Assembly: GCA_030690945.1 (NCBI GenBank)
Contig: JAUYFM010000038.1
Coordinates: forward strand, 1 to 64,000
Reading direction: 5' to 3'
Origin: Smithellaceae bacterium
GTDB taxonomy: Bacteria > Desulfobacterota > Syntrophia > Syntrophales > Smithellaceae
Length of the DNA: 64,000 bases
The translations under genes were made by a program, and so were the position numbers. The notes beneath the pieces are model-generated. The model had not been told where the DNA came from. It worked only from the letters and a program-made list of their open reading frames with translations, and made no database searches. Below, one piece after another: positions 1 through 64,000 of this stretch; the stretch's first letter is position 1; each line of letters starts with the position of its first letter.

Positions 1-12
1 TTTCCGGCAGGA

Positions 13-2673
13 TTAATACAATGATTTATACAGCGCAGCCACTTCACCGGGGTCTCCCACTGGCCGGGCGTTGAAGAGGGCCGCCGTATCGCAGATGGCA
101 TGGAAGGCGGCCATATCGAGGCCATCCTCGGGAACGCCAACATCACGCAGCCGCATGGGGTGGCCTGCCTCTTTCATCAGCTTTTCAATAGCGTCCGCCG
201 CTGCTCCGACGGCCGCTTTGTCATCCATCCCGACGGTGTTCACACCCATGGCCTGGGCAACCATCGCCAGCTTATCGGCGGCAAAATCGATATTGAAACG
301 CATCACCGCGGGTAAGACAATACCACAAGCCGCGCCGTGGGGGACATTATAGAGGATTCCCAGCGTGTGGGCCATGGCATGAGCCAGGCCGACCTGGGCG
401 ATGGTGAATGCCCAACCAGCCATGGTGGCGGCGATCTGAAGCTGGTTTCTGGCCTTTTCATCTTTGGGGTTGGCGATAACCTTGGGCAGGTTCTCCTTGA
501 TCAGGCGGATGGCCTGGAGGGCCTGACCGTCGCAAATGGGCTGGGCCATGATGCTCGTCAGGGCTTCCACGGCATGGGTCATGGCGTCCATAGCGGTTGT
601 CGCCGTTAATCCCGGCGGCAGGGTGAGGGTGAATTGCGGATCAAGGATTGCCGTATTGGGGATAATCCGGGGGTCCACCAAAAAGACCTTTCGTCCGGCC
701 TTCTTGCTCTTAATAACTGCAACGCTCGTTACTTCGCTTCCGGTCCCTGAGGTTGTAGGGATAACGATGTGAGGAATCTGGGGTTCCTGGAGACGGTTGA
801 TGGCAATATGATCATTGCACTTGCCTCCGTTTTTCAGCGTGACACAAACCGCTTTAGCCGTATCGATAACACTCCCTCCGCCGACACTGACGATACAGTC
901 CGCCCTGAGATCACGGGCTATGGCGGTTGCAGCATCCACGATATCCAGATCCGTGTCCTGGGCAATGTTGTCGTAGACGCCCACGCAGAATTCCACCAGG
1001 GCATCCTGGACCCGTTGCACGAGGCCAGCCTTCCTTACCCCCGGATCAGTCATGATCAAGACCCGTTTGCACCCGAGGTTCACCACCTCTTTATAGATGG
1101 CGGGAAGTGTACCGTGGCCGGAGATCACATTCGTGGGACAGTTATACTGGACAAAGGCAACCTTGGTTTCATCGGAAAGACACGCCATGGTAAAGTTGCT
1201 TTCGACGGCGGCAAATGAGTTGACGTGGATGCGCTTGATCTGGGTGTATTCGGCAAGTCCCGCGGCGCCCAATTCTCTGCCCACGCCGGACTGTTTGTAG
1301 CCGCCAAAGGGGCAAAAGTCAGCGAATATATGGTAGTTGTTGATCCAGACGGTTCCCGTGCGGATCTTTTCGGCCACGCGGACAGCCCGGGCATTGCTGC
1401 GGGAGAAGACGCCGCCGCCCAGACCGTAGATGGAGTCGTTGGCAATGGCCACGGCTTCTTCATCGCTGTTATACTTAATCACACAAACAACAGGGCCAAA
1501 GATTTCTTCCTGGGCAATGCGCATGGAGTTTTTAACATCGGTAAAAATCGTGGGTGCATAATAGTAACCACCTTCCAAGCCGGGCATCACGACCCGCTTC
1601 CCGCCGGTCAGCAGCTTTGCCCCTTCTTCCTGTCCCAGTTTGACATAACGTTCCACGGTGGCCAGTTGGGCTGCATTGGCCAGGGGTCCCATGTGGCTGT
1701 CGGGCAGGAGTTGGTAGCCCACGCGGATTTGCTCTGTCCTCTTCTTCATCTTTTCCATGAACTCGTCATATATCTTTGCCGGCACCAGTACGCGGGTTCC
1801 CGACTCACAGACCTGGCCCTGGTGGAAGAAAGTTCCGAAGCAGGCGCCGGTGACCGCCAGATCCATATCGGCGTCGTCCAGGATGATGTTGGCCGACTTC
1901 CCGCCCAACTCCAAAGTGACCTTCTTCACGGAATCAGCGGCCATTTTCATGATTTCCCGGCCGACTTCGGTGCTTCCCGTAATGGCGACCTTTCCCACAT
2001 CGGGGTGCGTGCACAGGATCTTGCCCAGTTCACCGCCCGGGCCGGGGAGGACATTGATGACCCCTTTCGGGATGCCTGCCGCCTGTGCCGCTTCGGCGAT
2101 GATCAGAGCCGTCAGCGGGGTAGAAGTGGCTGGTTTCAGAACGATAGTGTTCCCCATGATAATGGCCTGCGCGATTTTCCAGAAGGCCATGCTGGCGGGG
2201 AAGTTCCAGGGAACAATACCGACGCAGACGCCGATAGGTTCCCGGCGAATCCATTCCCGGCCGGGGGCAAAGACATTCCCCGAATAGGGTATTTCTTCCT
2301 GCCAGGGGAAGTCACGGCTGGCGTAGTAGCCCAGATTGCGCAGAATCCCCGATCCCAGCATTCCCCAGTACTTGGAGAGTTTAATCACGTGCCCGGCGTC
2401 CTGGGATTCCGTTACGGCCAGTCTTAGCGTTTGCTGGGCCACCTGATCGGCAAAGTCATAGATTTTGTCCGCCCGGGCAGCGGGGCTGAGGTTGCTCCAG
2501 ATACCGCTTTCAAAGGCCCGCTTCGCCGCGGTAATAGCCGCCTCGGCATCCGCCCGCCCGGCTTTAGCCACTGTAGCAAAGGGTGCTCCCGTCCCCGGAT
2601 CGATGGTTTCAAAAACATCGCCGTTTGCCGCTTCAACAAACTCTCCGTCAATAAATAATTTGTAATGGTCCAT
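13..2673 (-). CDS. Fused aldehyde dehydrogenase / iron-containing alcohol dehydrogenase (886 aa)
   Basis: The N-terminal half (about residues 1-490) is a complete aldehyde dehydrogenase: PWNFP at 155-159, the cofactor lysine K180, ITGSTEVG at 231-238, catalytic Glu255 in LELGG and nucleophile Cys289 in GQVCES. The C-terminal half (about 500-886) is a complete Fe-dependent alcohol dehydrogenase: GGGS at 598-601, TTSGTGSEVT at 640-649 and metal ligands D696, H700, H765 and H779. The order resembles AdhE, but the first domain looks like the betaine/phenylacetaldehyde (non-acylating) type rather than the CoA-acylating type. A likely role is interconversion of an aldehyde with its acid and alcohol; the substrate is unknown. 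The start is set by AGAGGAAA just upstream of ATG. The gene lies 158 bp downstream of the substrate-binding protein gene on the same strand. Confidence 0.9.
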   Translation of the reverse strand: MDHYKLFIDGEFVEAANGDVFETIDPGTGAPFATVAKAGRADAEAAITAAKRAFESGIWSNLSPAARADKIYDFADQVAQQTLRLAVTESQDAGHVIKLSKYWGMLGSGILRNLGYYASRDFPWQEEIPYSGNVFAPGREWIRREPIGVCVGIVPWNFPASMAFWKIAQAIIMGNTIVLKPATSTPLTALIIAEAAQAAGIPKGVINVLPGPGGELGKILCTHPDVGKVAITGSTEVGREIMKMAADSVKKVTLELGGKSANIILDDADMDLAVTGACFGTFFHQGQVCESGTRVLVPAKIYDEFMEKMKKRTEQIRVGYQLLPDSHMGPLANAAQLATVERYVKLGQEEGAKLLTGGKRVVMPGLEGGYYYAPTIFTDVKNSMRIAQEEIFGPVVCVIKYNSDEEAVAIANDSIYGLGGGVFSRSNARAVRVAEKIRTGTVWINNYHIFADFCPFGGYKQSGVGRELGAAGLAEYTQIKRIHVNSFAAVESNFTMACLSDETKVAFVQYNCPTNVISGHGTLPAIYKEVVNLGCKRVLIMTDPGVRKAGLVQRVQDALVEFCVGVYDNIAQDTDLDIVDAATAIARDLRADCIVSVGGGSVIDTAKAVCVTLKNGGKCNDHIAINRLQEPQIPHIVIPTTSGTGSEVTSVAVIKSKKAGRKVFLVDPRIIPNTAILDPQFTLTLPPGLTATTAMDAMTHAVEALTSIMAQPICDGQALQAIRLIKENLPKVIANPKDEKARNQLQIAATMAGWAFTIAQVGLAHAMAHTLGILYNVPHGAACGIVLPAVMRFNIDFAADKLAMVAQAMGVNTVGMDDKAAVGAAADAIEKLMKEAGHPMRLRDVGVPEDGLDMAAFHAICDTAALFNARPVGDPGEVAALYKSLY

Positions 2674-2706
2674 AGTTTCCTCTTATTATAAATTTAATGG
2701 TTAATT

Positions 2707-2730
2707 ATCAAAACATACCCTATGTTTGAT
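2707..2730. promoter_or_regulatory. Inverted repeat in the leader of the ALDH-ADH gene
   Basis: The arms ATCAAAACAT and ATGTTTGAT (one extra A in the left arm) are separated by a few bases. They lie about 35-60 bp upstream of the fusion gene start, a plausible operator position. No regulator gene is adjacent, so function is inferred. Confidence 0.35.
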
Positions 2731-2753
2731 ATCCAGCACATAAGATTATGTGA

Positions 2754-2780
2754 ATTACCCCGCCCTGTGGGCGGGGTAAT
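2754..2780. terminator. Perfect 12-bp GC-rich hairpin
   Basis: ATTACCCCGCCC, a TGT loop and GGGCGGGGTAAT form a perfect stem between the substrate-binding protein gene and the ALDH-ADH gene. No long T-run follows on either strand, so it may attenuate rather than fully terminate minus-strand transcription. Confidence 0.55.
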
Positions 2781-2831
2781 ATAATAACTTTAAACGGGTT
2801 TCTTCCTGGTGATGATACGCTCTGTTGGGAC

Positions 2832-4088
2832 TTAATAGTCCTCCGCTTTCATCCAGACAAAATCGGCAATTTTAGGATCAATATTAGCCAACTTTTTGAC
2901 AGCATCGAATTCCTTTTGGGTCTTCGCCCACCAGACTTGCAATTGTGGCTTGCTTAATTTTCCGTCTTTATCAACCGACTGGACGGAGCACAGCATTTTT
3001 TGTCTCCCGTCAGCCGTGAGCCCGAAAACCTGGGCCGGAACTTCGTTGCCTTGCAGCGGATAAGCTTTCGGGAAAGCTTTTCTAATTGCCCGAACATCCG
3101 TTGAGCCTGCTGCTTGAATTGCCCGCGCAACGGCCACTACAGCGCCGTAATGCAAAGCAACTTCCCAAGTATACATCCCTTTATAATTTTCTTTCAATGT
3201 CTTGCTAAACCAGGGAGTGATCTCAGCGGGAAGATCTGCCACCGTTCCCACAGCAATACTATTTCTCATCAGCTGATAACCCTTGAGGAAAGGAGACATT
3301 TGGTCTATTTGTGCCTGATCAATAAAGACAAATCCACCTTTATATCCCATGTTTCTGGCCTGTTCGACCATGAGAGCCGTCGTTGCCGAAGGCCCGCCGA
3401 TCAGCATTACGTCAGGCTTGGTGGCCAACACGGCGGTTATTTGCGAAGAAAAATCCGTTTCCGTGTACATATTAGCAGCCTTTACATCTGTGATCGTGCC
3501 TCCCAATTTTTTAAAGTATTTCGAGAAGAAGTCCCCCCACTCGACGCCATAGGTTTCATTGGTCACGATAATGCCTGCCCGACGATAGCCTTGGTCGTAG
3601 GCCCATTTGGTGAAGACCTGAGCATAGATACTAAAAGTGGGTGGAATAACGATTGTCAATTCATTGCCTATTTTTGCGCATTTTGGGGAGCTTGTATAAG
3701 CCATCATTATGAATTCATGGCCTTTTTCACGGTTGATATTCATCATGGCATAGGCTAAAGCGGTGATAGGTTGAAATATTGCAACCGCTTTATGCTGTTC
3801 CTGCAATCTTCTTGCATTATTGACCGCCCGCGTGGGATCGATCTGGTCATCAAGCTTTTCCAACCTTAAATTATATGTCTCGCCTTTAATTTTGATTCCC
3901 CCGGTCTTATTAATTTGTTTGACGGCCATATCCATCCCATTCACACAATTCAGGCCGTATTCTGCGGCGGGTCCGCTGAGGGGTCCACTAAAGCCGATAA
4001 CAATGTCTTTCGCCTCCACACTCTTACCACATAAGAACAACGCTACAATCAGTGCCATTAAACAACCCATCATTTTAAATAGCTTCAT
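2832..4088 (-). CDS. ABC transporter periplasmic substrate-binding protein, branched-chain amino acid (LivK) type
   Basis: This is a periplasmic binding protein of about 418 residues. A signal peptide (MKLFKMMGCLMALIVALFLC, with cleavage likely after VEA) is followed by the family opening DIVIGFSGPLSGPAAEYG and the two-lobed receptor fold of the LivJ/LivK group. Such proteins also bind aromatic or short acids and amides, so the ligand cannot be read from sequence. I chose the ATG at 4088 because AAGGAGGAGGG precedes it; an in-frame ATG 15 codons upstream would place charged residues before the signal peptide. No permease or ATPase genes of the transporter are present nearby. It may be co-transcribed with the downstream ALDH-ADH gene, suggesting uptake and oxidation or reduction of the same compound. 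Confidence 0.85.
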   Translation of the reverse strand: MKLFKMMGCLMALIVALFLCGKSVEAKDIVIGFSGPLSGPAAEYGLNCVNGMDMAVKQINKTGGIKIKGETYNLRLEKLDDQIDPTRAVNNARRLQEQHKAVAIFQPITALAYAMMNINREKGHEFIMMAYTSSPKCAKIGNELTIVIPPTFSIYAQVFTKWAYDQGYRRAGIIVTNETYGVEWGDFFSKYFKKLGGTITDVKAANMYTETDFSSQITAVLATKPDVMLIGGPSATTALMVEQARNMGYKGGFVFIDQAQIDQMSPFLKGYQLMRNSIAVGTVADLPAEITPWFSKTLKENYKGMYTWEVALHYGAVVAVARAIQAAGSTDVRAIRKAFPKAYPLQGNEVPAQVFGLTADGRQKMLCSVQSVDKDGKLSKPQLQVWWAKTQKEFDAVKKLANIDPKIADFVWMKAEDY

Positions 4089-4206
4089 GTTCCCTCCTCC
4101 TTTGAAAGTAATTTCATTTTTAATGCACGCCATTGTGCATTAGGATTAAGCTGATATAAGGTGGACAGACCTTCAGGTTTGGACATTCGACAAAAGACAT
4201 CTCTGT

Positions 4207-4287
4207 GGCCGGGTCGATGGTTTCAAAAACTGCGCCATCGGCTGCTTCGACAAACTCTCCGTCGATAACCAACTTATAACGATCCGT
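4207..4287 (-). pseudogene. Remnant of an aldehyde dehydrogenase N-terminus (start codon ACG)
   Basis: Read on the minus strand, this stretch gives TDRYKLVIDGEFVEAADGAV followed by FETIDP. It matches residues 1-26 of the intact fusion protein at 13-2673 (MDHYKLFIDGEFVEAANGDV). A GAGGAG ribosome site is still present upstream, but the start codon position reads ACG and similarity stops after about 27 codons. It is a 5' relic of a duplicated or deleted second copy lying just upstream of the substrate-binding protein gene. Confidence 0.8.
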
Positions 4288-4435
4288 CGGCGCTCTCCTC
4301 TTCTTTTATGTATTGATAGTAAAACAGTCTTCTTAAAACACATCAACCACAAAAACCGAGCCAGATAAGTCCATATTCATGCATGAAATATTAGTAGAGG
4401 GAGCTTATCAATTGTTAAAACAGTGGTCAAATGAT

Positions 4436-4465
4436 AATAGTGTTTCACGAAAAATAGTGTTTTAC
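4436..4465 (+). promoter_or_regulatory. Direct repeat, possible operator, upstream of the 742-aa gene
   Basis: AATAGTGTTTCAC (4436-4448) and AATAGTGTTTTAC (4453-4465) are 12/13 identical and spaced 17 bp apart. They lie about 110-140 bp upstream of the start at 4575. The 286-bp gap from 4288 holds nothing else I can name. Confidence 0.35.
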
Positions 4466-4574
4466 TTTAAGACACAGAGATATTATGATTTCCCCGGGCC
4501 GGCTATTTTACAGAAATAATGACATTATTTTTTAAAACAGATAGACGTATTCAATCCTTAGGAGGATCAAAACG

Positions 4575-6803
4575 ATGAACAAAAAGGACAAAGCGGCTTC
4601 CGCTTTACTGGCTGTCTTCCCCACTCCGGCAACACTTATTACATTTTCGGAAGACCGTGAGAATGCCGGCGCATTAAAAACAGTCCTTGATTATGGAAAA
4701 AGAGAAGGAATCATTGCTTCCATTAAAGCGGAAGATCTGGAGAATTTTGTCCGCAGTCATGCCCGGTCTTTAGAAAACTGTACACCACCGAACCACCTCA
4801 GCTTTGAGAAATTACTTGGGGAAAAAGATGATTTACTGAAGCTCAGCATGTCGATTCGCGCCTTGACGGATCGGATCAACATGCTGTTAACGGAGAATCA
4901 GATTGATTTGCCCCGGGTCAGCAACTCCATGCTGACCCGTTTGAAGAAAGAGCCGGCAGATACGGACTATAAGCAAAATGTTTTGAGAAGCCTCGCCTTT
5001 TGGCTGGGCCATGAACGGGCGGAGCTGGGACCAAAATGGAATTATGAAACACTGCAAAAGCTCTGCCGGGAAAGCGAGTCCAAAGAGCAGACTTATCATG
5101 AGGGGATCCGCATCGGCTTTGCCCTTTATAGCCGGGGTGAAGTCATCGATCATGAGATTATCGGATGGCTAAAGAAAACACTGAAACAGTATATCGAAAA
5201 ATCACTCAGCCATTTTCTTTATGGCCGATGGGGAAAGGTGCGCTCCCATGATATCACCACCCTGTATGTGGATTTCCCGAAGGAGGACAAAGCAGGAGAC
5301 CCGGCAGCCTACAGGCTTTGCCTGCGCAGCGCCATTTCCCTTGCCCACCAGATCTCCGTCCGCTGGGCCCTTTCCAAATATTGCACAAAAAACAGATTCC
5401 TGGCCATCGGCGTCACTGCGGGGGAATTCACTTCAGTGGACAATTACCTCCTGCCGATATTGAACGCAAAACTCCCCGGCGATCCGGTCATCCGGGTGAC
5501 CGACTACGTCCGGCAGTGTCTGCTCATCAATGACATCCGCGCCATTCTCCATGGGCGCCCCTATGAAACGACACTCTTCAACGGGGAGGCTCTGACCATC
5601 TGGTGGGTCGTGGGATTCTGGAGCACCCTCTATTTTGATTTCATTCCCGAATTACTCGATGACCCGATCCTGAAAAATGATTCAGTCTCCAGAGAGGCTC
5701 TGATCCGTCTGTTATATTTTCCGCAAAAAGAGGCCGAGAAGGCCGTGGAATATTCCAAACCCAATGCCGTGACAACTTTCTTCAAGTTTCCCCACAATGC
5801 CCTTTTAGGAATTGAAATCGCCAAGACCCTTTATTACCGGCGTCGCTTCCGGGAAGCTTTGGAGGTCCTGCGCATCGTGCTCAGCATCAATCCCACGGAC
5901 ATCACCGCGAGAACCCTGCGCCTGGTCCTTACGCGCAACCTGGCGCTGGACGCACCCTCGTACGTGGTCTCCGAAAACCTGCTTCATCAAATAGAGCAGG
6001 ATGCCCTCTACATTGAAGAAGACCCCATGAAATCGGAAGATTACTACTGTGAATTTGCCGTAGTCTACATGGTCAAAGCCATGCAGACCTTGAGGTATGC
6101 GCGTTTGAACAGGGGATCATACGACGGCCGTCATGACCTGGCCGAGACGAAACGGATCGTCTTTACTGCTTTGGAGACGGCAGAAACTCTCTTTAAAAGA
6201 GCAGTAGCCCTGGCACAGCTGCCCATACGGTCCTTCTATCTTTTGAACACCATTAAGGTACTTACAGCCATTCTAGCAAACGATGATAACCTGTTTGTCG
6301 ATCCCCAAAGCCTCCTGACCGGTAAAAGGGAGATCGTCAGCCAGTCTTCCCGGGACCTCTATTGGCAATTCGATTATGCAAAAGATGGTCAATCACCTGT
6401 GCTTCCATATGATTTTACAGAACGCCTGATGGTCACACGGGCAATTATCCACGATGATTCCGTTTCACTGGAAGCCTATCGACCGACGACGTATTTCTGC
6501 CATGCCGTATCGATCTGGGATTTCCTGCCGGTCCGAACCGTCGGCGTCGCCAAGAGAACCCTGAAGATGCTGTATGGCGCCCGGGAAATCGCCAGGAGCA
6601 TGGCCAAAGACGACATCTATATTTACTCGTTTACGAGAACCTACGGGGAAATGATACCGGTGGAAGAATTTGTGCGGCACATGGATAAATCAATCAAAAT
6701 GATCGAAGAAAGAACCGGCGACAATCTTTATGCCCGTGTGGATGAAGATGTTATTAAAGAGACAGACGGTCCCTCGCCTCTTCTGATGACCTTGAATTTT
6801 TGA
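4575..6803 (+). CDS. Large soluble protein of unknown function (742 aa)
   Basis: I do not recognise this protein. No signal peptide or clear membrane segment is seen. The stretch LYYRRRFREALEVLRIVLSI (about residues 418-437) looks like a tetratricopeptide-type helical hairpin, and the surrounding 400-570 region is helix-rich in the same style, so a TPR-like repeat fold is plausible. The central region, around WWVVGFWSTLYFDFIPELLD, is aromatic-rich and may form a hydrophobic core. AGGAGG lies 8 bp before the ATG at 4575, a strong ribosome site, and codon usage resembles the neighbours, so it is a real expressed gene. It stands alone: divergent from the substrate-binding protein gene and about 120 bp before the ccdA-like gene. 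Confidence 0.75.
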   Translation: MNKKDKAASALLAVFPTPATLITFSEDRENAGALKTVLDYGKREGIIASIKAEDLENFVRSHARSLENCTPPNHLSFEKLLGEKDDLLKLSMSIRALTDRINMLLTENQIDLPRVSNSMLTRLKKEPADTDYKQNVLRSLAFWLGHERAELGPKWNYETLQKLCRESESKEQTYHEGIRIGFALYSRGEVIDHEIIGWLKKTLKQYIEKSLSHFLYGRWGKVRSHDITTLYVDFPKEDKAGDPAAYRLCLRSAISLAHQISVRWALSKYCTKNRFLAIGVTAGEFTSVDNYLLPILNAKLPGDPVIRVTDYVRQCLLINDIRAILHGRPYETTLFNGEALTIWWVVGFWSTLYFDFIPELLDDPILKNDSVSREALIRLLYFPQKEAEKAVEYSKPNAVTTFFKFPHNALLGIEIAKTLYYRRRFREALEVLRIVLSINPTDITARTLRLVLTRNLALDAPSYVVSENLLHQIEQDALYIEEDPMKSEDYYCEFAVVYMVKAMQTLRYARLNRGSYDGRHDLAETKRIVFTALETAETLFKRAVALAQLPIRSFYLLNTIKVLTAILANDDNLFVDPQSLLTGKREIVSQSSRDLYWQFDYAKDGQSPVLPYDFTERLMVTRAIIHDDSVSLEAYRPTTYFCHAVSIWDFLPVRTVGVAKRTLKMLYGAREIARSMAKDDIYIYSFTRTYGEMIPVEEFVRHMDKSIKMIEERTGDNLYARVDEDVIKETDGPSPLLMTLNF

Positions 6804-6867
6804 AAGGAGATTTAAAAGCTGACTCGATTGTCCGCGGGCAAAAATTTTCACCTGCCGATATTTCACC

Positions 6868-6896
6868 TTGACGTTTTTCCCTCCCGTCTATACATT
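6868..6896 (+). promoter_or_regulatory. Candidate sigma-70 promoter for the ccdA-like gene
   Basis: TTGACG (6868-6873), a 17-bp spacer and TACATT (6891-6896) lie about 25 bp before the start codon at 6922. The match is moderate. Confidence 0.35.
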
Positions 6897-6921
6897 CTGA
6901 AAAACTATGGTCAGGAAATAG

Positions 6922-7635
6922 ATGATTGAAAATCTAATTAATAATTTATCCGGGTATTTACAGGGTTCGGTGCTTCTGGCATTCATGGCAGCCTATCTTG
7001 GAGGCCTGGTGATCAGCTTTACACCCTGCACTTACCCGTTGATACCCGTGACGGTCGGATTCATCGGCGCGCAGGGGGCATCCTCGAAACTGCGCGGTTT
7101 TCTGCTGTCGTTGTTCTATGTTCTGGGGCTTGCGGTGATGTATGCCGCCCTGGGAGCTGTGGCGGCTTTGTCGGGAAAACTCTTCGGACAGATGCAGACG
7201 ACTCCGCTGGTTTATTTTATCATGGCCAACGTTTGTCTGATTATGGGATTGTCCATGCTCGATGTTTTCAAAATTTCAATCCCGATTCCGCAAGGAATGA
7301 TGAAATATTCCGCCGGTGGCAAAAAAGGGTTTATTGCCAGTTTTCTGTTGGGCGCGGCCTCCGGTTTTGTGATCGGTCCCTGCACCGCGCCTGTGTTGGG
7401 CGTGCTGCTTGGTTTTGTGGCGCTGCAGACCCATGTTCTATTGGGCATCGGCCTTCTGTTTGTTTTTGCCTTCGGCATGGGGACGCTCTTGATTCTGGTC
7501 GGAACGTTTGCCGGATTTATTTCATCACTGCCGCGATCGGGGGCCTGGATGACTATAATCACAAGGGGTTTCGGCGTTATTTTGATTGGCGCGGCCGAAT
7601 ATTTCCTGTATACGGCAGGTACACTTGCTTTTTAA
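6922..7635 (+). CDS. CcdA/DsbD-type transmembrane thiol-electron transporter
   Basis: This is an integral membrane protein of 237 residues with about six transmembrane helices. It carries the two hallmark cysteine-proline motifs of the CcdA/DsbD beta-domain family: FTPCTYPLIPV (about residue 34) and IGPCTAPVLG (about 153). Proteins of this family pass reducing equivalents from cytoplasmic thioredoxin across the membrane to periplasmic thioredoxin-like partners, for cytochrome c maturation or disulfide reduction. The TlpA-like gene about 110 bp downstream, on the same strand, is the obvious partner. The stop codon lies inside the left end of a family A repeat, so the repeat abuts or overlaps the 3' end of the gene. 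Confidence 0.85.
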   Translation: MIENLINNLSGYLQGSVLLAFMAAYLGGLVISFTPCTYPLIPVTVGFIGAQGASSKLRGFLLSLFYVLGLAVMYAALGAVAALSGKLFGQMQTTPLVYFIMANVCLIMGLSMLDVFKISIPIPQGMMKYSAGGKKGFIASFLLGAASGFVIGPCTAPVLGVLLGFVALQTHVLLGIGLLFVFAFGMGTLLILVGTFAGFISSLPRSGAWMTIITRGFGVILIGAAEYFLYTAGTLAF

Positions 7636-7733
7636 TCCCGCTGTTGCGGGACGAGCGTCAATTCTCCGCAGCGAGCTCGCGATATAATGACGTTCATTTC
7701 ATACCTCGACAGCTTGCTGCGAGGTGGTTGATT
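7632..7733 (+). repeat. Dispersed structured repeat, family A, copy 1
   Basis: About 102 bp. It opens with the hairpin CCCGC-TGTT-GCGGG, followed by the shared ACGAGCGTCAATTC, a variable stem-loop near CGCAGCGAGCTCGCG, the shared ACGTTCATTTCATACCTCG, and a third stem CCTCG...CGAGG ending GTGGTTGATT. The same element recurs at 8302-8405 and 41431-41532. Confidence 0.85.
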
Positions 7734-7745
7734 CGAAGGAGGATC

Positions 7746-8255
7746 ATGCGAAAAACAGTTCATGTTTTTATTGTTTTACTTTGTATATCGATCTTTTCTC
7801 CCGTCTCCGCCTCATGGGGCCAGTATGTTCCTAATGCGCCATTTAAACCGCAGTATCCCGCCGCTTCGGATTTTGCTCTCAAGGATCTGCAGGGTAAAAT
7901 ATTCCGTTTGAGTGCTCAGCGCGGCAAGCCGGTGCTGATTTTTTTCGGAACAACCTGGTGTCCCGGATGCCGCGCCGAAGTGCCCGTTTACAAAAAAGTT
8001 TACGAAACCTACGCGCCGCGCGGCCTGGAAGTGATTTATATTAATATCATGGAACCGGCGAAAAAAGTGCAGCGATTTGCCCAGGCCAATTCTCTTTCCT
8101 ACCGGACGCTGTTGGACGAAGACGGCAGCGTGGCCAATGCCTACAATGTCGTCGGTGTGCCCATGATCATGCTGGTGGACAAGGACGGCAATATTATTAA
8201 AGTCGGCCACAGCTCGTCGGAGATGCCGCTGGACAAAGTTGTGCGGGCAAAGTAA
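7746..8255 (+). CDS. TlpA/ResA-like periplasmic thioredoxin-fold protein
   Basis: A 169-residue exported thioredoxin-fold protein. A signal peptide (MRKTVHVFIVLLCISIFSPV, cleavage near VSA) is followed by the AhpC/TSA-like opening DFALKDLQG, the redox motif WCPGC (about residue 77) and the cis-proline loop VVGVPMIMLVD. These are features of TlpA/ResA reductases, which receive electrons from CcdA-type proteins. GAAGGAGG precedes the ATG at 7746; longer upstream reading in this frame crosses the family A repeat and is not coding. The gene is bracketed by two direct copies of repeat A. Confidence 0.85.
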   Translation: MRKTVHVFIVLLCISIFSPVSASWGQYVPNAPFKPQYPAASDFALKDLQGKIFRLSAQRGKPVLIFFGTTWCPGCRAEVPVYKKVYETYAPRGLEVIYINIMEPAKKVQRFAQANSLSYRTLLDEDGSVANAYNVVGVPMIMLVDKDGNIIKVGHSSSEMPLDKVVRAK

Positions 8256-8301
8256 AAACGCACAAAGGCATGTCCGGAAGGATAAGCCATGATGTGCTTC
8301 T

Positions 8302-8405
8302 TAAATCCCGCTGTTGCGGGACGAGCGTCAATTCTCCGCGAGCTTGCTCGCGATATAATGACGTTCATTTCATACCTCGACAGCGAGCTCGCGAGGTGGT
8401 TGATT
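8302..8405 (+). repeat. Dispersed structured repeat, family A, copy 2
   Basis: Same orientation and architecture as copy 1. The middle stem reads GCGAGCTTGCTCGC here and the right stem carries GCGAGCTCGC, so loop and stem bases differ from copy 1 while pairing is kept. Confidence 0.85.
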
Positions 8406-8446
8406 AGAATAGCAATAAAAATAGATCTTCAGGAGAAGGTGGATCC

Positions 8447-8668
8447 ATGACACAAAATGACTGGCTGCACAACTTTACAAAATCCGATACGGACCGCTGG
8501 ATTAGTGGCGTCTGCGGCGGATTGGGAGAACATACGCCTGTTCCTTCCTGGGCATGGCGCTTATTGTTTACCTTGCTGGTTCTTTGTTTTGGAACAGGGC
8601 TCCTCCTCTATCTCCTGCTTTGGATTTTTGTTCCGCGCAAGGCGCCGGCCGGATCATCCGGACCGTGA
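8447..8668 (+). CDS. PspC-domain small membrane protein
   Basis: 73 residues. The PspC-type opening DRWISGVCGGLGEH is followed by one hydrophobic segment (about residues 38-62, ending LLYLLLWIFVPRK). PspC-domain proteins sit in the inner membrane and are linked to envelope stress, but single-domain forms of this length are common outside psp operons. No pspA or pspF is present. AGGAGAAGGTGG precedes the ATG. It lies 18 bp before the metallo-hydrolase gene, suggesting co-transcription. Confidence 0.75.
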   Translation: MTQNDWLHNFTKSDTDRWISGVCGGLGEHTPVPSWAWRLLFTLLVLCFGTGLLLYLLLWIFVPRKAPAGSSGP

Positions 8669-8686
8669 CAAAAGGAAGGGTTGTAG

Positions 8687-9352
8687 ATGAAGTATCAAGA
8701 CGATATTTATATTTATGAGTGGGCGAACTATTTTGACAACAACTGCAACAGCTACTATATCGGCGGAGACGTACAGGCGCTCATTGATCCGGGCCTGACG
8801 CGCTATCTACCCGATTTGCTCAATCAGATGGCGAACGACGGCATCAAAAAGAAAAACATCCGCTACGTGATCAACACGCATTCTCATCCCGATCACTTTC
8901 AGGGTTCCGAACTTTTTGATCAGGAAACGGTGAAGATCGCCCTGCACCGCAAGGAAATGGATTTCCTCAAAGGCATCGGCGGCGAACTCTACGGTCTCTT
9001 CGGCATCACCGTGCCCCAGATGCAGATCAACATGCAACTGGAAGACGGCAAGCTCGAACTGGGCGATCAGCTATTCAAAGTCATTTCCATTCCCGGCCAT
9101 ACGCCCGGCTCCATCGGACTTTACTGGCCGGCAAAGAAAGTCCTCTTCTGCGGCGATGTCGTGTTTCAGCAGAATGTCGGCCGTACGGATTTTCCCGGAG
9201 GCAACGGCTCATTGCTGAAAAAGAGTATCGTCACGCTATCCGATCTGGACATCGAGTTGCTTTTACCCGGGCACATGGGCATTATCGAAGGCCGGGAGAA
9301 AGTACAGGACAATTTTAACATTATCATTCAAAATATTTTCCCCAACATTTAG
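8687..9352 (+). CDS. Metallo-beta-lactamase-fold hydrolase
   Basis: 221 residues with the full metal-binding set of the family: NTHSHPDHFQG (HxHxDH, about residues 63-73), the IPGHTPGSIGL histidine, the LFCGDVVF aspartate and the closing LLPGHMG histidine. It resembles glyoxalase II-like and general MBL hydrolases rather than a lactamase, as there is no signal peptide. The substrate is unknown. AAGGAAGG precedes the ATG, and it probably shares a transcript with the PspC-domain gene upstream. Confidence 0.8.
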   Translation: MKYQDDIYIYEWANYFDNNCNSYYIGGDVQALIDPGLTRYLPDLLNQMANDGIKKKNIRYVINTHSHPDHFQGSELFDQETVKIALHRKEMDFLKGIGGELYGLFGITVPQMQINMQLEDGKLELGDQLFKVISIPGHTPGSIGLYWPAKKVLFCGDVVFQQNVGRTDFPGGNGSLLKKSIVTLSDLDIELLLPGHMGIIEGREKVQDNFNIIIQNIFPNI

Positions 9353-9388
9353 GGACAATTTATACCAAGTCGCCGTCAAAAGTCAACA

Positions 9389-9441
9389 GTAGTATGGGTC
9401 TTTAGACCCGTTAAACACGCGAACCTAAAGGTTCGGACTAC
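9389..9441. repeat. Dispersed palindromic repeat, family C, copy 1
   Basis: Outer arms GTAGT and ACTAC enclose two small hairpins, GGGTCT-TT-AGACCC and GAACCT-AA-AGGTTC. The second copy, at 54456-54509, has a longer outer stem. The element could fold as a three-way junction or cruciform. It lies between the MBL hydrolase gene and ettA. Confidence 0.8.
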
Positions 9442-9500
9442 ATTGATTTGTTACCCTTTGAATGCAACTTGGTATTACCACTCTGGAGGTTTTACGCTAC

Positions 9501-11186
9501 ATGGCCAATGAAGGAAACAAAGTTATTTATTCCATGATCGGAGTCAGCAAGATTTACGAAAAAAAGCCGGTGCTCAAAGACATTTATTTGTCTTATTTCT
9601 ATGGCGCGAAAATCGGCGTGATCGGTTTGAACGGTTCCGGCAAAAGCTCTCTTTTAAAGATTCTGGCAGGGGTTGACGATGAATTTCTGGGCAAGACCAT
9701 TCTTTCCCCGGGCCACACGGTAGGCTATCTGGAGCAGGAACCGCGTCTGGACGAGTCAAAAACAGTGCGCCAGATTGTGGAGCAGGGTGTGCAGTCTACG
9801 ATGGATGTGATCAACGAATATAACGCCGTGAACGAAAAATTTGCCGAGTCCTTGTCGGATGACGAGATGACCAAACTCTGCGATAGACAGGCTGTCCTTC
9901 AGGAAAAGATGGATGCGCTCGATGCCTGGGATATGGATTCACGTCTGGAAATGGCGATGGACGCCCTGCGCTGCCCGCCGGGCGACACGCCCGTGAAGGT
10001 GCTCTCCGGCGGCGAAAAACGCCGTGTCGCTCTTTGTCGCCTGCTTCTGCAGAAACCGGACATTTTGCTTTTGGACGAACCGACCAACCATCTGGATGCC
10101 GAATCTGTCGCCTGGCTGGAACATCACCTGCAAAAATATGAAGGCACCATTATTGCCGTCACGCATGACCGCTATTTTCTCGACAACGTTGCGGGCTGGA
10201 TTCTGGAACTTGACCGCGGTCAGGGCATCCCCTGGCAGGGCAATTATTCTTCATGGCTCGAGCAAAAGCAAAACCGACTGAAGAATGAAGAAAAATCTGA
10301 GGGCGAAAGAATCAAGACCCTGGAGCGCGAACTGGAGTGGATTCGTATGTCGCCCAAAGGACGGCATGCCAAATCCAAGGCGCGCATTAGCGCTTATGAA
10401 GAATTGCTTGGGAAAAACCAGGAAAAGGAATCCGGCACCCGCGAAATGTTTATCGCACCGGGACCACGCCTGGGCGATCTGGTGATTGAAGCCAAGGACG
10501 TGAACAAGGGCTATGGCGATAAGCTGCTGGTGGAAGGCATGACTTTTGCGCTGCCACCCGGCGGCATCGTCGGCGTGATCGGCCCCAACGGCGCGGGCAA
10601 GACCACATTGTTCCGCATGATTACCAATCAGGAAACGCCGGATGCCGGAACGATTCGTATCGGCGAGACCGTGAAGCTGGCCTATGTTGATCAGAGCCGG
10701 GATGTGCTCGATCCCGACAAAAATATATGGGAAATGATAACCGGTGGCCAGGATGTTATTCCCATCGGATCTCGGCAGATCAATTCCCGCGCGTATGTGT
10801 CGCGCTTTAATTTTTCCGGTACGGATCAGCAGAAAAAAGTCGGGACGCTTTCTGGTGGAGAGCGTAACCGCGTTCATCTGGCACGCATGCTCAAGGAAGG
10901 CGCCAATGTGCTGCTGCTCGATGAGCCCACCAACGATCTGGATATCAACACGCTGCGCGCATTGGAAGATTCCCTGGAGAGCTTTGCCGGTTGCGTCGTC
11001 GTCATCAGCCACGACCGCTGGTTTTTAGATCGAATCTGCACGCACATTCTGGCCTTTGAAGGCGAAAGCAAAACGCTCCTATTTGACGGCAACTATTCCG
11101 AATATGAAGAAGACCGCAAAAGCCGCCTCGGTGCCGCAGCCAGCCAGCCGCACCGCATCAAGTACCGGCAGCTGACCAGAAGATAA
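9501..11186 (+). CDS. ettA: ABC-F translation factor EttA
   Basis: 561 residues with two ATP-binding cassettes and no membrane segment. The first has Walker A GLNGSGKSS, signature LSGGEKRRVAL and LLLDEPTNHLD; the second has GPNGAGKTT, LSGGERNRVHL and LLLDEPTNDLD. Length and the opening MIGVSKIYEKKPVLKDIYLS match EttA, the energy-dependent translational throttle that binds the ribosomal E site and gates entry into elongation. I chose ATG 9501 because GGAGG lies 12 bp upstream and the length then fits the family (about 555). An earlier in-frame ATG at 9462 would add 13 residues unlike the family. Confidence 0.93.
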   Translation: MANEGNKVIYSMIGVSKIYEKKPVLKDIYLSYFYGAKIGVIGLNGSGKSSLLKILAGVDDEFLGKTILSPGHTVGYLEQEPRLDESKTVRQIVEQGVQSTMDVINEYNAVNEKFAESLSDDEMTKLCDRQAVLQEKMDALDAWDMDSRLEMAMDALRCPPGDTPVKVLSGGEKRRVALCRLLLQKPDILLLDEPTNHLDAESVAWLEHHLQKYEGTIIAVTHDRYFLDNVAGWILELDRGQGIPWQGNYSSWLEQKQNRLKNEEKSEGERIKTLERELEWIRMSPKGRHAKSKARISAYEELLGKNQEKESGTREMFIAPGPRLGDLVIEAKDVNKGYGDKLLVEGMTFALPPGGIVGVIGPNGAGKTTLFRMITNQETPDAGTIRIGETVKLAYVDQSRDVLDPDKNIWEMITGGQDVIPIGSRQINSRAYVSRFNFSGTDQQKKVGTLSGGERNRVHLARMLKEGANVLLLDEPTNDLDINTLRALEDSLESFAGCVVVISHDRWFLDRICTHILAFEGESKTLLFDGNYSEYEEDRKSRLGAAASQPHRIKYRQLTRR

Positions 11187-11193
11187 AAATCAA

Positions 11194-11236
11194 CTATTCT
11201 GTCATTACCCGGCTTGACTGGGCAATGATAGAATAG
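11194..11236. terminator. Bidirectional terminator between ettA and yhbY
   Basis: CTATTCTGTCATTACCC and GGGCAATGATAGAATAG form a 17-bp stem with two mismatches that are wobble pairs on one strand. It lies between two convergent genes, where a shared terminator is expected. Confidence 0.7.
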
Positions 11237-11244
11237 TGTCTGAA

Positions 11245-11559
11245 TTATTGCGAAACAACTTTTGGGATTTTAATTTTTCTTTTTTCCGTCTGTGGACAGG
11301 GACGATAGAAAATGGCGATGTTGCCGATGAGGCCGACCACTTCGCTTTTGGTGGCTTTGGCAATTTCTGCGGCAATTTCTTCTTTGGATTCTTTGAATTC
11401 CCCGAATTTTACTTTGATGAGTTCATGATCCTTCAGAGCGAGATCAACGGAGCCCAGTAGTTGTTCGGTCACGCCTTTTGTGCCAATCATTACAAGCGGT
11501 TTTAAATGATGTGCCTCTCCGCGCAGATATTTTCGTTGTGAGCCTTTGAGTGGTTCCAT
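11245..11559 (-). CDS. yhbY: YhbY-type CRM-domain RNA-binding protein
   Basis: 104 residues formed almost entirely by one CRM (CRS1-YhbY) domain. It starts LKGSQRKYLRGEAHHLKPLV, has the GTKGVTEQLLGS segment in place of the usual GxxG loop region, and contains the LIKVKFGEF strand. The E. coli homologue binds pre-50S ribosomal particles, so a role in large-subunit assembly is likely. AAGGAAG precedes the ATG at 11559. It converges with ettA. Confidence 0.85.
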   Translation of the reverse strand: MEPLKGSQRKYLRGEAHHLKPLVMIGTKGVTEQLLGSVDLALKDHELIKVKFGEFKESKEEIAAEIAKATKSEVVGLIGNIAIFYRPCPQTEKRKIKIPKVVSQ

Positions 11560-11629
11560 GATTTCTTCCTTCTTATTTCAGTTGGATTTCGTATAGCATA
11601 GATGGTCTTAATTAAGAAACCTTAATATT

Positions 11630-11745
11630 ATATACCCTCTCCCTCAGAAGGGAGAGGGCCAGGGAGAGGGTGATAACAGTTGCTTGCCCGAATTCCCCCT
11701 CCCCTCAATCCCCGCCCTCCAGGGGCGGGGAAGTCACAAAGCTAG
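11630..11745. repeat. Cluster of C- and G-rich intergenic hairpins
   Basis: ACCCTCTCCCTC...GAGGGAGAGGGT around 11634-11672 is a long inverted repeat, followed by CCCCGCCC-TCCA-GGGGCGGGG near 11716-11740. These lie in the 294-bp gap before the amidase gene and look like generic intergenic palindromes; no gene is visible here. Confidence 0.6.
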
Positions 11746-11853
11746 CGGGCAAGAAGCTCAAGAATGAGAGGAGAGTGAGGCAGATAAATTCAGTAGAAAT
11801 GTTCTTCGAATCATGTCATGATCACTCATCCAACAGAAGGGAACCTTTTGAGT

Positions 11854-13374
11854 ATGAAAAAAAAGATTTCTTCTTCATCCCCTAAACTTCGCATGAAATT
11901 TGATCCCGATTTCGGAACAGCGATTCAGGCCGTTAAGGCGATCAAGGCCGGAGTTATCTCGTCCCGTGAATTAACGAAACATGTCTTTAACCGTATTAAG
12001 AAGCACAATAAAAAAATCAACGCCTTTGTCACACTCAATGAGGAACAGGCATTAAAGCAGGCCCGCAAAGCGGATAACGACCTGGCGAAGGGAATTAGCC
12101 GGGGGCCGCTCCACGGGTTGCCGATCCTCATCAAAGATCAGTTTCGCACGGCAGGGTTACGCACCACATGCGGATTTCCCGATCTTGCTGATTATGTTCC
12201 CAAAGAAAACGCAGTGGCTGTGCAGAAGCTCCTTAACGCCGGGGCCGTCATCATCGGCAAGACCAACACACCCATCGGCGCAAGTGATATCCAGACATAC
12301 AACCCCGTGGCGGGAACGACCAACAATCCGTGGGATGTGAACCGAACCTCCGGCGGGTCCACCGGAGGTGGAGCGGCCGCGCTGGCTGCCGGCTTAGGCT
12401 TTCTTGAACTGGGCGCGGATCTGGCCGGATCAATCCGCACCCCTTCCAATTTTTGCGGCATTTGCGGCCACAAATCATCGCTTAATCTTGTTTCGGCTCA
12501 GGGCGTGATCCCGCCCCTGCCGTCGCTGGTGTCGCCCGCCATCAATCTGGCCGGTTTAAACGATCTGGCAGTCATTGGTCCCATGGCGCGCGCGGCGGCG
12601 GATTTGAAGCTTGAACTTGAAATTCTTGCGGGTCCGGCTCAGGAAGACACTGTGGCTTACCACTGGAGACTTCCAAAACCACGCAAAACCAGGCTGAAGG
12701 ATTACAAGATCGGTTACGTAATCAATGATGCTTTCTGTCCGGTGCATCCCGAAATTCAAAGCATCATCGGCAATACCGTCGACGCCTTGCGCAAGGAAGG
12801 TGTCAAGCTCAAAGAGGGATGGCCCGAGGGAATCACCTTTGCCAACGTTTTTGAAACGTATTTCAAACTGATGGCCGCCTATGTTTCTCAATCACCGTTT
12901 TTCACCGACGAGCTGATCAATATGATGAAACTCCTCTACGGCATGCCCTACGGCGAAACACAACACCAGTATGTGGAGGGCCTGACCATTTCCCATAAAA
13001 ACTGGGTCGCCCTCGGCGTGATAAGGCTTTCCTCGCGGCTGGCCTGGCAGGAGTATTTCAAAACCTTTGACGCGTTTCTGATGCCTGCAAACTGCATTCC
13101 GGCCTTTACCCACAATCACGATCGAAACTTTTGGGGACGGGTTCTGGAGTCGTCGGATGGCCCAAGGTATTACGCCGAAACCTTCAAGTGGATATCCCCC
13201 GCAACGCTCGCGGGATGCCCGGTGACGTTGATTCCCGCAGGAAAGACAAAAGACGGCCTGCCGGTAGGCATACAGATCATGGGGCCTTACATGGAAGACG
13301 GCACGTCACTGGATCTGGCCATGAAAATGGAAGACGTTCTGGGAGGATTTACGCCACCGCCGGGATATCGTTAG
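11854..13374 (+). CDS. Amidase-signature family hydrolase
   Basis: 506 residues of the amidase signature family (GatA-like fold). The catalytic triad is visible: Lys in LPILIKDQF, the cis-serine in SGGSTGGGAAAL and the nucleophile serine in DLAGSIRTPS. No Asp/Glu-tRNA amidotransferase partners (gatB, gatC) are nearby, and the C-terminal half is diverged, so this is more likely a stand-alone amide hydrolase than GatA. I chose ATG 11854 because AGAAGGGA lies about 12 bp upstream; the ATG at 11818 lacks a ribosome site. Confidence 0.82.
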   Translation: MKKKISSSSPKLRMKFDPDFGTAIQAVKAIKAGVISSRELTKHVFNRIKKHNKKINAFVTLNEEQALKQARKADNDLAKGISRGPLHGLPILIKDQFRTAGLRTTCGFPDLADYVPKENAVAVQKLLNAGAVIIGKTNTPIGASDIQTYNPVAGTTNNPWDVNRTSGGSTGGGAAALAAGLGFLELGADLAGSIRTPSNFCGICGHKSSLNLVSAQGVIPPLPSLVSPAINLAGLNDLAVIGPMARAAADLKLELEILAGPAQEDTVAYHWRLPKPRKTRLKDYKIGYVINDAFCPVHPEIQSIIGNTVDALRKEGVKLKEGWPEGITFANVFETYFKLMAAYVSQSPFFTDELINMMKLLYGMPYGETQHQYVEGLTISHKNWVALGVIRLSSRLAWQEYFKTFDAFLMPANCIPAFTHNHDRNFWGRVLESSDGPRYYAETFKWISPATLAGCPVTLIPAGKTKDGLPVGIQIMGPYMEDGTSLDLAMKMEDVLGGFTPPPGYR

Positions 13375-13477
13375 TGAAGCGTCGTTAGTGAAGCGTGAAG
13401 CGCAAAAAACGAAACACGAACTTCGATCTGCGGTGTACGAGATACGCTTCACGAATTCCGCTTCACGCAATACGTCG
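13369..13477. repeat. TGAAGCG-rich inverted and direct repeat
   Basis: CGTTAGTGAAGCGT occurs twice in tandem (13369-13382 and 13383-13396); the first copy contains the amidase stop codon. The opposite-sense words CGCTTCACG and CCGCTTCACG follow at about 13445-13469, giving a long imperfect hairpin. Confidence 0.65.
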
Positions 13478-13498
13478 TGCCTTTCCAAAAAGGTATGA

Positions 13499-13846
13499 AT
13501 GAAAATGTTTTGCCCAAAATGCGGAGCTGAATACTGGGAAGGCTTTTACAAGTGCGCCGATTGCGGTACTGATTTAGTTGCAGGCCAACCGCCGGAGGCT
13601 GAAGACGAGGTGCGTTATGTGGAAATGGTTGAGGTTTTCTCGACATATAATCAGGGCGACATCGCGTTTATCAAGTCCGTGCTCGATGGCGAAGACATCC
13701 ATTATTATTTTCAGGGAGAAAGTACGCTTATGATGGTTGCTGCCGGATCTTATGCCCGCCTGTTGGTTCAGGACGATCAGGCCGGACGCGTCCGGGACAT
13801 TCTTGAAGAGATGGGGTTTATTCAGCCCCTCTGTGCCCTTTACTGA
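13499..13846 (+). CDS. Zinc-ribbon plus DUF2007 small protein
   Basis: 115 residues. The N-terminus is a four-cysteine zinc ribbon (FCPKCG...KCADCG, residues 4-24). The rest matches the DUF2007 'putative signal transducing' fold: VEVFSTYNQGDIAFIKSVL, the ligand-like AGSYARLLVQ and DILEEMG. The biochemical function of DUF2007 is unknown. It follows the repeat after the amidase and precedes the acyl-CoA ligase operon by about 100 bp. Confidence 0.75.
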   Translation: MKMFCPKCGAEYWEGFYKCADCGTDLVAGQPPEAEDEVRYVEMVEVFSTYNQGDIAFIKSVLDGEDIHYYFQGESTLMMVAAGSYARLLVQDDQAGRVRDILEEMGFIQPLCALY

Positions 13847-13941
13847 GGAATTGATTCATCCTGTAAAAACTTACAATGTGGCATTAAACCTGCAATGCTC
13901 CAGTGAAAGAAAATTCGAGTATTCACCTTGAAAGGAGAGAA

Positions 13942-15654
13942 ATGATGTCTAATCAAAAGCCGTGGTTGAAGTTTTATAAAAATGTACCGGAAACAATAGA
14001 CTATCCCCGTGTAACCATGTACGAGGCTCTGATGCAAACCGTCGAAAAATATCCGGACCGCATCGCTTATGATTTTTTCGATTACACCTCAACGTATCGC
14101 CAGTTTGCGCGGGACATCGACATCTGCGCAAATGCGCTGGCCTCGCTTGGCCTGAAGAAGGGCGACCGGATCACGATTTCCATGCCGACATCCCCGCAGG
14201 GCCTCATCTGCTTTTACGCCGCCAACAAGCTTGGCGTGGTGGCCAGCATGATCCACCCGCTTTCCACACCCGCCGAAATCGCTTATTACCTGAATGTCAG
14301 TAAAAGCCGGGTCGCCTTTACGTTAGACCTGTTTCATGACAGTTTCAAAAACCTTCCGGAGAAAACTTCATTGGAGTTGCTTATCTTGACGGAAATCTTT
14401 GACCAGATGACCCAGGGGCAGCCCATGGCGGAAAAGCCCGTGCCAACGGCGGGACCAGCAGTCCGGTGGTGGAAGGATCTGATGACTGCCTCGCACCCGC
14501 AGGCGCCGACAACGGACATGCATACTGATGAAATGGCCGTCATCCTGTATAGCGGCGGGACAACGGGCTTTCCCAAAGGCATCATGCTCTCCAACTATAA
14601 TTTTATCAGTGAGGGGCTGATGGTCGCCAACTGGGGCGGCGGAGAACTGATGGCGGAGGATTCATCCATTCTGGCGATCCTGCCTATTTTCCACGGCTTC
14701 GGCCTGGGTGTTTGCTGCAACGCCGCTTTTATGGGCGGAAGCAAGAGCATTCTCGTCCCCCAGTTTACGCCGGAGATTGTGGCCGATCTCATCAGGAAAA
14801 AACGCCCCAATATCGTCGTCGGGGTGCCGACACTTTACGACGCCCTCTCCAAAAATGAAGTGTTCAAGACCACGGATCTGAGCTGTCTGAAAAATACCTC
14901 CTCCGGAGCCGACTCGCTGCCGCGGACCGTCAAGGAAAGGTTTGAAGAAGTCGTCAGGAAGCAGGGGGGAGATGTCCAACTGGTGGAAGGATACGGTCTG
15001 ACAGAGGCCGTCACCGCGATTATGTCCACGCCGGTTGACGGCTATCGGGAAGGCAGCGTAGGTATTCCGTTTCCGGATATGCTGGCAAAAGTGGTCGGCA
15101 TCGGCACAATCGATGAGGTTCCTGTCGGCGCAGAGGGGGAGCTTTGCATCAGCGGTCCGGCTGTCATGCTGGGCTATCTGGAGCAGCCGGAAGAGAACGC
15201 CCGGGTTCTCCAGACACACGCTGACGGCAGGATCTGGCTTCACACAGGGGACATTTTCACCATGGACGCCGACGGCTATTTCTATTTCAAGCTGCGTCTC
15301 AAGCGCATGATCAAGTCTTCAGGCATGAATGTCTATCCCGTTCAGGTGGAAGCCGTTCTGGACAAGCACCCGGATGTGGCGGCAGTCTGCGTGATCGGTG
15401 TGCCGGATGAGGCTCAGGTGGAGAAGGTCAAGGCCTTCGTCGTCCTGAAGGACGCAACCAAGGCATCTCCCGAAATGGAAAAGACGCTGATCAACTTTTG
15501 CCGCGACCAGTTGATCAAGTGGTCCTGCCCCCGGGAGGTGGAGTTCACGGACAAGCTGCCCCAAACGAAAGTGGGCAAGATCGCCTACACCGAACTGGAA
15601 AAGCAGGAAATTGAAAAACTCCGCAAAGCGGGAAAATATACGGGAGGAAAATAA
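13942..15654 (+). CDS. Acyl-CoA ligase (AMP-forming) of the dehydratase operon
   Basis: 570 residues of the acyl-adenylate-forming family. Visible are the P-loop YSGGTTGFPKG, YGLTEAV, WLHTGD followed by LKRMIKSSG, and the C-terminal KVGKIAY lysine region. It should activate a carboxylic acid to its CoA thioester. The following two genes encode dehydratase/reductase subunits, and its stop overlaps the next start by one base (TAATG), so its product is probably their substrate: an aromatic, alicyclic or 2-hydroxy acid. AAAGGAGAG precedes the paired ATGs at 13942 and 13945; the earlier ATG at 13903 has no ribosome site. Confidence 0.88.
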   Translation: MMSNQKPWLKFYKNVPETIDYPRVTMYEALMQTVEKYPDRIAYDFFDYTSTYRQFARDIDICANALASLGLKKGDRITISMPTSPQGLICFYAANKLGVVASMIHPLSTPAEIAYYLNVSKSRVAFTLDLFHDSFKNLPEKTSLELLILTEIFDQMTQGQPMAEKPVPTAGPAVRWWKDLMTASHPQAPTTDMHTDEMAVILYSGGTTGFPKGIMLSNYNFISEGLMVANWGGGELMAEDSSILAILPIFHGFGLGVCCNAAFMGGSKSILVPQFTPEIVADLIRKKRPNIVVGVPTLYDALSKNEVFKTTDLSCLKNTSSGADSLPRTVKERFEEVVRKQGGDVQLVEGYGLTEAVTAIMSTPVDGYREGSVGIPFPDMLAKVVGIGTIDEVPVGAEGELCISGPAVMLGYLEQPEENARVLQTHADGRIWLHTGDIFTMDADGYFYFKLRLKRMIKSSGMNVYPVQVEAVLDKHPDVAAVCVIGVPDEAQVEKVKAFVVLKDATKASPEMEKTLINFCRDQLIKWSCPREVEFTDKLPQTKVGKIAYTELEKQEIEKLRKAGKYTGGK

Positions 15655-16775
15655 TGAACCATCTGGAAGAATACCGCCGGGTCGTTTCGGACCCATCCGA
15701 CTATGCCCGGCAACTGCAAAAAACATCCGGTAAAAAAATAATCGGATACACCTGCTCCTACACGCCGGAGGAAGTCATCATGGCCGCTGGTGCTCATCCC
15801 CTGAGGCTATTCGGCACGAAACAAAACATCAGTCTGGCCGACTCCCACCTGCAATCCTACTGTTGCTCTATAGTCCGCGGGATTCTGGAGGAAGGTCTGT
15901 CCGGGCGTGTTGATTACCTCGATGGCATGGTTTTCCCGCATACCTGCGACTCGATGCAACGGCTGTCCGACATCTGGCGGATGAATATCCCTTTCGGTTT
16001 CCATCTGGATATCACCCTGCCCGTCAAGCTCGATACGGTAAGCGCCAAAGACTATATGATAGATGTCTTGAAAAAATTCCGGGATGACCTGGGTCGGAAA
16101 CTGAATGTTGAGATTTCTGATGAGGCTTTGCAAAAGGCGATTACGACTACCAACGCCATCCGTCAATCCATCCGGGCGATCTATGACATCCGTAATCTGT
16201 ATCCCCAGCTCATGCCGGGAGATGATCTATATAACATTGTTCGTGCGTCGATGATCATGGACCGGGACCGGCTGGCAGTGATGCTTGCCGAAACGGCCGC
16301 GGAATTGAAAGAACGCGCCGCCGGGGCGAAACCTGCCGACATGAAGCGTATTATGCTGGCCGGTGGCATGTGCAATCAACCCGATGTGTATGCGATGATT
16401 GAAGATGCAGGCGGGGGCATTGTCTGGGACGATTTCTGCACGGGGGCCCGCTATTTTACCGGTTTGATTGACACAGGGCGCGATCCGCTTGCGGGTATTG
16501 GTGAACGCCTTCTGAACCGGGTTGTCTGCCCCGCAAAGCATGCCGACCTTGATGGACGAGCCCGACATATCATCGGTCTGGTCAAAGAAAAGAATGCCCG
16601 GGGCGTGATTTTCCTATTGTTCAAGTTCTGTGATCCCCATGCCTTCGACTACCCTTACCTTAAAGAGCGCCTCGATGAAGCCGGCATTCCACTGATGATC
16701 GCGGAAGTAGACGATTCCCTGCCCGCCGGCGGGCAGTTGAGGACGCGCTTTGAAGCCTTTTTAGAAATGCTGTGA
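15654..16775 (+). CDS. 2-Hydroxyacyl-CoA dehydratase / benzoyl-CoA reductase-type subunit (HgdB/BcrC-like)
   Basis: 373 residues of the HgdB/FldC/BcrC family, the smaller substrate-binding, iron-sulfur subunit. Family cysteines are seen in GYTCSYTPEE (about residue 34), SYCCSIVRG (about 69) and PHTCDSMQRL (about 99), followed by LAGGMCNQPDV in the second lobe. These enzymes use an ATP-driven activator to inject one electron and carry out radical dehydration or ring reduction. It is translationally coupled to the ligase (TAATG) and followed 11 bp later by the larger subunit. Family membership is clear; whether the substrate is a 2-hydroxyacyl-CoA or an aromatic CoA is not decided by sequence alone. 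Confidence 0.87.
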   Translation: MNHLEEYRRVVSDPSDYARQLQKTSGKKIIGYTCSYTPEEVIMAAGAHPLRLFGTKQNISLADSHLQSYCCSIVRGILEEGLSGRVDYLDGMVFPHTCDSMQRLSDIWRMNIPFGFHLDITLPVKLDTVSAKDYMIDVLKKFRDDLGRKLNVEISDEALQKAITTTNAIRQSIRAIYDIRNLYPQLMPGDDLYNIVRASMIMDRDRLAVMLAETAAELKERAAGAKPADMKRIMLAGGMCNQPDVYAMIEDAGGGIVWDDFCTGARYFTGLIDTGRDPLAGIGERLLNRVVCPAKHADLDGRARHIIGLVKEKNARGVIFLLFKFCDPHAFDYPYLKERLDEAGIPLMIAEVDDSLPAGGQLRTRFEAFLEML

Positions 16776-16786
16776 AAGGAAATAAC

Positions 16787-18028
16787 ATGACAGACAATAC
16801 GCAAAATAACGAAATCAAAACGATCAACTACGAAAAGCAAATGCGGGATATCATGACCACTTATTATATTGACGCCAAAACGGCCGGTCAGAACAACAAA
16901 AAGGTGGCATGGATAACCAGCGGCGGCCCGGTCGAGCCTCTGATTGCCATGGATATTATTCCCGTTTATCCGGAAAACCACGGGGCAATGATCGGCGCCA
17001 GCAAGATGGGTGTCGATTTATGCAAAAAGGCGGAAGAGATGGGCTATTCGAGCGATCTTTGCTCCTACGCCCGAGGCGACATTTCCTGTGCAACCGTTAA
17101 TGGTGGCCCCATCGGCGGTCTGCCGGAACCGGACATGCTGGTGTGCTGCAACAATATCTGCGGGACGGTTCTCAAATGGTATGAAGTGCAGGCCCGATAC
17201 TTCAAGGTGCCCCTGTTTATTTTTGACACCCCCATCGTCCACACGGAATTCACCCCGGAGATGAAAACGTATGTCCAACGGCAGATGGAAGAGTATATCC
17301 TCTTTCTGGAGGGCGTCTGTGGCCGCAAGATGGATTGGGACCGCATGAAGGAAGTCGGCAAGCTCTCCTTTGAAGGGCAACAGCTCTGGCAGGAAGTGCT
17401 GGATACAGCCATCAGCAGGCCATCGCCCCTGACCGCCTTCGACGCCTTTTTCTATCTCGCCCTGATCGTTACACTCCGGGGAACCCAGCAGGCCGTTGAC
17501 TACTATCGTGGGCTCCGCGATGAAATGCGCAGACGCGCCAGTGAGGGGAAAGGGGCCATTCCCCGGGAACGGTATCGTCTGCTGTGGGATAACCTGCCGA
17601 TCTGGTACCGGCTGAAATGGCTGTCCAAGGAATTTGCCCAGCATGACGCCTGTCTGGTGGCCGACACCTATACCTCGGCCTGGTGCGGCTCTCTGAAATA
17701 CATCAACGAAAATGATTTTATCGGATCCGCCGCGGAATCCTATACCCGCATTTATTTAAATATCGGCGTGGACCAGATGGCGGAGATCGTCCTTTCGATG
17801 ATCGATAAATACGGGGCTGACGGGATCGTCATGCACTCCAACCGCAGCTGCAAGCCTTATTCCTTCGGTCAGTATGACATCCAGAAAATCGTTCAGCGTG
17901 AACGGGGCATTCCCTCATTGATGCTTGAAGCCGATATGTGCGACGAACGGAATTTTTCCGAGGCTCAGATTCAAACGCGGATCGAAGCCTTCATGGAAAT
18001 GATCAGGGCAAGTAAGGGAGCATCCTGA
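16787..18028 (+). CDS. 2-Hydroxyacyl-CoA dehydratase / benzoyl-CoA reductase-type subunit (HgdA/BcrB-like)
   Basis: 413 residues, the larger partner subunit. Conserved features include WITSGGPVEPLIAMDIIPVY, SDLCSYARGD, LVCCNNICGT and, near the C-terminus, MHSNRSCKPYSFGQYD. Together with the preceding gene it forms the heterodimer that binds the CoA ester and iron-sulfur clusters. The ATG at 16787 is preceded by AAAGGA; a GTG at 16772 overlapping the previous stop is a weaker alternative. The expected third gene, the ATP-dependent activator, begins one base after this stop but is truncated after 25 codons. Confidence 0.87.
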   Translation: MTDNTQNNEIKTINYEKQMRDIMTTYYIDAKTAGQNNKKVAWITSGGPVEPLIAMDIIPVYPENHGAMIGASKMGVDLCKKAEEMGYSSDLCSYARGDISCATVNGGPIGGLPEPDMLVCCNNICGTVLKWYEVQARYFKVPLFIFDTPIVHTEFTPEMKTYVQRQMEEYILFLEGVCGRKMDWDRMKEVGKLSFEGQQLWQEVLDTAISRPSPLTAFDAFFYLALIVTLRGTQQAVDYYRGLRDEMRRRASEGKGAIPRERYRLLWDNLPIWYRLKWLSKEFAQHDACLVADTYTSAWCGSLKYINENDFIGSAAESYTRIYLNIGVDQMAEIVLSMIDKYGADGIVMHSNRSCKPYSFGQYDIQKIVQRERGIPSLMLEADMCDERNFSEAQIQTRIEAFMEMIRASKGAS

Positions 18029-18029
18029 A

Positions 18030-18107
18030 ATGTACACGGTCGGCATTGATATCGGTTTCGTAACAGCCAATGTCTTATTCAACCCGAAAATGGAGGAGTC
18101 TCAATAA
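18030..18107 (+). pseudogene. N-terminal fragment of the dehydratase activator ATPase (BadF/BcrA/HgdC type)
   Basis: 25 codons starting MYTVGIDIGFVTANVLFNP. This is the first phosphate-binding strand of the ASKHA-fold activator family (normally near YTVGIDIGS-ATAK). It is followed after MEESQ by TAA, which overlaps the MFS start as TAATG. A C-terminal part of the same family lies after the MFS gene at 19398-19542. About 125 middle residues, including the GGQDSK-type ATP site, are missing. Confidence 0.85.
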
Positions 18108-19396
18108 TGAAAAAGCAGGAAAGGCAGGATACTCAGGAGTTTCAGGTTTCAAAGGGATACGCGTACTATGTATTTCTTCTTCTTTTTCTTCTCTACCTTT
18201 TCAATTACGTTGATCGCATGGTCATTGCTTCACTTTTCCCTTATCTAAAAGTGGAATGGAACCTCACGGATACCGACTGTGGCTGGTTTGCCTCCATCGT
18301 GACGCTCATGATGACAGTATTCGTGTTTCCCGTATCGTTCCTGATTGACCGGTGGAGCCGTAAAAAGGCCATCGCGGCCATGGCCGTGCTCTGGAGTGTT
18401 GCCACCGCAGCTTGCGCGCTGACCAGAAACTTTACTCAGCTTTTCACTATGCGGGCTGTTGTAGGCGCCGGAGAGGCAGCCTATACCTCCGGAGGCCATG
18501 CGATGATTGCTGCATATTTTCCCGAGGAAAAACGGGCCACAATGAACGGCCTTTTCACCGCAGCCATACCCATGGGCACAGCGATCGGGGTCGTCCTTGG
18601 TGGCATAATCGCTGTAAACTGGGGCTGGAGATATGCTTTCGGTCTACTGGCCATCCCGGGCTTGATTGTTGGTATTCTCTTTTTCTGGGTTAAAGATTAC
18701 AAAACCATCCAGATCACGAAAAAAGACGGTGCAGGGGAAACCAACATGGGATGGAAAGATATCGCACTGGAGTTTCTGCGCACACCGACGGTACTTTTTA
18801 CTTATGTGGGATACATCGGGAACACCTTTGTTACCACGGCGCTCATGACCTGGCTGCCCTCGTATTTTAACAGGGTTGACGGAATCCCCATGGACCAGGC
18901 AGGTGTGAAAACAGCCGTCGTGTTCCTGCTGGCAATCTTCGGCGCTCCCCTCGGCGGGATGCTGACCGATAAGCTACGGAAAAAATGGTTCCACGCGCGG
19001 ATGAGCGTGCCGGCGGTCACTTCCCTTTTGACAGGGCTATTTCTCTTTATCGGATTCTTCTTCCTTGAAGGAAAGGCACAGTACATTTTTCTGATACTCT
19101 TCGGCTTTACGGCTCCCATGTTCGCCGCCGGTGGTTCAGCCGTCACGCAGGATGTGGTGCATCCCGGGCTCCGGGCGATCTCCTACAGCCTGGCGCAGTT
19201 TTTCATGATGCTCTTAGGCTACAGCCTGAGCCCGATTTTCGTGGGTGCCATATCCGATAGGTATGATCTGCTCACGGCGTTCAAATTCCTGCCGCTCTTT
19301 TCCCTCCTCGGCGCCATCGGCTTTTTCATCGGCTCCTTTTATTATGTGAGGGATTACAAAAAGGTACAAAAGGTAAAGCTCGAAACAGCGGATTAA
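18107..19396 (+). CDS. Major facilitator superfamily transporter
   Basis: 429 residues with about twelve transmembrane helices. The loop motif LIDRWSRKKA (about residue 80) matches MFS motif A, with a second-half counterpart MLTDKLRKKW, and ARGAGEAAY-like sequence appears as VVGAGEAAYTSGG in helix 4. It resembles anion/organic acid symporters, so uptake or efflux of the acid handled by the ligase is a fair guess. GGAGGAG precedes the ATG, and it is coupled to the truncated activator ORF. It sits exactly between two remnants of that activator gene. Confidence 0.85.
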   Translation: MKKQERQDTQEFQVSKGYAYYVFLLLFLLYLFNYVDRMVIASLFPYLKVEWNLTDTDCGWFASIVTLMMTVFVFPVSFLIDRWSRKKAIAAMAVLWSVATAACALTRNFTQLFTMRAVVGAGEAAYTSGGHAMIAAYFPEEKRATMNGLFTAAIPMGTAIGVVLGGIIAVNWGWRYAFGLLAIPGLIVGILFFWVKDYKTIQITKKDGAGETNMGWKDIALEFLRTPTVLFTYVGYIGNTFVTTALMTWLPSYFNRVDGIPMDQAGVKTAVVFLLAIFGAPLGGMLTDKLRKKWFHARMSVPAVTSLLTGLFLFIGFFFLEGKAQYIFLILFGFTAPMFAAGGSAVTQDVVHPGLRAISYSLAQFFMMLLGYSLSPIFVGAISDRYDLLTAFKFLPLFSLLGAIGFFIGSFYYVRDYKKVQKVKLETAD

Positions 19397-19397
19397 T

Positions 19398-19542
19398 ATT
19401 ACCATATTCCCCGGTGCAGATACGGCCGTAACGGGTCGCTTTCTGGAAGTTATGGCACGGGCGCTGGAGGTTGATCTGGATAACTTCGGCGCCCTGTCTC
19501 TGAAGGCGGACAGTCCTGCAAAAATAAGCAGTCTCTGCGCGG
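19398..19542 (+). pseudogene. Internal/C-terminal fragment of the dehydratase activator ATPase
   Basis: In one frame this reads TAVTGRFLEVMARALEV, then DLDNFGALSLKADSPAKI and SSLCAV. This corresponds to the activator segment that normally follows the [4Fe-4S] cysteine loop (CAAGTGRFLE...) and runs to the second cysteine motif SS.CTVF. Similarity stops at about 19540, just before a family D hairpin at 19563. The cluster cysteine in the first loop is replaced (TAVTG). With 18030-18107 this is the residue of one gene. Confidence 0.85.
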
Positions 19543-19562
19543 TTGCCCGGCACTCCCCACAA

Positions 19563-19639
19563 AGAAGCAGGGAATGGTCTTGCCACCCACAGGCGTGGTC
19601 GCGACCACCCATGCGGGTGGCAGGCCGTTCCCTACTTCT
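19563..19639. repeat. Long inverted repeat, family D, copy 1
   Basis: The arms start AGAAGCAGGGAATGG and end near CCGTTCCCTACTTCT; about 25 bp per arm pair with few mismatches. The self-complementary core GTGGTCGCGACCAC is at 19595-19608. A truncated second copy is at 46134-46200. The remaining bases to 19678 hold no gene. Confidence 0.8.
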
Positions 19640-19678
19640 TAACCTTAAAACTTAAATCTTAAGACTTAAAACTATTTT

Positions 19679-22600
19679 CTACTTAATCTCCGCATGATAA
19701 CTTTGCAGGGATTTTGCCCGCCCATGGCCCTGACGGAAGGCGGCAATGCCCTTGACCGCAGCCACCGCAGCGGCAACCGTTGTAATATAAGGAATCTTGT
19801 ATTTGATGGCCGCCTTGCGAATGTAAGAATCATCATATTTACTGAGGCGGCCCGCCGGTGTGTTAATCACCAGTTGAATCTCGCCGTTTTTGATCGCGTC
19901 CACGATATTGGGCCGTCCTTCATGTATCTTCAAAATCCGTTCCGAGGCAATGCCATGATCGGCGAAATATTTATAGGTGCCGTTGGATGCGATGATCTTA
20001 AACCCGATATTAGCAAAAGCGCGGGCGACTTCCAGGATGCCGCTCTTGTCCTTCTCTTCAACCGTGATGAGCACGGTGCCTTCCGCAGGCAGGCTCTGTC
20101 CGGTGGCTTCCTGAGCTTTGTAGTAGGCTAGGCCGAAAGAATCGGCCAGACCCAGCACTTCGCCGGTTGAGCGCATTTCCGGTCCCAGGATTGGATCGAC
20201 TTCCTGATACATGTTGAAGGGAAAAACGGCTTCCTTGACGCCGAAATGGCTGAAGACTTTGTTCTTCAGATTCATGTCCTTGAGCTTTTTGCCCAGCATA
20301 ATCTGTGTGGCAATTCTCGCCATGGAAATATTGCAAATCTTGGAAACCAGCGGCACGGTGCGCGAGGCGCGGGGATTGGCTTCCAGAATGTAAACGACGT
20401 CGCCCGCGATGGCGTACTGGATATTCATCAAGCCCACCACGCTGAATTCCACGGCAATCTTTTTCGTGTATTCAATGATCGTGTCGATGTGACGCGCCGG
20501 AATGCTGATGGGCGGAATCACGCAGGCGGAATCACCGGAATGAACACCGGCCAGCTCGATATGCTCCATCACCGCCGGGACAAAAGCATCCGTGCCGTCG
20601 GAGATCGCGTCGGCTTCGGCTTCAATGGCGTTTTCCAGAAACTTGTCGATCAAAATCGGTCGCTCCGGCGTGACGCCGACAGCGGCATTGACATAACGCC
20701 TGAGCATCTCTTCATCATAAACCACTTCCATGCCGCGTCCGCCCAGCACATAAGAGGGACGCAGCATCAGCGGATAACCGATGCCGGAGGCAACTTTGAG
20801 CGCCTGTTCCAAGTTGCCGGCCATGCCGGATTTGGGCATGGGAATGCCCAGTTTGTCCATCATTTTACGGAAACGGTCGCGGTCTTCGGCCAGATCGATG
20901 GTTTCCGTCGACGTGCCGATAATTTTCACACCCGCTTTGGTCAGGTCCGCTGCGATGTTTAAGGGCGTCTGACCGCCGAATTGCACAATCACACCTTCGG
21001 GTTTTTCCTTTTCGTAAATACTTAAAACATCCTCGACGGTCAGCGGCTCGAAATACAGTTTGTTGGAGGTGTCATAGTCGGTGGAGACGGTTTCCGGGTT
21101 GCAGTTGACCATGATCGATTCGATGCCTTCATCGCGCAGGGCAAACGCCGCATGCACGCAGCAATAGTCAAACTCAATGCCCTGACCGATACGATTGGGA
21201 CCGCCGCCCAGCACCATGATTTTGCGGTTTTTGCTGACGCTGACTTTGTCCTTCGCGTTGTAGGTGGAATAGTAATAAGCCGCGTTTTCCACACCGCTCA
21301 CCGGCACCGCATCCCAAGCCTCGCAAAACCCTGCGGCCAGCCTCTGTTTGCGGATGTCTTCTTCTTTTTTGTTCAGAATCTGCGCCAGATAGCGGTCGGC
21401 AAAGCCGTCTTTCTTGGCCGAAATGAGCAGGTCATCCGGCAGCTTTTTGCCTTTGTAAGAAAGAATTTTTTCTTCCAGCTCCACCAATTCCTTCATCTGC
21501 TCAATGAACCACTTTTTGATGAAAGTCTTCGCGTGCAGGGCTTCCACCGTGGCGCCCTTGCGCAGGGCTTCATACATGATGAATTGTCGTTCGCTGGACG
21601 GTTCGCTGATCATTTCCATCAGTTCGTCGAGCGATTTTGTATTGAAATCTTTGACGAAACCCAGGCCGTAACGTTTTTTCTCCAGGGAGCGGATGGCCTT
21701 TTGCAGCGCCTCCTTATAATTCTTTCCGATGCTCATGACTTCGCCCACGGCGCGCATCTGAGTGCCCAGTTTGTCGTGTGCGCCGGGGAATTTTTCAAAA
21801 TCCCAGCGGGCGAATTTGACCACAACGTAATCGCCCGACGGCGTGTATTTGTCCAGTGTGCCTTCGCGCCAGTAGGGAATTTCGTCCAGGGTAATGCCCG
21901 TAGCCAGAATCGATGAAATCAAGGCAATGGGAAAACCGGTTGCCTTGGAGGCGAGCGCCGAGGAGCGCGACGTGCGCGGATTGATCTCAATGACCACGAT
22001 GCGATCCGTTTTGGGATCATGCGCGAATTGAACGTTAGTTCCGCCAATGACCTGAATGGCTTCTACGATGTCATAAGAATATTTTTGCAGACGTTTTTGG
22101 AGGTCTTCCGAAATGGTCAGCATCGGCGCCGTACAGTAGGAATCGCCGGTATGGACGCCCATCGCATCGACATTTTCAATAAAGCAGACCGTGATCATAT
22201 TACTTTTGGCGTCGCGGACGACTTCCAGCTCCAGCTCTTCCCAGCCGATGACGGATTCTTCAATCAGGATCTGTCCGATGAGGCTTGCCGAAATACCCCG
22301 GCTGGCGATGACGCGCAGCTCTTCCAGATTATAAACAATGCCGCCGCCCGTGCCGCCCATCGTATAGGCAGGTCTGACAACCACCGGATAACCAAGTTTA
22401 GCCGCAATTTTTTCCGCCTCTTCCACGGTCAGGGCCGGTTCGCTTTTGGGCATGTCAATGCCCAGCTTGTTCATGGCTTCCTTGAAAGCGATTCTATCTT
22501 CACCGCGCTCGATGGCATCCACCTGAACACCGATCACCTCTACGTTGTGTTTCTGTAAAACACCCAGTTTGTAGAGTTCGGACGTCAGGTTCAGGCCGGT

Positions 22601-22879
22601 CTGGCCGCCCAGATTGGGCAAAATAGCGTCCGGTTTTTCGTTTTCAATGATTTCAGTAATCGTCTGAGCATTGAGCGGTTCAATATACGTGACATCGGCC
22701 ATCCCCGGATCGGTCATAATAGTAGCCGGGTTGGAATTCACCAGCACAATTTTATAGCCGAGCTTGCGGAGCGCTTTGCATGCCTGCGTTCCCGAATAGT
22801 CAAATTCGCAGGCCTGGCCGATGATAATCGGACCGGAACCGATAATTAAAACTTTCTTAATGTCTCCACGTTTTCCCAT
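19679..22879 (-). CDS. carB: Carbamoyl-phosphate synthase large subunit
   Basis: 1066 residues, the normal length of CarB, with two homologous ATP-grasp halves and a C-terminal MGS-like allosteric domain. The first half opens KKVLIIGSGPIIIGQACEFD and the second KIMVLGGGPNRIGQGIEFDY. YTMGGTGGG and YVLGGRGMEV mark the ATP loops, and ILEANPRASRTVP closes the second site. It makes carbamoyl phosphate for arginine and pyrimidines with CarA, whose gene is not in the window. AAAGGA lies 7 bp before the ATG at 22879; the upstream ATG at 22894 is weaker. Confidence 0.96.
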   Translation of the reverse strand: MGKRGDIKKVLIIGSGPIIIGQACEFDYSGTQACKALRKLGYKIVLVNSNPATIMTDPGMADVTYIEPLNAQTITEIIENEKPDAILPNLGGQTGLNLTSELYKLGVLQKHNVEVIGVQVDAIERGEDRIAFKEAMNKLGIDMPKSEPALTVEEAEKIAAKLGYPVVVRPAYTMGGTGGGIVYNLEELRVIASRGISASLIGQILIEESVIGWEELELEVVRDAKSNMITVCFIENVDAMGVHTGDSYCTAPMLTISEDLQKRLQKYSYDIVEAIQVIGGTNVQFAHDPKTDRIVVIEINPRTSRSSALASKATGFPIALISSILATGITLDEIPYWREGTLDKYTPSGDYVVVKFARWDFEKFPGAHDKLGTQMRAVGEVMSIGKNYKEALQKAIRSLEKKRYGLGFVKDFNTKSLDELMEMISEPSSERQFIMYEALRKGATVEALHAKTFIKKWFIEQMKELVELEEKILSYKGKKLPDDLLISAKKDGFADRYLAQILNKKEEDIRKQRLAAGFCEAWDAVPVSGVENAAYYYSTYNAKDKVSVSKNRKIMVLGGGPNRIGQGIEFDYCCVHAAFALRDEGIESIMVNCNPETVSTDYDTSNKLYFEPLTVEDVLSIYEKEKPEGVIVQFGGQTPLNIAADLTKAGVKIIGTSTETIDLAEDRDRFRKMMDKLGIPMPKSGMAGNLEQALKVASGIGYPLMLRPSYVLGGRGMEVVYDEEMLRRYVNAAVGVTPERPILIDKFLENAIEAEADAISDGTDAFVPAVMEHIELAGVHSGDSACVIPPISIPARHIDTIIEYTKKIAVEFSVVGLMNIQYAIAGDVVYILEANPRASRTVPLVSKICNISMARIATQIMLGKKLKDMNLKNKVFSHFGVKEAVFPFNMYQEVDPILGPEMRSTGEVLGLADSFGLAYYKAQEATGQSLPAEGTVLITVEEKDKSGILEVARAFANIGFKIIASNGTYKYFADHGIASERILKIHEGRPNIVDAIKNGEIQLVINTPAGRLSKYDDSYIRKAAIKYKIPYITTVAAAVAAVKGIAAFRQGHGRAKSLQSYHAEIK

Positions 22880-22941
22880 TCTGTATCCTTTCATCTTTTC
22901 TTCAGATTTATTCTTTATGCGTTTTTTACAGTGATTCCTCG

Positions 22942-23349
22942 TTACTTTTTATATTCCGCGTCCACGCTAATGGCAATACCGCCGCGCACAGCGAATTCTG
23001 CCGTGACCTTGCACCAGCGTGGCTGAAGGGCAGCCACCAGGTCGTCGAGGATGATATTGGTGACATGTTCGTGAAAGACGCCTTCGTTGCGGAACGACCA
23101 AAAGTAGAGCTTCAAAGATTTTGATTCGACGATTTTTTTGCCGGGAATGTACTGAATTTTAATTTTGGCGAAATCCGGCTGGCCGGTCATCGGGCAGACA
23201 CAGGTGAATTCTTCTGTGGAGAGTGTGACGGTGTAGTTGCGCTGGTGATGATTGGGAAATGTCTCAAGTTCGCGGCCCGGCTTTGCGGTTTTGCCTGAAC
23301 CCAAAAGCGTGAGATCCGCCATATCCTTTGTTTTTGTGCTTTTTGCCAT
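22942..23349 (-). CDS. queF: NADPH-dependent 7-cyano-7-deazaguanine (preQ0) reductase, short type
   Basis: 135 residues of the short (YkvM-like) QueF type. The catalytic cysteine lies in FTCVCPMTGQPDFA, with the partner Asp in the same motif, and the substrate/NADPH-binding ESKSLKLYFWSFRNEGVFHE follows. It reduces preQ0 to preQ1 in queuosine tRNA modification. A later queuosine-pathway-like protein (QueG-related) is at 48489, but its family assignment is looser. AGGGG precedes the ATG at 23349; an ATG six codons upstream is possible. Confidence 0.93.
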   Translation of the reverse strand: MAKSTKTKDMADLTLLGSGKTAKPGRELETFPNHHQRNYTVTLSTEEFTCVCPMTGQPDFAKIKIQYIPGKKIVESKSLKLYFWSFRNEGVFHEHVTNIILDDLVAALQPRWCKVTAEFAVRGGIAISVDAEYKK

Positions 23350-23417
23350 GAAGTTCCCCTGAATCATAAGAGTGCCCCTGTTTACCGAAAGTTGTCATTT
23401 ATTTCAAGTTTATTCGT

Positions 23418-23446
23418 TTGACAGAATTTATTCTCATATATTATTG
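23418..23446 (+). promoter_or_regulatory. Candidate promoter for the rubredoxin-like gene
   Basis: A perfect -35 TTGACA (23418-23423) is followed by an AT-rich stretch with TATTAT (15-bp spacing) or TTATTG (17-bp spacing) as the -10. It lies in the divergent gap between queF and the small protein gene. Confidence 0.35.
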
Positions 23447-23488
23447 ATTTTGTGTTAGATTTATAAAAATATTGAGGAGGAACTGACT

Positions 23489-23680
23489 ATGGCCGAAAAT
23501 AAAGCAACCCTTCCCGAAAATACATGGAAGTGCAGCCATTGCGGCAATACCATCGTGGAAATTCAACCGCCGGAAGTCTGCCCCGTCTGCAAACAGAAAT
23601 GCGAGTTTCTGAATGTTACCTGCTACCAGCCGGAATGCGGCTTCACGGGGATGGACAATCGCTTAAAACCGTCGAAATGA
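23489..23680 (+). CDS. Rubredoxin-like small metal-binding protein
   Basis: 63 residues. WKCSHCGNTIVE and PPEVCPVCKQKCEF give the two CxxC pairs of a rubredoxin-like knuckle fold, and a further pair of cysteines (VTCYQPECGF) lies near the C-terminus. It could bind iron or zinc. Similar small proteins accompany oxidative-stress enzymes in strict anaerobes, but no such enzyme is adjacent here, so the electron partner is unknown. GAGGAGGAA before the ATG is a very strong ribosome site. Confidence 0.7.
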   Translation: MAENKATLPENTWKCSHCGNTIVEIQPPEVCPVCKQKCEFLNVTCYQPECGFTGMDNRLKPSK

Positions 23681-23723
23681 ATATATGCTGTACTTGAGCA
23701 AGTGCTTTTTTCTCTGCGTCAAA

Positions 23724-25085
23724 TCAGTTATCCAGTATTGGTGAAAAAATTTCGCTGAGCGTCGGGTGCGGGATCACCCAGGCATGCAGTTGCTTTCTGG
23801 TCAATTCGCTGGATACCGCCAGGGCAAGCGGTGAAATGAGTTCGGCGGCGTGGTCGCCGATGATGACCGCGCCAATAATTTTATCCTGATGGAAGATAGC
23901 CTTAACGAAACCCTGTCCCATCAACTCGGCTCGGGCGATGATGTTGGCGCCGTAGTTGGATTTAACAATTTCTATATTTAAGCCTTCGTCATAGGCTCGC
24001 CTCTGGCTGTAGCCGACGCGCGCAATCTGCGGATGGCTGTAAACTACTGACGGAATAAAGTTTTCATTATAGGTACAATCGCCGCCTCCATACATATTTT
24101 CCACGGCGATTTTGGCTTGGCGTGCCGCGCGGTGTGCCAGCATCATGCCGCCGGTAACATCACCTACGGCATAAATGCCTCGGACGTTGGTCTGCATATG
24201 CTCATCCACTTTGATTCCGCCGTTGACATAATCAATCCCCAGTTTATTCAACTCCTCCCTATGCAAAAGCGGCTTTCGGCCTGTGCAAAGCAGGGCGCAT
24301 CCGGCGCGCATTTCCATGGTTTCGCTATTTTTTTGCACCTGCATCACAACACCGCCTATCGATTCTTTGAGGCTGACAAGTTTTGTCGATGTGTGGACAG
24401 CAATGCCCAGGCGGGTCAGCTCCTGGCTGAGAAAATCTGCGGCTTCTTCATCTTCCTGAGGCAAAATGCGATCCAGCAGTTCCACCAGGATAACCTTGAC
24501 GCCAAGTTCGGCAAACACTGTGGCGTATTCGACGCCGATGAAACTGCCGCCGACAATGATCATGCTTGCCGGCAATGTGTTGATATTCAGGATGTCATCC
24601 GATGTCAGTATTCGCTCTGAGGTCTGGATCTCTGCAAGGACTTGCGGCTGCGACCCCCAGGCGATGACAATGTTATCCGTTGCCATCGACTGACCGTTTC
24701 CGGATGAATCCGTGTACAGCACTTCGTGGGGTGATAGTATTTCACCCGCGCCTTGTTTTGTTTCCACTTGAGCATCGGTAAGCGCTTTTTGCGCACCCAG
24801 CGCGGCAATTTTGACAATCTGTTCTCGATGTTTTTTCATGGCCGTGAAATCAACGGCCACATTGGCAATGTTCACACCGACGCGTTTGAGTTTTTTTAAA
24901 TCCATATAAAATTTGCTGCATGAAAGCAGCGCTTTGGTGGGTATGCAGCCGCGATGCGTGCAGGTGCCACCCCAACCGTTTTTTTCGATAATGAGGACTC
25001 GTTTTTTCTTTGCCGCCGCCGTTTCCGCCGCCGCCAGGCCTCCCGGCCCACCGCCAACGACAACCAGATCATATTTATCGGACAT
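23724..25085 (-). CDS. lpdA: Dihydrolipoyl dehydrogenase
   Basis: 453 residues of the class I pyridine nucleotide-disulfide reductase family. An FAD-binding GGGPGGLAAAE is followed by the redox pair in GGTCTHRGCIPTK (CxxxxC), NAD-binding VGGSFIGVEYA, the second FAD motif YAVGDVTGG and the closing HPTLSE, where the histidine is the catalytic base of lipoamide dehydrogenases. It reoxidises dihydrolipoyl groups, and the glycine cleavage H protein at 55.9 kb is a likely client. AGGAGGG precedes the ATG at 25085; the longer reading to 25124 lacks a ribosome site. It is transcribed alone. Confidence 0.9.
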   Translation of the reverse strand: MSDKYDLVVVGGGPGGLAAAETAAAKKKRVLIIEKNGWGGTCTHRGCIPTKALLSCSKFYMDLKKLKRVGVNIANVAVDFTAMKKHREQIVKIAALGAQKALTDAQVETKQGAGEILSPHEVLYTDSSGNGQSMATDNIVIAWGSQPQVLAEIQTSERILTSDDILNINTLPASMIIVGGSFIGVEYATVFAELGVKVILVELLDRILPQEDEEAADFLSQELTRLGIAVHTSTKLVSLKESIGGVVMQVQKNSETMEMRAGCALLCTGRKPLLHREELNKLGIDYVNGGIKVDEHMQTNVRGIYAVGDVTGGMMLAHRAARQAKIAVENMYGGGDCTYNENFIPSVVYSHPQIARVGYSQRRAYDEGLNIEIVKSNYGANIIARAELMGQGFVKAIFHQDKIIGAVIIGDHAAELISPLALAVSSELTRKQLHAWVIPHPTLSEIFSPILDN

Positions 25086-25261
25086 ACTCGCACCCTCCTG
25101 TTTAAAAATCATTAACACAGGCACTCATGCCAGGCAAATGGAAATTCTGAACAAAACGGGGATTCTGAAAGTTTAACGTCAATACTCTTGCTTGACTCAC
25201 CCAGATTTCAATCTTGTCTTACCTGCCAATATCTGGTAGTTCACCAGTGAGGATGGGGTGA

Positions 25262-26593
25262 ATGAAAGATATTCTGACCGTTTCACAACTAAACGATAAT
25301 ATTAAAACCTTTCTGGAGGAAGCCTTCGGTTCACTCTGGGTGGAAGGTGAAGTTTCCAATTTGCGCCGTCCCCAGTCCGGCCATGTCTATTTTACGCTGA
25401 AAGACGACAAAAGCCAGATTCGGGCAGTTTATTTTCGCCAATATGGCACCCGTGTGGCAAAGTTTGATCTGGAAGACGGCATGAAGATTCTGTGCCGGGC
25501 CCGCCTCAGCGCTTATCCGCCCCGTGGTGAATACCAGCTTATTGTGGAATCGGTCGAACCACAGGGGGTGGGCGCGCTGCAAAAAGCGTTTGAGCAGCTC
25601 AAGGCCAGACTGGCCGCCGAAGGATTATTCGACAAGTCCCACAAAAAGGCACTGCCTTTTCTGCCCCACCGCATCGGCGTTGTTACGTCGCCAACAGGCG
25701 CCGTAATCCGGGATATTTTAAACATTACCCGCCGACGTTTTCCTTCCGTGGATATTCTGATCGCGCCCACCCGGGTGCAGGGAAACGAGGCGGCAGGTGA
25801 AATAATTTCAGCCCTGCGCAACCTCCATGCATGCGGCAAGGTGGATATTATCATTATCGCGCGAGGCGGCGGCTCGCTGGAGGATCTCGCTCCTTTCAAT
25901 GACGAAGCCCTGGCCAGAGAAATTTTTCGCTCATCCATTCCCATTGTCTCGGCGGTCGGTCACGAAACCGACTTCACGATTTGTGATTTTGTGGCGGACC
26001 TGCGCGCGCCCACACCGTCTGCGGCGGCGGAACTGGCGGTCCCTCAGAGAACCGAATTGCAGGAAAGCCTCTATAATCTGCGGCAGCGGCTGTCGGTTGC
26101 CCAGCGCCGTCATCTTGATGATCAAAAAGGACGGCTCGCTGCCCTGCAAGCCCGCTTCAAAGATCCGCGCCGTTTTCTGGTTGATTTCTCGATTCATCTG
26201 GACGATCTGCGCGAAAGAATTCAGCGCTCGCTTACACAAAGAACGCAGATGATGAATAGCAAATTGCAACATCTGGAACTGGGTCTGCAAAATCAGAATC
26301 CGGGGAAGCTGGTTCGGGAAAAAAGAAGCTTCCTCAATAATTTAGAGAAAGACATCATGAGCGGCTGGAATCATTATCTCAGAGATCGCGAAGGGCGGCT
26401 GAAGAAAATCGCCGCCCTGCTCGCCTCCTTAAATCCACTGGCCGTCTTGCAGAGAGGCTACAGCATCACGCGCCGGTTATCGAATGGAGAAATTGTCCGT
26501 CAGGCGGGAGAGTTAACCTTGGATGAACGAGTCAGTATTCAACTCGCCTGCGGCGGTATCCAGGCGCGGGTGGAAAAAATTCAAGAGGAGTAA
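25262..26593 (+). CDS. xseA: Exodeoxyribonuclease VII large subunit
   Basis: 443 residues. An N-terminal OB-fold (LTVSQLNDNIKTFLEEAFGS; VEGEVSNLRRPQSGHVYFTL) is followed by the conserved catalytic region IGVVTSPTGAVIRDI, IIARGGGSLEDLAPFN and VSAVGHETDFTICD, a long coiled-coil and the terminal LNPLAVLQRGYSI. With XseB it degrades single-stranded DNA. It starts the xseA-xseB-ispA-dxs cluster; the next gene follows 6 bp later. Confidence 0.95.
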   Translation: MKDILTVSQLNDNIKTFLEEAFGSLWVEGEVSNLRRPQSGHVYFTLKDDKSQIRAVYFRQYGTRVAKFDLEDGMKILCRARLSAYPPRGEYQLIVESVEPQGVGALQKAFEQLKARLAAEGLFDKSHKKALPFLPHRIGVVTSPTGAVIRDILNITRRRFPSVDILIAPTRVQGNEAAGEIISALRNLHACGKVDIIIIARGGGSLEDLAPFNDEALAREIFRSSIPIVSAVGHETDFTICDFVADLRAPTPSAAAELAVPQRTELQESLYNLRQRLSVAQRRHLDDQKGRLAALQARFKDPRRFLVDFSIHLDDLRERIQRSLTQRTQMMNSKLQHLELGLQNQNPGKLVREKRSFLNNLEKDIMSGWNHYLRDREGRLKKIAALLASLNPLAVLQRGYSITRRLSNGEIVRQAGELTLDERVSIQLACGGIQARVEKIQEE

Positions 26594-26599
26594 AAAGCA

Positions 26600-26836
26600 A
26601 TGGCGAAAGAAAAGTTTGAAGACGCTTTGGAAAAACTGGAAAATATAGTAAGGGAAATGGAGGCGGGTGAAATGCCGCTGGATTCGGCGCTGAAATCTTT
26701 TGAAGAAGGCATTCGGCTGATCCGTTTCTGTTCCGCAAAACTTGAAGATACCCAGCGCCGCGTCGAGCAGCTTCTGGAAAAAGAAAATTCGTTGCAAATG
26801 AAAAACTTTCAGGATGAAGACAACGATGAACCATGA
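26600..26836 (+). CDS. xseB: Exodeoxyribonuclease VII small subunit
   Basis: 78 residues with the family opening FEDALEKLENIVREMEAGEM, then PLDSALKSFEEG and an acidic coiled tail. It binds the XseA coiled coil in a multi-subunit nuclease. It lies 6 bp after xseA, and its last 11 bases overlap the start of ispA, so the three genes are probably translationally coupled. Confidence 0.93.
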   Translation: MAKEKFEDALEKLENIVREMEAGEMPLDSALKSFEEGIRLIRFCSAKLEDTQRRVEQLLEKENSLQMKNFQDEDNDEP

Positions 26837-27725
26837 GGAGTTTCTTCAGGCATACTTAAAGGACCGTCAGAATATTGTGGAAGAAGCGCTCGAGCGCTAT
26901 CTTCCGGATGAAGACAGCGTCCCGCAGGATCTGCATACCGCTGTGCACTACAGTGTGTTTGCGGGCGGTAAAAGAATCCGCCCGATTCTTTGCCTGGCTG
27001 CGGCGGAAGCGTGCGGTGGTGATATGGCGCCGGCCATCCCGGTGGCCTGCGCGCTGGAATTGATTCACACCTATTCCCTGATTCATGACGACTTGCCGGC
27101 CATGGATAATGATGATTTTCGGCGTGGTAAACCCACCAGCCATAAGGTTTTCGGCGAAGCGGTGGCGATTCTCGCGGGCGACGCGCTTTTGACGGAGGCC
27201 TTTGTGCTGCTGTCACGCGCGGAAAAAGTCCGGCTGGCTGCAGAAAGGCGCCTGGCCGTCATTCAGGAGATTGCGTCTGCCGCAGGCATTGCGGGAATGG
27301 TCGGGGGGCAGGCGCTGGATATCCGGGCGGTAAAAATCCAGCCGGATTTCGCGGGGCTTACAGACATTCACCGGCGCAAAACCGGTGCGCTAATTGTGGC
27401 AGCGGTCAAATCCGGCGCGATTCTGGCGGGTGCAAGTGACGAGAAGATTCAGGCGCTGGGTGTTTACGGCAGCCATATCGGCATCGCTTTTCAGATTGCC
27501 GACGACATTCTCAACGTGGAAGGCGATAGCATGCGTATGGGCAAAAAAACCGGCAGCGATGCCGCCCTGGGCAAAGTCACCTACCCGTCGCTCCTGGGTC
27601 TCGAGGTGGCAAGGGCAAAACTGGCCGAGCATACAGAGGCGGCTGTTGCCGGCATTGCGGCTTTTGATTCACGCGCACTGCCGCTCAGAGTCATTGCCCG
27701 CTATATCATGGAAAGAAAGTCTTAA
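26826..27725 (+). CDS. ispA: Short-chain polyprenyl (farnesyl/geranyl) diphosphate synthase
   Basis: 299 residues of the trans-prenyltransferase family. GGKRIRP marks the substrate lysine/arginine region, the first Asp-rich motif is DDLPAMDNDD with the two-residue insert typical of bacterial farnesyl diphosphate synthases, and the second is IADDILN. It condenses IPP with DMAPP/GPP, feeding from the MEP genes dxs and ispH in the same ancestral cluster. I place the start at 26826 (MNHEEF), overlapping the end of xseB, rather than 26814. Confidence 0.92.
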   Translation: MNHEEFLQAYLKDRQNIVEEALERYLPDEDSVPQDLHTAVHYSVFAGGKRIRPILCLAAAEACGGDMAPAIPVACALELIHTYSLIHDDLPAMDNDDFRRGKPTSHKVFGEAVAILAGDALLTEAFVLLSRAEKVRLAAERRLAVIQEIASAAGIAGMVGGQALDIRAVKIQPDFAGLTDIHRRKTGALIVAAVKSGAILAGASDEKIQALGVYGSHIGIAFQIADDILNVEGDSMRMGKKTGSDAALGKVTYPSLLGLEVARAKLAEHTEAAVAGIAAFDSRALPLRVIARYIMERKS

Positions 27726-27741
27726 AGGATTATAAAGGCCA

Positions 27742-29640
27742 ATGAAACCAATCGAAATAGCCGATTATGATGTTTTGCCGAAAGTGAACTATCCTTCGGA
27801 CATCCGGAAACTCAATTTAGCGGAGCTCAATAAACTGGCTCAGGAAATACGAACCTTCATTATCAACACAGTGGCTTTGTCGGGCGGCCACCTGGCTTCA
27901 TCGCTGGGTACGGTGGAACTGACGCTGGCGTTGCACTATGTTTTCAATACGCCGGAAGACAGGCTCATCTGGGATGTTGGCCATCAGTCTTATGCGCACA
28001 AGATTGTCACCGGTCGGAAGGAAAAGTTTCCGACCCTGCGCCGCAAGGGCGGCCTCAGCGGCTTTCCCAAACGGGAAGAAAGCACCTACGACGCTTTTAA
28101 TGTCGGGCACAGCGGCACCTCCATCGCGGCGGCAGCAGCCTTTGCCGAATCCCAGTGTTTGAAGGGCGGGCACGCCAAAGCCATCGCGGTGATCGGCGAC
28201 GGCTCCCTGACCACCGGCATGGCGTTTGAGGGACTGAACTGGTCGGGTGGCCGCGATAAAGACTTGATCATTGTTTTAAATGACAACGAAATGTCCATTT
28301 CTCCCAACGTCGGCGCTCTCTCCTCTTATTTGAACAGAATGATGACAGGAGACAGGGTTACTAAATTTAAATCCGAGCTGAAAACTTTTCTCAAAAACAT
28401 TCCCAGTATCGGCGAACAGATTTTCAAATTTTCGAAACAAATCGAGGAATCGCTGAAGACTTTTGTTGTTCCCGGTGCGCTGTTTGAGGAGCTTGGTTTC
28501 ACTTACGTCGGGCCGTTGGAAGGGCATCGTCTGGACTACCTCATCAAGAATTTTGAAAACGTCAAGAAATTAAAGGGGCCGGTGCTGGTGCACGTCATCA
28601 CGCAAAAAGGCCGGGGCTACAAATTCGCTGAAGAAAATTCGCCGACATATCACGGTGTTGCGCCCTTTGATGTGGAAACCGGACTGACGATTCCTTCGGC
28701 AAACACCGCGCCTTCTTATACGGAAGTATTTGGCGGGACGCTTATCGAACTGGCTGCTTCCGATTCCCGCATCGTTGCCGTGACCGCCGCCATGTGCGAG
28801 GGCACGGGCCTGGACAAATTCGGACGGGAATTTCCTAAACGTTTATATGATGTCGGCATTGCCGAACAGCTTGCCGTTACTTTTGCCGCCGGCATGGCCA
28901 TGGAAGGGCTCAGGCCTGTTGTGGCGATTTATTCCACCTTTCTCCAGCGCGCTTATGATCAGATTTTACACGATGTCTGCCTGCAAAAACTGCCGGTGAT
29001 CTTTGCCATCGACCGCGCCGGTTTTGTCGGAGAAGACGGCGCAACGCATCAGGGACTTTTTGATTTTTCCTATCTACGCAATCTTCCCCATATGGTCATG
29101 ATGGCCCCGAAAGACGAAAACGAACTCAGGCACATGCTCAAAACGGCCATCGGATGCGGTTCGCCCGTGTCCATTCGTTATCCGCGAGGAAAAGGTGCGG
29201 GGGTGCCGCTTGATGACGAACTTTCAATATTGCCCATCGGTCGTGGCGAAGTTCTGCACGAGGGCTCGGATCTGGCGATTATCGCCGTGGGAGTCACCGT
29301 TCATCCCGCGCTGGCAGCCGCACGCAAGCTGGCGGAAGAGGGGTTCCAGGTCAAAGTCATCAACGCCCGGTTTATTAAACCACTCGATGCGGAATTGTTA
29401 TTAAGCACAGCGGCGTCCATTAATAAGATCCTGACCATCGAAGAAAATGTTCTGGACGGTGGATTCGGCAGCGCCGTCCTGGAATTGCTCGCCCAAAACG
29501 GCGTGAAGGATGTAACGGTCAAACGTTTGGGCATCGCGGATGAATTTGTCGAACACGCCACACAGGCCGAGTTGCGTTTTCAGTATGGCCTCGATGAAGC
29601 GGGCATCATCCGGGCGGCAAAAGAAATGCTGGAGAAATAA
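27742..29640 (+). CDS. dxs: 1-Deoxy-D-xylulose-5-phosphate synthase
   Basis: 632 residues, the standard length. It has the thiamine diphosphate site histidine in GGHLASSLG, WDVGHQSYAHK, the ThDP motif GDGSLTTGMAFEGLN with metal-binding NDN downstream, the transketolase pyrimidine-domain DRAGFVGEDG and ATHQG. It makes DXP from pyruvate and glyceraldehyde 3-phosphate, the first MEP step. It lies 16 bp after ispA. In many bacteria tlyA follows directly; here tlyA is 8 kb away, beyond an accessory island. Confidence 0.96.
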   Translation: MKPIEIADYDVLPKVNYPSDIRKLNLAELNKLAQEIRTFIINTVALSGGHLASSLGTVELTLALHYVFNTPEDRLIWDVGHQSYAHKIVTGRKEKFPTLRRKGGLSGFPKREESTYDAFNVGHSGTSIAAAAAFAESQCLKGGHAKAIAVIGDGSLTTGMAFEGLNWSGGRDKDLIIVLNDNEMSISPNVGALSSYLNRMMTGDRVTKFKSELKTFLKNIPSIGEQIFKFSKQIEESLKTFVVPGALFEELGFTYVGPLEGHRLDYLIKNFENVKKLKGPVLVHVITQKGRGYKFAEENSPTYHGVAPFDVETGLTIPSANTAPSYTEVFGGTLIELAASDSRIVAVTAAMCEGTGLDKFGREFPKRLYDVGIAEQLAVTFAAGMAMEGLRPVVAIYSTFLQRAYDQILHDVCLQKLPVIFAIDRAGFVGEDGATHQGLFDFSYLRNLPHMVMMAPKDENELRHMLKTAIGCGSPVSIRYPRGKGAGVPLDDELSILPIGRGEVLHEGSDLAIIAVGVTVHPALAAARKLAEEGFQVKVINARFIKPLDAELLLSTAASINKILTIEENVLDGGFGSAVLELLAQNGVKDVTVKRLGIADEFVEHATQAELRFQYGLDEAGIIRAAKEMLEK

Positions 29641-29729
29641 GCTCAAGGCTTTCCAGGCGGATCGTTTTAAAAATGAGCAAGGGTAAAAAAATCACGGACA
29701 CGGATTCGAAAGATAAAAAGGGAATGAAT

Positions 29730-32711
29730 ATGAAAAAGATGAGTTTTCTGCGCATGGTTTTAAGTCTGCTTCTGGTTTGCCTGTTATCAGGCCTTGCTCC
29801 GGATGCCGCTTTTTCACAAGACAGGATGAGCGCGCGAAGGGGAAGGACAATCCCCGCTGAAACGCCTTCTGTTTCCGCCCCTAAAACCGACATGGATACA
29901 TCATCGCCGGTAAAGACAGACCCGACTACAACCCGTGGTGAGGCTGCCGCTGAAAAAGCGCCATTCGGGGTGAAGGTGCAGAATTTGGAAGGCACCGCTT
30001 ACTGGCGAATGCTGGGAAGGCATACCGGCAGGAAAGACGGTGTTCTTGTTGCCGACGTGGTAAACGGAAGTCCGGCGGAACAGATGGATATTAAGAAGAA
30101 TGACGTCATCCTCTCCTTCAACTATAAAGATGTAAAAAATCCGGATGAATTCCAGAACGCTGTTTCCGCATTGAGCCAGGGGGACAAGATCGTTCTCTCG
30201 ATATACCGTCTCTCTCCCACCCTGTTGACCCTAACGGGAACGATGGGACAATCCGCTGTGGCTGCCGGCAAGGAACAAAAAACCAAAGTTGCATCGGCGG
30301 ATATGAATGCAACCGCGGCGATATTTGCGCCTACAGGTCATCATGGAATAACAGCCGTGGGTTTATCGTCCGACGGCAAACAAATCATCTCGGGCGGCAA
30401 CATCAACAATTCTCTCAAACTCTGGGATGCCGCAACAGGAAGGCAAAGCCAGGCATTAGCCGGAGACACTGATGTCGTTTATGCGGTGGCCTTTTCTCCT
30501 GACGTCAGATATGGTGTATCCGGGAGCGCGAATAACACCATCAAGCTCTGGGATGGAACAACGGGAAAAGAGATTAAGGCTTTCGCAGGACAAACCAAAG
30601 ATGATTTGGTTCTTTCGGTAGCCTTTTCTTCCGACAGTCGCCATATCCTTTCCGGCGGCAGTGACAACACCCTCAAGCTCTGGGATATTGCAACAGGACG
30701 GGAAATCAAGACATTTTCCGGGCATGCGGGATGGGTCACTTCCGTTGCCTTTTCACCCGACGGCAGATACGCTCTCTCGGGCAGTTTGGACAACACCCTT
30801 AAGCTCTGGGATATCGCAACCGGCAGGGACATCAGGACCTTCGTGGGACAACATGGGGTGGACAGCAAAAGCCGGGCTTTTGCGAAGGATGGCACACCCG
30901 TTCCACCACTCATCCAGTTAGAAGCCGATAAAATGGCGTGGGGTATGAGCAGCTTTGCCGGCCGGGTCAGTTCTGTCGCTTTTTCACCAGACGGCAGGCA
31001 TGCCGTCTCGGGAAGCTGGGGCAAAATCATCACGCTCTGGGACATTGCGACCGGCCGGGAAATAAGGTCTTTTACAGGGCATAAAGAAAGGATTAACGCC
31101 GTCGCCTTTTCACCTGACGGCAATCAAATCTTATCCGCGGCCCGCGATAATACCCTTAAACTCTGGAATGTGGCGACGGGCAGGGAGATCAGGACATTTA
31201 CCGGGCATATCGGAGAAATCAATTCCACCACCTTTTCCAGGGATGCAAAGCGATTGATTTCCGGAGGCTCAGATGGCACAATCAGGTTCTGGGACAGCAA
31301 TACCGGCGCGGAAATCGTCAAGTTTGTAAGCTTGAAAGACGGCGAATGGATCGTCATTACAGCCGAGGGATACTACAACTCCTCCGGCCGGGGGCATGAA
31401 TATCTCAACATCCGCCAGGGCGCCAAGGTCTATGGCATCGACCAGTTCTATGATGTCTTTTATCGTCCTGATATTGTCGCCGCAAAACTTCGAGGCGATG
31501 ATATCCGTGATCTTGTCACACTGACTCTTGATGAAGCGCTCAAAAATCCACCGCCGACGGTTGAATTTTCCTCTGTGCCGTCACAGACGGACCAGCCAAA
31601 GGTCAAGGTCTGTTATCAGGCAAAAAGCACGGGCGGCGGCATCGGCGAGGTGCGATTATTCCACAATGGCAAGCTCGTCCAGTCCGACGGCTATTACAGA
31701 GAGGTTGCCAAAACATCAACCGGGACAACCCAACTTGCTTCGTTAAACAGCCGGTCAATCTATGCCGACATGAGAAGCATCAACATCAAGGCCAAAGCGG
31801 ACTCTGCGTTTATCTCCAGTAAATCCAAGGGAGATCTCTTTGAAGACTGCAAAGAAATAGACGCCATTGCCGGTGAGAACGAGATCAGCGTCTCCGCTTT
31901 TAACGGCGGCAACACCGTCCAGAGCTACATGAAAACTGTTAAATTCAACTCTGGGGTCAAGCCGCAAGATCCCCATCTTTATATCCTCTCCATCGGGATA
32001 GACCAATACAAAGACAGCAGCGTCAATCTCAAATATGCCGTCAAGGATGCAAAAGACCTGGAGGAAAAAATCAAAACACAGTCTGCCACGCTTTATCAGC
32101 CCCGGAATATTCATTATTCACTGGTGACGGACCAAGATGCAAACAAGACAAATATTATCAATAAAATCAATGAGCTTGCCAACACCATCAAGCCCCCGGA
32201 CAGCTTTATCCTTTTCGTGGCCGGTCACGGCATTCTGTTGCAGAACCAGTATTATATGCTGACCCATGACTTCAACGGGCAGGTGAGCGACGCCGGCATG
32301 ATCAGCTCCAATGAAATTGTCGAGATGTCCAAAAAAATTAAATCTCTGAGTCAGTTATTCATCTTCGACACCTGCCATGCAGGCGGCGTGGACACGATCA
32401 TCAGCGGTCTTTACGATGCCAGAATGTCTGTCCTGGCGAAGAAAATGGGGCTTCATATTTATGCCTCGGCCAATGACAAACAGGCGGCGATGGACGGCTA
32501 CAAAGGCAACGGTCTGTTTACCTATACTCTGCTGGATGGTTTGAACAACAATAAAGAAGCTGACAAATATAAAAACGGGAAGATCAGCGTCGTGGGTTTA
32601 GGAGAGTATGCCAGGAAGATGACTACGACCATCTCTAAACAGATCGGCCATGAACAAACGCCGCTTATCATCAATTTCGGGAAAGACAGCCCGCTATATA
32701 AATTGCAGTGA
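29730..32711 (+). CDS. Exported PDZ / seven-blade WD40 / caspase-like (peptidase C14) protein
   Basis: About 993 residues. A signal peptide (MSFLRMVLSLLLVCLLSG region) is followed by a PDZ-like domain (about 78-172: GVLVADVVNGSPAEQMDIKK, GDKIVLSIYR). Seven WD40 repeats (about 200-535, each ending LKLWD or similar) should make one beta-propeller; repeats four and five are separated by a roughly 40-residue insert. A linker containing WIVITAEGYYNSSG leads to a caspase-like domain from about 747 (LYILSIGIDQYKD), with the catalytic dyad His833 (FVAGHGI) and Cys882 (FDTCHAGG). This is a bacterial orthocaspase that should act outside the cytoplasm. AAAAGGGA supports the start at 29730 (an ATG two codons earlier is equally possible). 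It is the first gene of the island after dxs. Confidence 0.87.
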   Translation: MKKMSFLRMVLSLLLVCLLSGLAPDAAFSQDRMSARRGRTIPAETPSVSAPKTDMDTSSPVKTDPTTTRGEAAAEKAPFGVKVQNLEGTAYWRMLGRHTGRKDGVLVADVVNGSPAEQMDIKKNDVILSFNYKDVKNPDEFQNAVSALSQGDKIVLSIYRLSPTLLTLTGTMGQSAVAAGKEQKTKVASADMNATAAIFAPTGHHGITAVGLSSDGKQIISGGNINNSLKLWDAATGRQSQALAGDTDVVYAVAFSPDVRYGVSGSANNTIKLWDGTTGKEIKAFAGQTKDDLVLSVAFSSDSRHILSGGSDNTLKLWDIATGREIKTFSGHAGWVTSVAFSPDGRYALSGSLDNTLKLWDIATGRDIRTFVGQHGVDSKSRAFAKDGTPVPPLIQLEADKMAWGMSSFAGRVSSVAFSPDGRHAVSGSWGKIITLWDIATGREIRSFTGHKERINAVAFSPDGNQILSAARDNTLKLWNVATGREIRTFTGHIGEINSTTFSRDAKRLISGGSDGTIRFWDSNTGAEIVKFVSLKDGEWIVITAEGYYNSSGRGHEYLNIRQGAKVYGIDQFYDVFYRPDIVAAKLRGDDIRDLVTLTLDEALKNPPPTVEFSSVPSQTDQPKVKVCYQAKSTGGGIGEVRLFHNGKLVQSDGYYREVAKTSTGTTQLASLNSRSIYADMRSINIKAKADSAFISSKSKGDLFEDCKEIDAIAGENEISVSAFNGGNTVQSYMKTVKFNSGVKPQDPHLYILSIGIDQYKDSSVNLKYAVKDAKDLEEKIKTQSATLYQPRNIHYSLVTDQDANKTNIINKINELANTIKPPDSFILFVAGHGILLQNQYYMLTHDFNGQVSDAGMISSNEIVEMSKKIKSLSQLFIFDTCHAGGVDTIISGLYDARMSVLAKKMGLHIYASANDKQAAMDGYKGNGLFTYTLLDGLNNNKEADKYKNGKISVVGLGEYARKMTTTISKQIGHEQTPLIINFGKDSPLYKLQ

Positions 32712-32726
32712 AAAGAAAAAATCCCG

Positions 32727-32756
32727 TTGACAAACGGTTATACCTTTGGTTATACT
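32727..32756 (+). promoter_or_regulatory. Promoter with tandem operator of the MazEF-type module
   Basis: TTGACA (32727-32732), an 18-bp spacer and TATACT (32751-32756). GGTTATAC occurs twice, at 32736-32743 and 32748-32755, 12 bp apart, covering the spacer and -10. Ribbon-helix-helix antitoxins bind such repeats. Transcription would start at about 32763, at or one base before the ATG, so the mRNA may be leaderless. Confidence 0.65.
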
Positions 32757-32763
32757 ATCGAAT

Positions 32764-33000
32764 ATGAAGACTGCAATTTCAATCAGCGATGAAATATTCA
32801 CGGAAGCCGAGATAACCGCCAGGCAATTGGGTATTTCCAGAAGCAAATTGTACGCTCAGGCTATATCGGAATTTGTAAAAACACACAAACCGGAGGCCAT
32901 TACCGCAAAGCTAAATGAAATATATTCCGAAGAATCCTTGCTGTTAGATAATGATATTGTTCAGTTAAATTATGACCTTATATCAAAGGACGAATGGTAA
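32764..33000 (+). CDS. MazE-like ribbon-helix-helix antitoxin
   Basis: 78 residues. MKTAISISDEIFTEAEITAR is a ribbon strand followed by LGISRSKLYAQAISEFVK, the two helices of an RHH DNA-binding fold. The acidic tail (LNEIYSEESLLLDND) is typical of the toxin-wrapping part of MazE antitoxins. The ATG at 32764 lies immediately after the predicted transcription start. Its stop TAA overlaps the toxin start (TAATG). It should repress its own promoter through the GGTTATAC pair. Confidence 0.8.
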   Translation: MKTAISISDEIFTEAEITARQLGISRSKLYAQAISEFVKTHKPEAITAKLNEIYSEESLLLDNDIVQLNYDLISKDEW

Positions 33001-33341
33001 TGATCAGAGGAGAGATATGGTGGGCAAAGTTACCTTCTCCAAGGGGTTCGGAACCAAGCAAAAAAAGACCCGTTTTGGTCATACAGGCAGATTCTTTTAA
33101 TCGTTCTGCAATTAACACCGTCATTTGTGCCGTCATAACATCCAATACAAACCTGGCAACATCTCCCGGAAATATCCTTTTGGAAATATCGGAATCAGGC
33201 CTGGATAAAACATCCGTAATCAATTTTTCTCAGATTATTACACTCGATAAATCCTACTTTACTGAAATGGTTTCAATGCTTTCAAAATCGATTATTTTTA
33301 AAATTAACAGCAGTTTGAAAATCATTTTTGACATGGATTAG
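33000..33341 (+). CDS. MazF/PemK-type endoribonuclease toxin
   Basis: 113 residues of the MazF fold: IRGEIWWAKLPSPRGSEPSK, the RPVLVIQADSFN strand, TVICAVITSN and ISESGLDKTSVINFSQI, which holds the conserved Thr/Ser of the active site. MazF toxins cut mRNA at short sequences. AAGGA lies upstream, and the start is coupled to the antitoxin stop; an ATG two codons earlier (32994) is an alternative. Nothing suggests inactivation. The 123 bp to the next gene hold no recognisable feature. Confidence 0.85.
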   Translation: MIRGEIWWAKLPSPRGSEPSKKRPVLVIQADSFNRSAINTVICAVITSNTNLATSPGNILLEISESGLDKTSVINFSQIITLDKSYFTEMVSMLSKSIIFKINSSLKIIFDMD

Positions 33342-33464
33342 GAAGCCAAGGGGCCGCACAAGCGCTGTGTCACAGGAATTCACCCAAGTAAAGAATGCCT
33401 GAACCATCAAAAAGTAAAGCAGCAAAAAGTTGCCATTCGCTCTGTGATATGATAGGTTAAATTC

Positions 33465-33761
33465 ATGGAAACATTGGAAAAACAGGAATTGTTTTGGGAT
33501 GTCAACCTCGCACAGATGGATGAAAACGCGCACAAGCGATTTATAGTAAAACGCATCCTGCAATTCGGTGACATGGACGATCTGCGCTGGGCATTGAGCT
33601 TTTACGGGCATGATGCCGTTCGGGTAATTTTTGTTTCCAGTGCGGATCAACTGGACAAAAAATCACAGAATTATTGGCGCTTGTTTTTTCACATTCATGA
33701 CGGTGAAGAATGCATAAAGAAACAATCGACGAGCGGACAAAACGCGTTTGGGACAAGATAG
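33465..33761 (+). CDS. DUF6922-like small protein, partner of an AbiEii-type toxin
   Basis: 98 residues. The pattern LFWDVNLAQMDENAHKRFIV followed by KRILQFGDMDDLRWALSFYG matches small proteins usually encoded just before AbiEii-family nucleotidyltransferases, where they act as putative antitoxins. Its last 52 bases overlap the start of the broken nucleotidyltransferase gene at 33710. No DNA-binding motif is obvious. With its toxin interrupted, its present role is uncertain. Confidence 0.65.
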   Translation: METLEKQELFWDVNLAQMDENAHKRFIVKRILQFGDMDDLRWALSFYGHDAVRVIFVSSADQLDKKSQNYWRLFFHIHDGEECIKKQSTSGQNAFGTR

Positions 33762-34336
33762 CAAAATCTGGGATCGCTGGCCGTTTTTATCTGGCTGGGG
33801 AAACGGCGCTTGCCGTTCATCTTTGACACAGAAAATCCATCGATCTCGATTTCTTTTCTCAAGAGGACTTTTCAGCGCCGGATTTAAAAAGACAACTCTC
33901 CCAAATCGGTAAAATCGTTTTGTTGGGTGAAGCGGACGGAACACTGCATGTAACCGTCGATCATGTGATGGTGAGTTTCCTCCAATATGGATACGGTCTG
34001 CTTTTTCCGTCCGTAATATTTGAAGGCTTGGCAATGGCGGATGAAAGAGACATTGCTGCGATGAAACTGGACGCGGTATCTTCGCGCGGCAGCAGAAAAG
34101 ATTTCATCGATATTTATGAATTGTTGAAAAAACACACCCTGGCCGAGCTCATCGATTTTTTTGAAAAGAAATATGCCGGCATCAAATACAACATGCTGCA
34201 TATTCTGAAAAGTCTGGTTTATTTTGACGATGCCGATGGGGAACCGCCGCCCATGATGTTGCATGATGCCAATTGGGATGATGTGAAGCAAGGCATAAGC
34301 CAGGCCGTTTCTGCGTTTGGTGAAGAACGCAGGTGA
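33710..34336 (+). pseudogene. AbiEii-type nucleotidyltransferase toxin interrupted by an in-frame TGA
   Basis: The reading frame from ATG 33710 gives MHKETIDERTKRVWDKIAKS then GRFYLAGETALAVHL, stops at TGA (33824-33826, codon 39), and continues in the same frame with HRKSIDLDFFSQED, the catalytic nucleotidyltransferase motif, through MKLDAVSSRGSRKDFIDIYE to 34336. Family members have Gly at the stop position (LAxHLGHRKSxDLDFF), so one change GGA to TGA explains it. No frameshift is needed. The product would end before the active site, unless a downstream start or readthrough is used. Confidence 0.8.
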
Positions 34337-34370
34337 TCAGAAAATCGAAAAGAACACAGAAGTTAGGTCC

Positions 34371-34409
34371 GGGGAATTCGGGGGAATTCGGGGGACATAA
34401 CACTTAATT
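34371..34409 (+). repeat. Transposase-linked palindromic repeat, solo copy
   Basis: GGGGAATTCG occurs twice in tandem (34371-34390), followed by GGGGACATAACACTTAATT (34391-34409). The latter matches the arms that flank the RAYT gene at 35203-35221 and 35930-35948. It is a copy without a transposase. The gap from here to 34513 holds nothing else I recognise. Confidence 0.75.
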
Positions 34410-34513
34410 ATTTTGAGAGAGGGACGGAGACGTTCTTTAATGAACATCAAACCCTCGCCAATCAAGGCATTCAGCTTGATGACGGATCAAGCCGTTACTT
34501 AACGGTAACTGTT

Positions 34514-34825
34514 CTATTTTCCAAACACAAGATGGACTTCTAGTTTGCAACCGACCGCTTGGGCATACTTCTTCAGTGTGGCAAGTGTCGGCGATTGCCG
34601 GTTATCAGAGAGCGCTGTCTCAAGGCGAGTGACAGCGGGTGCTTTCGTCCCCATTTTCTTTGCCACTTCTGCCTGAGTTAACCCCGACCGCTTCCGGGCT
34701 TGCAGTAGCTCTCGAAGCAAAACATATTCCGTTTCCAGCTCCATGTAGGCTGCCTTAAATTCAGGATCTTGCTTCCATTCCGCGACCATCTGGCGATGCG
34801 TTTTTGTCTGTATATTATTTTTCAT
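34514..34825 (-). CDS. HigA-type XRE-family antitoxin
   Basis: 103 residues. A helical N-terminus (EWKQDPEFKAAYMELETEY) is followed by an XRE helix-turn-helix: RSGLTQAEVAKKMGTKAPAV, TRLETALSDNRQSPTLATLK and KYAQAVGCKLEVHL. It follows the toxin gene with a 4-bp ATGA overlap, the toxin-first order of HigBA modules. It probably binds the palindrome at 35156-35173 in the shared promoter. Confidence 0.85.
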   Translation of the reverse strand: MKNNIQTKTHRQMVAEWKQDPEFKAAYMELETEYVLLRELLQARKRSGLTQAEVAKKMGTKAPAVTRLETALSDNRQSPTLATLKKYAQAVGCKLEVHLVFGK

Positions 34826-35145
34826 GATTTACTTACCTCGCGTTGCCGCTTGCGCGCGATTTCCAATTCCCTCTTTGGTGTTTCGTTTGTTTTCTTGATG
34901 AAGGAATGCAGGACTATAATCCGCTTTCCCACTTGGGTACAGTAGAAAACTCTGGCAATTCCCTCTCTTCCTTTCGGGCGGAGCTCGAAAAGACCACCAC
35001 CCATCGCACGCGAGTGGGGCATACGAAGATCAAGCCCGAACTCTTCAAGCAGTTCCGTCAGCCGTGCGTACGACGCCCTTATCCCGACAGGTAAGGCATT
35101 TATTTTCAGACGAACCACTTCGCTGAAATATTCAATTGCCCAAGA
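34822..35145 (-). CDS. HigB-type RelE-superfamily toxin (Gp49-like)
   Basis: 107 residues. MSWAIEYFSEVVRLKINALP, YARLTELLEEFGLDL, RPKGREGIARVFYCT and the C-terminal VLHSFIKKTNETPKRELEIA-RKR match the phage-derived Gp49-like/HigB group of ribosome-dependent mRNA interferases. I chose the ATG at 35145; an ATG at 35163 would lie inside the operator. The predicted transcription start is at or next to this ATG, so translation may be leaderless. No disruption is seen. Confidence 0.83.
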   Translation of the reverse strand, partial: SWAIEYFSEVVRLKINALPVGIRASYARLTELLEEFGLDLRMPHSRAMGGGLFELRPKGREGIARVFYCTQVGKRIIVLHSFIKKTNETPKRELEIARKRQREVSKS

Positions 35146-35153
35146 CATGAGTA

Positions 35154-35182
35154 AACATAACAAATATGTTATGCTGGGTCAA
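35154..35182 (-). promoter_or_regulatory. Promoter and palindromic operator of the HigBA-type module
   Basis: On the minus strand: -35 TTGACC (35182-35177), a 17-bp spacer and -10 TATGTT (35159-35154). The palindrome CATAAC-AAATAT-GTTATG (35156-35173) overlaps the -10 and spacer, as expected for autorepression by the XRE antitoxin. Confidence 0.55.
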
Positions 35183-35202
35183 GGAAAATATTGGGTAATT
35201 TT

Positions 35203-35221
35203 GGGGACATAACACTTAATT
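35203..35221 (+). repeat. Left inverted repeat of the RAYT unit
   Basis: GGGGACATAACACTTAATT. It pairs with 35930-35948 (18/19 complementary) on the other side of the transposase gene. Confidence 0.8.
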
Positions 35222-35258
35222 TCTTGACCACTGCAAAAAAATACATTAGACGTCTTTC

Positions 35259-35930
35259 ATGCCCAGAATATCAAGAATAGTTGCCGTAGATTATCCGCAT
35301 CATCTTACACAGCGCGGTGTTCGATCTATGGAAATCTTTCATAGCGACCATGACAGGAGTCAGTATTTACAGTTCATCAAAGAAGAATCCCAGCGATGTG
35401 AAATAGAAATTCTTGCCTGGTGCCTGATGACCAATCACGTTCATTTTATCGCCGTGCCGCACACAGAAACATCGCTTGCCCGGGGATTTGGTGAAGCCCA
35501 TAAACGGTACACCCGTATGAAGAATTTCAGTGATAATGTTCGGGGGTATTTATTTCAAGGGCGATTTGGTTCCTGTGTGCTTGACGAACGTCATTTGCTG
35601 GCTGCCGTGCGGTATGTCGAGAATAATCCTGTCGTTGCGGGTATGGTCAAGAATGCATGGCAGTATAAATGGTCTAGTGCGCCATATCACGTTGGTGATA
35701 TTGAGGGAGATGTTCTGGTTAACAGCAGCAATCTATATGGCCTGGTTAAAGATTGGCGGACCTATCTGGATGAGCAGATTGAGGGAATGGATGACGTCCA
35801 TAGCGTGAGAAGGGCGACAAAAACCGGACGACCGGCAGGTGATCACGATTTTGTAAAAAAGATTGAAAAACTGACAGGGCGTTTGTTACGGCGGAAAAAG
35901 CCCGGACCCAAGAAAAAACAAGAAAGCTGA
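35259..35930 (+). mobile_element. REP-associated tyrosine transposase (RAYT, Y1/TnpA-like), 223 aa
   Basis: MPRISRIVAVDYPHHLTQRG, the HUH-type metal pair in MTNHVHFIAVP (HxH) and the catalytic tyrosine region VRYVENNPVVAGMV identify a Y1-family HUH transposase of the REP-associated class. The C-terminus is basic (RRKKPGPKKKQ). It is intact and flanked by 19-bp near-perfect inverted repeats whose third copy lies at 34391. RAYTs are thought to move or maintain REP palindromes and usually stay at one chromosomal site. Its stop codon overlaps the right repeat by one base. Confidence 0.87.
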
Positions 35931-35948
35931 ATTAAGTGTTGTGTCCCC
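35930..35948 (-). repeat. Right inverted repeat of the RAYT unit
   Basis: AATTAAGTGTTGTGTCCCC, reverse complement of the left arm with one mismatch. It starts at the last base of the transposase stop codon and ends 21 bp before the next gene, whose ribosome site follows directly. Confidence 0.8.
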
Positions 35949-35968
35949 GGAATGAAAAAAGGAGAATT

Positions 35969-37627
35969 ATGTTTGAAAGGTTTTGGCATCGATATTACGA
36001 TTACAACGTCCCCGCAACCATTCGTTATCCCCAGATTGCCGTCCCCGACCTGCTGCAGATTCCGGCGAATGTTTTGCCGGACAAGGCAGCCATCTACTAT
36101 GAAGGGGCGGAGATCTCTTTCCGCGATTTTCGCGCCTTAGTTATCCAGATGGCCAATGCCCTGGCCGCTATAGGCGTGCAGAAGGGTGACCGGGTTGGGG
36201 TTCATCTACCCAACTGCCCCCAGTATCTGATTGCCTATTATGCGGCTCTTTCCCTGGGAGCGATTGTGGTGAATCTTAATCCCGCCTACCCGAAAGAAGA
36301 GCTTTCCATGATCGTGGAGAATACGGGCTTGAGCACGCTTTTTACCCTGGATGAGGCCCAGCCGCTCATCCGGGAACTTTGCAGGGAAATCCCTGTTGCC
36401 CGTGTCATTTTGACGAACCGCATGGAATACGCGAAGGCAAAGAGCCCGGGCGTAACGGGTGACTTTGGTGCTGGGTGGTATTCTTTTGCCGTCCTCCTGA
36501 AAAACTGTACCGATCTGCGGCGGCCCAGAGTTTCCGTCGAAGCAGAAGACCCTGCCGTCATTCAGTTTACCGGTGGCACAACGGGTATTCCCAAAGGGGC
36601 GGTTCTCACCCATGCCAATCTGGTAGCGGCCGTGTTCCAGACATCGCCGCGAATGTTCCCGATCATGCAATTCATTCCCCCGGAAAGACGATCGTCAATG
36701 ATTATTATTCCGCTTTATCATGTCTATGGGAACCTCATTGCCAACTGGTCGCTTTTCAACTGTGTAACTCAGATTCTGGTTCCCCGCTTTCAGGCGAATG
36801 AAGTCATTGATCTAATTATTAAAATAGGAGAAATTACTTATTTCCCGGCTGTGCCGACCATGCTAACTGCTCTGGTCAATCATCCCCGGATTAAAGAGGC
36901 CGATCTGGGCCGGCGGATACACATTGTCAATTCAGGAGCCGCTCCCTGTCCGGTGGAATTGATTGATCGGCTTCGGGATATGGGCGTATTCATTACAGAA
37001 GCCTGGGGAATGAGTGAATCGGCAGGCCTGGGGGTCGTAAACCCCATCCTGGGAAAGAAAAAGGCGGGCAGCATTGGCCTTCCCGCACCGGATAATGATA
37101 TCCGTCTTGTTGACATTGTGGATGGCGTAACAGACGTTCCCCGGGGACAACCGGGTGAAATGCTTCTGAAAGGACCATCAGTGATGAAGGAATATTGGAA
37201 CAATCCCGAAGAAACGGCGGGACAGCTTGTTGACGGCTGGCTCCACACGGGGGATATTGCCGTCCAGGATGAAGACGGCTTCCTGTTCATTGTAGATCGC
37301 AAAAAAGACATGATCATTGCCGGCGGTTTTAATATTTACCCCCGGGAAGTCGATGAAGTCATCTACCGGCATCCGAAAATCAAGGATGTTGTAACGATTG
37401 GCGTGCCCGACGCCTACCGGGGGGAAACGGTTAAGGCTTTTGTTGTAGCTAAAGACGGAGAAATCGTAACGGCGGAAGAGATTATCTCTTTTTGTAAAGA
37501 AAAAATGGCTCCTTACAAGGTGCCGAAAGAAATCGAATTCAGGACATCCCTTCCCCAGTCTGCGGCAGGAAAGATTCTCCGCAAAGTATTGAGAGATGAG
37601 GAAATCCAGAAAAAAGGTCAGACGTGA
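35969..37627 (+). CDS. Long/medium-chain acyl-CoA ligase (AMP-forming)
   Basis: 552 residues of the acyl-adenylate family: P-loop QFTGGTTGIPKGAVLTHAN, AWGMSESAG, WLHTGDIAVQDEDG followed by VDRKKDMIIAGG, FNIYPREVDE and the C-terminal lysine in SAAGKILRKV. It resembles FadD-type long-chain ligases more than the operon ligase at 13942. AAAAGGAG precedes the ATG at 35969; the longer reading from 35936 starts inside the RAYT repeat. It lies 27 bp before tlyA and may be co-transcribed with it. Confidence 0.88.
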   Translation: MFERFWHRYYDYNVPATIRYPQIAVPDLLQIPANVLPDKAAIYYEGAEISFRDFRALVIQMANALAAIGVQKGDRVGVHLPNCPQYLIAYYAALSLGAIVVNLNPAYPKEELSMIVENTGLSTLFTLDEAQPLIRELCREIPVARVILTNRMEYAKAKSPGVTGDFGAGWYSFAVLLKNCTDLRRPRVSVEAEDPAVIQFTGGTTGIPKGAVLTHANLVAAVFQTSPRMFPIMQFIPPERRSSMIIIPLYHVYGNLIANWSLFNCVTQILVPRFQANEVIDLIIKIGEITYFPAVPTMLTALVNHPRIKEADLGRRIHIVNSGAAPCPVELIDRLRDMGVFITEAWGMSESAGLGVVNPILGKKKAGSIGLPAPDNDIRLVDIVDGVTDVPRGQPGEMLLKGPSVMKEYWNNPEETAGQLVDGWLHTGDIAVQDEDGFLFIVDRKKDMIIAGGFNIYPREVDEVIYRHPKIKDVVTIGVPDAYRGETVKAFVVAKDGEIVTAEEIISFCKEKMAPYKVPKEIEFRTSLPQSAAGKILRKVLRDEEIQKKGQT

Positions 37628-37654
37628 TGGGGGGATGAGAGGGACATCCATGAT

Positions 37655-38392
37655 ATGGAAAAAATTCGTTTAGATAAATTGCTCGTGTCCCGCGGTTTCG
37701 CGCCGACCATTCAAAAAGCGCAGGCGTTCATTCTGGCCCGGGCCGTAAAAGTAAATGATGTCTGCCTGTATAAGGCCGATCTACTGGTGCCTGTTGATGC
37801 CGAAGTACACATGAAGGGCGACGACAATCCCTACGTCAGCCGTGGCGGTTTAAAATTAAAGGGCGCACTTAATCACTTCGCGCTGGATGTGTCAGGTGAA
37901 GTCAGCCTGGATGTCGGGGCGTCCACGGGCGGTTTCACCGACTGCCTGTTGCAGGCGAGTGCGCGGAAAGTGTTCGCCGTTGATGTCGGCTATGGCCAGT
38001 TGGCGTGGAAACTGCGCGAGGACCCGCGCGTGGTCGTCATTGAACGCACCAATATCCGCCACTACAATGGCTCTGATCTTACTGAGAAACCAACGCTGGC
38101 CGTAATTGACGTCTCTTTTATTTCGCTCAAAACCGTTATTCCCGCAGTGCTGCCGCTACTCGCAGATTACGCCCGGATTCTCGCATTGATCAAACCGCAG
38201 TTTGAAGCGCAAAGGGATGAGGTCGGTAAAAACGGCGTGGTGGAGAATGCGGCGGTTCATGATCGGGTGGTCGGGGAAATCGTCTCATTTTGTCAATCTC
38301 AACGGTTGGATGTGGAAGGAACCTGCGACTCCTCTCTTTTAGGACCGGCAGGCAATAAAGAGTTTTTTATATTAGCGCGGAAAACAGACTAA
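37655..38392 (+). CDS. tlyA: TlyA-family rRNA 2'-O-methyltransferase
   Basis: 245 residues. An N-terminal S4 RNA-binding domain (EKIRLDKLLVSRGFAPTIQK) is followed by an FtsJ/RrmJ-like methyltransferase: SRGGLKLKGAL, SAM-binding LDVGASTGGFTDCLLQ, VDVGYGQLAWKLR, VIDVSFISLKTV and IKPQFEA. TlyA methylates ribosomal RNA riboses. It is normally next to dxs, and the 8-kb separation marks the island insertion. Its stop codon abuts the ispH start directly (0 bp). Confidence 0.93.
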   Translation: MEKIRLDKLLVSRGFAPTIQKAQAFILARAVKVNDVCLYKADLLVPVDAEVHMKGDDNPYVSRGGLKLKGALNHFALDVSGEVSLDVGASTGGFTDCLLQASARKVFAVDVGYGQLAWKLREDPRVVVIERTNIRHYNGSDLTEKPTLAVIDVSFISLKTVIPAVLPLLADYARILALIKPQFEAQRDEVGKNGVVENAAVHDRVVGEIVSFCQSQRLDVEGTCDSSLLGPAGNKEFFILARKTD

Positions 38393-40123
38393 ATGGAAAT
38401 CAAACTGGCCAAAACAGCCGGGTTTTGCATGGGCGTGCGCCGGGCGGTGGATGCGGTTCTGGAAGTTGTCCAACATGAAATGGGCAGGCGAATCTATACC
38501 TACGGCCCCCTGATCCACAATCCGCAAACCATTGAACTTCTTAAAAATAGAGGCATTACGGCCATCAGTCATATAGAGGATATTCCGGACAAGCATCAGG
38601 CTGTTCTGATTATCCGGGCGCACGGCATTGCGCCTGACGAAAGAAAAAAAATCAAGGAAAGCGGCGTTAAAATCATTGACGCGACCTGTCCGAAAGTCAG
38701 CTACGTGCAGGCCATCATCAAAAAGCACACGGCGATGGACTACACGGTCATCATCGCCGGAGACCGCGAACACCCGGAAGTGGACGGTCTGTGGGGCTAT
38801 ACCGAGGGCCAGGGCCTTATCGTCTCGACGCTTTCGGATGCGGATAAATTACCCGCTATGGAAAAAGTCTGTATTGTGGCCCAAACCACTCAGGACACCG
38901 ATCATTACGCCCATATTGTTCAAAAAATCCAAGAAAAAAACCCGCAGGCTGTCGTTTTCAATACGATCTGTTCCTCCACGGAAAAAAGGCAGGAGGAAAT
39001 TATCGCTCTGGCTACGGAAATGGACGCTTTATTCGTCGTCGGCGGTAAAAACAGCGCTAACACCCGCCGTCTGGCTGATCTGGCCCAAAAACAAAACACG
39101 CCGACTTTCCATATTGAAACCGCTGAAGAAATAAAAAATATAGACCTGACGCCTTACAAAAGCATCGGCGTTTCCGCCGGCGCCTCCACACCGAACTGGA
39201 TTATCGACCAGGTTATGGATAATCTTGCGGAAAGAAACAACAGTCCACATCGAAAGGTTGGCTTTCTCCTCAAGCTTTGGCTATGGATGGTGAAAACGGA
39301 TTTCTATTCCGCCTTAGGCGCGGGTTGTCTGGCGCTTACGGGCATGTTGTTGCAAAAAATCCCTGTCCATATTTCGTCAATTGCCATTGCTTCATTATTT
39401 GTTTATGCCATGCACGTTCTCAATCGGCTGACGGGCCGCAAGCAATCGGGGCTGATCGGCTCATTTCGTGAAAAATCCTATTTAAGGTTCAAAAGATACT
39501 ATCATCTGGCGGCTATTGTCTCTTTGGTGATGGCTTTGGTCTTATCGCTGGCGAACAGCATGCTTTCTTTTTTCTTTTTGTTTTTCATTTCTCTTGCCGG
39601 CGGTTTGTATAATATGAAAATTCTGCCTGGAGGCCAGCGTTTTCAGAGATTAAAAGACATCCCCGGATCAAAAAACATTTTTATCGCAGCAGCATGGGGA
39701 ATGGTGACGGCGGTTTTACCGGCCTTGAACAACAGCCAACACGCCAGCGCCGGAATGGCGGTCGCTTTTATTTTCACGTTTGCCTTAGTCTTTATTCGAT
39801 CAGCCATGTCGGATATTATGGATATCCAAAGCGACAAACTATTGGGACGGGAAACTATCCCCGTAATGATCGGCAAGAAAAAGACGCAAGTCCTGTTGAA
39901 AATTATGGTTCTGATGTTATTGGTTATTTTGTTAATTTCCACTCCCGCCGGATGGAGTTCAACTTTAAGTATTTTCCTGGTTTTGTGTCTATTATATATA
40001 TGGATTTGTTTCCGGCTTTGTGATAGAAGGGCGGGTCTTTCGGGGGGAGTCATTGAAGGACTCCTGGAAACAAGCTATATTATTGCTGGTTTTGCTGTTT
40101 TCTGCTGGTTCGTTCTAAGTTGA
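38393..40123 (+). CDS. ispH: IspH (HMBPP reductase) fused to a UbiA-like membrane prenyltransferase domain
   Basis: 576 residues. Residues 1-283 are a complete IspH: cluster cysteines C12 (GFCMGVRRA), C99 (DATCPKVS) and C193 (NTICSSTE), substrate histidines H42 (LIHNPQ) and H127 (DREHPEV), and QTTQDT. This 4Fe-4S enzyme makes IPP and DMAPP. Residues 295-576 form about eight transmembrane helices resembling the UbiA superfamily: the second Asp-rich motif SDIMDIQSDKLLGRETIPV (D474, D477, D481) is present, but the first motif is degraded to NRLTGRK (N344). The C-terminal part therefore looks like a UbiA relative of uncertain activity, anchored to an enzyme that supplies its substrate. No frame break separates the halves. 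Confidence 0.9.
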   Translation: MEIKLAKTAGFCMGVRRAVDAVLEVVQHEMGRRIYTYGPLIHNPQTIELLKNRGITAISHIEDIPDKHQAVLIIRAHGIAPDERKKIKESGVKIIDATCPKVSYVQAIIKKHTAMDYTVIIAGDREHPEVDGLWGYTEGQGLIVSTLSDADKLPAMEKVCIVAQTTQDTDHYAHIVQKIQEKNPQAVVFNTICSSTEKRQEEIIALATEMDALFVVGGKNSANTRRLADLAQKQNTPTFHIETAEEIKNIDLTPYKSIGVSAGASTPNWIIDQVMDNLAERNNSPHRKVGFLLKLWLWMVKTDFYSALGAGCLALTGMLLQKIPVHISSIAIASLFVYAMHVLNRLTGRKQSGLIGSFREKSYLRFKRYYHLAAIVSLVMALVLSLANSMLSFFFLFFISLAGGLYNMKILPGGQRFQRLKDIPGSKNIFIAAAWGMVTAVLPALNNSQHASAGMAVAFIFTFALVFIRSAMSDIMDIQSDKLLGRETIPVMIGKKKTQVLLKIMVLMLLVILLISTPAGWSSTLSIFLVLCLLYIWICFRLCDRRAGLSGGVIEGLLETSYIIAGFAVFCWFVLS

Positions 40124-40159
40124 GTTACGATACTGAGCTAATGAAAGGAGTAAAGATTA

Positions 40160-40750
40160 ATGATGGGGAAATTTTTTACTCGAATTGTTCTGGTTATTGC
40201 TGTTTTGAGCGCTATCGCCTGCGGCGGATTGCGTTTTTCTCAACTGGACCCTGCGGCAAAGGATTATCATCCCAAACGAATCGCCGTATTTCCGGCGGAT
40301 GTAGGAACGTATGAAGAAGCACGCAATCATATTGAGCAGATTGTGCCCGGCGTACTTATGGAGAAGAAATGGTTTAGCGACATTACCGACACGGCCAGCC
40401 TGAATCGCCAGATTCAGGTCAACGATGAACTGCGCAAAACGATGACGGACTATCTATCCAAGTATCAGACTTTGAACTACTCCGATTCCGCTTTGAGCAA
40501 GAAAATCGGTCAGTTGACCAAAACAGAGGCGTTTTTGTTAGTCGCTGTTGATTACTGGAATTATACGGTGGAAAAAGATAAGAAACTGGCTAAGGTCAGC
40601 GTCGGCTTCAAGTTGATCGATGCGGAAACCGGAAAAATCATGTGGAAGGCAGGCCACCATCTGGCGGAAAGTTACATGTTCCTTAAGCCGGAGCTGTCTG
40701 ATGTTGCCCGATCGGTTGTCAATGATCTGGTTAAAGAAATGCCGCATTGA
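40160..40750 (+). CDS. Lipoprotein of the DUF799/GNA1162 type
   Basis: 196 residues. A hydrophobic leader ends in a lipobox (LSAIAC, cysteine about residue 21). The mature part, with KRIAVFPADVGTYEEARNHI, TKTEAFLLVAVDYWNYTV and KLIDAETGKIMWKAGH, resembles periplasmic DUF799-like lipoproteins that have a TolB-N-like fold, but I hold the family name loosely. GAAAGGAG precedes the paired ATGs. No Csg- or Lpt-type partner genes are nearby. Confidence 0.65.
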   Translation: MMGKFFTRIVLVIAVLSAIACGGLRFSQLDPAAKDYHPKRIAVFPADVGTYEEARNHIEQIVPGVLMEKKWFSDITDTASLNRQIQVNDELRKTMTDYLSKYQTLNYSDSALSKKIGQLTKTEAFLLVAVDYWNYTVEKDKKLAKVSVGFKLIDAETGKIMWKAGHHLAESYMFLKPELSDVARSVVNDLVKEMPH

Positions 40751-40799
40751 TTTGGTGCGCGATAGATCGTGAACTCAACATAAAAAATGGAGATCATTT

Positions 40800-41021
40800 A
40801 TGAAAGAGCAAGTACAAAAAGCGATAGAAAAGGTCCGGCCCGGTCTGCAGGCGGACGGTGGCGATGTAGAACTGGTTGACGTTTCCGAAGACGGCGTGGT
40901 CAAAGTCAAACTGACCGGCGCCTGCCATGGCTGCCCGATGGCGCAGGTGACATTGAAAATGGGCATCGAAAAAATCATTAAACAGCAAGTGCCTTCCGTT
41001 AAGGAAGTCGTGTCTGTTTAG
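40800..41021 (+). CDS. NFU-domain iron-sulfur scaffold protein
   Basis: 73 residues forming a lone NifU C-terminal (NFU) domain: KVRPGLQADGGDVELVDV, VKLTGACHGCPMAQVTLK (CxxC cluster-binding pair) and IEKIIKQQVPSVKEV. It binds or transfers a [4Fe-4S] cluster. A ferredoxin gene follows 161 bp later. It has its own ribosome site (TGGAGATC). Confidence 0.88.
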   Translation: MKEQVQKAIEKVRPGLQADGGDVELVDVSEDGVVKVKLTGACHGCPMAQVTLKMGIEKIIKQQVPSVKEVVSV

Positions 41022-41182
41022 GGGCCGTTAAAAAGTAACTGTTACATTTCTATCCATTTCGTTACGGCCCCTTATGCCGGTTATGATATTAAAATATTAC
41101 AGTTATTATTGAACAACGGCTTAGACGCCGACACGGTCGGAAGAACGCTAAAATTTTTTGATTAAAGGAGATTTTTAAAAAA

Positions 41183-41362
41183 ATGACATATGTGATTACA
41201 GAAGAATGCATTGCTTGCGGCTCATGTGAGGACGAATGTCCGGTTGAAGCAATATCCGAAGGCGAAGACAAGTACGTGATTGATTCCAAGTTGTGCACAG
41301 ACTGCGGCGCCTGCTGCGATCAATGTCCGGTGGAAGCGATTATTCCCGGAGAGGAAAAGTAA
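41183..41362 (+). CDS. 2[4Fe-4S] bacterial ferredoxin (59 aa)
   Basis: 59 residues with two classical clusters: CIACGSCEDECPVEA (residues 9-23) and CTDCGACCDQCPVEA (38-52). AAAGGAGATT precedes the ATG at 41183. It is a clostridial-type low-potential ferredoxin, and could donate electrons to IspH, radical SAM enzymes or the dehydratase activator, though none of these links is shown by the sequence. A T-rich terminator follows at 41388. Confidence 0.93.
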   Translation: MTYVITEECIACGSCEDECPVEAISEGEDKYVIDSKLCTDCGACCDQCPVEAIIPGEEK

Positions 41363-41387
41363 TAATTTCAGCCAGACCAATAAACTT

Positions 41388-41433
41388 GGGGGAATATCCG
41401 TCGGGACCGGCGGATCTTTCCCCTGCTTTTTTT
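41388..41433 (+). terminator. Rho-independent terminator after the ferredoxin gene
   Basis: GGGGGAATATCCGTCGG pairs with CCGGCGGATCTTTCCCC (two or three mismatches), followed by CTGCTTTTTTT. The T-run merges with the left edge of repeat A copy 3. Confidence 0.8.
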
Positions 41434-41532
41434 AATCCCGCGGTTGCGGGACGAGCGTTAATTCACCGCCGCTTGCTGCGATATAAACACGTTCATTTCA
41501 TACCTCGACAACTTGCGGCGAAGTGGTTGATT
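41431..41532 (+). repeat. Dispersed structured repeat, family A, copy 3
   Basis: Same layout as copies 1 and 2: CCCGC-GGTT-GCGGG, ACGAGCGTTAATTC, the stem CGCCGCTTGCTGCG, ACGTTCATTTCATACCTCG and GTGGTTGATT. It is more diverged than the other two, and lies between the ferredoxin terminator and tmk. Confidence 0.82.
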
Positions 41533-41633
41533 GCAATACATCTTCCGCGAGGGAATATTTTAGAGTAAGATAAAAAAGCGGGACAAGGTCTCGGCAACAC
41601 ACTTTAACCCCCTTGACTTCGGGAGAACCGCCC

Positions 41634-42281
41634 ATGAATAAATTTATTACCTTTGAAGGCGTCGAAGGCTCCGGCAAATCCACGCAAGTAAAACTTCTGG
41701 GCGAGTATTTGACTGGAAAAAACATTCCCGTGCTGCTGACACAGGAACCGTCGGGAACCCCGATCGGCCGAAAAATCGGCGATATTCTCTTCAACCGCGG
41801 CCATCAGGCCATGTGTCCGGAAACGGAACTGTTTCTGTTTTGCGCGGCGCGAGCACAGCACGTGAGAGAGGTCGTTTGGCCTGCGCTGAAAGAGGGGAAA
41901 TATGTATTATGCGACCGGTTTTCCGACGCGACATTCGCGTATCAGGCGGCGGGACGAGGGCTTGATCTCGATTTCATCAGAACAATTAACAATTATTGCG
42001 CCGAGCGGTTAAAGCCGGATTTAACACTGCTTTTTGATTTGCCGGTGGAAACCGGACTGCAAAGAGCCGGCAGGCGCGACGCCGAGCTCAAAGATCCGTC
42101 GGTAGCCGACCGCTTCGAGAAAGAAAAACTGGATTTTCACAACCGAGTGCGGCAAGGTTACCTGAGTCTCTGTGCAACGGAGCCCGGACGCTTTCGGGTG
42201 ATTGACGCGGCGCGGACCGTGGACATGATTGCCCAAGACACCCGCAGGCATGTGATGGAGTTCATCAACAGGCAGAGCTAG
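41634..42281 (+). CDS. tmk: Thymidylate kinase
   Basis: 215 residues. P-loop FEGVEGSGKSTQ, dTMP-binding CDRFSDATFAYQ with AGRGLD, and a LID region RAGRRDAELKD. It phosphorylates dTMP to dTDP. GGAGA lies before the ATG at 41634; an earlier in-frame start at 41613 adds seven unlikely residues. It is followed by holB, as in many bacteria, but a family B element is inserted between the two. Confidence 0.95.
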   Translation: MNKFITFEGVEGSGKSTQVKLLGEYLTGKNIPVLLTQEPSGTPIGRKIGDILFNRGHQAMCPETELFLFCAARAQHVREVVWPALKEGKYVLCDRFSDATFAYQAAGRGLDLDFIRTINNYCAERLKPDLTLLFDLPVETGLQRAGRRDAELKDPSVADRFEKEKLDFHNRVRQGYLSLCATEPGRFRVIDAARTVDMIAQDTRRHVMEFINRQS

Positions 42282-42283
42282 TA

Positions 42284-42402
42284 CCACTTCTAAATCAAAG
42301 ATGATATCGCGGCGGCAAGGAGGAGGTGACGAGGCGTATTATATATACGCTGAGGAAGCCAACGACGCGGCCAACAAAGATAGCGCTTTGATTTAGAAGT
42401 GG
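42284..42402. repeat. Structured intergenic element, family B, copy 1
   Basis: Perfect 17-bp outer arms CCACTTCTAAATCAAAG (42284-42300) and CTTTGATTTAGAAGTGG (42386-42402) enclose a core. The core contains GCGGCGGCAAGGAGGAGGTG, a small hairpin GCGTAT...ATACGC, and GCGGCCAACAAAGATAGC. The core recurs at 50856-50940 with different outer arms that are mutually complementary only in part. AAGGAGGAGGTGA is complementary to the 16S rRNA 3' end. No coding sequence is visible. Confidence 0.8.
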
Positions 42403-42431
42403 AATAACCTTTATGGCGGTTTCATTTCCAT

Positions 42432-43412
42432 ATGTCTTTTGCAAATATTTACGGTCATCAAAAGCAAATCGGCATGTTGCAAAAAGCCATGGCTCAAGAG
42501 CGGGTCGGGCACTCTTATCTTTTCAGCGGGCCTGACGCCATCGGCAAGAAAACCCTGGCGATGGCATTCACCCAGGCGTTGAATTGTGAAAACGCCGCCG
42601 AACGATATGATTCCTGCGGCAACTGTTCCTCATGCAGGAAAATGATCCACCGCAACCATCCGGACATTCACGTGCTGGAAACCCAGGCGCAATTTATCCG
42701 CATTGACGCCATCCGCAACATTCAAGAGCAGATGACCTTTAAGCCCCTGGAAGGACGCCGGCGCGTTTTCATCATCGACGACGCGGATAAAATGAATGAA
42801 CAGGCGGCCAATGCCCTATTAAAAACCCTGGAAGAGCCGTCAGCCGATAATATCATCATGTTGGTGACCGCGCGTCCTTACTGGCTGCCGCAAACCATTC
42901 TTTCGCGCTGCCGGCATGTGCGCGTAAACCCGCTCGCTGCCGAAACCGTCGCGCAGTTTTTAATCGAACAACAGCAAATGGACTCATCCAAGGCTTTACT
43001 GCTCGCCTCCCTTTCCGGCGGTTCGATCGGACAGGCGATCGAACTGGACTCGGAAGACATGATTGCATATCGCACCGAATTGAGCCGCCTTTTGTCCACC
43101 GCCAGCCTGCGCAATCCGATGAGCCTGCTGACACTTGCATCTTTTCTGGGACAGGACAAAAAGGAAATCAAACAGGGGCTGAAGCTTCTCAATACGTATT
43201 TTCGCGACGCGCTGGTCTATAAGGAAACCGCTCAGGCCTCCATGATCATCAACGCGGATGATCTGCCCGTCATCGCGTCCCTCGCCTGCCGTTTAAACGG
43301 CGAGCAGATTCTGCAAAATATCGCCCTCGTGGAGAAATCAAACGAGACGATTGAAATGAATGTGAACAAATCATTGACATTAGAGGCAATGGCCTTTAAT
43401 CTCCATCTGTAA
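42432..43412 (+). CDS. holB: DNA polymerase III delta-prime subunit
   Basis: 326 residues of the clamp-loader AAA+ fold: FANIYGHQKQIGMLQKAMAQ, HSYLFSGPDAIGKKTLAMAF, a four-cysteine zinc module CGNCSSCRKM, FIIDDADKMNEQAANALLKT and LEEPSADNIIML. The clamp-loading arginine finger region (SRCRHVRVNPL) is present. Its start overlaps no gene, and it begins 30 bp after the family B element. Confidence 0.92.
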   Translation: MSFANIYGHQKQIGMLQKAMAQERVGHSYLFSGPDAIGKKTLAMAFTQALNCENAAERYDSCGNCSSCRKMIHRNHPDIHVLETQAQFIRIDAIRNIQEQMTFKPLEGRRRVFIIDDADKMNEQAANALLKTLEEPSADNIIMLVTARPYWLPQTILSRCRHVRVNPLAAETVAQFLIEQQQMDSSKALLLASLSGGSIGQAIELDSEDMIAYRTELSRLLSTASLRNPMSLLTLASFLGQDKKEIKQGLKLLNTYFRDALVYKETAQASMIINADDLPVIASLACRLNGEQILQNIALVEKSNETIEMNVNKSLTLEAMAFNLHL

Positions 43413-43439
43413 AAATAAATTGCAAAGCAGGACCAAAAA

Positions 43440-44204
43440 GTGCTGACCAATATCATTGGTGTAAAATTTAAAAAAGAGGGCAGGATATACAATTTTGACG
43501 CCGCCGACCTGATCGTGCATAAGGATGATCAGGTGCTGGTCAATACGGATAACGGCGTCGCCCTGGGAATTGTTGTAACCGACGTCCATCGCTGCGAATC
43601 TCATCAGTTGCCTCCCAATTTAAAAAATATTCTCCGTAAGGCCACCGCGGATGATTTGCGCGCCAGGGAAGAACTCGAACTGCTCGAGGAAGAAGCCAGA
43701 AAATATTGCATAGAAAAAATTCATGAAAAAAGCCTGGCCATGAAATTGATCACCGTGGAGTGCTTTTTTGATAAAAGCAAAATGATCTTTTACTTTACCG
43801 CGGAGGCCCGGGTGGATTTCCGTGAACTGGTCAAAGATCTGGTCGCGAAATTCAAAACCAGAATCGAGCTCAAACAAATCGGCGCGCGTCAGGAAGCGAG
43901 AATTGTCAAAGGCCTGGCGGTCTGCGGGCGGACGGTCTGCTGCGCGGGCATCCTGCAAAATCTCGATCGCGTCACCGTGAAGATGGCCAAGGAACAAAGC
44001 ATGTCGCTCAATCCGGAAAAAATATCCGGATTATGCGGAAGACTGATGTGCTGTCTTTCCTTTGAGCATGATGGATATGCCGGAGCAAAGAAATGTCCCA
44101 AAACGGTCAAAGCCGAGGAAGAGCCGGTGCAAATTGAGCCGCCGCAGGCAAAATATAAAATAACAAATGCGCAGGAAACGAATAAAAAGCGCACGGAGTC
44201 ATAA
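43440..44204 (+). CDS. ricT: RicT/YaaT-type PSP1-domain protein
   Basis: 254 residues. The PSP1 C-terminal domain family is shown by IIGVKFKKEGRIYNFDAADL, VYFTAE-like FYFTAEARVDFRELVKDLVA, LKQIGARQEARIVKGLAVCG, then CGRTVCC and CGRLMCCLSFEHDGY, cysteines that bind an iron-sulfur cluster with partner proteins in Bacillus. It starts with GTG at 43440. The holB-ricT-metG order is common in bacteria. The name reflects the family; the sporulation role of the Bacillus protein does not apply here. Confidence 0.85.
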   Translation: MLTNIIGVKFKKEGRIYNFDAADLIVHKDDQVLVNTDNGVALGIVVTDVHRCESHQLPPNLKNILRKATADDLRAREELELLEEEARKYCIEKIHEKSLAMKLITVECFFDKSKMIFYFTAEARVDFRELVKDLVAKFKTRIELKQIGARQEARIVKGLAVCGRTVCCAGILQNLDRVTVKMAKEQSMSLNPEKISGLCGRLMCCLSFEHDGYAGAKKCPKTVKAEEEPVQIEPPQAKYKITNAQETNKKRTES

Positions 44205-44220
44205 GGAGCCGCAAACCATT

Positions 44221-46116
44221 ATGTCCAAACCATTTTATATTACAACACCGATATATTATGTCAATGCCTCGCCGCACATCGGGCACGCCTATACCACCAT
44301 CGTCGCCGACGTCCTGGCCCGATACGCCCGCATGACTAGACGCGAAACATTTTTTGTCACCGGTACGGACGAGCATGGCGATAAAATCGCTGAAGCCGCT
44401 AAAAAGGCAGGCATTACGCCGAAAGAATACGCCGATTCCATCAGCGCGCAGTTCCGTCATCTGTGGCCCGAACTGGCTATCACCAATGATTACTTCATCC
44501 GGACGACCGACGCGAATCACATGGAAACCGTTCGTTCCATTTTGCAAAAAGTTTACGACGCGGGCGATATTTATTTCGGCGCTTATGAAGGATTTTACTG
44601 TGTCGGCTGCGAACGTTTCTACATGGAAAAGGAACTCGTGGCAGGCTTATGTCCCGACCACCAGACCGTGCCGGAGCATCGCAAAGAGAGTAATTACTTC
44701 TTCCGCATGAGCAAATATCAGGATTGGCTGATCCGGCACATCCAGGAAAACCCGGATTTTATCCGGCCGGAAAGGTATCGCAATGAAGTGCTGGCATTTC
44801 TGCGCGATCCGCTGGAAGATCTCTGTATATCTCGTCCCAAAACGCGCCTCACGTGGGGTATCACGCTGCCCTTCGATCAAAACTATGTGACGTATGTCTG
44901 GTTTGACGCACTGATCAATTACGTCACCGCGCTCGATTACCCGGACGGAGCAAATTTTAAAAAATTCTGGCCTGAGGCCCAGCATCTGATCGCCAAGGAT
45001 ATTTTAAAACCGCACGGCATCTACTGGCCGACCATGCTTAAAGCCGCGGGCATTGAGCCCTATCAGCACCTCAATGTTCATGGTTACTGGAATTCGGATT
45101 CAAGCAAGATGTCCAAGAGCCTGGGCAATGTTGTCCGGCCGTTGGACTTGAAGGACAAGTACGGGCTGGATGCTTTTCGCTACTTCCTGCTTCGGGATAT
45201 GGTTTTCGGCCTGGATTCCAACTTTTCCGAAGAGGCGTTTGTTTCGCGTCTCAATTCCGATCTGGCCAATGATCTCGGTAATCTGCTCAGCCGCACCATT
45301 ACCATGGCCATCAAATATTGCGACGGGAAAATTCCCGAGCCGCCAGCGCCTGATCAGGACAACAGTTTGCAGGCGGCAGCGCTCAAAGCGGTAACGGACG
45401 TGGAGGCATCTTTTGCCGACATGTCGCTGCATAAAGCGCTGATGGCCATCTGGGAAGTGATCGGCGCCGCCAATAAATATATTGTGGAAAACGAACCCTG
45501 GTCTCTGGCCAAGGATGCCGCCAACCGGGAAAAGCTTACGGCAATTATGTACCGGCTGCTGGAAGCGCTGCGCGCCATCGCCATCTTAATCTCTCCGTTC
45601 ATGCCTCAGGCGGCGGAAAAAATCCTGAGTCAAATCGGTCTGGAATTATCGCAAAAATTCGATCTGGATGTCATCCGTAAAAACGAAACACTGCCCGCGG
45701 GCCGCGCTTTAATTCGCGGCGAGTCGCTCTTTCCGCGCGTGAGCGCTGAAAAGGAAGCGACGACGCAACCAAAGAAAGTGGCCATCGACTTAAAGCCGGA
45801 AATTGAATATGATGAATTCGCCAAAGTGGACTTGCGCGTAGCAAAGATTCTGGCGGCCGAACCTGTTCCCAAATCCAACAAGCTTGTTAAACTGCGGATC
45901 GATATCGGAGAAGAGCGGAGCATTGTCGCGGGAATCGGCAAGGATTATAAGCCGGAAGAACTTGTCGGCAAATCCATTATCGTCGTGGCCAACCTGAAAC
46001 CGGCCAAGCTCATGGGCGTGGAATCACATGGCATGCTGTTGGCAACGGACGGCGTTGCCGGGCTGACGCTGCTGGGATTTGACCGCGAGCCGAATACGGG
46101 GGCAAAAGTTCGTTAA
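44221..46116 (+). CDS. metG: Methionyl-tRNA synthetase
   Basis: 631 residues. Class I signatures: HIGH variant SPHIGHAYTT and KMSKS in SSKMSKSLGN, plus zinc-binding cysteines (CVGCERFYMEKE... CPDHQ). The C-terminal 110 residues (from about EIEYDEFAKVDLRVAKILAA) form the tRNA-binding EMAP/OB domain. It charges tRNA-Met. I chose ATG 44221 with AAGGAGCC upstream, since the reading from 44167 overlaps ricT and lacks family similarity. Confidence 0.96.
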   Translation: MSKPFYITTPIYYVNASPHIGHAYTTIVADVLARYARMTRRETFFVTGTDEHGDKIAEAAKKAGITPKEYADSISAQFRHLWPELAITNDYFIRTTDANHMETVRSILQKVYDAGDIYFGAYEGFYCVGCERFYMEKELVAGLCPDHQTVPEHRKESNYFFRMSKYQDWLIRHIQENPDFIRPERYRNEVLAFLRDPLEDLCISRPKTRLTWGITLPFDQNYVTYVWFDALINYVTALDYPDGANFKKFWPEAQHLIAKDILKPHGIYWPTMLKAAGIEPYQHLNVHGYWNSDSSKMSKSLGNVVRPLDLKDKYGLDAFRYFLLRDMVFGLDSNFSEEAFVSRLNSDLANDLGNLLSRTITMAIKYCDGKIPEPPAPDQDNSLQAAALKAVTDVEASFADMSLHKALMAIWEVIGAANKYIVENEPWSLAKDAANREKLTAIMYRLLEALRAIAILISPFMPQAAEKILSQIGLELSQKFDLDVIRKNETLPAGRALIRGESLFPRVSAEKEATTQPKKVAIDLKPEIEYDEFAKVDLRVAKILAAEPVPKSNKLVKLRIDIGEERSIVAGIGKDYKPEELVGKSIIVVANLKPAKLMGVESHGMLLATDGVAGLTLLGFDREPNTGAKVR

Positions 46117-46133
46117 AACGGATTACATAATTG

Positions 46134-46200
46134 TAGGGAATGGTCTTGCCACCCGCATAACCTGAAGATCACGCGTGGGTGGTCGCGACCACCCACGCGG
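46134..46200. repeat. Long inverted repeat, family D, copy 2 (truncated)
   Basis: TAGGGAATGGTCTTGCCACCC matches copy 1 at 19569. The core CGCGTGGGTGGTCG/CGACCACCCACGCG (46172-46199) is a perfect 14-bp-per-arm palindrome. The right outer arm present in copy 1 is missing here. It lies between the convergent metG and cytochrome genes and could also act as a terminator. Confidence 0.75.
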
Positions 46201-46206
46201 TGTTTG

Positions 46207-46467
46207 TTAATTATTGAGTGTGTTGAGATATTTTAGAACAGCATTTCTTTCTTCCGGTTCGACTTTCGCGCCTTTTTTAATCATCCGGTCGAGGGTAGCT
46301 TCCCACTCCGAGGCATTTTTTTTGGCGCTTTCCACTTTTTTAATACCGTGGCACTTGGAACAGGCATTGTCCGCAATCGCTTTGCCGTCGGGCTGGGCAA
46401 AAGCAACTCCAACGGACAAAGCACACAAAAACACTGAGCTTACCAAAACCGCAAATACTCTTTTCAT
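46207..46467 (-). CDS. Small exported monoheme c-type cytochrome
   Basis: 86 residues. A signal peptide (MKRVFAVLVSSVFLCALSVG, cleavage near AFA) is followed by a single heme site CSKCH (about residue 36) and a short helical domain. A methionine ligand may be in RMIKKGAK. It is likely periplasmic, and its electron partner is unknown. The CcdA-like and TlpA-like proteins at 6.9-8.3 kb could serve its maturation. It precedes, in the same orientation, a DsbC-like gene 18 bp upstream. Confidence 0.83.
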   Translation of the reverse strand: MKRVFAVLVSSVFLCALSVGVAFAQPDGKAIADNACSKCHGIKKVESAKKNASEWEATLDRMIKKGAKVEPEERNAVLKYLNTLNN

Positions 46468-46485
46468 AAAAAACCTCCTTCCAAT

Positions 46486-47187
46486 TTATTCGGTTAACAG
46501 TTTTTCAATTGCCGGCTGATCAAAGCCGGACACGACCTGACCTTTGATATAAAACAGCGGTGTCGCGCGGACGCCGATTTTCGCAGAAGTCTCCCCGTGC
46601 GCTTTTATCAGTTCTTCAACGTTTTTATCTTTGCAGAGATTAAGCTGGGCGTTCCCATCCAGTTTCCCTCCTAAAACGTCGTCATAGGCTTTGGTTTTAT
46701 CCTTGGCGCACAAAATATGCTGAATTTTATTTGCCGAATCCTTAGACAAAGGGAGGAAAAAAACATACAGCGTCACATCATCTTTGCGCTTATCGAAAAA
46801 TTCAAAAGCACGACGGCAATAAAGGCAATTCGGGTCCGTAAACTTTACGACCTTCTTTTTCCCGTTGCCGATTTTCAGCGCTTTATCCAGGGACAGTTTG
46901 GCGAGCTGGGAGGTTATCCTTTTCGTGTTGCTTTCCTGTGTCAGATTTTTCCCGTCTTTAGAAATGATATTGCCCAGCAAAATAACATCGCCTTCCTGAA
47001 GATAATAATAAACCTGTCGGCCATTATAGACTTCATAGACGCCTTTGATGGACGTCTCGGTAAATGTTTCATAGGTATTTTTAGAGAAACTTTTTTTGAA
47101 TTGTTCTTCCGGCGTTATCTTTTGTGCAGGCGAGCATCCCGTAAGTAAAAAAAGAACCATGACAACAATGATCAATAATTTATTCAC
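46486..47187 (-). CDS. DsbC/DsbG-like thiol-disulfide lipoprotein
   Basis: 233 residues. A lipobox LLTGC (cysteine about residue 18) is followed by an N-terminal dimerisation-like part and a thioredoxin domain with the redox pair in FTDPNCLYCRRAFEFF and the cis-proline VRATPLFYI. These match the DsbC-type disulfide isomerase family with a membrane anchor. It probably acts on exported cysteine-rich proteins, and the gene next upstream encodes one. Confidence 0.82.
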   Translation of the reverse strand: MNKLLIIVVMVLFLLTGCSPAQKITPEEQFKKSFSKNTYETFTETSIKGVYEVYNGRQVYYYLQEGDVILLGNIISKDGKNLTQESNTKRITSQLAKLSLDKALKIGNGKKKVVKFTDPNCLYCRRAFEFFDKRKDDVTLYVFFLPLSKDSANKIQHILCAKDKTKAYDDVLGGKLDGNAQLNLCKDKNVEELIKAHGETSAKIGVRATPLFYIKGQVVSGFDQPAIEKLLTE

Positions 47188-47205
47188 GTGAGGACTCCTT
47201 TGTTA

Positions 47206-47484
47206 TTATTTATCAGACTGAGACCAACAATCATCCCATTCAGATGGAGCATGGCCTTCTGAATTACAAGTGGCAACGCAGGTTTGAAATACTGCCTCAC
47301 ATAGTCGCAAGTCTGCCTTTATATTTATACAGATTTGTTTTTTGCCGGCGCAACAACTCATGCAATTTTTTATGCGTTCTTCGCTTGTTTTTTCTGCGAC
47401 AGCGATGTCAGAAAAAGAGAAGATCAAAAAACACAAGATCATGACAAAACACAACATAAGGGGAAATACGCTCAACGGTTTCAT
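47206..47484 (-). CDS. Small exported cysteine-rich protein of unknown function
   Basis: 92 residues. A signal peptide (MKPLSVFPLMLCFVMILCFL, cleavage about residue 30) precedes a mature part of about 60 residues with eight cysteines: KNCMSCCAGKKQICI, ADLRLCEAVFQTC, VATCNS and WDDCW. The even number and export fit a disulfide-bonded peptide. No heme motif (CxxCH) is present. I do not recognise the family. It is encoded next to the DsbC-like lipoprotein, a natural folding catalyst, and 18 bp upstream of it in the same orientation. Confidence 0.6.
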   Translation of the reverse strand: MKPLSVFPLMLCFVMILCFLIFSFSDIAVAEKTSEERIKNCMSCCAGKKQICINIKADLRLCEAVFQTCVATCNSEGHAPSEWDDCWSQSDK

Positions 47485-47583
47485 GCTGTCACCTTCTTCA
47501 ATTGAAATGACCGACCTGTTTGTTACTTACTACTTGAAAAAAAGTATGTCCACCAAATTGATGGCTATCGCAGCCGGCATAGA

Positions 47584-48375
47584 TCAACCTCCCTGGATCA
47601 TATCGATGAACTCAGGCAACATCAGGATCTTGACCTGCTTCTCCTTCGGCATATTGAAAACCGCCTGGAAGTAACATCCGGTGCAAATGTGAACCATGCA
47701 GTCCGTTTTGACATGATTGATCATATGGGCCAGACCGTCCGGTTTGTAGCAACAAGCGGGCGCGCCGATCCGGTTAATGGAAAGTCCCTCGATCTTGCGA
47801 AAAACCGCATTGGTCGATTGCAGATCCATGGGGACTTTGGCAAAATTTTGGTGGAGCTTGTAGCAACCGGCGTAATAGTCGATTTCATGAGGCCATTGCA
47901 GATCGCTGACCAATTCGGCCAAGGCCTGGGGATAAAAGACGATGTCTTCCTCGGGGAAGGCATATTTGTAAATAGGATAGCATGGGGAGCAGAAGAGGAT
48001 CAGTCTCCGGGCCCCCAGTTTTTTCATCTGCTCGATATTCAATCCGGCAAATTCTTTGGAATAAGTCCGGCATTGGGCCATTGCCTCGTCGTCTTTGGCC
48101 TTGATGGCCGGGCGATAGAGGTAGTTTCCGCAGCAGTATTCTTTTGATAGAAAGGTAAAATCCATGCCGCCCCGTTCCAGAACGCAGGCAAATTTCCGGA
48201 TCACTGAAGGCATAAGCTTGAGATTCTGGCAACCCATGATGACAACATTCTGGGCCTGCCGATCATAAGGAAGACCCAGGGAATCCATGATCTCTGCTCT
48301 GTTCGGCTGATCCTCAAGAACATGGCCGTTGGAACGGATATGTTCAACCATCTGTTCATTGATCAAGGTGTGCAT
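47584..48375 (-). CDS. HdrB-like cysteine-rich (CCG) domain protein
   Basis: 263 residues with two cysteine-rich CCG-type repeats like those of heterodisulfide reductase subunit B and related iron-sulfur proteins. Visible are VIMGCQN, KEYCCGNYLYR, LILFCSPCYPIYK, then YYAGCYKLHQ, APACCYKPDG and HICTGCYFQAVF. GGGAGG precedes the ATG. No HdrA, HdrC or acyl-CoA dehydrogenase partner is adjacent. It is divergent from the QueG-like gene at 48489. A role in electron transfer is inferred, and the substrate is unknown. Confidence 0.7.
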   Translation of the reverse strand: MHTLINEQMVEHIRSNGHVLEDQPNRAEIMDSLGLPYDRQAQNVVIMGCQNLKLMPSVIRKFACVLERGGMDFTFLSKEYCCGNYLYRPAIKAKDDEAMAQCRTYSKEFAGLNIEQMKKLGARRLILFCSPCYPIYKYAFPEEDIVFYPQALAELVSDLQWPHEIDYYAGCYKLHQNFAKVPMDLQSTNAVFRKIEGLSINRIGAPACCYKPDGLAHMINHVKTDCMVHICTGCYFQAVFNMPKEKQVKILMLPEFIDMIQGG

Positions 48376-48407
48376 GGTTTATCCTCCCTTTTAGGATAAA
48401 AAGATCA

Positions 48408-48436
48408 TTGACAGGTCAGAATTATAAATATAACAA
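48408..48436 (+). promoter_or_regulatory. Weak candidate promoter for the QueG-like gene
   Basis: TTGACA (48408-48413) with TAACAA at 17-bp or TATAAC at 15-bp spacing, in the divergent gap. Confidence 0.3.
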
Positions 48437-48488
48437 GTTGCACCTGCTGTAAAGGCCATTATATCCTGATGAAGAGAAGGCACCGCTC

Positions 48489-49415
48489 GTGGTAAGTTTC
48501 CCCGTGGACAACCGAACAAGGAATCGCCTCGAATCAAATCCAAATCGATTCATTGAAGACGTCATAAAAAAGTTTGTCCGCACAAGCCCCTTCAATCAGC
48601 TAGAGGCATTTGGAAACGATCTGATTTTTGAAACGCCACTGATCGGTTTTGCCGACGGGAATGATGCGCTTTTTACTGATTATAAACAAGTGGTTCACAA
48701 ACAACATTTTACGCCACGAGAAATCCTCACCAAATATCTTGCGGAAAAATTAAAAGAGGAATCCCCTGAGATCAAAAGCGTTAACGTTATTTCTTTCGTC
48801 TTGCCCATAAACCGAAAGACAAAGACCAGTAACGCACGGGAAATAGAAGGCCCTTCTCTTCGCTGGAACAATACCCGCTGGCAGGGCCAGAATTTCATCA
48901 CAGAACTTTCCCGTCATCTGGTTTTTGTGCTTGAACAGTTCGGAGTCCATGCCTTGGCACCCGAACTGTCGCCATACTATAAAATTTTCACGCCTCCTGA
49001 CAACCTTGCCTCCAGCTGGTCCCAACGGCATATGGCCTATGCCGCCGGGTTGGGAACCTTCAGTCTGAATGACGGGTTCATTACGCCCAAAGGGATGGCG
49101 ATGCGATGTGGAAGCGTGGTTACAAACCTGGCGCTTTCGCCCTCACCCAGACCTTACGCGCATCATCTGGCAAATTGTCTTTTCTACGCCACAGGAAAGT
49201 GTGGGGTATGCATCCGACGCTGCCCTGGCGATGCGCTCAGTGAAAAAGGTCACGACAAGACCAGATGTCTCCATATCCTGTTCGATAAGCAGAAACCATG
49301 GATGGACGGCGCCCATGGGCCCGGCTACGTGGGGTTGTATGCCGGGTGCGGTTTGTGCCAGACAGGCGTTCCCTGCGAGAGCCGGATTCCAGTATCCGGT
49401 AGCCAAAAGAGATGA
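48489..49415 (+). CDS. QueG-related iron-sulfur protein (4Fe-4S double-cluster type)
   Basis: 308 residues. The C-terminus carries two iron-sulfur motifs, CGVCIRRCPGDALSE and CGLCQTGVPCES. The middle segment HMAYAAGLGTFSLNDGFITP is the family-specific strand-loop of epoxyqueuosine reductase/reductive dehalogenase-like proteins (compare AGLGWIGKNTLLI in QueG). The N-terminal half is unlike QueG, so the substrate is probably different. It starts with GTG; AGAAGG lies upstream. It is transcribed away from the HdrB-like gene. Confidence 0.65.
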   Translation: MVSFPVDNRTRNRLESNPNRFIEDVIKKFVRTSPFNQLEAFGNDLIFETPLIGFADGNDALFTDYKQVVHKQHFTPREILTKYLAEKLKEESPEIKSVNVISFVLPINRKTKTSNAREIEGPSLRWNNTRWQGQNFITELSRHLVFVLEQFGVHALAPELSPYYKIFTPPDNLASSWSQRHMAYAAGLGTFSLNDGFITPKGMAMRCGSVVTNLALSPSPRPYAHHLANCLFYATGKCGVCIRRCPGDALSEKGHDKTRCLHILFDKQKPWMDGAHGPGYVGLYAGCGLCQTGVPCESRIPVSGSQKR

Positions 49416-49416
49416 A

Positions 49417-49566
49417 ATGGATGTGGATGGGGAATCCCTTCTGGAAACATTGGAACGCCTTTCCTTTCTGGCCACGGAAATTTCCGACCTGGCCGAGTTG
49501 GATATCAATCCTCTCCTGGTCGACGCATCAGGTTGCAAGGCCGTAGATGCCCGGATTATCTGGTAA
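49417..49566 (+). pseudogene. C-terminal remnant of an ADP-forming acyl-CoA synthetase
   Basis: 49 codons, MDVDGESLLETLERLSFLAT then DLAELDINPLLVDASGCKAV and DARIIW. This is the last strand-helix of the ATP-grasp (beta) domain of ADP-forming acyl-CoA synthetases (family pattern IAELDINPL..DARI). Nothing of the preceding roughly 600 residues is present. It is fused in place directly after the QueG-like gene, suggesting that gene replaced the rest. Confidence 0.78.
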
Positions 49567-49654
49567 TTTAGTTTTTAACTAAAAGATAATATCAAAACGT
49601 CCCATGCCCTGTGCTCACCGTCCCAGCGAAGAGAAAAATGTTGACCAAGTCCCT

Positions 49655-49697
49655 AAAAATAAATAAAGGGCTAACCGATGAAACCAGTTAACCCCTT
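49655..49697 (-). terminator. Rho-independent terminator of the tRNA-Leu gene
   Basis: On the minus strand, AAGGGGTTAACTGG, a short loop and CGGTTAGCCCTTT form a stem, followed by the T-rich ATTTATTTTT. Confidence 0.75.
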
Positions 49698-49707
49698 GAT
49701 TTTTTAA

Positions 49708-49794
49708 TGGTGCCGAAGCCGGGATTTGAACCCGGACAAGCGTACGCTCACTAGACCCTGAACCTAGCGCGTCTACCAATTCCGCCACTTCGGC
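49708..49794 (-). tRNA. tRNA-Leu (anticodon CAG)
   Basis: 87 nt including an encoded CCA. The acceptor stem GCCGAAG pairs with CTTCGGC; the D-arm has GCGGAATTGGTAGACGC; the anticodon stem CTAGG/TCTAG carries loop TTCAGGG (anticodon CAG, reads CUG); a long variable arm is present; and the T-arm holds GGTTCAAATC. These are type II leucine tRNA features. Confidence 0.95.
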
Positions 49795-49911
49795 ATGCGA
49801 ACAGTGCACTATAATGAACGAAGGCATCTTGTCAAGTTAAAATGAGCTTGAATTTAATACTCAAAATGCTATGTTACGACGCTGACCGACTTAAGTGGTG
49901 GGAAAAAAGTA

Positions 49912-50859
49912 ATGATTGTTTTTGAAGGAATTGAAACGATAACAAAAGATTACCGGGGGGCATTTGTCACCATCGGCAATTTTGACGGTGTGCATCTGAG
50001 CCATCAGCATATCTGCCGCAAGCTTGCTTCCGAGGCAAAAAGCGCCGGACAGAAATCGCTGGTGATTACCTTTGACCCGCATCCCAAAATGATTCTTCAT
50101 CCGAACATCCATCCCTTTTACCTGATTACCACACGGTCTGAGAAGATGGATTTGCTGGAAAGTTGCGGCGTCGATGCGACGGTAATCATCACCTTTGACA
50201 TGAAATATTCCAAGATAACCGCCGAGCAGTTTGTGCAGGATTTTTTGTGGAAAAAACTGGCCATTACTAAAATCATTATCGGGCATGATTACACTTTCGG
50301 ACAGGCCAGACAGGGCAACGACGCCTACCTGAAGACTCAGGGACGAAAACTCGGTTTTTCCGTGGAAGTGATTCAGGCGTTTAAAATAGGCGATGAGATT
50401 GTCAGCAGCACGTTGATACGCAATTACATTCTGGCCGGCGATGTTCAGGCCGTAACCCGTTTGCTGGGGCGCTATTATGACGTTGCGGGCACCGTAGGCA
50501 GCGGCGCAGGACGAGGCGCCGGCCTGGGGTATCCTACCGCCAACATCGAGCCGGAAAAAGAATTGTTGCCGCCGCCGGGTATTTACGCGGCATTTGTCAC
50601 GGTTGATGGCAATCAATACATGGGGGCGCTCAATATCGGAGCAAAACCGACCTTTGAAGATTATACATCCACGTTTGAGGTATTCCTCCTGGACTATGCG
50701 GGTGACCTGCGCGGAAAAAAAATAAATGTGCTTTTTGTGGAGAAGCTGCGGGACATTGTCAAATTTGACGGTCCCGAAAGCTTGAAGCGTCAGATCGCGG
50801 CAGACGTGGAAAAAACTAAAGAACTACTAACAAAATACAATTTCGATTCCAAAGGATAA
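49912..50859 (+). CDS. ribF: Bifunctional riboflavin kinase / FAD synthetase
   Basis: 315 residues. The N-terminal adenylyltransferase has TIGNFDGVHLSHQHI, IGHDYTFGQARQG and SSTLIR; the C-terminal flavokinase has GYPTANIEPEKELLPPPGIY, GALNIGAKPTF and EVFLLDY. It makes FMN and FAD. It stands alone, between the tRNA gene and a family B element that overlaps its last 25 bp. Confidence 0.95.
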   Translation: MIVFEGIETITKDYRGAFVTIGNFDGVHLSHQHICRKLASEAKSAGQKSLVITFDPHPKMILHPNIHPFYLITTRSEKMDLLESCGVDATVIITFDMKYSKITAEQFVQDFLWKKLAITKIIIGHDYTFGQARQGNDAYLKTQGRKLGFSVEVIQAFKIGDEIVSSTLIRNYILAGDVQAVTRLLGRYYDVAGTVGSGAGRGAGLGYPTANIEPEKELLPPPGIYAAFVTVDGNQYMGALNIGAKPTFEDYTSTFEVFLLDYAGDLRGKKINVLFVEKLRDIVKFDGPESLKRQIAADVEKTKELLTKYNFDSKG

Positions 50860-50960
50860 CGCGGCGGCAAGGAGGAGGTGCCGGAGGCGTATAAAGGATA
50901 ATACGTTGAGGGCGTCGAGGGCGCAGCCAACAAAGTTAGCCGAAGAAAGCGGAATTGTAT
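50835..50960. repeat. Structured intergenic element, family B, copy 2
   Basis: The core GCGGCGGCAAGGAGGAGGTG (50861-50880), GGCGTATAAAGGATAATACGT and GCGCAGCCAACAAAGTTAGC matches copy 1. The outer arms are unrelated to copy 1 (ATACAATT and part of TTCC on the left, GGAATTGTAT on the right), but pair with each other, with a 4-base bulge. The left arm lies inside the end of ribF. Confidence 0.75.
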
Positions 50961-50985
50961 CAAATAATTTTGGAGGATATTTTAC

Positions 50986-52065
50986 ATGTTAAAAATTGCT
51001 ATTGTAGGCGCGACCGGTATCGTGGGTCAGCAGGCGATCGTAAGCCTTTTGGGACATCCCTGGTTTAAAATCACCAAGTTGGCTGCTTCGGAGCGCTCGG
51101 CCGGTAAGAAATACATTGATGCTTTAAGGGACGCCAACGGCTCCATCCGCTGGTGGTGCACGGAAGAGCTGCCTGCGGACATCGCCAATATGGTCGTGGA
51201 AGAAGCAGCAAGCTTCGATCCGACTTCCGTGGACATTATTTTCTCGACCATGGATACCGGTCCCGCCAAAGAGCTGGAACCGAAGTACGCCAAAACCACC
51301 CCGGTCATCAGCACCGCCTCGGCTTTTCGTTATGAAGCCGATACCCCCATTCTGGTGGGCGGCGTCAATATGGATCACGCGGCGCTTCTGGCCGTGCAGC
51401 AGAAAAACCGCGGCTGGAAGGGATTCATTTCACCCAAATCCAACTGCACCATCGCGGGTCTGGTGGTTTCGTTAAAACCGATCCTGGACAACTTCGGCGT
51501 CAAGCAGGTGATGATGACCTCTTTGCAGGCCATGTCCGGCGCGGGCCGCACCCCCGGGCTTTCCGCTATGGATATGATGGAAAATGTCGTCCCCTATATT
51601 CCGGGTGAAGAGCCGAAAGTCGAAACCGAACCGCAGAAGATTTTGGGGAAATTTACCGGCAGCACCATTCAGGACGCGAAATTCGGCATTACCGCCGCCT
51701 GCAACCGCGTACCGGTACTTGACGGCCACATGGTTTGCGCGTTTGTGCAGACCGAAAAACCCTGCTCACCGGAGGATGTGAAAAGAGTGATGGTGGATTA
51801 CGGGAAAGATTTTGCCGAACTGCATCTGCCCAGTTCACCAGCCCATCTGATTGATGTTACCGATGATCCGTTCCGTCCGCAGCCACGCGTGGATCGCGAT
51901 AAAGGCGGCGGCATGACCGTGAGCGTCGGCCGTATCCGTAAAGATCCGATTATCGAAAACGGCATCAAATATGTCTGCCTGGCGCATAACACCAAGCTGG
52001 GCGCGGCCAAAGGCGCTCTGCAAACCGCGGAGTATCTGGTCAAGAATTATCTCAAACTTGTCTAA
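50986..52065 (+). CDS. asd: Aspartate-semialdehyde dehydrogenase
   Basis: 359 residues. The NADP-binding opening IAIVGATGIVGQQAI, the active-site cysteine in SPKSNCTIAGLV, and SGAGRTPGLSAMDMMENVVP, which resembles the archaeal/fungal branch rather than the E. coli branch. It makes aspartate semialdehyde for lysine, methionine and threonine. GGAGG precedes the ATG. The family B element ends 26 bp upstream. Confidence 0.92.
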   Translation: MLKIAIVGATGIVGQQAIVSLLGHPWFKITKLAASERSAGKKYIDALRDANGSIRWWCTEELPADIANMVVEEAASFDPTSVDIIFSTMDTGPAKELEPKYAKTTPVISTASAFRYEADTPILVGGVNMDHAALLAVQQKNRGWKGFISPKSNCTIAGLVVSLKPILDNFGVKQVMMTSLQAMSGAGRTPGLSAMDMMENVVPYIPGEEPKVETEPQKILGKFTGSTIQDAKFGITAACNRVPVLDGHMVCAFVQTEKPCSPEDVKRVMVDYGKDFAELHLPSSPAHLIDVTDDPFRPQPRVDRDKGGGMTVSVGRIRKDPIIENGIKYVCLAHNTKLGAAKGALQTAEYLVKNYLKLV

Positions 52066-52070
52066 CCTCA

Positions 52071-52991
52071 TCAGCAAGAGAGGGAACGCGCAACATCTGC
52101 GCCTTCCCTCTCTTGTATTACCTCTGCTTTTGCCGCGTGATAAGAACTGCGTACCAGCGGGCCTGATTCGACGTATTGAAAACCTTTTGAATAAGCGATT
52201 TCCTTGAATTCGGCAAATTCATCGGGATGATAATATTTGGCCACTGGCCAGTGTTTGAGAGTCGGCTGCTGATACTGCCCGATGGTCAGGCGCGCACAAG
52301 ATGCGGCTGCCAGATCATCCATCAGTCGCAGGACATCTTCTTTTTGTTCTCCAAAGCCCACCATAAAACCGCTTTTGGAAACAATCGGCGTTGCAGCTAT
52401 TCGAGAAAGCAATTGAAGAGAAAGATGATAATTGCCTTGCGGGCGTAACTTGCCAAACAGCGTTTCCGCCACTTCCATGTTGTGGTTGATCACATCGGGT
52501 ATGGCGGCAATCAACTTTTCCAGCGCCTTTTGATTGCCCTGAAAATCGGGAATCAGGACTTCGATTTTACAATTCGGTACCGATTGACGCAGTTGAGTGA
52601 TACAGTCGGCAAAGACTTGTGCCCCTCCGTCCGGCAAATCATCGCGCGTCACGGATGTAATGACCACATAGTTCAGGTTCATTATTTTCATTGCGGTAAT
52701 GAGGTGCTCAATTTCCTTTTTATCAACCGGCGCAGGCTGGCCGTGCGCAACATGGCAGTAAAGGCAATGGCGTGTGCAGATATTGCCGAGCATTAAAAAA
52801 GTGGCCGTGCCGCTTTCGAAACACTCGGCCATGTTGGGACAGGCCGCCTCCTGGCAGACGGTATGCAATTGAAGACCGGAAAGCGTTGATCGAATTTGAC
52901 GGCACTGATCGGCATATGGCGGGCGCACTTTAAGCCAGGGAGGCTTACGCAGGAGTTGAAATCGCTCATGCTGTTGATCATTTAGATTCAT
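52071..52991 (-). CDS. lipA: Lipoyl synthase
   Basis: 306 residues of the radical SAM lipoyl synthase family. It has the auxiliary cluster CQEAACPNMAEC, the radical SAM cluster CTRHCLYC and the C-terminal RSSYHA. It inserts sulfur into octanoyl groups, here most obviously on GcvH in the same operon, and follows gcvPB by one base. Its last 15 codons overlap a strong hairpin that terminates asd. Confidence 0.95.
   Translation of the reverse strand: MNLNDQQHERFQLLRKPPWLKVRPPYADQCRQIRSTLSGLQLHTVCQEAACPNMAECFESGTATFLMLGNICTRHCLYCHVAHGQPAPVDKKEIEHLITAMKIMNLNYVVITSVTRDDLPDGGAQVFADCITQLRQSVPNCKIEVLIPDFQGNQKALEKLIAAIPDVINHNMEVAETLFGKLRPQGNYHLSLQLLSRIAATPIVSKSGFMVGFGEQKEDVLRLMDDLAAASCARLTIGQYQQPTLKHWPVAKYYHPDEFAEFKEIAYSKGFQYVESGPLVRSSYHAAKAEVIQEREGADVARSLSC
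52075..52115 (+). terminator. asd terminator hairpin nested in the lipA 3' coding end
   Basis: Perfect 12-bp arms CAAGAGAGGGAA (52075-52086) and TTCCCTCTCTTG (52104-52115), with an inner GCGC/GCGC stem. It begins 9 bp after the asd stop on the plus strand, while on the minus strand it encodes the last residues of LipA. Confidence 0.75.
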
Positions 52992-54434
52992 TTAAGGTTT
53001 TTTCCAGCAAACATCCGGTTTACGGGCGGCCAGGACTTCGTCAAGGCGGCTCACGGGTGTGGAAAGCGGTGCGTCTTTCACCCGTTGTGGATTTTCTTTG
53101 GCTTCTTGGGCAATGGCAATCATAGCGTCGCAGAAAGCGTCCAGCGTCTCTTTACTTTCCGTCTCGGTCGGTTCAATCATGATGGCTTCCGGAACAATGA
53201 GCGGAAAATAAATGGTCGGCGGGTGATAACCGAAATCGATGAGCCTCTTGGCGATGTCGCTGGTATGCACGCCGCTTTGGGCAACTTGTCTATTGCCGGA
53301 AAAGACGCACTCGTGCATGCAGACGCGGTCGTAAGGCAGATCATAATAGGGTTTTAATTTTTCCTTGATGTAATTGGCGTTGAGCACTGCCATTTCGGTG
53401 GCACGCGTTAAGCCTTCTGTGCCCAGTGAACGGATGTAGGTGTAGGCTTTTACGATCACGTTGAAGTTGCCGTAAAAGGCGCGCACGCGGCCAATTGTGT
53501 CGGGGAAACTCGCAGACCAGCTATACGTTGGATCATTTTTAACAATGCGGGGCACCGGTAGATAATTAACCAGTGCTTCACTTACACCCACCGGGCCGCT
53601 GCCGGGGCCGCCGCCGCCATGCGGCGTGGCAAAAGTTTTATGTAAATTAAGTTGAATAACGTCAAAGCCCAAATCGCCGGGTCTGGTCTTGCCTAGAAAG
53701 GCGTTGGCGTTGGCGCCGTCGCCGTAGAGCAGGCCGCCCTTGCTGTGAACAATTTGCGCGACTTGTTCGATGTTGCGTTCAAAAAGGCCCAGTGTATTGG
53801 GATTGGTGAGCATCAGCCCTGCGACATCTTCAGTCATTAAAGAGTTAAGATGTTCGATATCCACGCCGCCTTCAGCATTGGAACGCAGAGTGATGGTATC
53901 GAAACCACAAAGCGCGCCGGAGGCCGGATTGGTGCCGTGGGCGGTATCCGGGATCAGGATGATGGGACGTTTCTGTCCCTTCGATTCAAAATATTTCTTG
54001 ATCATCATGACGCCGGTGAGTTCGCCGTGTGCGCCGGCCGCGGGTTGCAGTGTGAATTCCGCCATGCCGAAAATGCTACTCAAAAGCTTCTGCATGTCAT
54101 ACATCAGTTGCAGATTGCCTTGGGCAAATTCGTCTGAAGCATTGGGATGCAATCCGGTGAAGCCCGGCAGGGCTGCAACATTTTCATTAATCTTGGGATT
54201 GTATTTCATGGTGCAGGAACCCAGCGGATAAAATCCGAGATCGACGCCGAAGTTGCGGCGCGATAAATTGGTGTAATGCCGCACCAGATCTATTTCCGCC
54301 ACTTCCGGCAAATCCAGATCATCCCGCAGATATTGCCTGCCGATGACATCCTCGATATTGACGACCGGCACATCGCTTGCGGAGACATCCGCCGTGCTGC
54401 GTCCCGGTTTGCTTAGTTCAAAAATGAGTTCCAT
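52992..54434 (-). CDS. gcvPB: Glycine dehydrogenase (decarboxylating) subunit 2
   Basis: 481 residues, the C-terminal half of the P protein. The PLP lysine lies in [36 protein letters not shown] near the N-terminus is the family signature. It decarboxylates glycine with GcvPA and loads GcvH. AAGGAA precedes ATG 54434; the longer reading to 54506 runs into repeat C and is not coding. Confidence 0.95.
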
Positions 54435-54455
54435 AAGTGAATTCCTTGTTTCGAT

Positions 54456-54509
54456 GTAGTGCGGGTCTTCAGACCCGCTTGTATCGGCGAACCTGAAGGT
54501 TCGCACTAC
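54456..54509. repeat. Dispersed palindromic repeat, family C, copy 2
   Basis: Outer stem GTAGTGCG/CGCACTAC encloses CGGGTCT-TC-AGACCCG and CGAACCT-GA-AGGTTCG hairpins. It lies inside the glycine operon between gcvPA and gcvPB, so it is transcribed. Confidence 0.82.
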
Positions 54510-54543
54510 GGCGATTATCTTTTAACGACGCTGTTTAACTGTG

Positions 54544-55869
54544 CTATTTGATTATCTCTACCACACGATCCATATCGTCCTTGGAAAGCATTTCTGTTGC
54601 GCAAAAGAGCAGTGTGTTATCCAGTTCCGGATAATCTTTTTGTAAATCATAAGCGCCGATGATTCCTTCCGCCCGCAGCTTCGCATTGACGGCTCGGGCA
54701 TTGGGGCAGCGCAAGGCAAATTCGTTATAAACGGGGGCGGAAAAGACTTCTTTCCAACCCTCAAGTTGTAAAAGTTTATTTTTTAAATATTGCGTTTTGT
54801 AAATATTGAGAGCAGCCAGCTTGCCTAGATTTTTTCCAAGTGCCGCCAGATAAACGCCTGCAGCCAGCGCGCAAAGTGCTTCGTTGGAGCAGATGTTGGA
54901 CGTGGCTTTCTCCCGGCGGATGTGCTGCTCGCGGGTTTGCAAGGTCAGTACAAATCCCCGTTTACCGTTTTTATCAACTGTCGCGCCGGCGAGCCGTCCG
55001 GGAATACGGCGCAGAAATTTTTCGCGTGCGGCGAAAACACCCAGATAAGGGCCGCCGTAATTGAGCGGATTGCCAAAGCTCTGTCCTTCGCCCACAACAA
55101 AATCCGCGCCACAAGCTCCCGCTGGCTTCAGAATGCCCAGGGAGGTGCCGTCGGTAAAACCGGCAATAAGCAATGCACCGCAGGCGTGCGCCGCATCCGC
55201 CATCGGCGCTATGTCTTCAATACATCCGAAAAAATTCGGGCTTTGCACGACAATCGCCGCAACGCTGTCATCCAATGCGCGCTGCATTGCAGCAACATCC
55301 AATTGGCCGTTAGCAACATATGGTATTTCCGATATGGTATAACCGTTAGCCCAGCAATAGGTTTGTAAAACCTGCCGGTATTGAGGATGTACCGACCGGG
55401 CGACAACAATCCGTGAACGATTGGATGTCTTGGCGCACAACACCGCCGCTTCCGCCATTGCCGATGCCCCGTCATACATGGAGGCGTTGGCAATTTCCGT
55501 CCCGGTGAGATGGGCAATCATGGTCTGGTATTCGTAAATAGCCTGCAAAACACCCTGGCTGATTTCCGCCTGGTATGGTGTATAGGCGGTGTAAAATTCG
55601 GCGCGTCCCACGATGTGGCCGACAACCGCCGGAATAAAATGAGCATAAGCGCCCGCACCGGTCAAGGTGACTCGCGGCATGATATTTTTCCGGCTCATGG
55701 CCTGCATCAGCCCGAGCGTTTCCTGCTCGGATAAGGAAGCGGGCATATCGGGCATTTGCTTTAAGCGAAATTTTTGCGGAATATCAGCAAACAGCTCTTC
55801 GATGCTTCCTACGCCGATTGCTTCCTGCATTTGAGCAATATCGTCAGATGTGTGCGGGCAATAGTCCAT
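54544..55869 (-). CDS. gcvPA: Glycine dehydrogenase (decarboxylating) subunit 1
   Basis: 441 residues, the N-terminal half of the two-subunit P protein. Features include NIMPRVTLTGAGAYAHFIPA, YTAYTPYQAEISQGVLQAIY, YQTMIAHLTG and VVGEGQSFGNPLNYGGPYLG. It works with GcvPB (109 bp downstream, after repeat C) in PLP-dependent glycine decarboxylation. Its ATG is separated from the gcvH stop by 2 bp. Confidence 0.95.
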   Translation of the reverse strand: MDYCPHTSDDIAQMQEAIGVGSIEELFADIPQKFRLKQMPDMPASLSEQETLGLMQAMSRKNIMPRVTLTGAGAYAHFIPAVVGHIVGRAEFYTAYTPYQAEISQGVLQAIYEYQTMIAHLTGTEIANASMYDGASAMAEAAVLCAKTSNRSRIVVARSVHPQYRQVLQTYCWANGYTISEIPYVANGQLDVAAMQRALDDSVAAIVVQSPNFFGCIEDIAPMADAAHACGALLIAGFTDGTSLGILKPAGACGADFVVGEGQSFGNPLNYGGPYLGVFAAREKFLRRIPGRLAGATVDKNGKRGFVLTLQTREQHIRREKATSNICSNEALCALAAGVYLAALGKNLGKLAALNIYKTQYLKNKLLQLEGWKEVFSAPVYNEFALRCPNARAVNAKLRAEGIIGAYDLQKDYPELDNTLLFCATEMLSKDDMDRVVEIIK

Positions 55870-55871
55870 AT

Positions 55872-56270
55872 TTAGTGTTTTTCCTCTTTGATCAGAGCGT
55901 CATAATCGGCGGCGTTAAGAAGTAATTTCAGCTCGGCGGCATTTTCCAGTTTCAATTTTGCAATCCAGCCTTCGCCGAAGGCGTTCTGGTTGATGAGCTC
56001 CGGTGTTTCTTCCAGCGTTTTGTTGACGTCGATGATTTCGCCGCTGACCGGCGCGTAAACATCGGATACGGATTTGACGGATTCGACAACGGCCATCGGG
56101 TCGCCCTGCGCCAACTTTTTGCCAACCGGGGGCAGTTCCACAAATACAATATCCGTCAGCATTTCCTGAGCATAATCGGTAATGCCGACCACAGCCGTGC
56201 CGTCGCCATTGTCTTTGACCCATTCATGATCTTTGGAATATAATCTGTCGGTGGGATTTGATTTAGACAT
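55872..56270 (-). CDS. gcvH: Glycine cleavage system H protein
   Basis: 132 residues. The lipoyl-lysine is in VVESVKSVSDVYAPVSGE; VGITDYAQEMLTDIVFVELP precedes it. It carries the aminomethyl group between P and T proteins; the lipoyl group is made by LipA and reoxidised by dihydrolipoyl dehydrogenase. The 105-bp gap to gcvT contains a small hairpin. Confidence 0.96.
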   Translation of the reverse strand: MSKSNPTDRLYSKDHEWVKDNGDGTAVVGITDYAQEMLTDIVFVELPPVGKKLAQGDPMAVVESVKSVSDVYAPVSGEIIDVNKTLEETPELINQNAFGEGWIAKLKLENAAELKLLLNAADYDALIKEEKH

Positions 56271-56313
56271 TACGATTCTCCTTAGTGACTTATTTTTGCC
56301 TTTTATAGAAAGG

Positions 56314-56331
56314 GCCCGGCATGCGCCGGGC
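56314..56331. terminator. Short GC hairpin between gcvT and gcvH
   Basis: GCCCGGC-ATGC-GCCGGGC, with no T-run. More likely an RNA-processing or pausing hairpin inside the operon than a terminator. Confidence 0.4.
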
Positions 56332-56375
56332 TGACGCCTTCGATGTTATTGCCCGCATAACATTTCCTTCACATT

Positions 56376-57470
56376 TCATTGTCTTTGTCGCTTATAGAAA
56401 GGGAGCTTAACCACTATGGCCGGGCTTACTGTGTCGCGGATGGCAATGGATATTTTCGTATCCGGAGCAGCAAATTCAATATCAACAAAAGCCAGACCAA
56501 TCGCTTTGTTTAATGTCGGGGAAAATGTGCCGGATGTAACCTCGCCGATTTCTCTGGAGTCGCTCATGACTTTATAGCCATGGCGCGCAATGCCCCGGCC
56601 GGTCATCACGAGTCCGACCAGTTTTTTCTGAATGCCGTAATCTCGAATCGTCGCCAGTGCTGCTTTCCCTGCAAAATCCTTATTCCAGTCCACAAGCCAG
56701 CTGTAAGGCACTTCCAACGGGCTGATGTCTTCCGTAATATCCTGGCCGTTGAGCATCATCCCCGCCTCCAGGCGCAAGGTATCCCGGGCGCCCAGTCCCG
56801 CCGGTTTCAAACCGTTTGCTGCGCCCGCCGCCATCAATTTATCCCAGATAACACCAATTTCCCCTGCGGCAGCATAAATCTCAAAGCCGTCTTCACCGGT
56901 ATATCCGCTGCGGGAAATGAGCGCCGGGATGCCCGCCACCTTCGATTCGACAAAAGAATAGAAGTGGATGTTTTTCAAATCAGTGTCAGTCATGGACTGC
57001 AATATCGCTTCGGCGCATGGCCCCTGCAAGTCCAGCTTGCCGGTTTTGTCGCTGATATCCGAAAGCTTGCAGTCGAACCTTTTATTGTCGAGGATGGAGC
57101 TTATCCGTTGGAAATCGGACTCGCGGGGTGTAGCGTTGGTCACCAGCATGTAGAAATCTTCAGCCATTTTATACACGGTTAAATCATCGATGATACCGCC
57201 TTTGTCGTTGAGCAAGGCGGAGAGCTTGATCTGACCGATTTTTTGCCCCGAAATATCCCGGGTCAGGGCAACCTGGAGCAGATTAAGCGCCTGCGGACCT
57301 TTAACTTCAATTTCTCCCATGTGGCATATATCAAACAGCGTTGCCTGGGCGCGGGTTGTGCTATGTTCATCGATCACGCTCGTATATTGCACGGGCATGG
57401 CCCAACCGCCGAAATCAATAATTTTAGCTTTCAGGTCAACATGTTTTTCATATAAAGGTGTTTTTTTCAT
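56376..57470 (-). CDS. gcvT: Glycine cleavage system T protein (aminomethyltransferase)
   Basis: 364 residues. TPLYEKHVDLKAKIIDFGGW, MPVQYTSVIDEH, FDICHMGEIEVKGPQ and ISRSGYTGEDGFEIY are characteristic of GcvT. It moves the methylene group to tetrahydrofolate and releases ammonia. It is the second gene of the minus-strand operon, 31 bp after def. No glycine riboswitch is visible upstream. Confidence 0.95.
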   Translation of the reverse strand: MKKTPLYEKHVDLKAKIIDFGGWAMPVQYTSVIDEHSTTRAQATLFDICHMGEIEVKGPQALNLLQVALTRDISGQKIGQIKLSALLNDKGGIIDDLTVYKMAEDFYMLVTNATPRESDFQRISSILDNKRFDCKLSDISDKTGKLDLQGPCAEAILQSMTDTDLKNIHFYSFVESKVAGIPALISRSGYTGEDGFEIYAAAGEIGVIWDKLMAAGAANGLKPAGLGARDTLRLEAGMMLNGQDITEDISPLEVPYSWLVDWNKDFAGKAALATIRDYGIQKKLVGLVMTGRGIARHGYKVMSDSREIGEVTSGTFSPTLNKAIGLAFVDIEFAAPDTKISIAIRDTVSPAIVVKLPFYKRQRQ

Positions 57471-57501
57471 GGGTGATACCCGATCCTAAATTGATTGTTG
57501 A

Positions 57502-58062
57502 CTATTTGAAAAGTTTATCAATTAAAGCCTGCTTGTTTTTCGGGTAATAAAGATTGCCCTCATAATCCACGATGAGCATGCCGTCGAGATGATCGATTTC
57601 ATGCTGCACGACCCGGGCGGTAAAGTCAAGATACCGCTTGCTGATCTTTTCGCCTTTTTCGTTTAAGGCGCGGACTTTAATTTCCGGAAAGCGGCTGACT
57701 TCAATTTGAATGTCCGGGCAGGAGAGGCACCCTTCCGTCGCCATTACTTTTTCGCCGCGTGACTGAGTAATGCGCGGATTGACCAGCACGTCATAATCAT
57801 CCGGGCTCATTTTTTTCTTCGTCTTGTTCTCCACGGTTTTATTGCGGAAAATAATTATTCTTTTGTTGATGCCGACTTGCGGCCCGGCGAGCCCCGAGGC
57901 GTCATCGCGACAGGTAAAGGAATCAATAAGCGCCTGAATTTCTGCCTGCGCTTCCTTGTCCAGCGGTGTTTTTAATTCATCTGACTTTTTCCTCAGAACG
58001 GATGCGTCAGCTTCGTTGACACCTTCATCATTCCAAAGGGTTAAGACTCTTTTTGGGGCCAT
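57502..58062 (-). CDS. def: Peptide deformylase
   Basis: 186 residues if the ATG at 58062 is used. Motifs: GLAGPQVG (I), EGCLSCP (II) and QHEIDHLDG (III), whose cysteine and two histidines hold the metal. It removes formyl groups from new proteins. A longer reading to 58149 would overlap the promoter at 58093-58121. It heads the minus-strand operon with the glycine cleavage genes. Confidence 0.92.
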   Translation of the reverse strand: MAPKRVLTLWNDEGVNEADASVLRKKSDELKTPLDKEAQAEIQALIDSFTCRDDASGLAGPQVGINKRIIIFRNKTVENKTKKKMSPDDYDVLVNPRITQSRGEKVMATEGCLSCPDIQIEVSRFPEIKVRALNEKGEKISKRYLDFTARVVQHEIDHLDGMLIVDYEGNLYYPKNKQALIDKLFK

Positions 58063-58092
58063 ATATTGCACCGGTTTAATTATTTTATTTGG

Positions 58093-58121
58093 CCTATAAC
58101 ACCTATCGAGTGTTATTTCAA
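58093..58121 (-). promoter_or_regulatory. Promoter of the def-gcv operon with a palindrome in the spacer
   Basis: On the minus strand: -35 TTGAAA (58121-58116), a 17-bp spacer and -10 TATAGG (58098-58093). The inverted repeat ATAACAC-CTATCGA-GTGTTAT (58096-58116) fills the spacer and could be an operator. Confidence 0.5.
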
Positions 58122-58206
58122 GTAAACGAAGCTTGCAAATTACTTCCATCTTTTGTTAAACAGATCATCCATTATTCTTAATACCAGGAAAGATTGGAAA
58201 TGCGTT

Positions 58207-59466
58207 GTGATTAATCAAATAGTTACCAATACAGCCAGGAGGCAGTTTGCCCTCGCTTTGAATTTTGAAGACGGCATGGCTCCCGATTTGCCTGCCTGCA
58301 CTGACGAAAAACAGCGCCTGCTCTACATTCATATTCCTTTTTGCGAAGAACTTTGTCCTTATTGCTCTTTTCACCGCATCCGTTTTGAAGAAGGCCTGAC
58401 CCGAAAATATTTTGCCGCCCTGCGCCGGGAAATGGCGCTGTATCGCGAAAAAGGTTATCGATTTTCCGGCGTTTATGTCGGTGGCGGCACACCAACTGTC
58501 TTGATGGACGAATTGTCGGAGACCCTGCACCTTGCCCGCAAGATGTTTCCCATCACCTCCATTTCGGTGGAGACCAATCCGAATCATCTGACGGATGCAA
58601 ATATCGCCATACTGCAGCAGGCCGGTGTCAACCGGCTCTCCGTCGGGGTGCAAACGTTCAATGATGATTTATTAAAAAAATTGGCACGTTACGACAAATA
58701 CGGCTCCGGTGAACTGATTGCCGAACGCCTCCGGCAGACCATGGGGTCGTTTGATACCGTCAACGCCGACATGATTTTCAACTTCCCCGAACAAACCGAA
58801 CAAATGCTCGAGGCTGATCTGGCAATTTTGCTGAAACTGAACATGGAGCAAATCACCTTCTATCCCCTAATGGTTTCCACACTCACACAGCGCCTGATGA
58901 AGGAAACCCTGGGCGATGTCAATTTCCGCCGGGAAAAATATTTTTTCAAGCTGATACTCCGCCGTCTGGAGTCACAGTATGACTCCTCATCAGCCTGGTG
59001 TTTTTCCAGGAAAAAAGCCGCCAAATCGCTGATTGATGAATACGTCGTTGATTTTGACGAATACGCGGGCCTGGGCAGCGGCGCTATCGGTTATCTCAGC
59101 GGTGTGTGCTACGCCAATACCTTTGATATCGGACAATACATCGCCAATTTGACGCAAGGCAAACTGCCGCTTCAGGCCGCGCGCAAATTTGATCTGCCCG
59201 ATCAGATGCGGTACGATTTTCTGATGAAGCTGTTCAGCACGCGACTGAATGTCAATGATCTGGAAAAAAAATATGATGGCAGGTTTTTTAAAACTTTATG
59301 GAAGGAAATGGTCGCCTTCACGCTGGCCGGATCGTTTCGTTACTTTTCCCCCAATCTTCATTTGACGCCGCACGGACGCTATTTGTGGGTGATTATGATG
59401 CGGGAATTTTTTATTGCGGTGAACAATTTTCGCGATTACTGCCGTAAACAGGCCGGCTTGATCTAA
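58207..59466 (+). CDS. HemW/HemN-like radical SAM protein
   Basis: About 419 residues. The radical SAM cluster CEELCPYC (in the YIHIPFCEELCPYCSFHR region) is followed by VYVGGGTPTVL, ISVETNPNHLT and RLSVGVQTFNDDLLKKL, all typical of the coproporphyrinogen oxidase-like family. It has the C-terminal HemN-like domain. Members act as heme chaperones (HemW), oxidases or in heme degradation; this one cannot be assigned further. I chose the GTG at 58207 with GGAAA upstream; earlier in-frame starts up to 58153 are possible. Confidence 0.75.
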   Translation: MINQIVTNTARRQFALALNFEDGMAPDLPACTDEKQRLLYIHIPFCEELCPYCSFHRIRFEEGLTRKYFAALRREMALYREKGYRFSGVYVGGGTPTVLMDELSETLHLARKMFPITSISVETNPNHLTDANIAILQQAGVNRLSVGVQTFNDDLLKKLARYDKYGSGELIAERLRQTMGSFDTVNADMIFNFPEQTEQMLEADLAILLKLNMEQITFYPLMVSTLTQRLMKETLGDVNFRREKYFFKLILRRLESQYDSSSAWCFSRKKAAKSLIDEYVVDFDEYAGLGSGAIGYLSGVCYANTFDIGQYIANLTQGKLPLQAARKFDLPDQMRYDFLMKLFSTRLNVNDLEKKYDGRFFKTLWKEMVAFTLAGSFRYFSPNLHLTPHGRYLWVIMMREFFIAVNNFRDYCRKQAGLI

Positions 59467-59489
59467 CTGACTGGGAAACGGAGAGGATT

Positions 59490-60905
59490 ATGGACGACAA
59501 AAGAAAAGAACTGCTGCGGGGCCTTCCGAAAATTGACGAAGTCATTGGGCTTCTGGAAAAAAAAGGCATTGATGAGAAAGCTTCGCGGGAAATCGTCCTC
59601 ACGACCTGCCGCGACGTTGTACAGAAACTGCGGGATAGCATCCTGGCTGCTCAAGGCAAGCAATTACCGGCGCTTTCAACAGATGCGGCGTCGGCCGCCC
59701 GCAACGTCGAGGCGATCATTGACGATCTATATCATTACAAGTTGAAACGTCTGGTCAACGCCACCGGCGTGATTCTGCACACTAACCTGGGACGAGCGCC
59801 TCTTTGTCCCGAAGCACTCGATAGAATTATCGACGTAGCACGTGGTTATTCCAATCTGGAGTTTGATCTGGAACGTGGCGAACGCGGGCTGCGTTACGAC
59901 CACGTGAGTCGGTTGATCTGCGCGCTCACCGGAGCGGAAGATGCCTTGATTGTCAACAACAACGCAGCAGCCGTCTTGCTTACGCTCAATACACTGGCGG
60001 ATCGCAAAGAAGCAATCGTCTCGCGCGGCGAACTGATCGAAATCGGCGGCGAGTTTCGCATTCCGGACGTTATGACCAAAAGCAATTCCATCCTGCGCGA
60101 AGTGGGGACAACCAACCGCACGCGCCTTGCCGATTACGAAAAAGCCATCGGTCCCAATACCGGCGTGATTTTAAAAGTGCACACCAGCAATTACCGGATT
60201 GTCGGATTTACCGAAGAAGCTGAACTTCCGCAGTTAGTGGCGTTGGGGAAACATCATGGCATTCCTGTGTTCGATGATCTGGGCAGTGGCTGCCTGATTG
60301 ATCTTGCGGCTCATGGCCTGCAACACGAACCGACCGTGCGCGACGTATTGGCCTCGGGTGTTGATGTGGTGACGTTCAGCGGCGACAAGCTTCTGGGCGG
60401 ACCGCAGGCGGGTATCATTGTCGGCAACAAAGATATCGTGGCCCGCATCAAAAAAAATCCGCTCAACCGTGCGCTGCGGATTGACAAATTCACGCTGGCC
60501 GCGCTGGAAGCCACGTTAATGCACTATCTCACGCCGGAGGATGCTCCCCGGAAATTGCGCTCGCTCAAAGCGCTGACCGAGCAGCTCCGCGATGTCAAGA
60601 AGCGGGCACGCAAGCTGATCAACAAGCTCAAGAGAACGAACATCCCCGACCTGACTTTTGAACTGCGCGAAGACGTAGCCGCCGCCGGCGGCGGGTCGTT
60701 ACCCACGGAGAACATTCCCACGATCGTCGTCACGATTAAATCCGCAAAAATACCATCAAGCCGGATGGAGGCTAAACTTCGCCACGCAGCTGTGCCCATC
60801 ATCGTCCGGGTGGATGAAGATCAAATTCTTTTAGATATGCGCACTGTGGCCGAAGATGAATTTGGCTTTATTGTAGATGCCCTGCGTCAAATATCAGCCA
60901 ATTAA
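59490..60905 (+). CDS. selA: L-seryl-tRNA(Sec) selenium transferase
   Basis: 471 residues. RLVNATGVILHTNLGRAPLC, NLEFDLERGERG and NNNAAAVLLTLNTLA mark the family; the PLP lysine is in FSGDKLLGGPQAGIIVG. It converts Ser-tRNA(Sec) to Sec-tRNA(Sec), so the organism should make selenoproteins. selB, selC and selD are not in the window. GGAGAGG lies before the ATG. Confidence 0.95.
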   Translation: MDDKRKELLRGLPKIDEVIGLLEKKGIDEKASREIVLTTCRDVVQKLRDSILAAQGKQLPALSTDAASAARNVEAIIDDLYHYKLKRLVNATGVILHTNLGRAPLCPEALDRIIDVARGYSNLEFDLERGERGLRYDHVSRLICALTGAEDALIVNNNAAAVLLTLNTLADRKEAIVSRGELIEIGGEFRIPDVMTKSNSILREVGTTNRTRLADYEKAIGPNTGVILKVHTSNYRIVGFTEEAELPQLVALGKHHGIPVFDDLGSGCLIDLAAHGLQHEPTVRDVLASGVDVVTFSGDKLLGGPQAGIIVGNKDIVARIKKNPLNRALRIDKFTLAALEATLMHYLTPEDAPRKLRSLKALTEQLRDVKKRARKLINKLKRTNIPDLTFELREDVAAAGGGSLPTENIPTIVVTIKSAKIPSSRMEAKLRHAAVPIIVRVDEDQILLDMRTVAEDEFGFIVDALRQISAN

Positions 60906-60910
60906 CAGAT

Positions 60911-60927
60911 ACCTCCTGTCAGGAGGT
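60911..60927 (+). terminator. Hairpin after selA
   Basis: ACCTCCT-GTC-AGGAGGT, 7-bp perfect arms, 5 bp after the selA stop, followed by TTTGCTGTCT. A second, GGGGAC-TT-GTCCCC, follows at 60953-60966. Confidence 0.5.
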
Positions 60928-60959
60928 TTGCTGTCTCATCTGGAAAGGGCAGGGGACTT

Positions 60960-61005
60960 GTCCCCCGCTACCCTAAAGGGCACGCGTGGCGGGAGTGAGG
61001 GGGTG
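60960..61005 (+). repeat. Left arm of inverted repeat around the DUF559 remnant
   Basis: Begins TCCCCCGCTACCCTAAAGGG and runs to GGGGGTG. It is nearly the reverse complement of 61407-61453 (a few mismatches). Confidence 0.85.
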
Positions 61006-61036
61006 TTGTCCCCCTCTGGAGGGGGTAGGGGGAGGC

Positions 61037-61465
61037 ATGAAAAAAGACAACTTATGCGGTTACAATAAATCCCTTCAACCTTTTGCCAATAAACTTCGTA
61101 AAGAGATGACAAAAGCGGAAGCATGTTTGTGGAAATATGTTTTACGCGCCAGGCAGATTCAAGGTTATCAATTTCGAAGATAATGGCCGGTGTTGAATTA
61201 TATTGCCGACTTCATGTGCAAAGAGTTTCGTTTAGTGATAGAGGTTGACGGAGTAACCCATGACTTGAAGTCGGAGAAAGACAAACGCAGGACGGATGAT
61301 CTTCGGCGCGCAGGTTTTCGTGTCTGTAGGTTTACCGATGAAGAAGTGTTGACAAATATTCATAGTGTTGCCAAGGAGATTGAAAAGATTATAACAAACA
61401 TTGGACCACCCCCTGCACCCCCGCCACGCGTGCCCTTTAGGGTAGCGGGGGACAACCAACCGTAG
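61037..61465 (+). pseudogene. DUF559 (Vsr/endonuclease-like) protein interrupted by an in-frame TAA
   Basis: The frame from ATG 61037 gives KSLQPFANKLRKEMTKAEAC, LWKYVLRARQIQGYQFRR, TAA at 61181-61183 (codon 49), then in the same frame WPVLNYIADFMCKEFRLVIE-VDGVTHD and RTDDLRRAGFRVCRFTDEEV. This is the DUF559 pattern (family QFRRQ-P-G-YIVDFVC). The expected codons at the break are CAA-CGG, so two C-to-T changes explain TAA-TGG. The last about 18 codons read into the right inverted repeat. Confidence 0.85.
61407..61453 (-). repeat. Right arm of inverted repeat around the DUF559 remnant
   Basis: CACCCCCTGCACCCCCGCCA through GTAGCGGGGGAC pairs with the left arm at 60960-61005. Confidence 0.85.
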
Positions 61466-61484
61466 CGATAGAGGTAGTAATATT

Positions 61485-62510
61485 TTGTCCATCGAAACAG
61501 AACAACCCAGAGACTTATCTTTTACCTTGAACCCTGAGCAGACCGGGCTGCGCCTGGACGTTTTTCTGGCGCAGGCTGACGAATCCTTTTCCCGCTCGCA
61601 GATTAAAAACGCCATTGAAGAAGGCGACGTGACCGTGAATGGTAAATCGCCGAAAGTCAGCCAACATTTGAAAGTTGGCGATGTTGTGGAGATTCACTTG
61701 GAGGCGGCCATAGACGCCCTTGCCATCCCGCAAGATATTCCGCTCTCCATCGTTTATGAAGACGCATCCATTATTGTGATTAATAAACCGGCGGGCATGG
61801 TGGTGCATCCTGCGCCGGGCAATCCGGATAACACGCTGGTGAACGCGCTCCTCTTTCATTGCAAGGATCTCTCAGGCATCGGCGGCGTGCTGCGGCCGGG
61901 GATTGTACACCGGCTGGATAAAGAAACATCCGGCTTGATCGTCGCCGCCAAATCTGATGAAGCGCATCGCGGTCTTTCCGCGCAATTTGAAAAGCACGAC
62001 GTACACAAAAAATATGTGGCGCTGGTCTGGGGCAATGCCAAAGGCCAGAGCGGCGAAATTCTTTTACCGGTGGGACGCCATCCGGTGGACCGCAAAAAGA
62101 TGTCCACGCGAAGCCGGCGGGGCAAAGACGCGCTCACACTCTGGAAAGTACGCGAGCGTTACGGCGTGGCAACGCTTTTGGATGTAGAAATAAAAACCGG
62201 ACGGACGCATCAGATTCGCGTGCATCTGACTGAGCGAGGCTATCCCCTGATCGGGGATATGGTTTATGGCAATCCCTCCAAACTACAGACCGTCAAAGAC
62301 GCGGCCCTGAAGGCCTATCTTAAATCATTTCAGCGTCAGGCGTTACACGCAACACAGCTTTCCTTTCTGCATCCGCAAAGCGGTGAAAGGGTCGTCTTCA
62401 CCGCGCCGCTTCCCGAAGACATGGAAAATTTACGCGCGCTGTTTCGCGCGATTGCGCCAGTACCCGCCGGAAATACCGGTTTACTAAACTGGAAGGATAA
62501 ATTAAGATAA
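61485..62510 (+). CDS. rluD: RluD-family 23S rRNA pseudouridine synthase
   Basis: 341 residues. An S4 domain (GLRLDVFLAQADESFSRSQI) precedes the RluA-type catalytic domain: INKPAGMVVHPAPGN, the catalytic aspartate in IVHRLDKETSGL, and GRTHQIRVHL. TTG at 61485 is the likely start (AGAGG upstream). It is followed 5 bp later by the YfiH-type gene, a common pair. Confidence 0.9.
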   Translation: MSIETEQPRDLSFTLNPEQTGLRLDVFLAQADESFSRSQIKNAIEEGDVTVNGKSPKVSQHLKVGDVVEIHLEAAIDALAIPQDIPLSIVYEDASIIVINKPAGMVVHPAPGNPDNTLVNALLFHCKDLSGIGGVLRPGIVHRLDKETSGLIVAAKSDEAHRGLSAQFEKHDVHKKYVALVWGNAKGQSGEILLPVGRHPVDRKKMSTRSRRGKDALTLWKVRERYGVATLLDVEIKTGRTHQIRVHLTERGYPLIGDMVYGNPSKLQTVKDAALKAYLKSFQRQALHATQLSFLHPQSGERVVFTAPLPEDMENLRALFRAIAPVPAGNTGLLNWKDKLR

Positions 62511-62515
62511 CCAGC

Positions 62516-63370
62516 ATGTTTTCAATATCTAAAATAAATAATATCGGCTACCTGCATGCGCCATTGCTCAGTGATTGTGATTTCCTGGTTCACGCTTTTT
62601 GTACGAGGCATGGTGGTGTTTCCCAGGATGATTACAAAAGCCTGAACATGAGTTTCCGTGAAGGCGATGAAGAATTTCGCGTCCTGCAAAATTGGGATAA
62701 GCTGGCATCCGCTTTTAATATTCCGATGGAGAATTTCCTCGTTCTCAATCAAGTTCATGGCGACAATGTTTTTGTCATCAAGCCGCATGGCGATTATTTC
62801 ACGTCGTGCGAAGCGTTAAATTATGATGCCGTCGTGACCAACCGGACCAACCTGGCCATTTGCATCAAGACGGCGGATTGCGTGCCGGTCTTTGTTGTAG
62901 ATCGGATTAAAAAAGTCATTGCCGCCGTGCATGCGGGATGGCGTGGGTCGGCTCTCGGCATCAGCGCCAAAGTCATTCGCCTGATGCAAAATCAATATGG
63001 CTCCCGGCCTCGGGATTTACTTGCCGCGATTGGCCCCTCCATTGGCCCATGCTGCTACGAAGTCGATTTACCCGCCGCCGAAGCTTTTCGCCACCAGAAA
63101 AACGCTGAAGACTTTTTGTCTCCGGGAAAGCAAAAAGATCGGTGGATGCTGGATCTGGTGGAAGCCAACCGTCGTCAGATGCTTGATTGCGGCATTCCCG
63201 ACGCCAACATTGAAGCAGCCGGGCTTTGCACCTCATGCCGTCAGGATGATTTTTTTTCGCACCGCGGATCAGGCGGCATCACCGGTCGGCAAATCAATTT
63301 TATGATGATTAAAGGAGATCCGCCCTGCCGCGTTTTAACGGTGGATGATGATAAAAAACGATTGCATTAA
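62516..63370 (+). CDS. pgeF: YfiH/PgeF-type multicopper-like (LACC1) protein
   Basis: 284 residues. LVHAFCTRHGGVSQDDYKSL, NQVHGDNVF, ICIKTADCVPVFVVD, AAVHAGWRGSALGI, IGPCCYEVD and CTSCRQDDFFSHR are the metal-binding and active-site motifs of the YfiH family. Members are purine nucleoside phosphorylase/adenosine deaminase-like or peptidoglycan-editing factors. It lies 5 bp after rluD. Confidence 0.88.
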   Translation: MFSISKINNIGYLHAPLLSDCDFLVHAFCTRHGGVSQDDYKSLNMSFREGDEEFRVLQNWDKLASAFNIPMENFLVLNQVHGDNVFVIKPHGDYFTSCEALNYDAVVTNRTNLAICIKTADCVPVFVVDRIKKVIAAVHAGWRGSALGISAKVIRLMQNQYGSRPRDLLAAIGPSIGPCCYEVDLPAAEAFRHQKNAEDFLSPGKQKDRWMLDLVEANRRQMLDCGIPDANIEAAGLCTSCRQDDFFSHRGSGGITGRQINFMMIKGDPPCRVLTVDDDKKRLH

Positions 63371-63392
63371 CGATTGTATAATGGAGGTTCTT

Positions 63393-64000
63393 ATGGATCT
63401 GAAGCCTTTGTTCGAACCGCGCACCATGGCGGTTATCGGTATTTCAGCGACCAATGATCGCCATCCCGCCAATGTAATTTTTGCCAAGAACCATCTTCGT
63501 TATCCGGTGGAGGTTTACGCTGTTAATCCGAAGGGCGGAAAATTGCACAGTGAAACGATTTACCCGAATGTTACTGATATTCCCCGAAAAATTGATCTGG
63601 CCGTGATCGCCACGCGCGCGGAACTGGTGCCGGATGTTATGGCCGATTGCATTAAAGCGGGGGTAAAATCCGCCGCCGTTATTTCCGGCGGTTTTACCGA
63701 AGGGGGACGCAAAGATTTACAGGATCGCATGGTGAGCATGGCCAGGGAAGCGAAATTCCCGTTTATCGGCCCTAACTGTCTGGGCGTCTATGTTCCATTT
63801 AAGGTGGATACTTTTTTCCTGCCCATCGAACGCATGATCAAACCGGAAGCGGGTGGGGTGACGTTTGTCAGCCAGAGCGGCGGCATTCTGGTGGATCACA
63901 TGATCAAATTCGCCCAGCAGGGCGTCGGCCTGGCCAAAGCCATCAGCATCGGGAATAAAGCTTTTATTAAAGAAAAAGAATTGCTGGCCTATCTGGCGAA
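63393..64000 (+). CDS. ADP-forming acyl-CoA synthetase, N-terminal part (runs off the window)
   Basis: The open frame continues past position 64000, so only 202 residues are seen. LFEPRTMAVIGISATNDRHP opens the CoA-binding domain; GKLHSETIYPNVTDIP, GVKSAAVISGGFTEGG, FIGPNCLGVY and FVSQSGGILVD follow, in the order of the family. These enzymes make ATP from acyl-CoA in anaerobes, an energy-conserving step. GGAGG precedes the ATG. It is separate from the C-terminal relic at 49417. Confidence 0.88.
   Translation, partial: MDLKPLFEPRTMAVIGISATNDRHPANVIFAKNHLRYPVEVYAVNPKGGKLHSETIYPNVTDIPRKIDLAVIATRAELVPDVMADCIKAGVKSAAVISGGFTEGGRKDLQDRMVSMAREAKFPFIGPNCLGVYVPFKVDTFFLPIERMIKPEAGGVTFVSQSGGILVDHMIKFAQQGVGLAKAISIGNKAFIKEKELLAYLA

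Follow-up and report, generated by a model that had tools for sequence, protein, structure and literature searches.

The closest known relatives of the enzyme treated here belong to two systems, namely the 2-hydroxyisocaproyl-CoA dehydratase HadBC with its activator HadI (PDB 3o3m and 4eht) and the bzd-type benzoyl-CoA reductase with its subunit BzdN (PDB 8s02). The stretch of 64,000 nucleotides that we analysed (hereafter, the window; contig C26 of the Smithellaceae genome G000, 3.15 Mb in 69 contigs) carries an operon for an acyl-CoA ligase and the subunits B and A of such an enzyme. Subunit A was closest to HadB (3.2e-73; best solved relative, 3o3m_A) and has counterparts of the HadB cysteines C84, C117 and C346 (numbering counted on the alignment). 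The nearest relative of subunit B was BzdN (2e-57), and its cysteines align with those of its PDB relatives BzdN and HadC. We take the aligned cysteines of A, B and the activator to be cluster ligands. The equivalog cut-offs were missed for HadB and HadC (292 of 750 and 201 of 700 bits) and for BzdN (subunit B, 202 of 453.8 bits); since no NCBIfam equivalog cut-off was reached, the likeness to HadB and BzdN does not fix the substrate of the enzyme.

Unlike the HadBC system, the operon in the window has no HadI-type local activator, and unlike the bzd type, its relatives have one activator gene behind the two catalytic genes. Two pieces are present instead on the two sides of a major facilitator superfamily (MFS) transporter gene: the 3' piece matches the BadF/BadG/BcrA/BcrD activator family (PF01869, TIGR00241), and the 5' piece resembles the beginning of the gene in those relatives that have activator sequence of this family there. 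With 13 + 40 codons left, most of the domain is gone. We consider it probable that the ligase–B–A operon lost its own activator recently, after the arrival of the MFS gene, and that the dehydratase would now be activated from elsewhere.

Methods

The loci of close relatives were defined by a subunit A at least 88% identical to that of the window, which gave nine loci, each from a different genome (G015 has another A tail, which was excluded). G036 was dropped from this set because only about 450 bases follow A. In the survey of contigs, 80 loci were found in total, 12 with less than 1 kb downstream were dropped, and 68 were kept. Downstream neighbours (up to two ORFs) were surveyed by eye at 21 loci (the 16 distant loci with no activator, the close or middle loci L044 to L047, and L028). 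Substitutions in the activator remnants were counted against the intact activator of G034, over 40 codons for the window and 100 codons for G046 (eight codons of the MFS end were left out). The model of neutral evolution since the split assumes the smallest background dS (carB, 0.135), with an omega of 0.06 otherwise. The omega of the ligase is comparable only with genomes such as G034; the G046 contig lacks the ligase.

Results

The operon and the activator remnants

An amidase gene and an ORF of 115 amino acids (13499-13846) precede the operon; the family search gave no firm family for this ORF, and DUF2007 was not confirmed. The operon lies on the plus strand and consists of the AMP-dependent acyl-CoA ligase as gene 1 (13942..15654; PF00501, E = 7.7e-81; omega 0.064 against G034), the BzdN/HadC-like dehydratase/reductase subunit B (15654..16775; PF06050, E = 1.2e-87) and the HadB-like dehydratase subunit A (16790..18028; PF06050, E = 3.9e-80; the mechanical ORF starts at 16772, and the part searched starts at 16790). 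All three genes are full length and have no stops, and both subunits of the PF06050 pair are present with cysteines aligned to those of the solved relatives. Downstream, carB (confirmed by the family search) is convergent on the opposite strand. Between 13300 and 19700, promoter-like sites (6, versus 5.4 in shuffles) and terminator-like sites (9, versus 7.0) were about as frequent as in the shuffled sequences. The public-record relatives of subunit A include assemblies labelled Smithella and Syntrophaceae.

An ORF of 25 codons (18030-18107) begins one base past the stop of A, and the start of the intact MFS gene (429 amino acids, 18107..19396, plus strand; PF07690, E = 5.7e-61) overlaps it by one base (TAATG). 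Both the intact gene between the pieces and the overlap had been reported in the initial annotation, in which the whole ORF was regarded as an activator start. The ORF itself stands, and its first 13 codons (18030..18068, plus strand) are the activator stub: these 39 bases match the activator start of G033 at 33 positions, no other 39-mer of the window, whichever the strand, exceeds 23 of 39, and the stub lies directly after the A stop, where relatives begin their activator. The 5' piece alone matched no Pfam family. From about 18069, the DNA matches the upstream region of the MFS genes of G006 and G005, so that the activator accounts for just 13 of the 25 codons; the tail of the ORF (18069..18106, plus strand) is non-activator MFS upstream DNA with a GGAGG.

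The second piece, which had been given about 48 codons, was correctly assigned to the PF01869 family and has about 40 (19423..19543, plus strand; codons ~127-166). It is identical to the intact activator of G034 at 112 of 121 bases (95% of the amino acids), and its PF01869 score of 23.9 bits (E = 3.4e-5; 20.1 bits in the genome-wide search) is under the curated cut-off of 31.5. An origin of the two pieces from unrelated proteins was checked, and both were found to derive from the same PF01869 activator family, as had been claimed. We take the motifs NDKCAAGTG and SSLC to hold the two cluster cysteines of the activator. The 3' remnant starts just past the first of these and retains the second, so the window has the SSLC cysteine only, and of the complete PF01869 domain of ~250 residues it keeps codons 1-13 and 127-166 only. 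The 3' remnant cannot be a working activator, and the operon is without an intact one, as originally described. No source was found for the 26 bases between the MFS stop and the remnant (19397..19422, plus strand): a search of the own genome (20 bases, up to three mismatches) gave only two sites elsewhere, each with three mismatches, and the best other match in the loci compared was 19 of 26. An assembly artefact is unlikely to explain the arrangement, because the left junction and the MFS gene recur in G046, which was assembled separately. A programmed rearrangement was also considered, and the sequence offers nothing in support of it.

Origin of the MFS gene

Relatives of the MFS protein at 90% identity or more were found in only four of the 51 family genomes. 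The identity is 97% in G046 (same locus; omega 0.09, window versus G046), 95% in G006 and 93% in G005 (94.4% and 92.5% by tblastn). G006 and G005 are of another genus, and there the gene sits among unrelated genes; the DNA similarity upstream of it begins at 18069 (G006) and 18061 (G005). The best subunits A of these two genomes are merely 75 and 76% identical to that of the window. An identity of 92-95% in another genus and in unrelated contexts, with A at only 75-76%, indicates that the MFS gene was acquired horizontally and brought some 38 bases of its upstream DNA along.

The same locus in relatives

The downstream carB is common to five genomes (G000, G046, G034, G040 and G033). In G046, the left junction is as in the window, and the stub and MFS gene are followed by activator codons 157-257 with one TAG; the contig ends inside B. 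We set aside a reading of this TAG as an amino acid; G034 has TCG there, which makes a nonsense change the simpler explanation. A relative that has this MFS arrangement, but with a full activator elsewhere and no split gene, had been named as an argument against a split activator; G046 has the arrangement and also bears activator remnants. In G034, A is followed by a degenerate activator start, a gene of the sodium bile acid symporter (BASS) family and an intact activator, whose closest match is HadI (1.3e-63). The protein search does not report this stub, which was seen as a DNA match: it agrees with the stub of the window at 24 of 31 bases, and none of 1000 shuffles and none of 348 other locus stretches was as good; with the intact activator of G034 itself, it agrees at 21 of 31 bases. 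No arrangement of A, stub, MFS and intact activator was present among the 51 family genomes.

At the other close loci, the activator was absent and a RhuM/Fic gene found instead (G040), cut after about 24 codons just 5' of a palindromic GGGAACGGTC stretch (G033), absent within 4 kb with BASS following A (G020 and G042), or broken over two frames (G015); for the last three genomes, carB was outside the stretch compared. In G004, subunit A carries a stop. An intact activator within 4 kb was thus found at one of the eight remaining close loci (G034 only). The 68 contig loci comprise three in the close clade (no intact activator), three at 79-81% identity of A (one intact) and 62 below 79%; within 4 kb, 44 of these 62 carry an intact activator, two carry a partial one and 16 have none. 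The expectation that an activator should be the next gene agrees with most relatives (the 44) and does not extend to the 16. Fisher's test of one of eight versus 44 of 62 gave p = 0.002, on loci that are related and sets that overlap (G046, G040 and G020 are L043, L044 and L046).

The idea that a transporter regularly replaces the activator elsewhere was rejected: the 21 loci surveyed by eye have diverse neighbours with no regular replacement (a ligase-like protein is among the downstream neighbours at L047, L071 and L104), so that the idea of a transporter slot rests on the clade of the window. Decay of the operon genes was also observed. In G036 (L045, G036:C168), the same operon is decaying, with the ligase in two frames and an internal gap in B. 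In a related ligase–B–A operon at L128 (G016:C65, 4516-5279, minus strand), the activator is broken by a frame shift near codon 88-90, and its second frame carries a TAG.

Constraint on the remnants and order of events

Against G034, the remnant of the window had two nonsynonymous and eight synonymous differences (neutrality rejected, p = 2.8e-4), and that of G046 had eight and 19 (p = 9.9e-8). Gene A, compared along this path, showed no difference from either remnant (p = 1.0 and 0.46, respectively). Under the neutral-since-split model, 26.3 nonsynonymous differences are expected and 10 were seen (combined P = 2.6e-4). The few nonsynonymous changes in the remnants mean that a constrained activator probably stood to the right of the MFS gene after the insertion, and the left junction and MFS gene common to the window and G046 place the insertion before their split, unless they were moved by recombination.

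One loss step in the window is clear from the alignment, where the missing sequence corresponds to a deletion between 8-bp repeats: TGCGCGGT occurs once in the window (19536..19543, plus strand) and twice in G046, 379 bp apart, and the stretch between the two G046 copies is missing from the window. The activator to the right of the MFS gene was probably lost later, and separately, in the lineages of the window and G046. The ancestor of both would have had the order A – stub – MFS – activator, comparable to the A – stub – BASS – intact activator of G034; the window lineage would then have deleted both activator ends, one via the 8-bp repeat, and the G046 lineage would have lost its activator separately.

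The timing of the activator loss is model-dependent, as the remnants are short and much of the path to G034 predates the insertion. The main caveat is local recombination, which is likely here and could mimic constraint or carry the junction between lineages; dS between the window and G046 was 0.135 for carB, 0.206 for MFS and 0.353 for A.

The enzyme core and activation in trans

Between the window and G046, omega was 0.094 for subunit A (412 codons, p = 2.9e-30) and 0.194 for subunit B (179 codons, all of B that is on the G046 contig; p = 1.5e-6). Since A and B are constrained between two genomes that both have no local activator, the enzyme core is, as judged from these substitution patterns, still under purifying selection. 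The suggestion in the initial annotation that the enzyme has lost its function is not supported, in view of these omega values and of the aligned cysteines, which are present. Its alternative, reliance on another activator, is plausible: outside the locus, the genome has eight PF01869 stretches above the cut-off, spread over six open frames, of which four have 260-282 amino acids and two (1410 and 1450 amino acids) hold two stretches each. The best of them, on contig C20, is 62% identical to the activator of G034, followed by those on C35 (47%) and C8 (46% and 41%). Next to the C20 activator are paralogues of A (70%) and B (51%).

The dehydratase of the window would likely be activated in trans by another activator of the genome, for which that on C20 is the most likely candidate. 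According to a review (PMC8473912), one ATP hydrolysed serves at least 1000 turnovers, so a shared activator would be sufficient in principle on the figure given there. A nearly full-length activator with at least 60% identity to that of G034 is present in 40 of the 51 family genomes, and co-occurrence therefore cannot discriminate activation in trans. Searches of open-licence papers brought up none on the loss of an activator in Smithella.

Palindromes and other genes of the window

A REP-like palindrome, GGGAACGGTCGCGACCGTTCCC with its variants, occurs at 33 places in the G000 genome (reversed control, 0). A longer, imperfect palindrome related to it lies between the operon end and the convergent carB (19562..19640, plus strand) and is not among the 33 places of the core pattern. 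GGGAAYGGTC occurs three times in the window (0.29 expected). The activator truncation in G033 stops just before a stretch related to the REP-like palindrome. A Y1_Tnp (PF01797) gene, one of four in the genome, is located at 35259-35930; it may serve the palindromes as a RAYT-type partner. Elsewhere in the window, the gene at 29673-32711, directly following a DXP synthase gene, encodes a protein of 1012 amino acids that combines WD40 repeats with a caspase-type (Peptidase_C14) domain at the C-terminus, and LytB (IspH) and UbiA prenyltransferase domains are found in one frame of 576 amino acids (38393-40123).

Discussion

The reading of the initial annotation, that the activator was split by the MFS gene, is correct in that the remnants flank the transporter and is probably too simple as an account of the loss. 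If the MFS gene had landed in the activator at codon 13 and killed it at once, both pieces would have been eroding since; they do come from a single gene and are correctly ordered, with the left junction inside the activator ORF. The pieces to the right of the MFS gene in the window and G046, however, evolved as a constrained gene, and G034 combines a stub with an intact activator, so we regard immediate inactivation as unlikely.

Another possibility is that the dehydratase is also becoming a pseudogene and the operon is dying, with the MFS gene the sole one still useful. The broken ligase and gapped B of G036, the stop in A of G004 and the somewhat raised omega of B against G046 fit with this, but the ligase, B and A of the window are full length and stop-free with the aligned cysteines kept in both subunits, and A and B are strongly constrained between two activator-less genomes; a dying operon is thus quite improbable at present. 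The operon is decaying in G036, and that of the window may follow. Equally doubtful is the proposal, made from the overlap, that the 25-codon ORF was retained as a translational leader which couples the translation of A to that of MFS via TAATG. The overlap itself is there, and the stop and start also overlap in G046 (TGATG), versus TGGTG in the homologues of G005 and G006. It rests on two closely related genomes only, though; the 13 activator codons have no measurable constraint (two nonsynonymous and one synonymous difference against G046), and the MFS gene brought its own GGAGG region, so coupling is not needed.

We therefore keep to the recent loss of the activator after the MFS gene had been taken in as the probable account, with the dehydratase presumably activated from elsewhere. 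As a wider interpretation, which we put forward tentatively and do not hold to be the more probable outcome, a set of Smithella relatives might be switching at this operon from an operon-encoded activator to a shared one acting in trans, with the slot behind A exchanging transporters (MFS, BASS) while selection still acts on the ligase, B and A.

Conclusions

The case is one of ordinary operon remodelling, well resolved, and gives an example of a transporter whose arrival probably preceded the loss of a partner gene. Should the enzyme still be working, the locus would be a natural experiment on the specificity of ATP-driven activators, since its own activator type (that of G034) and the C20 activator are 62% identical. 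It would also caution annotators that a neighbourhood with no activator is no proof of a dead dehydratase operon; of the 62 distant loci, 16 lack one within 4 kb.
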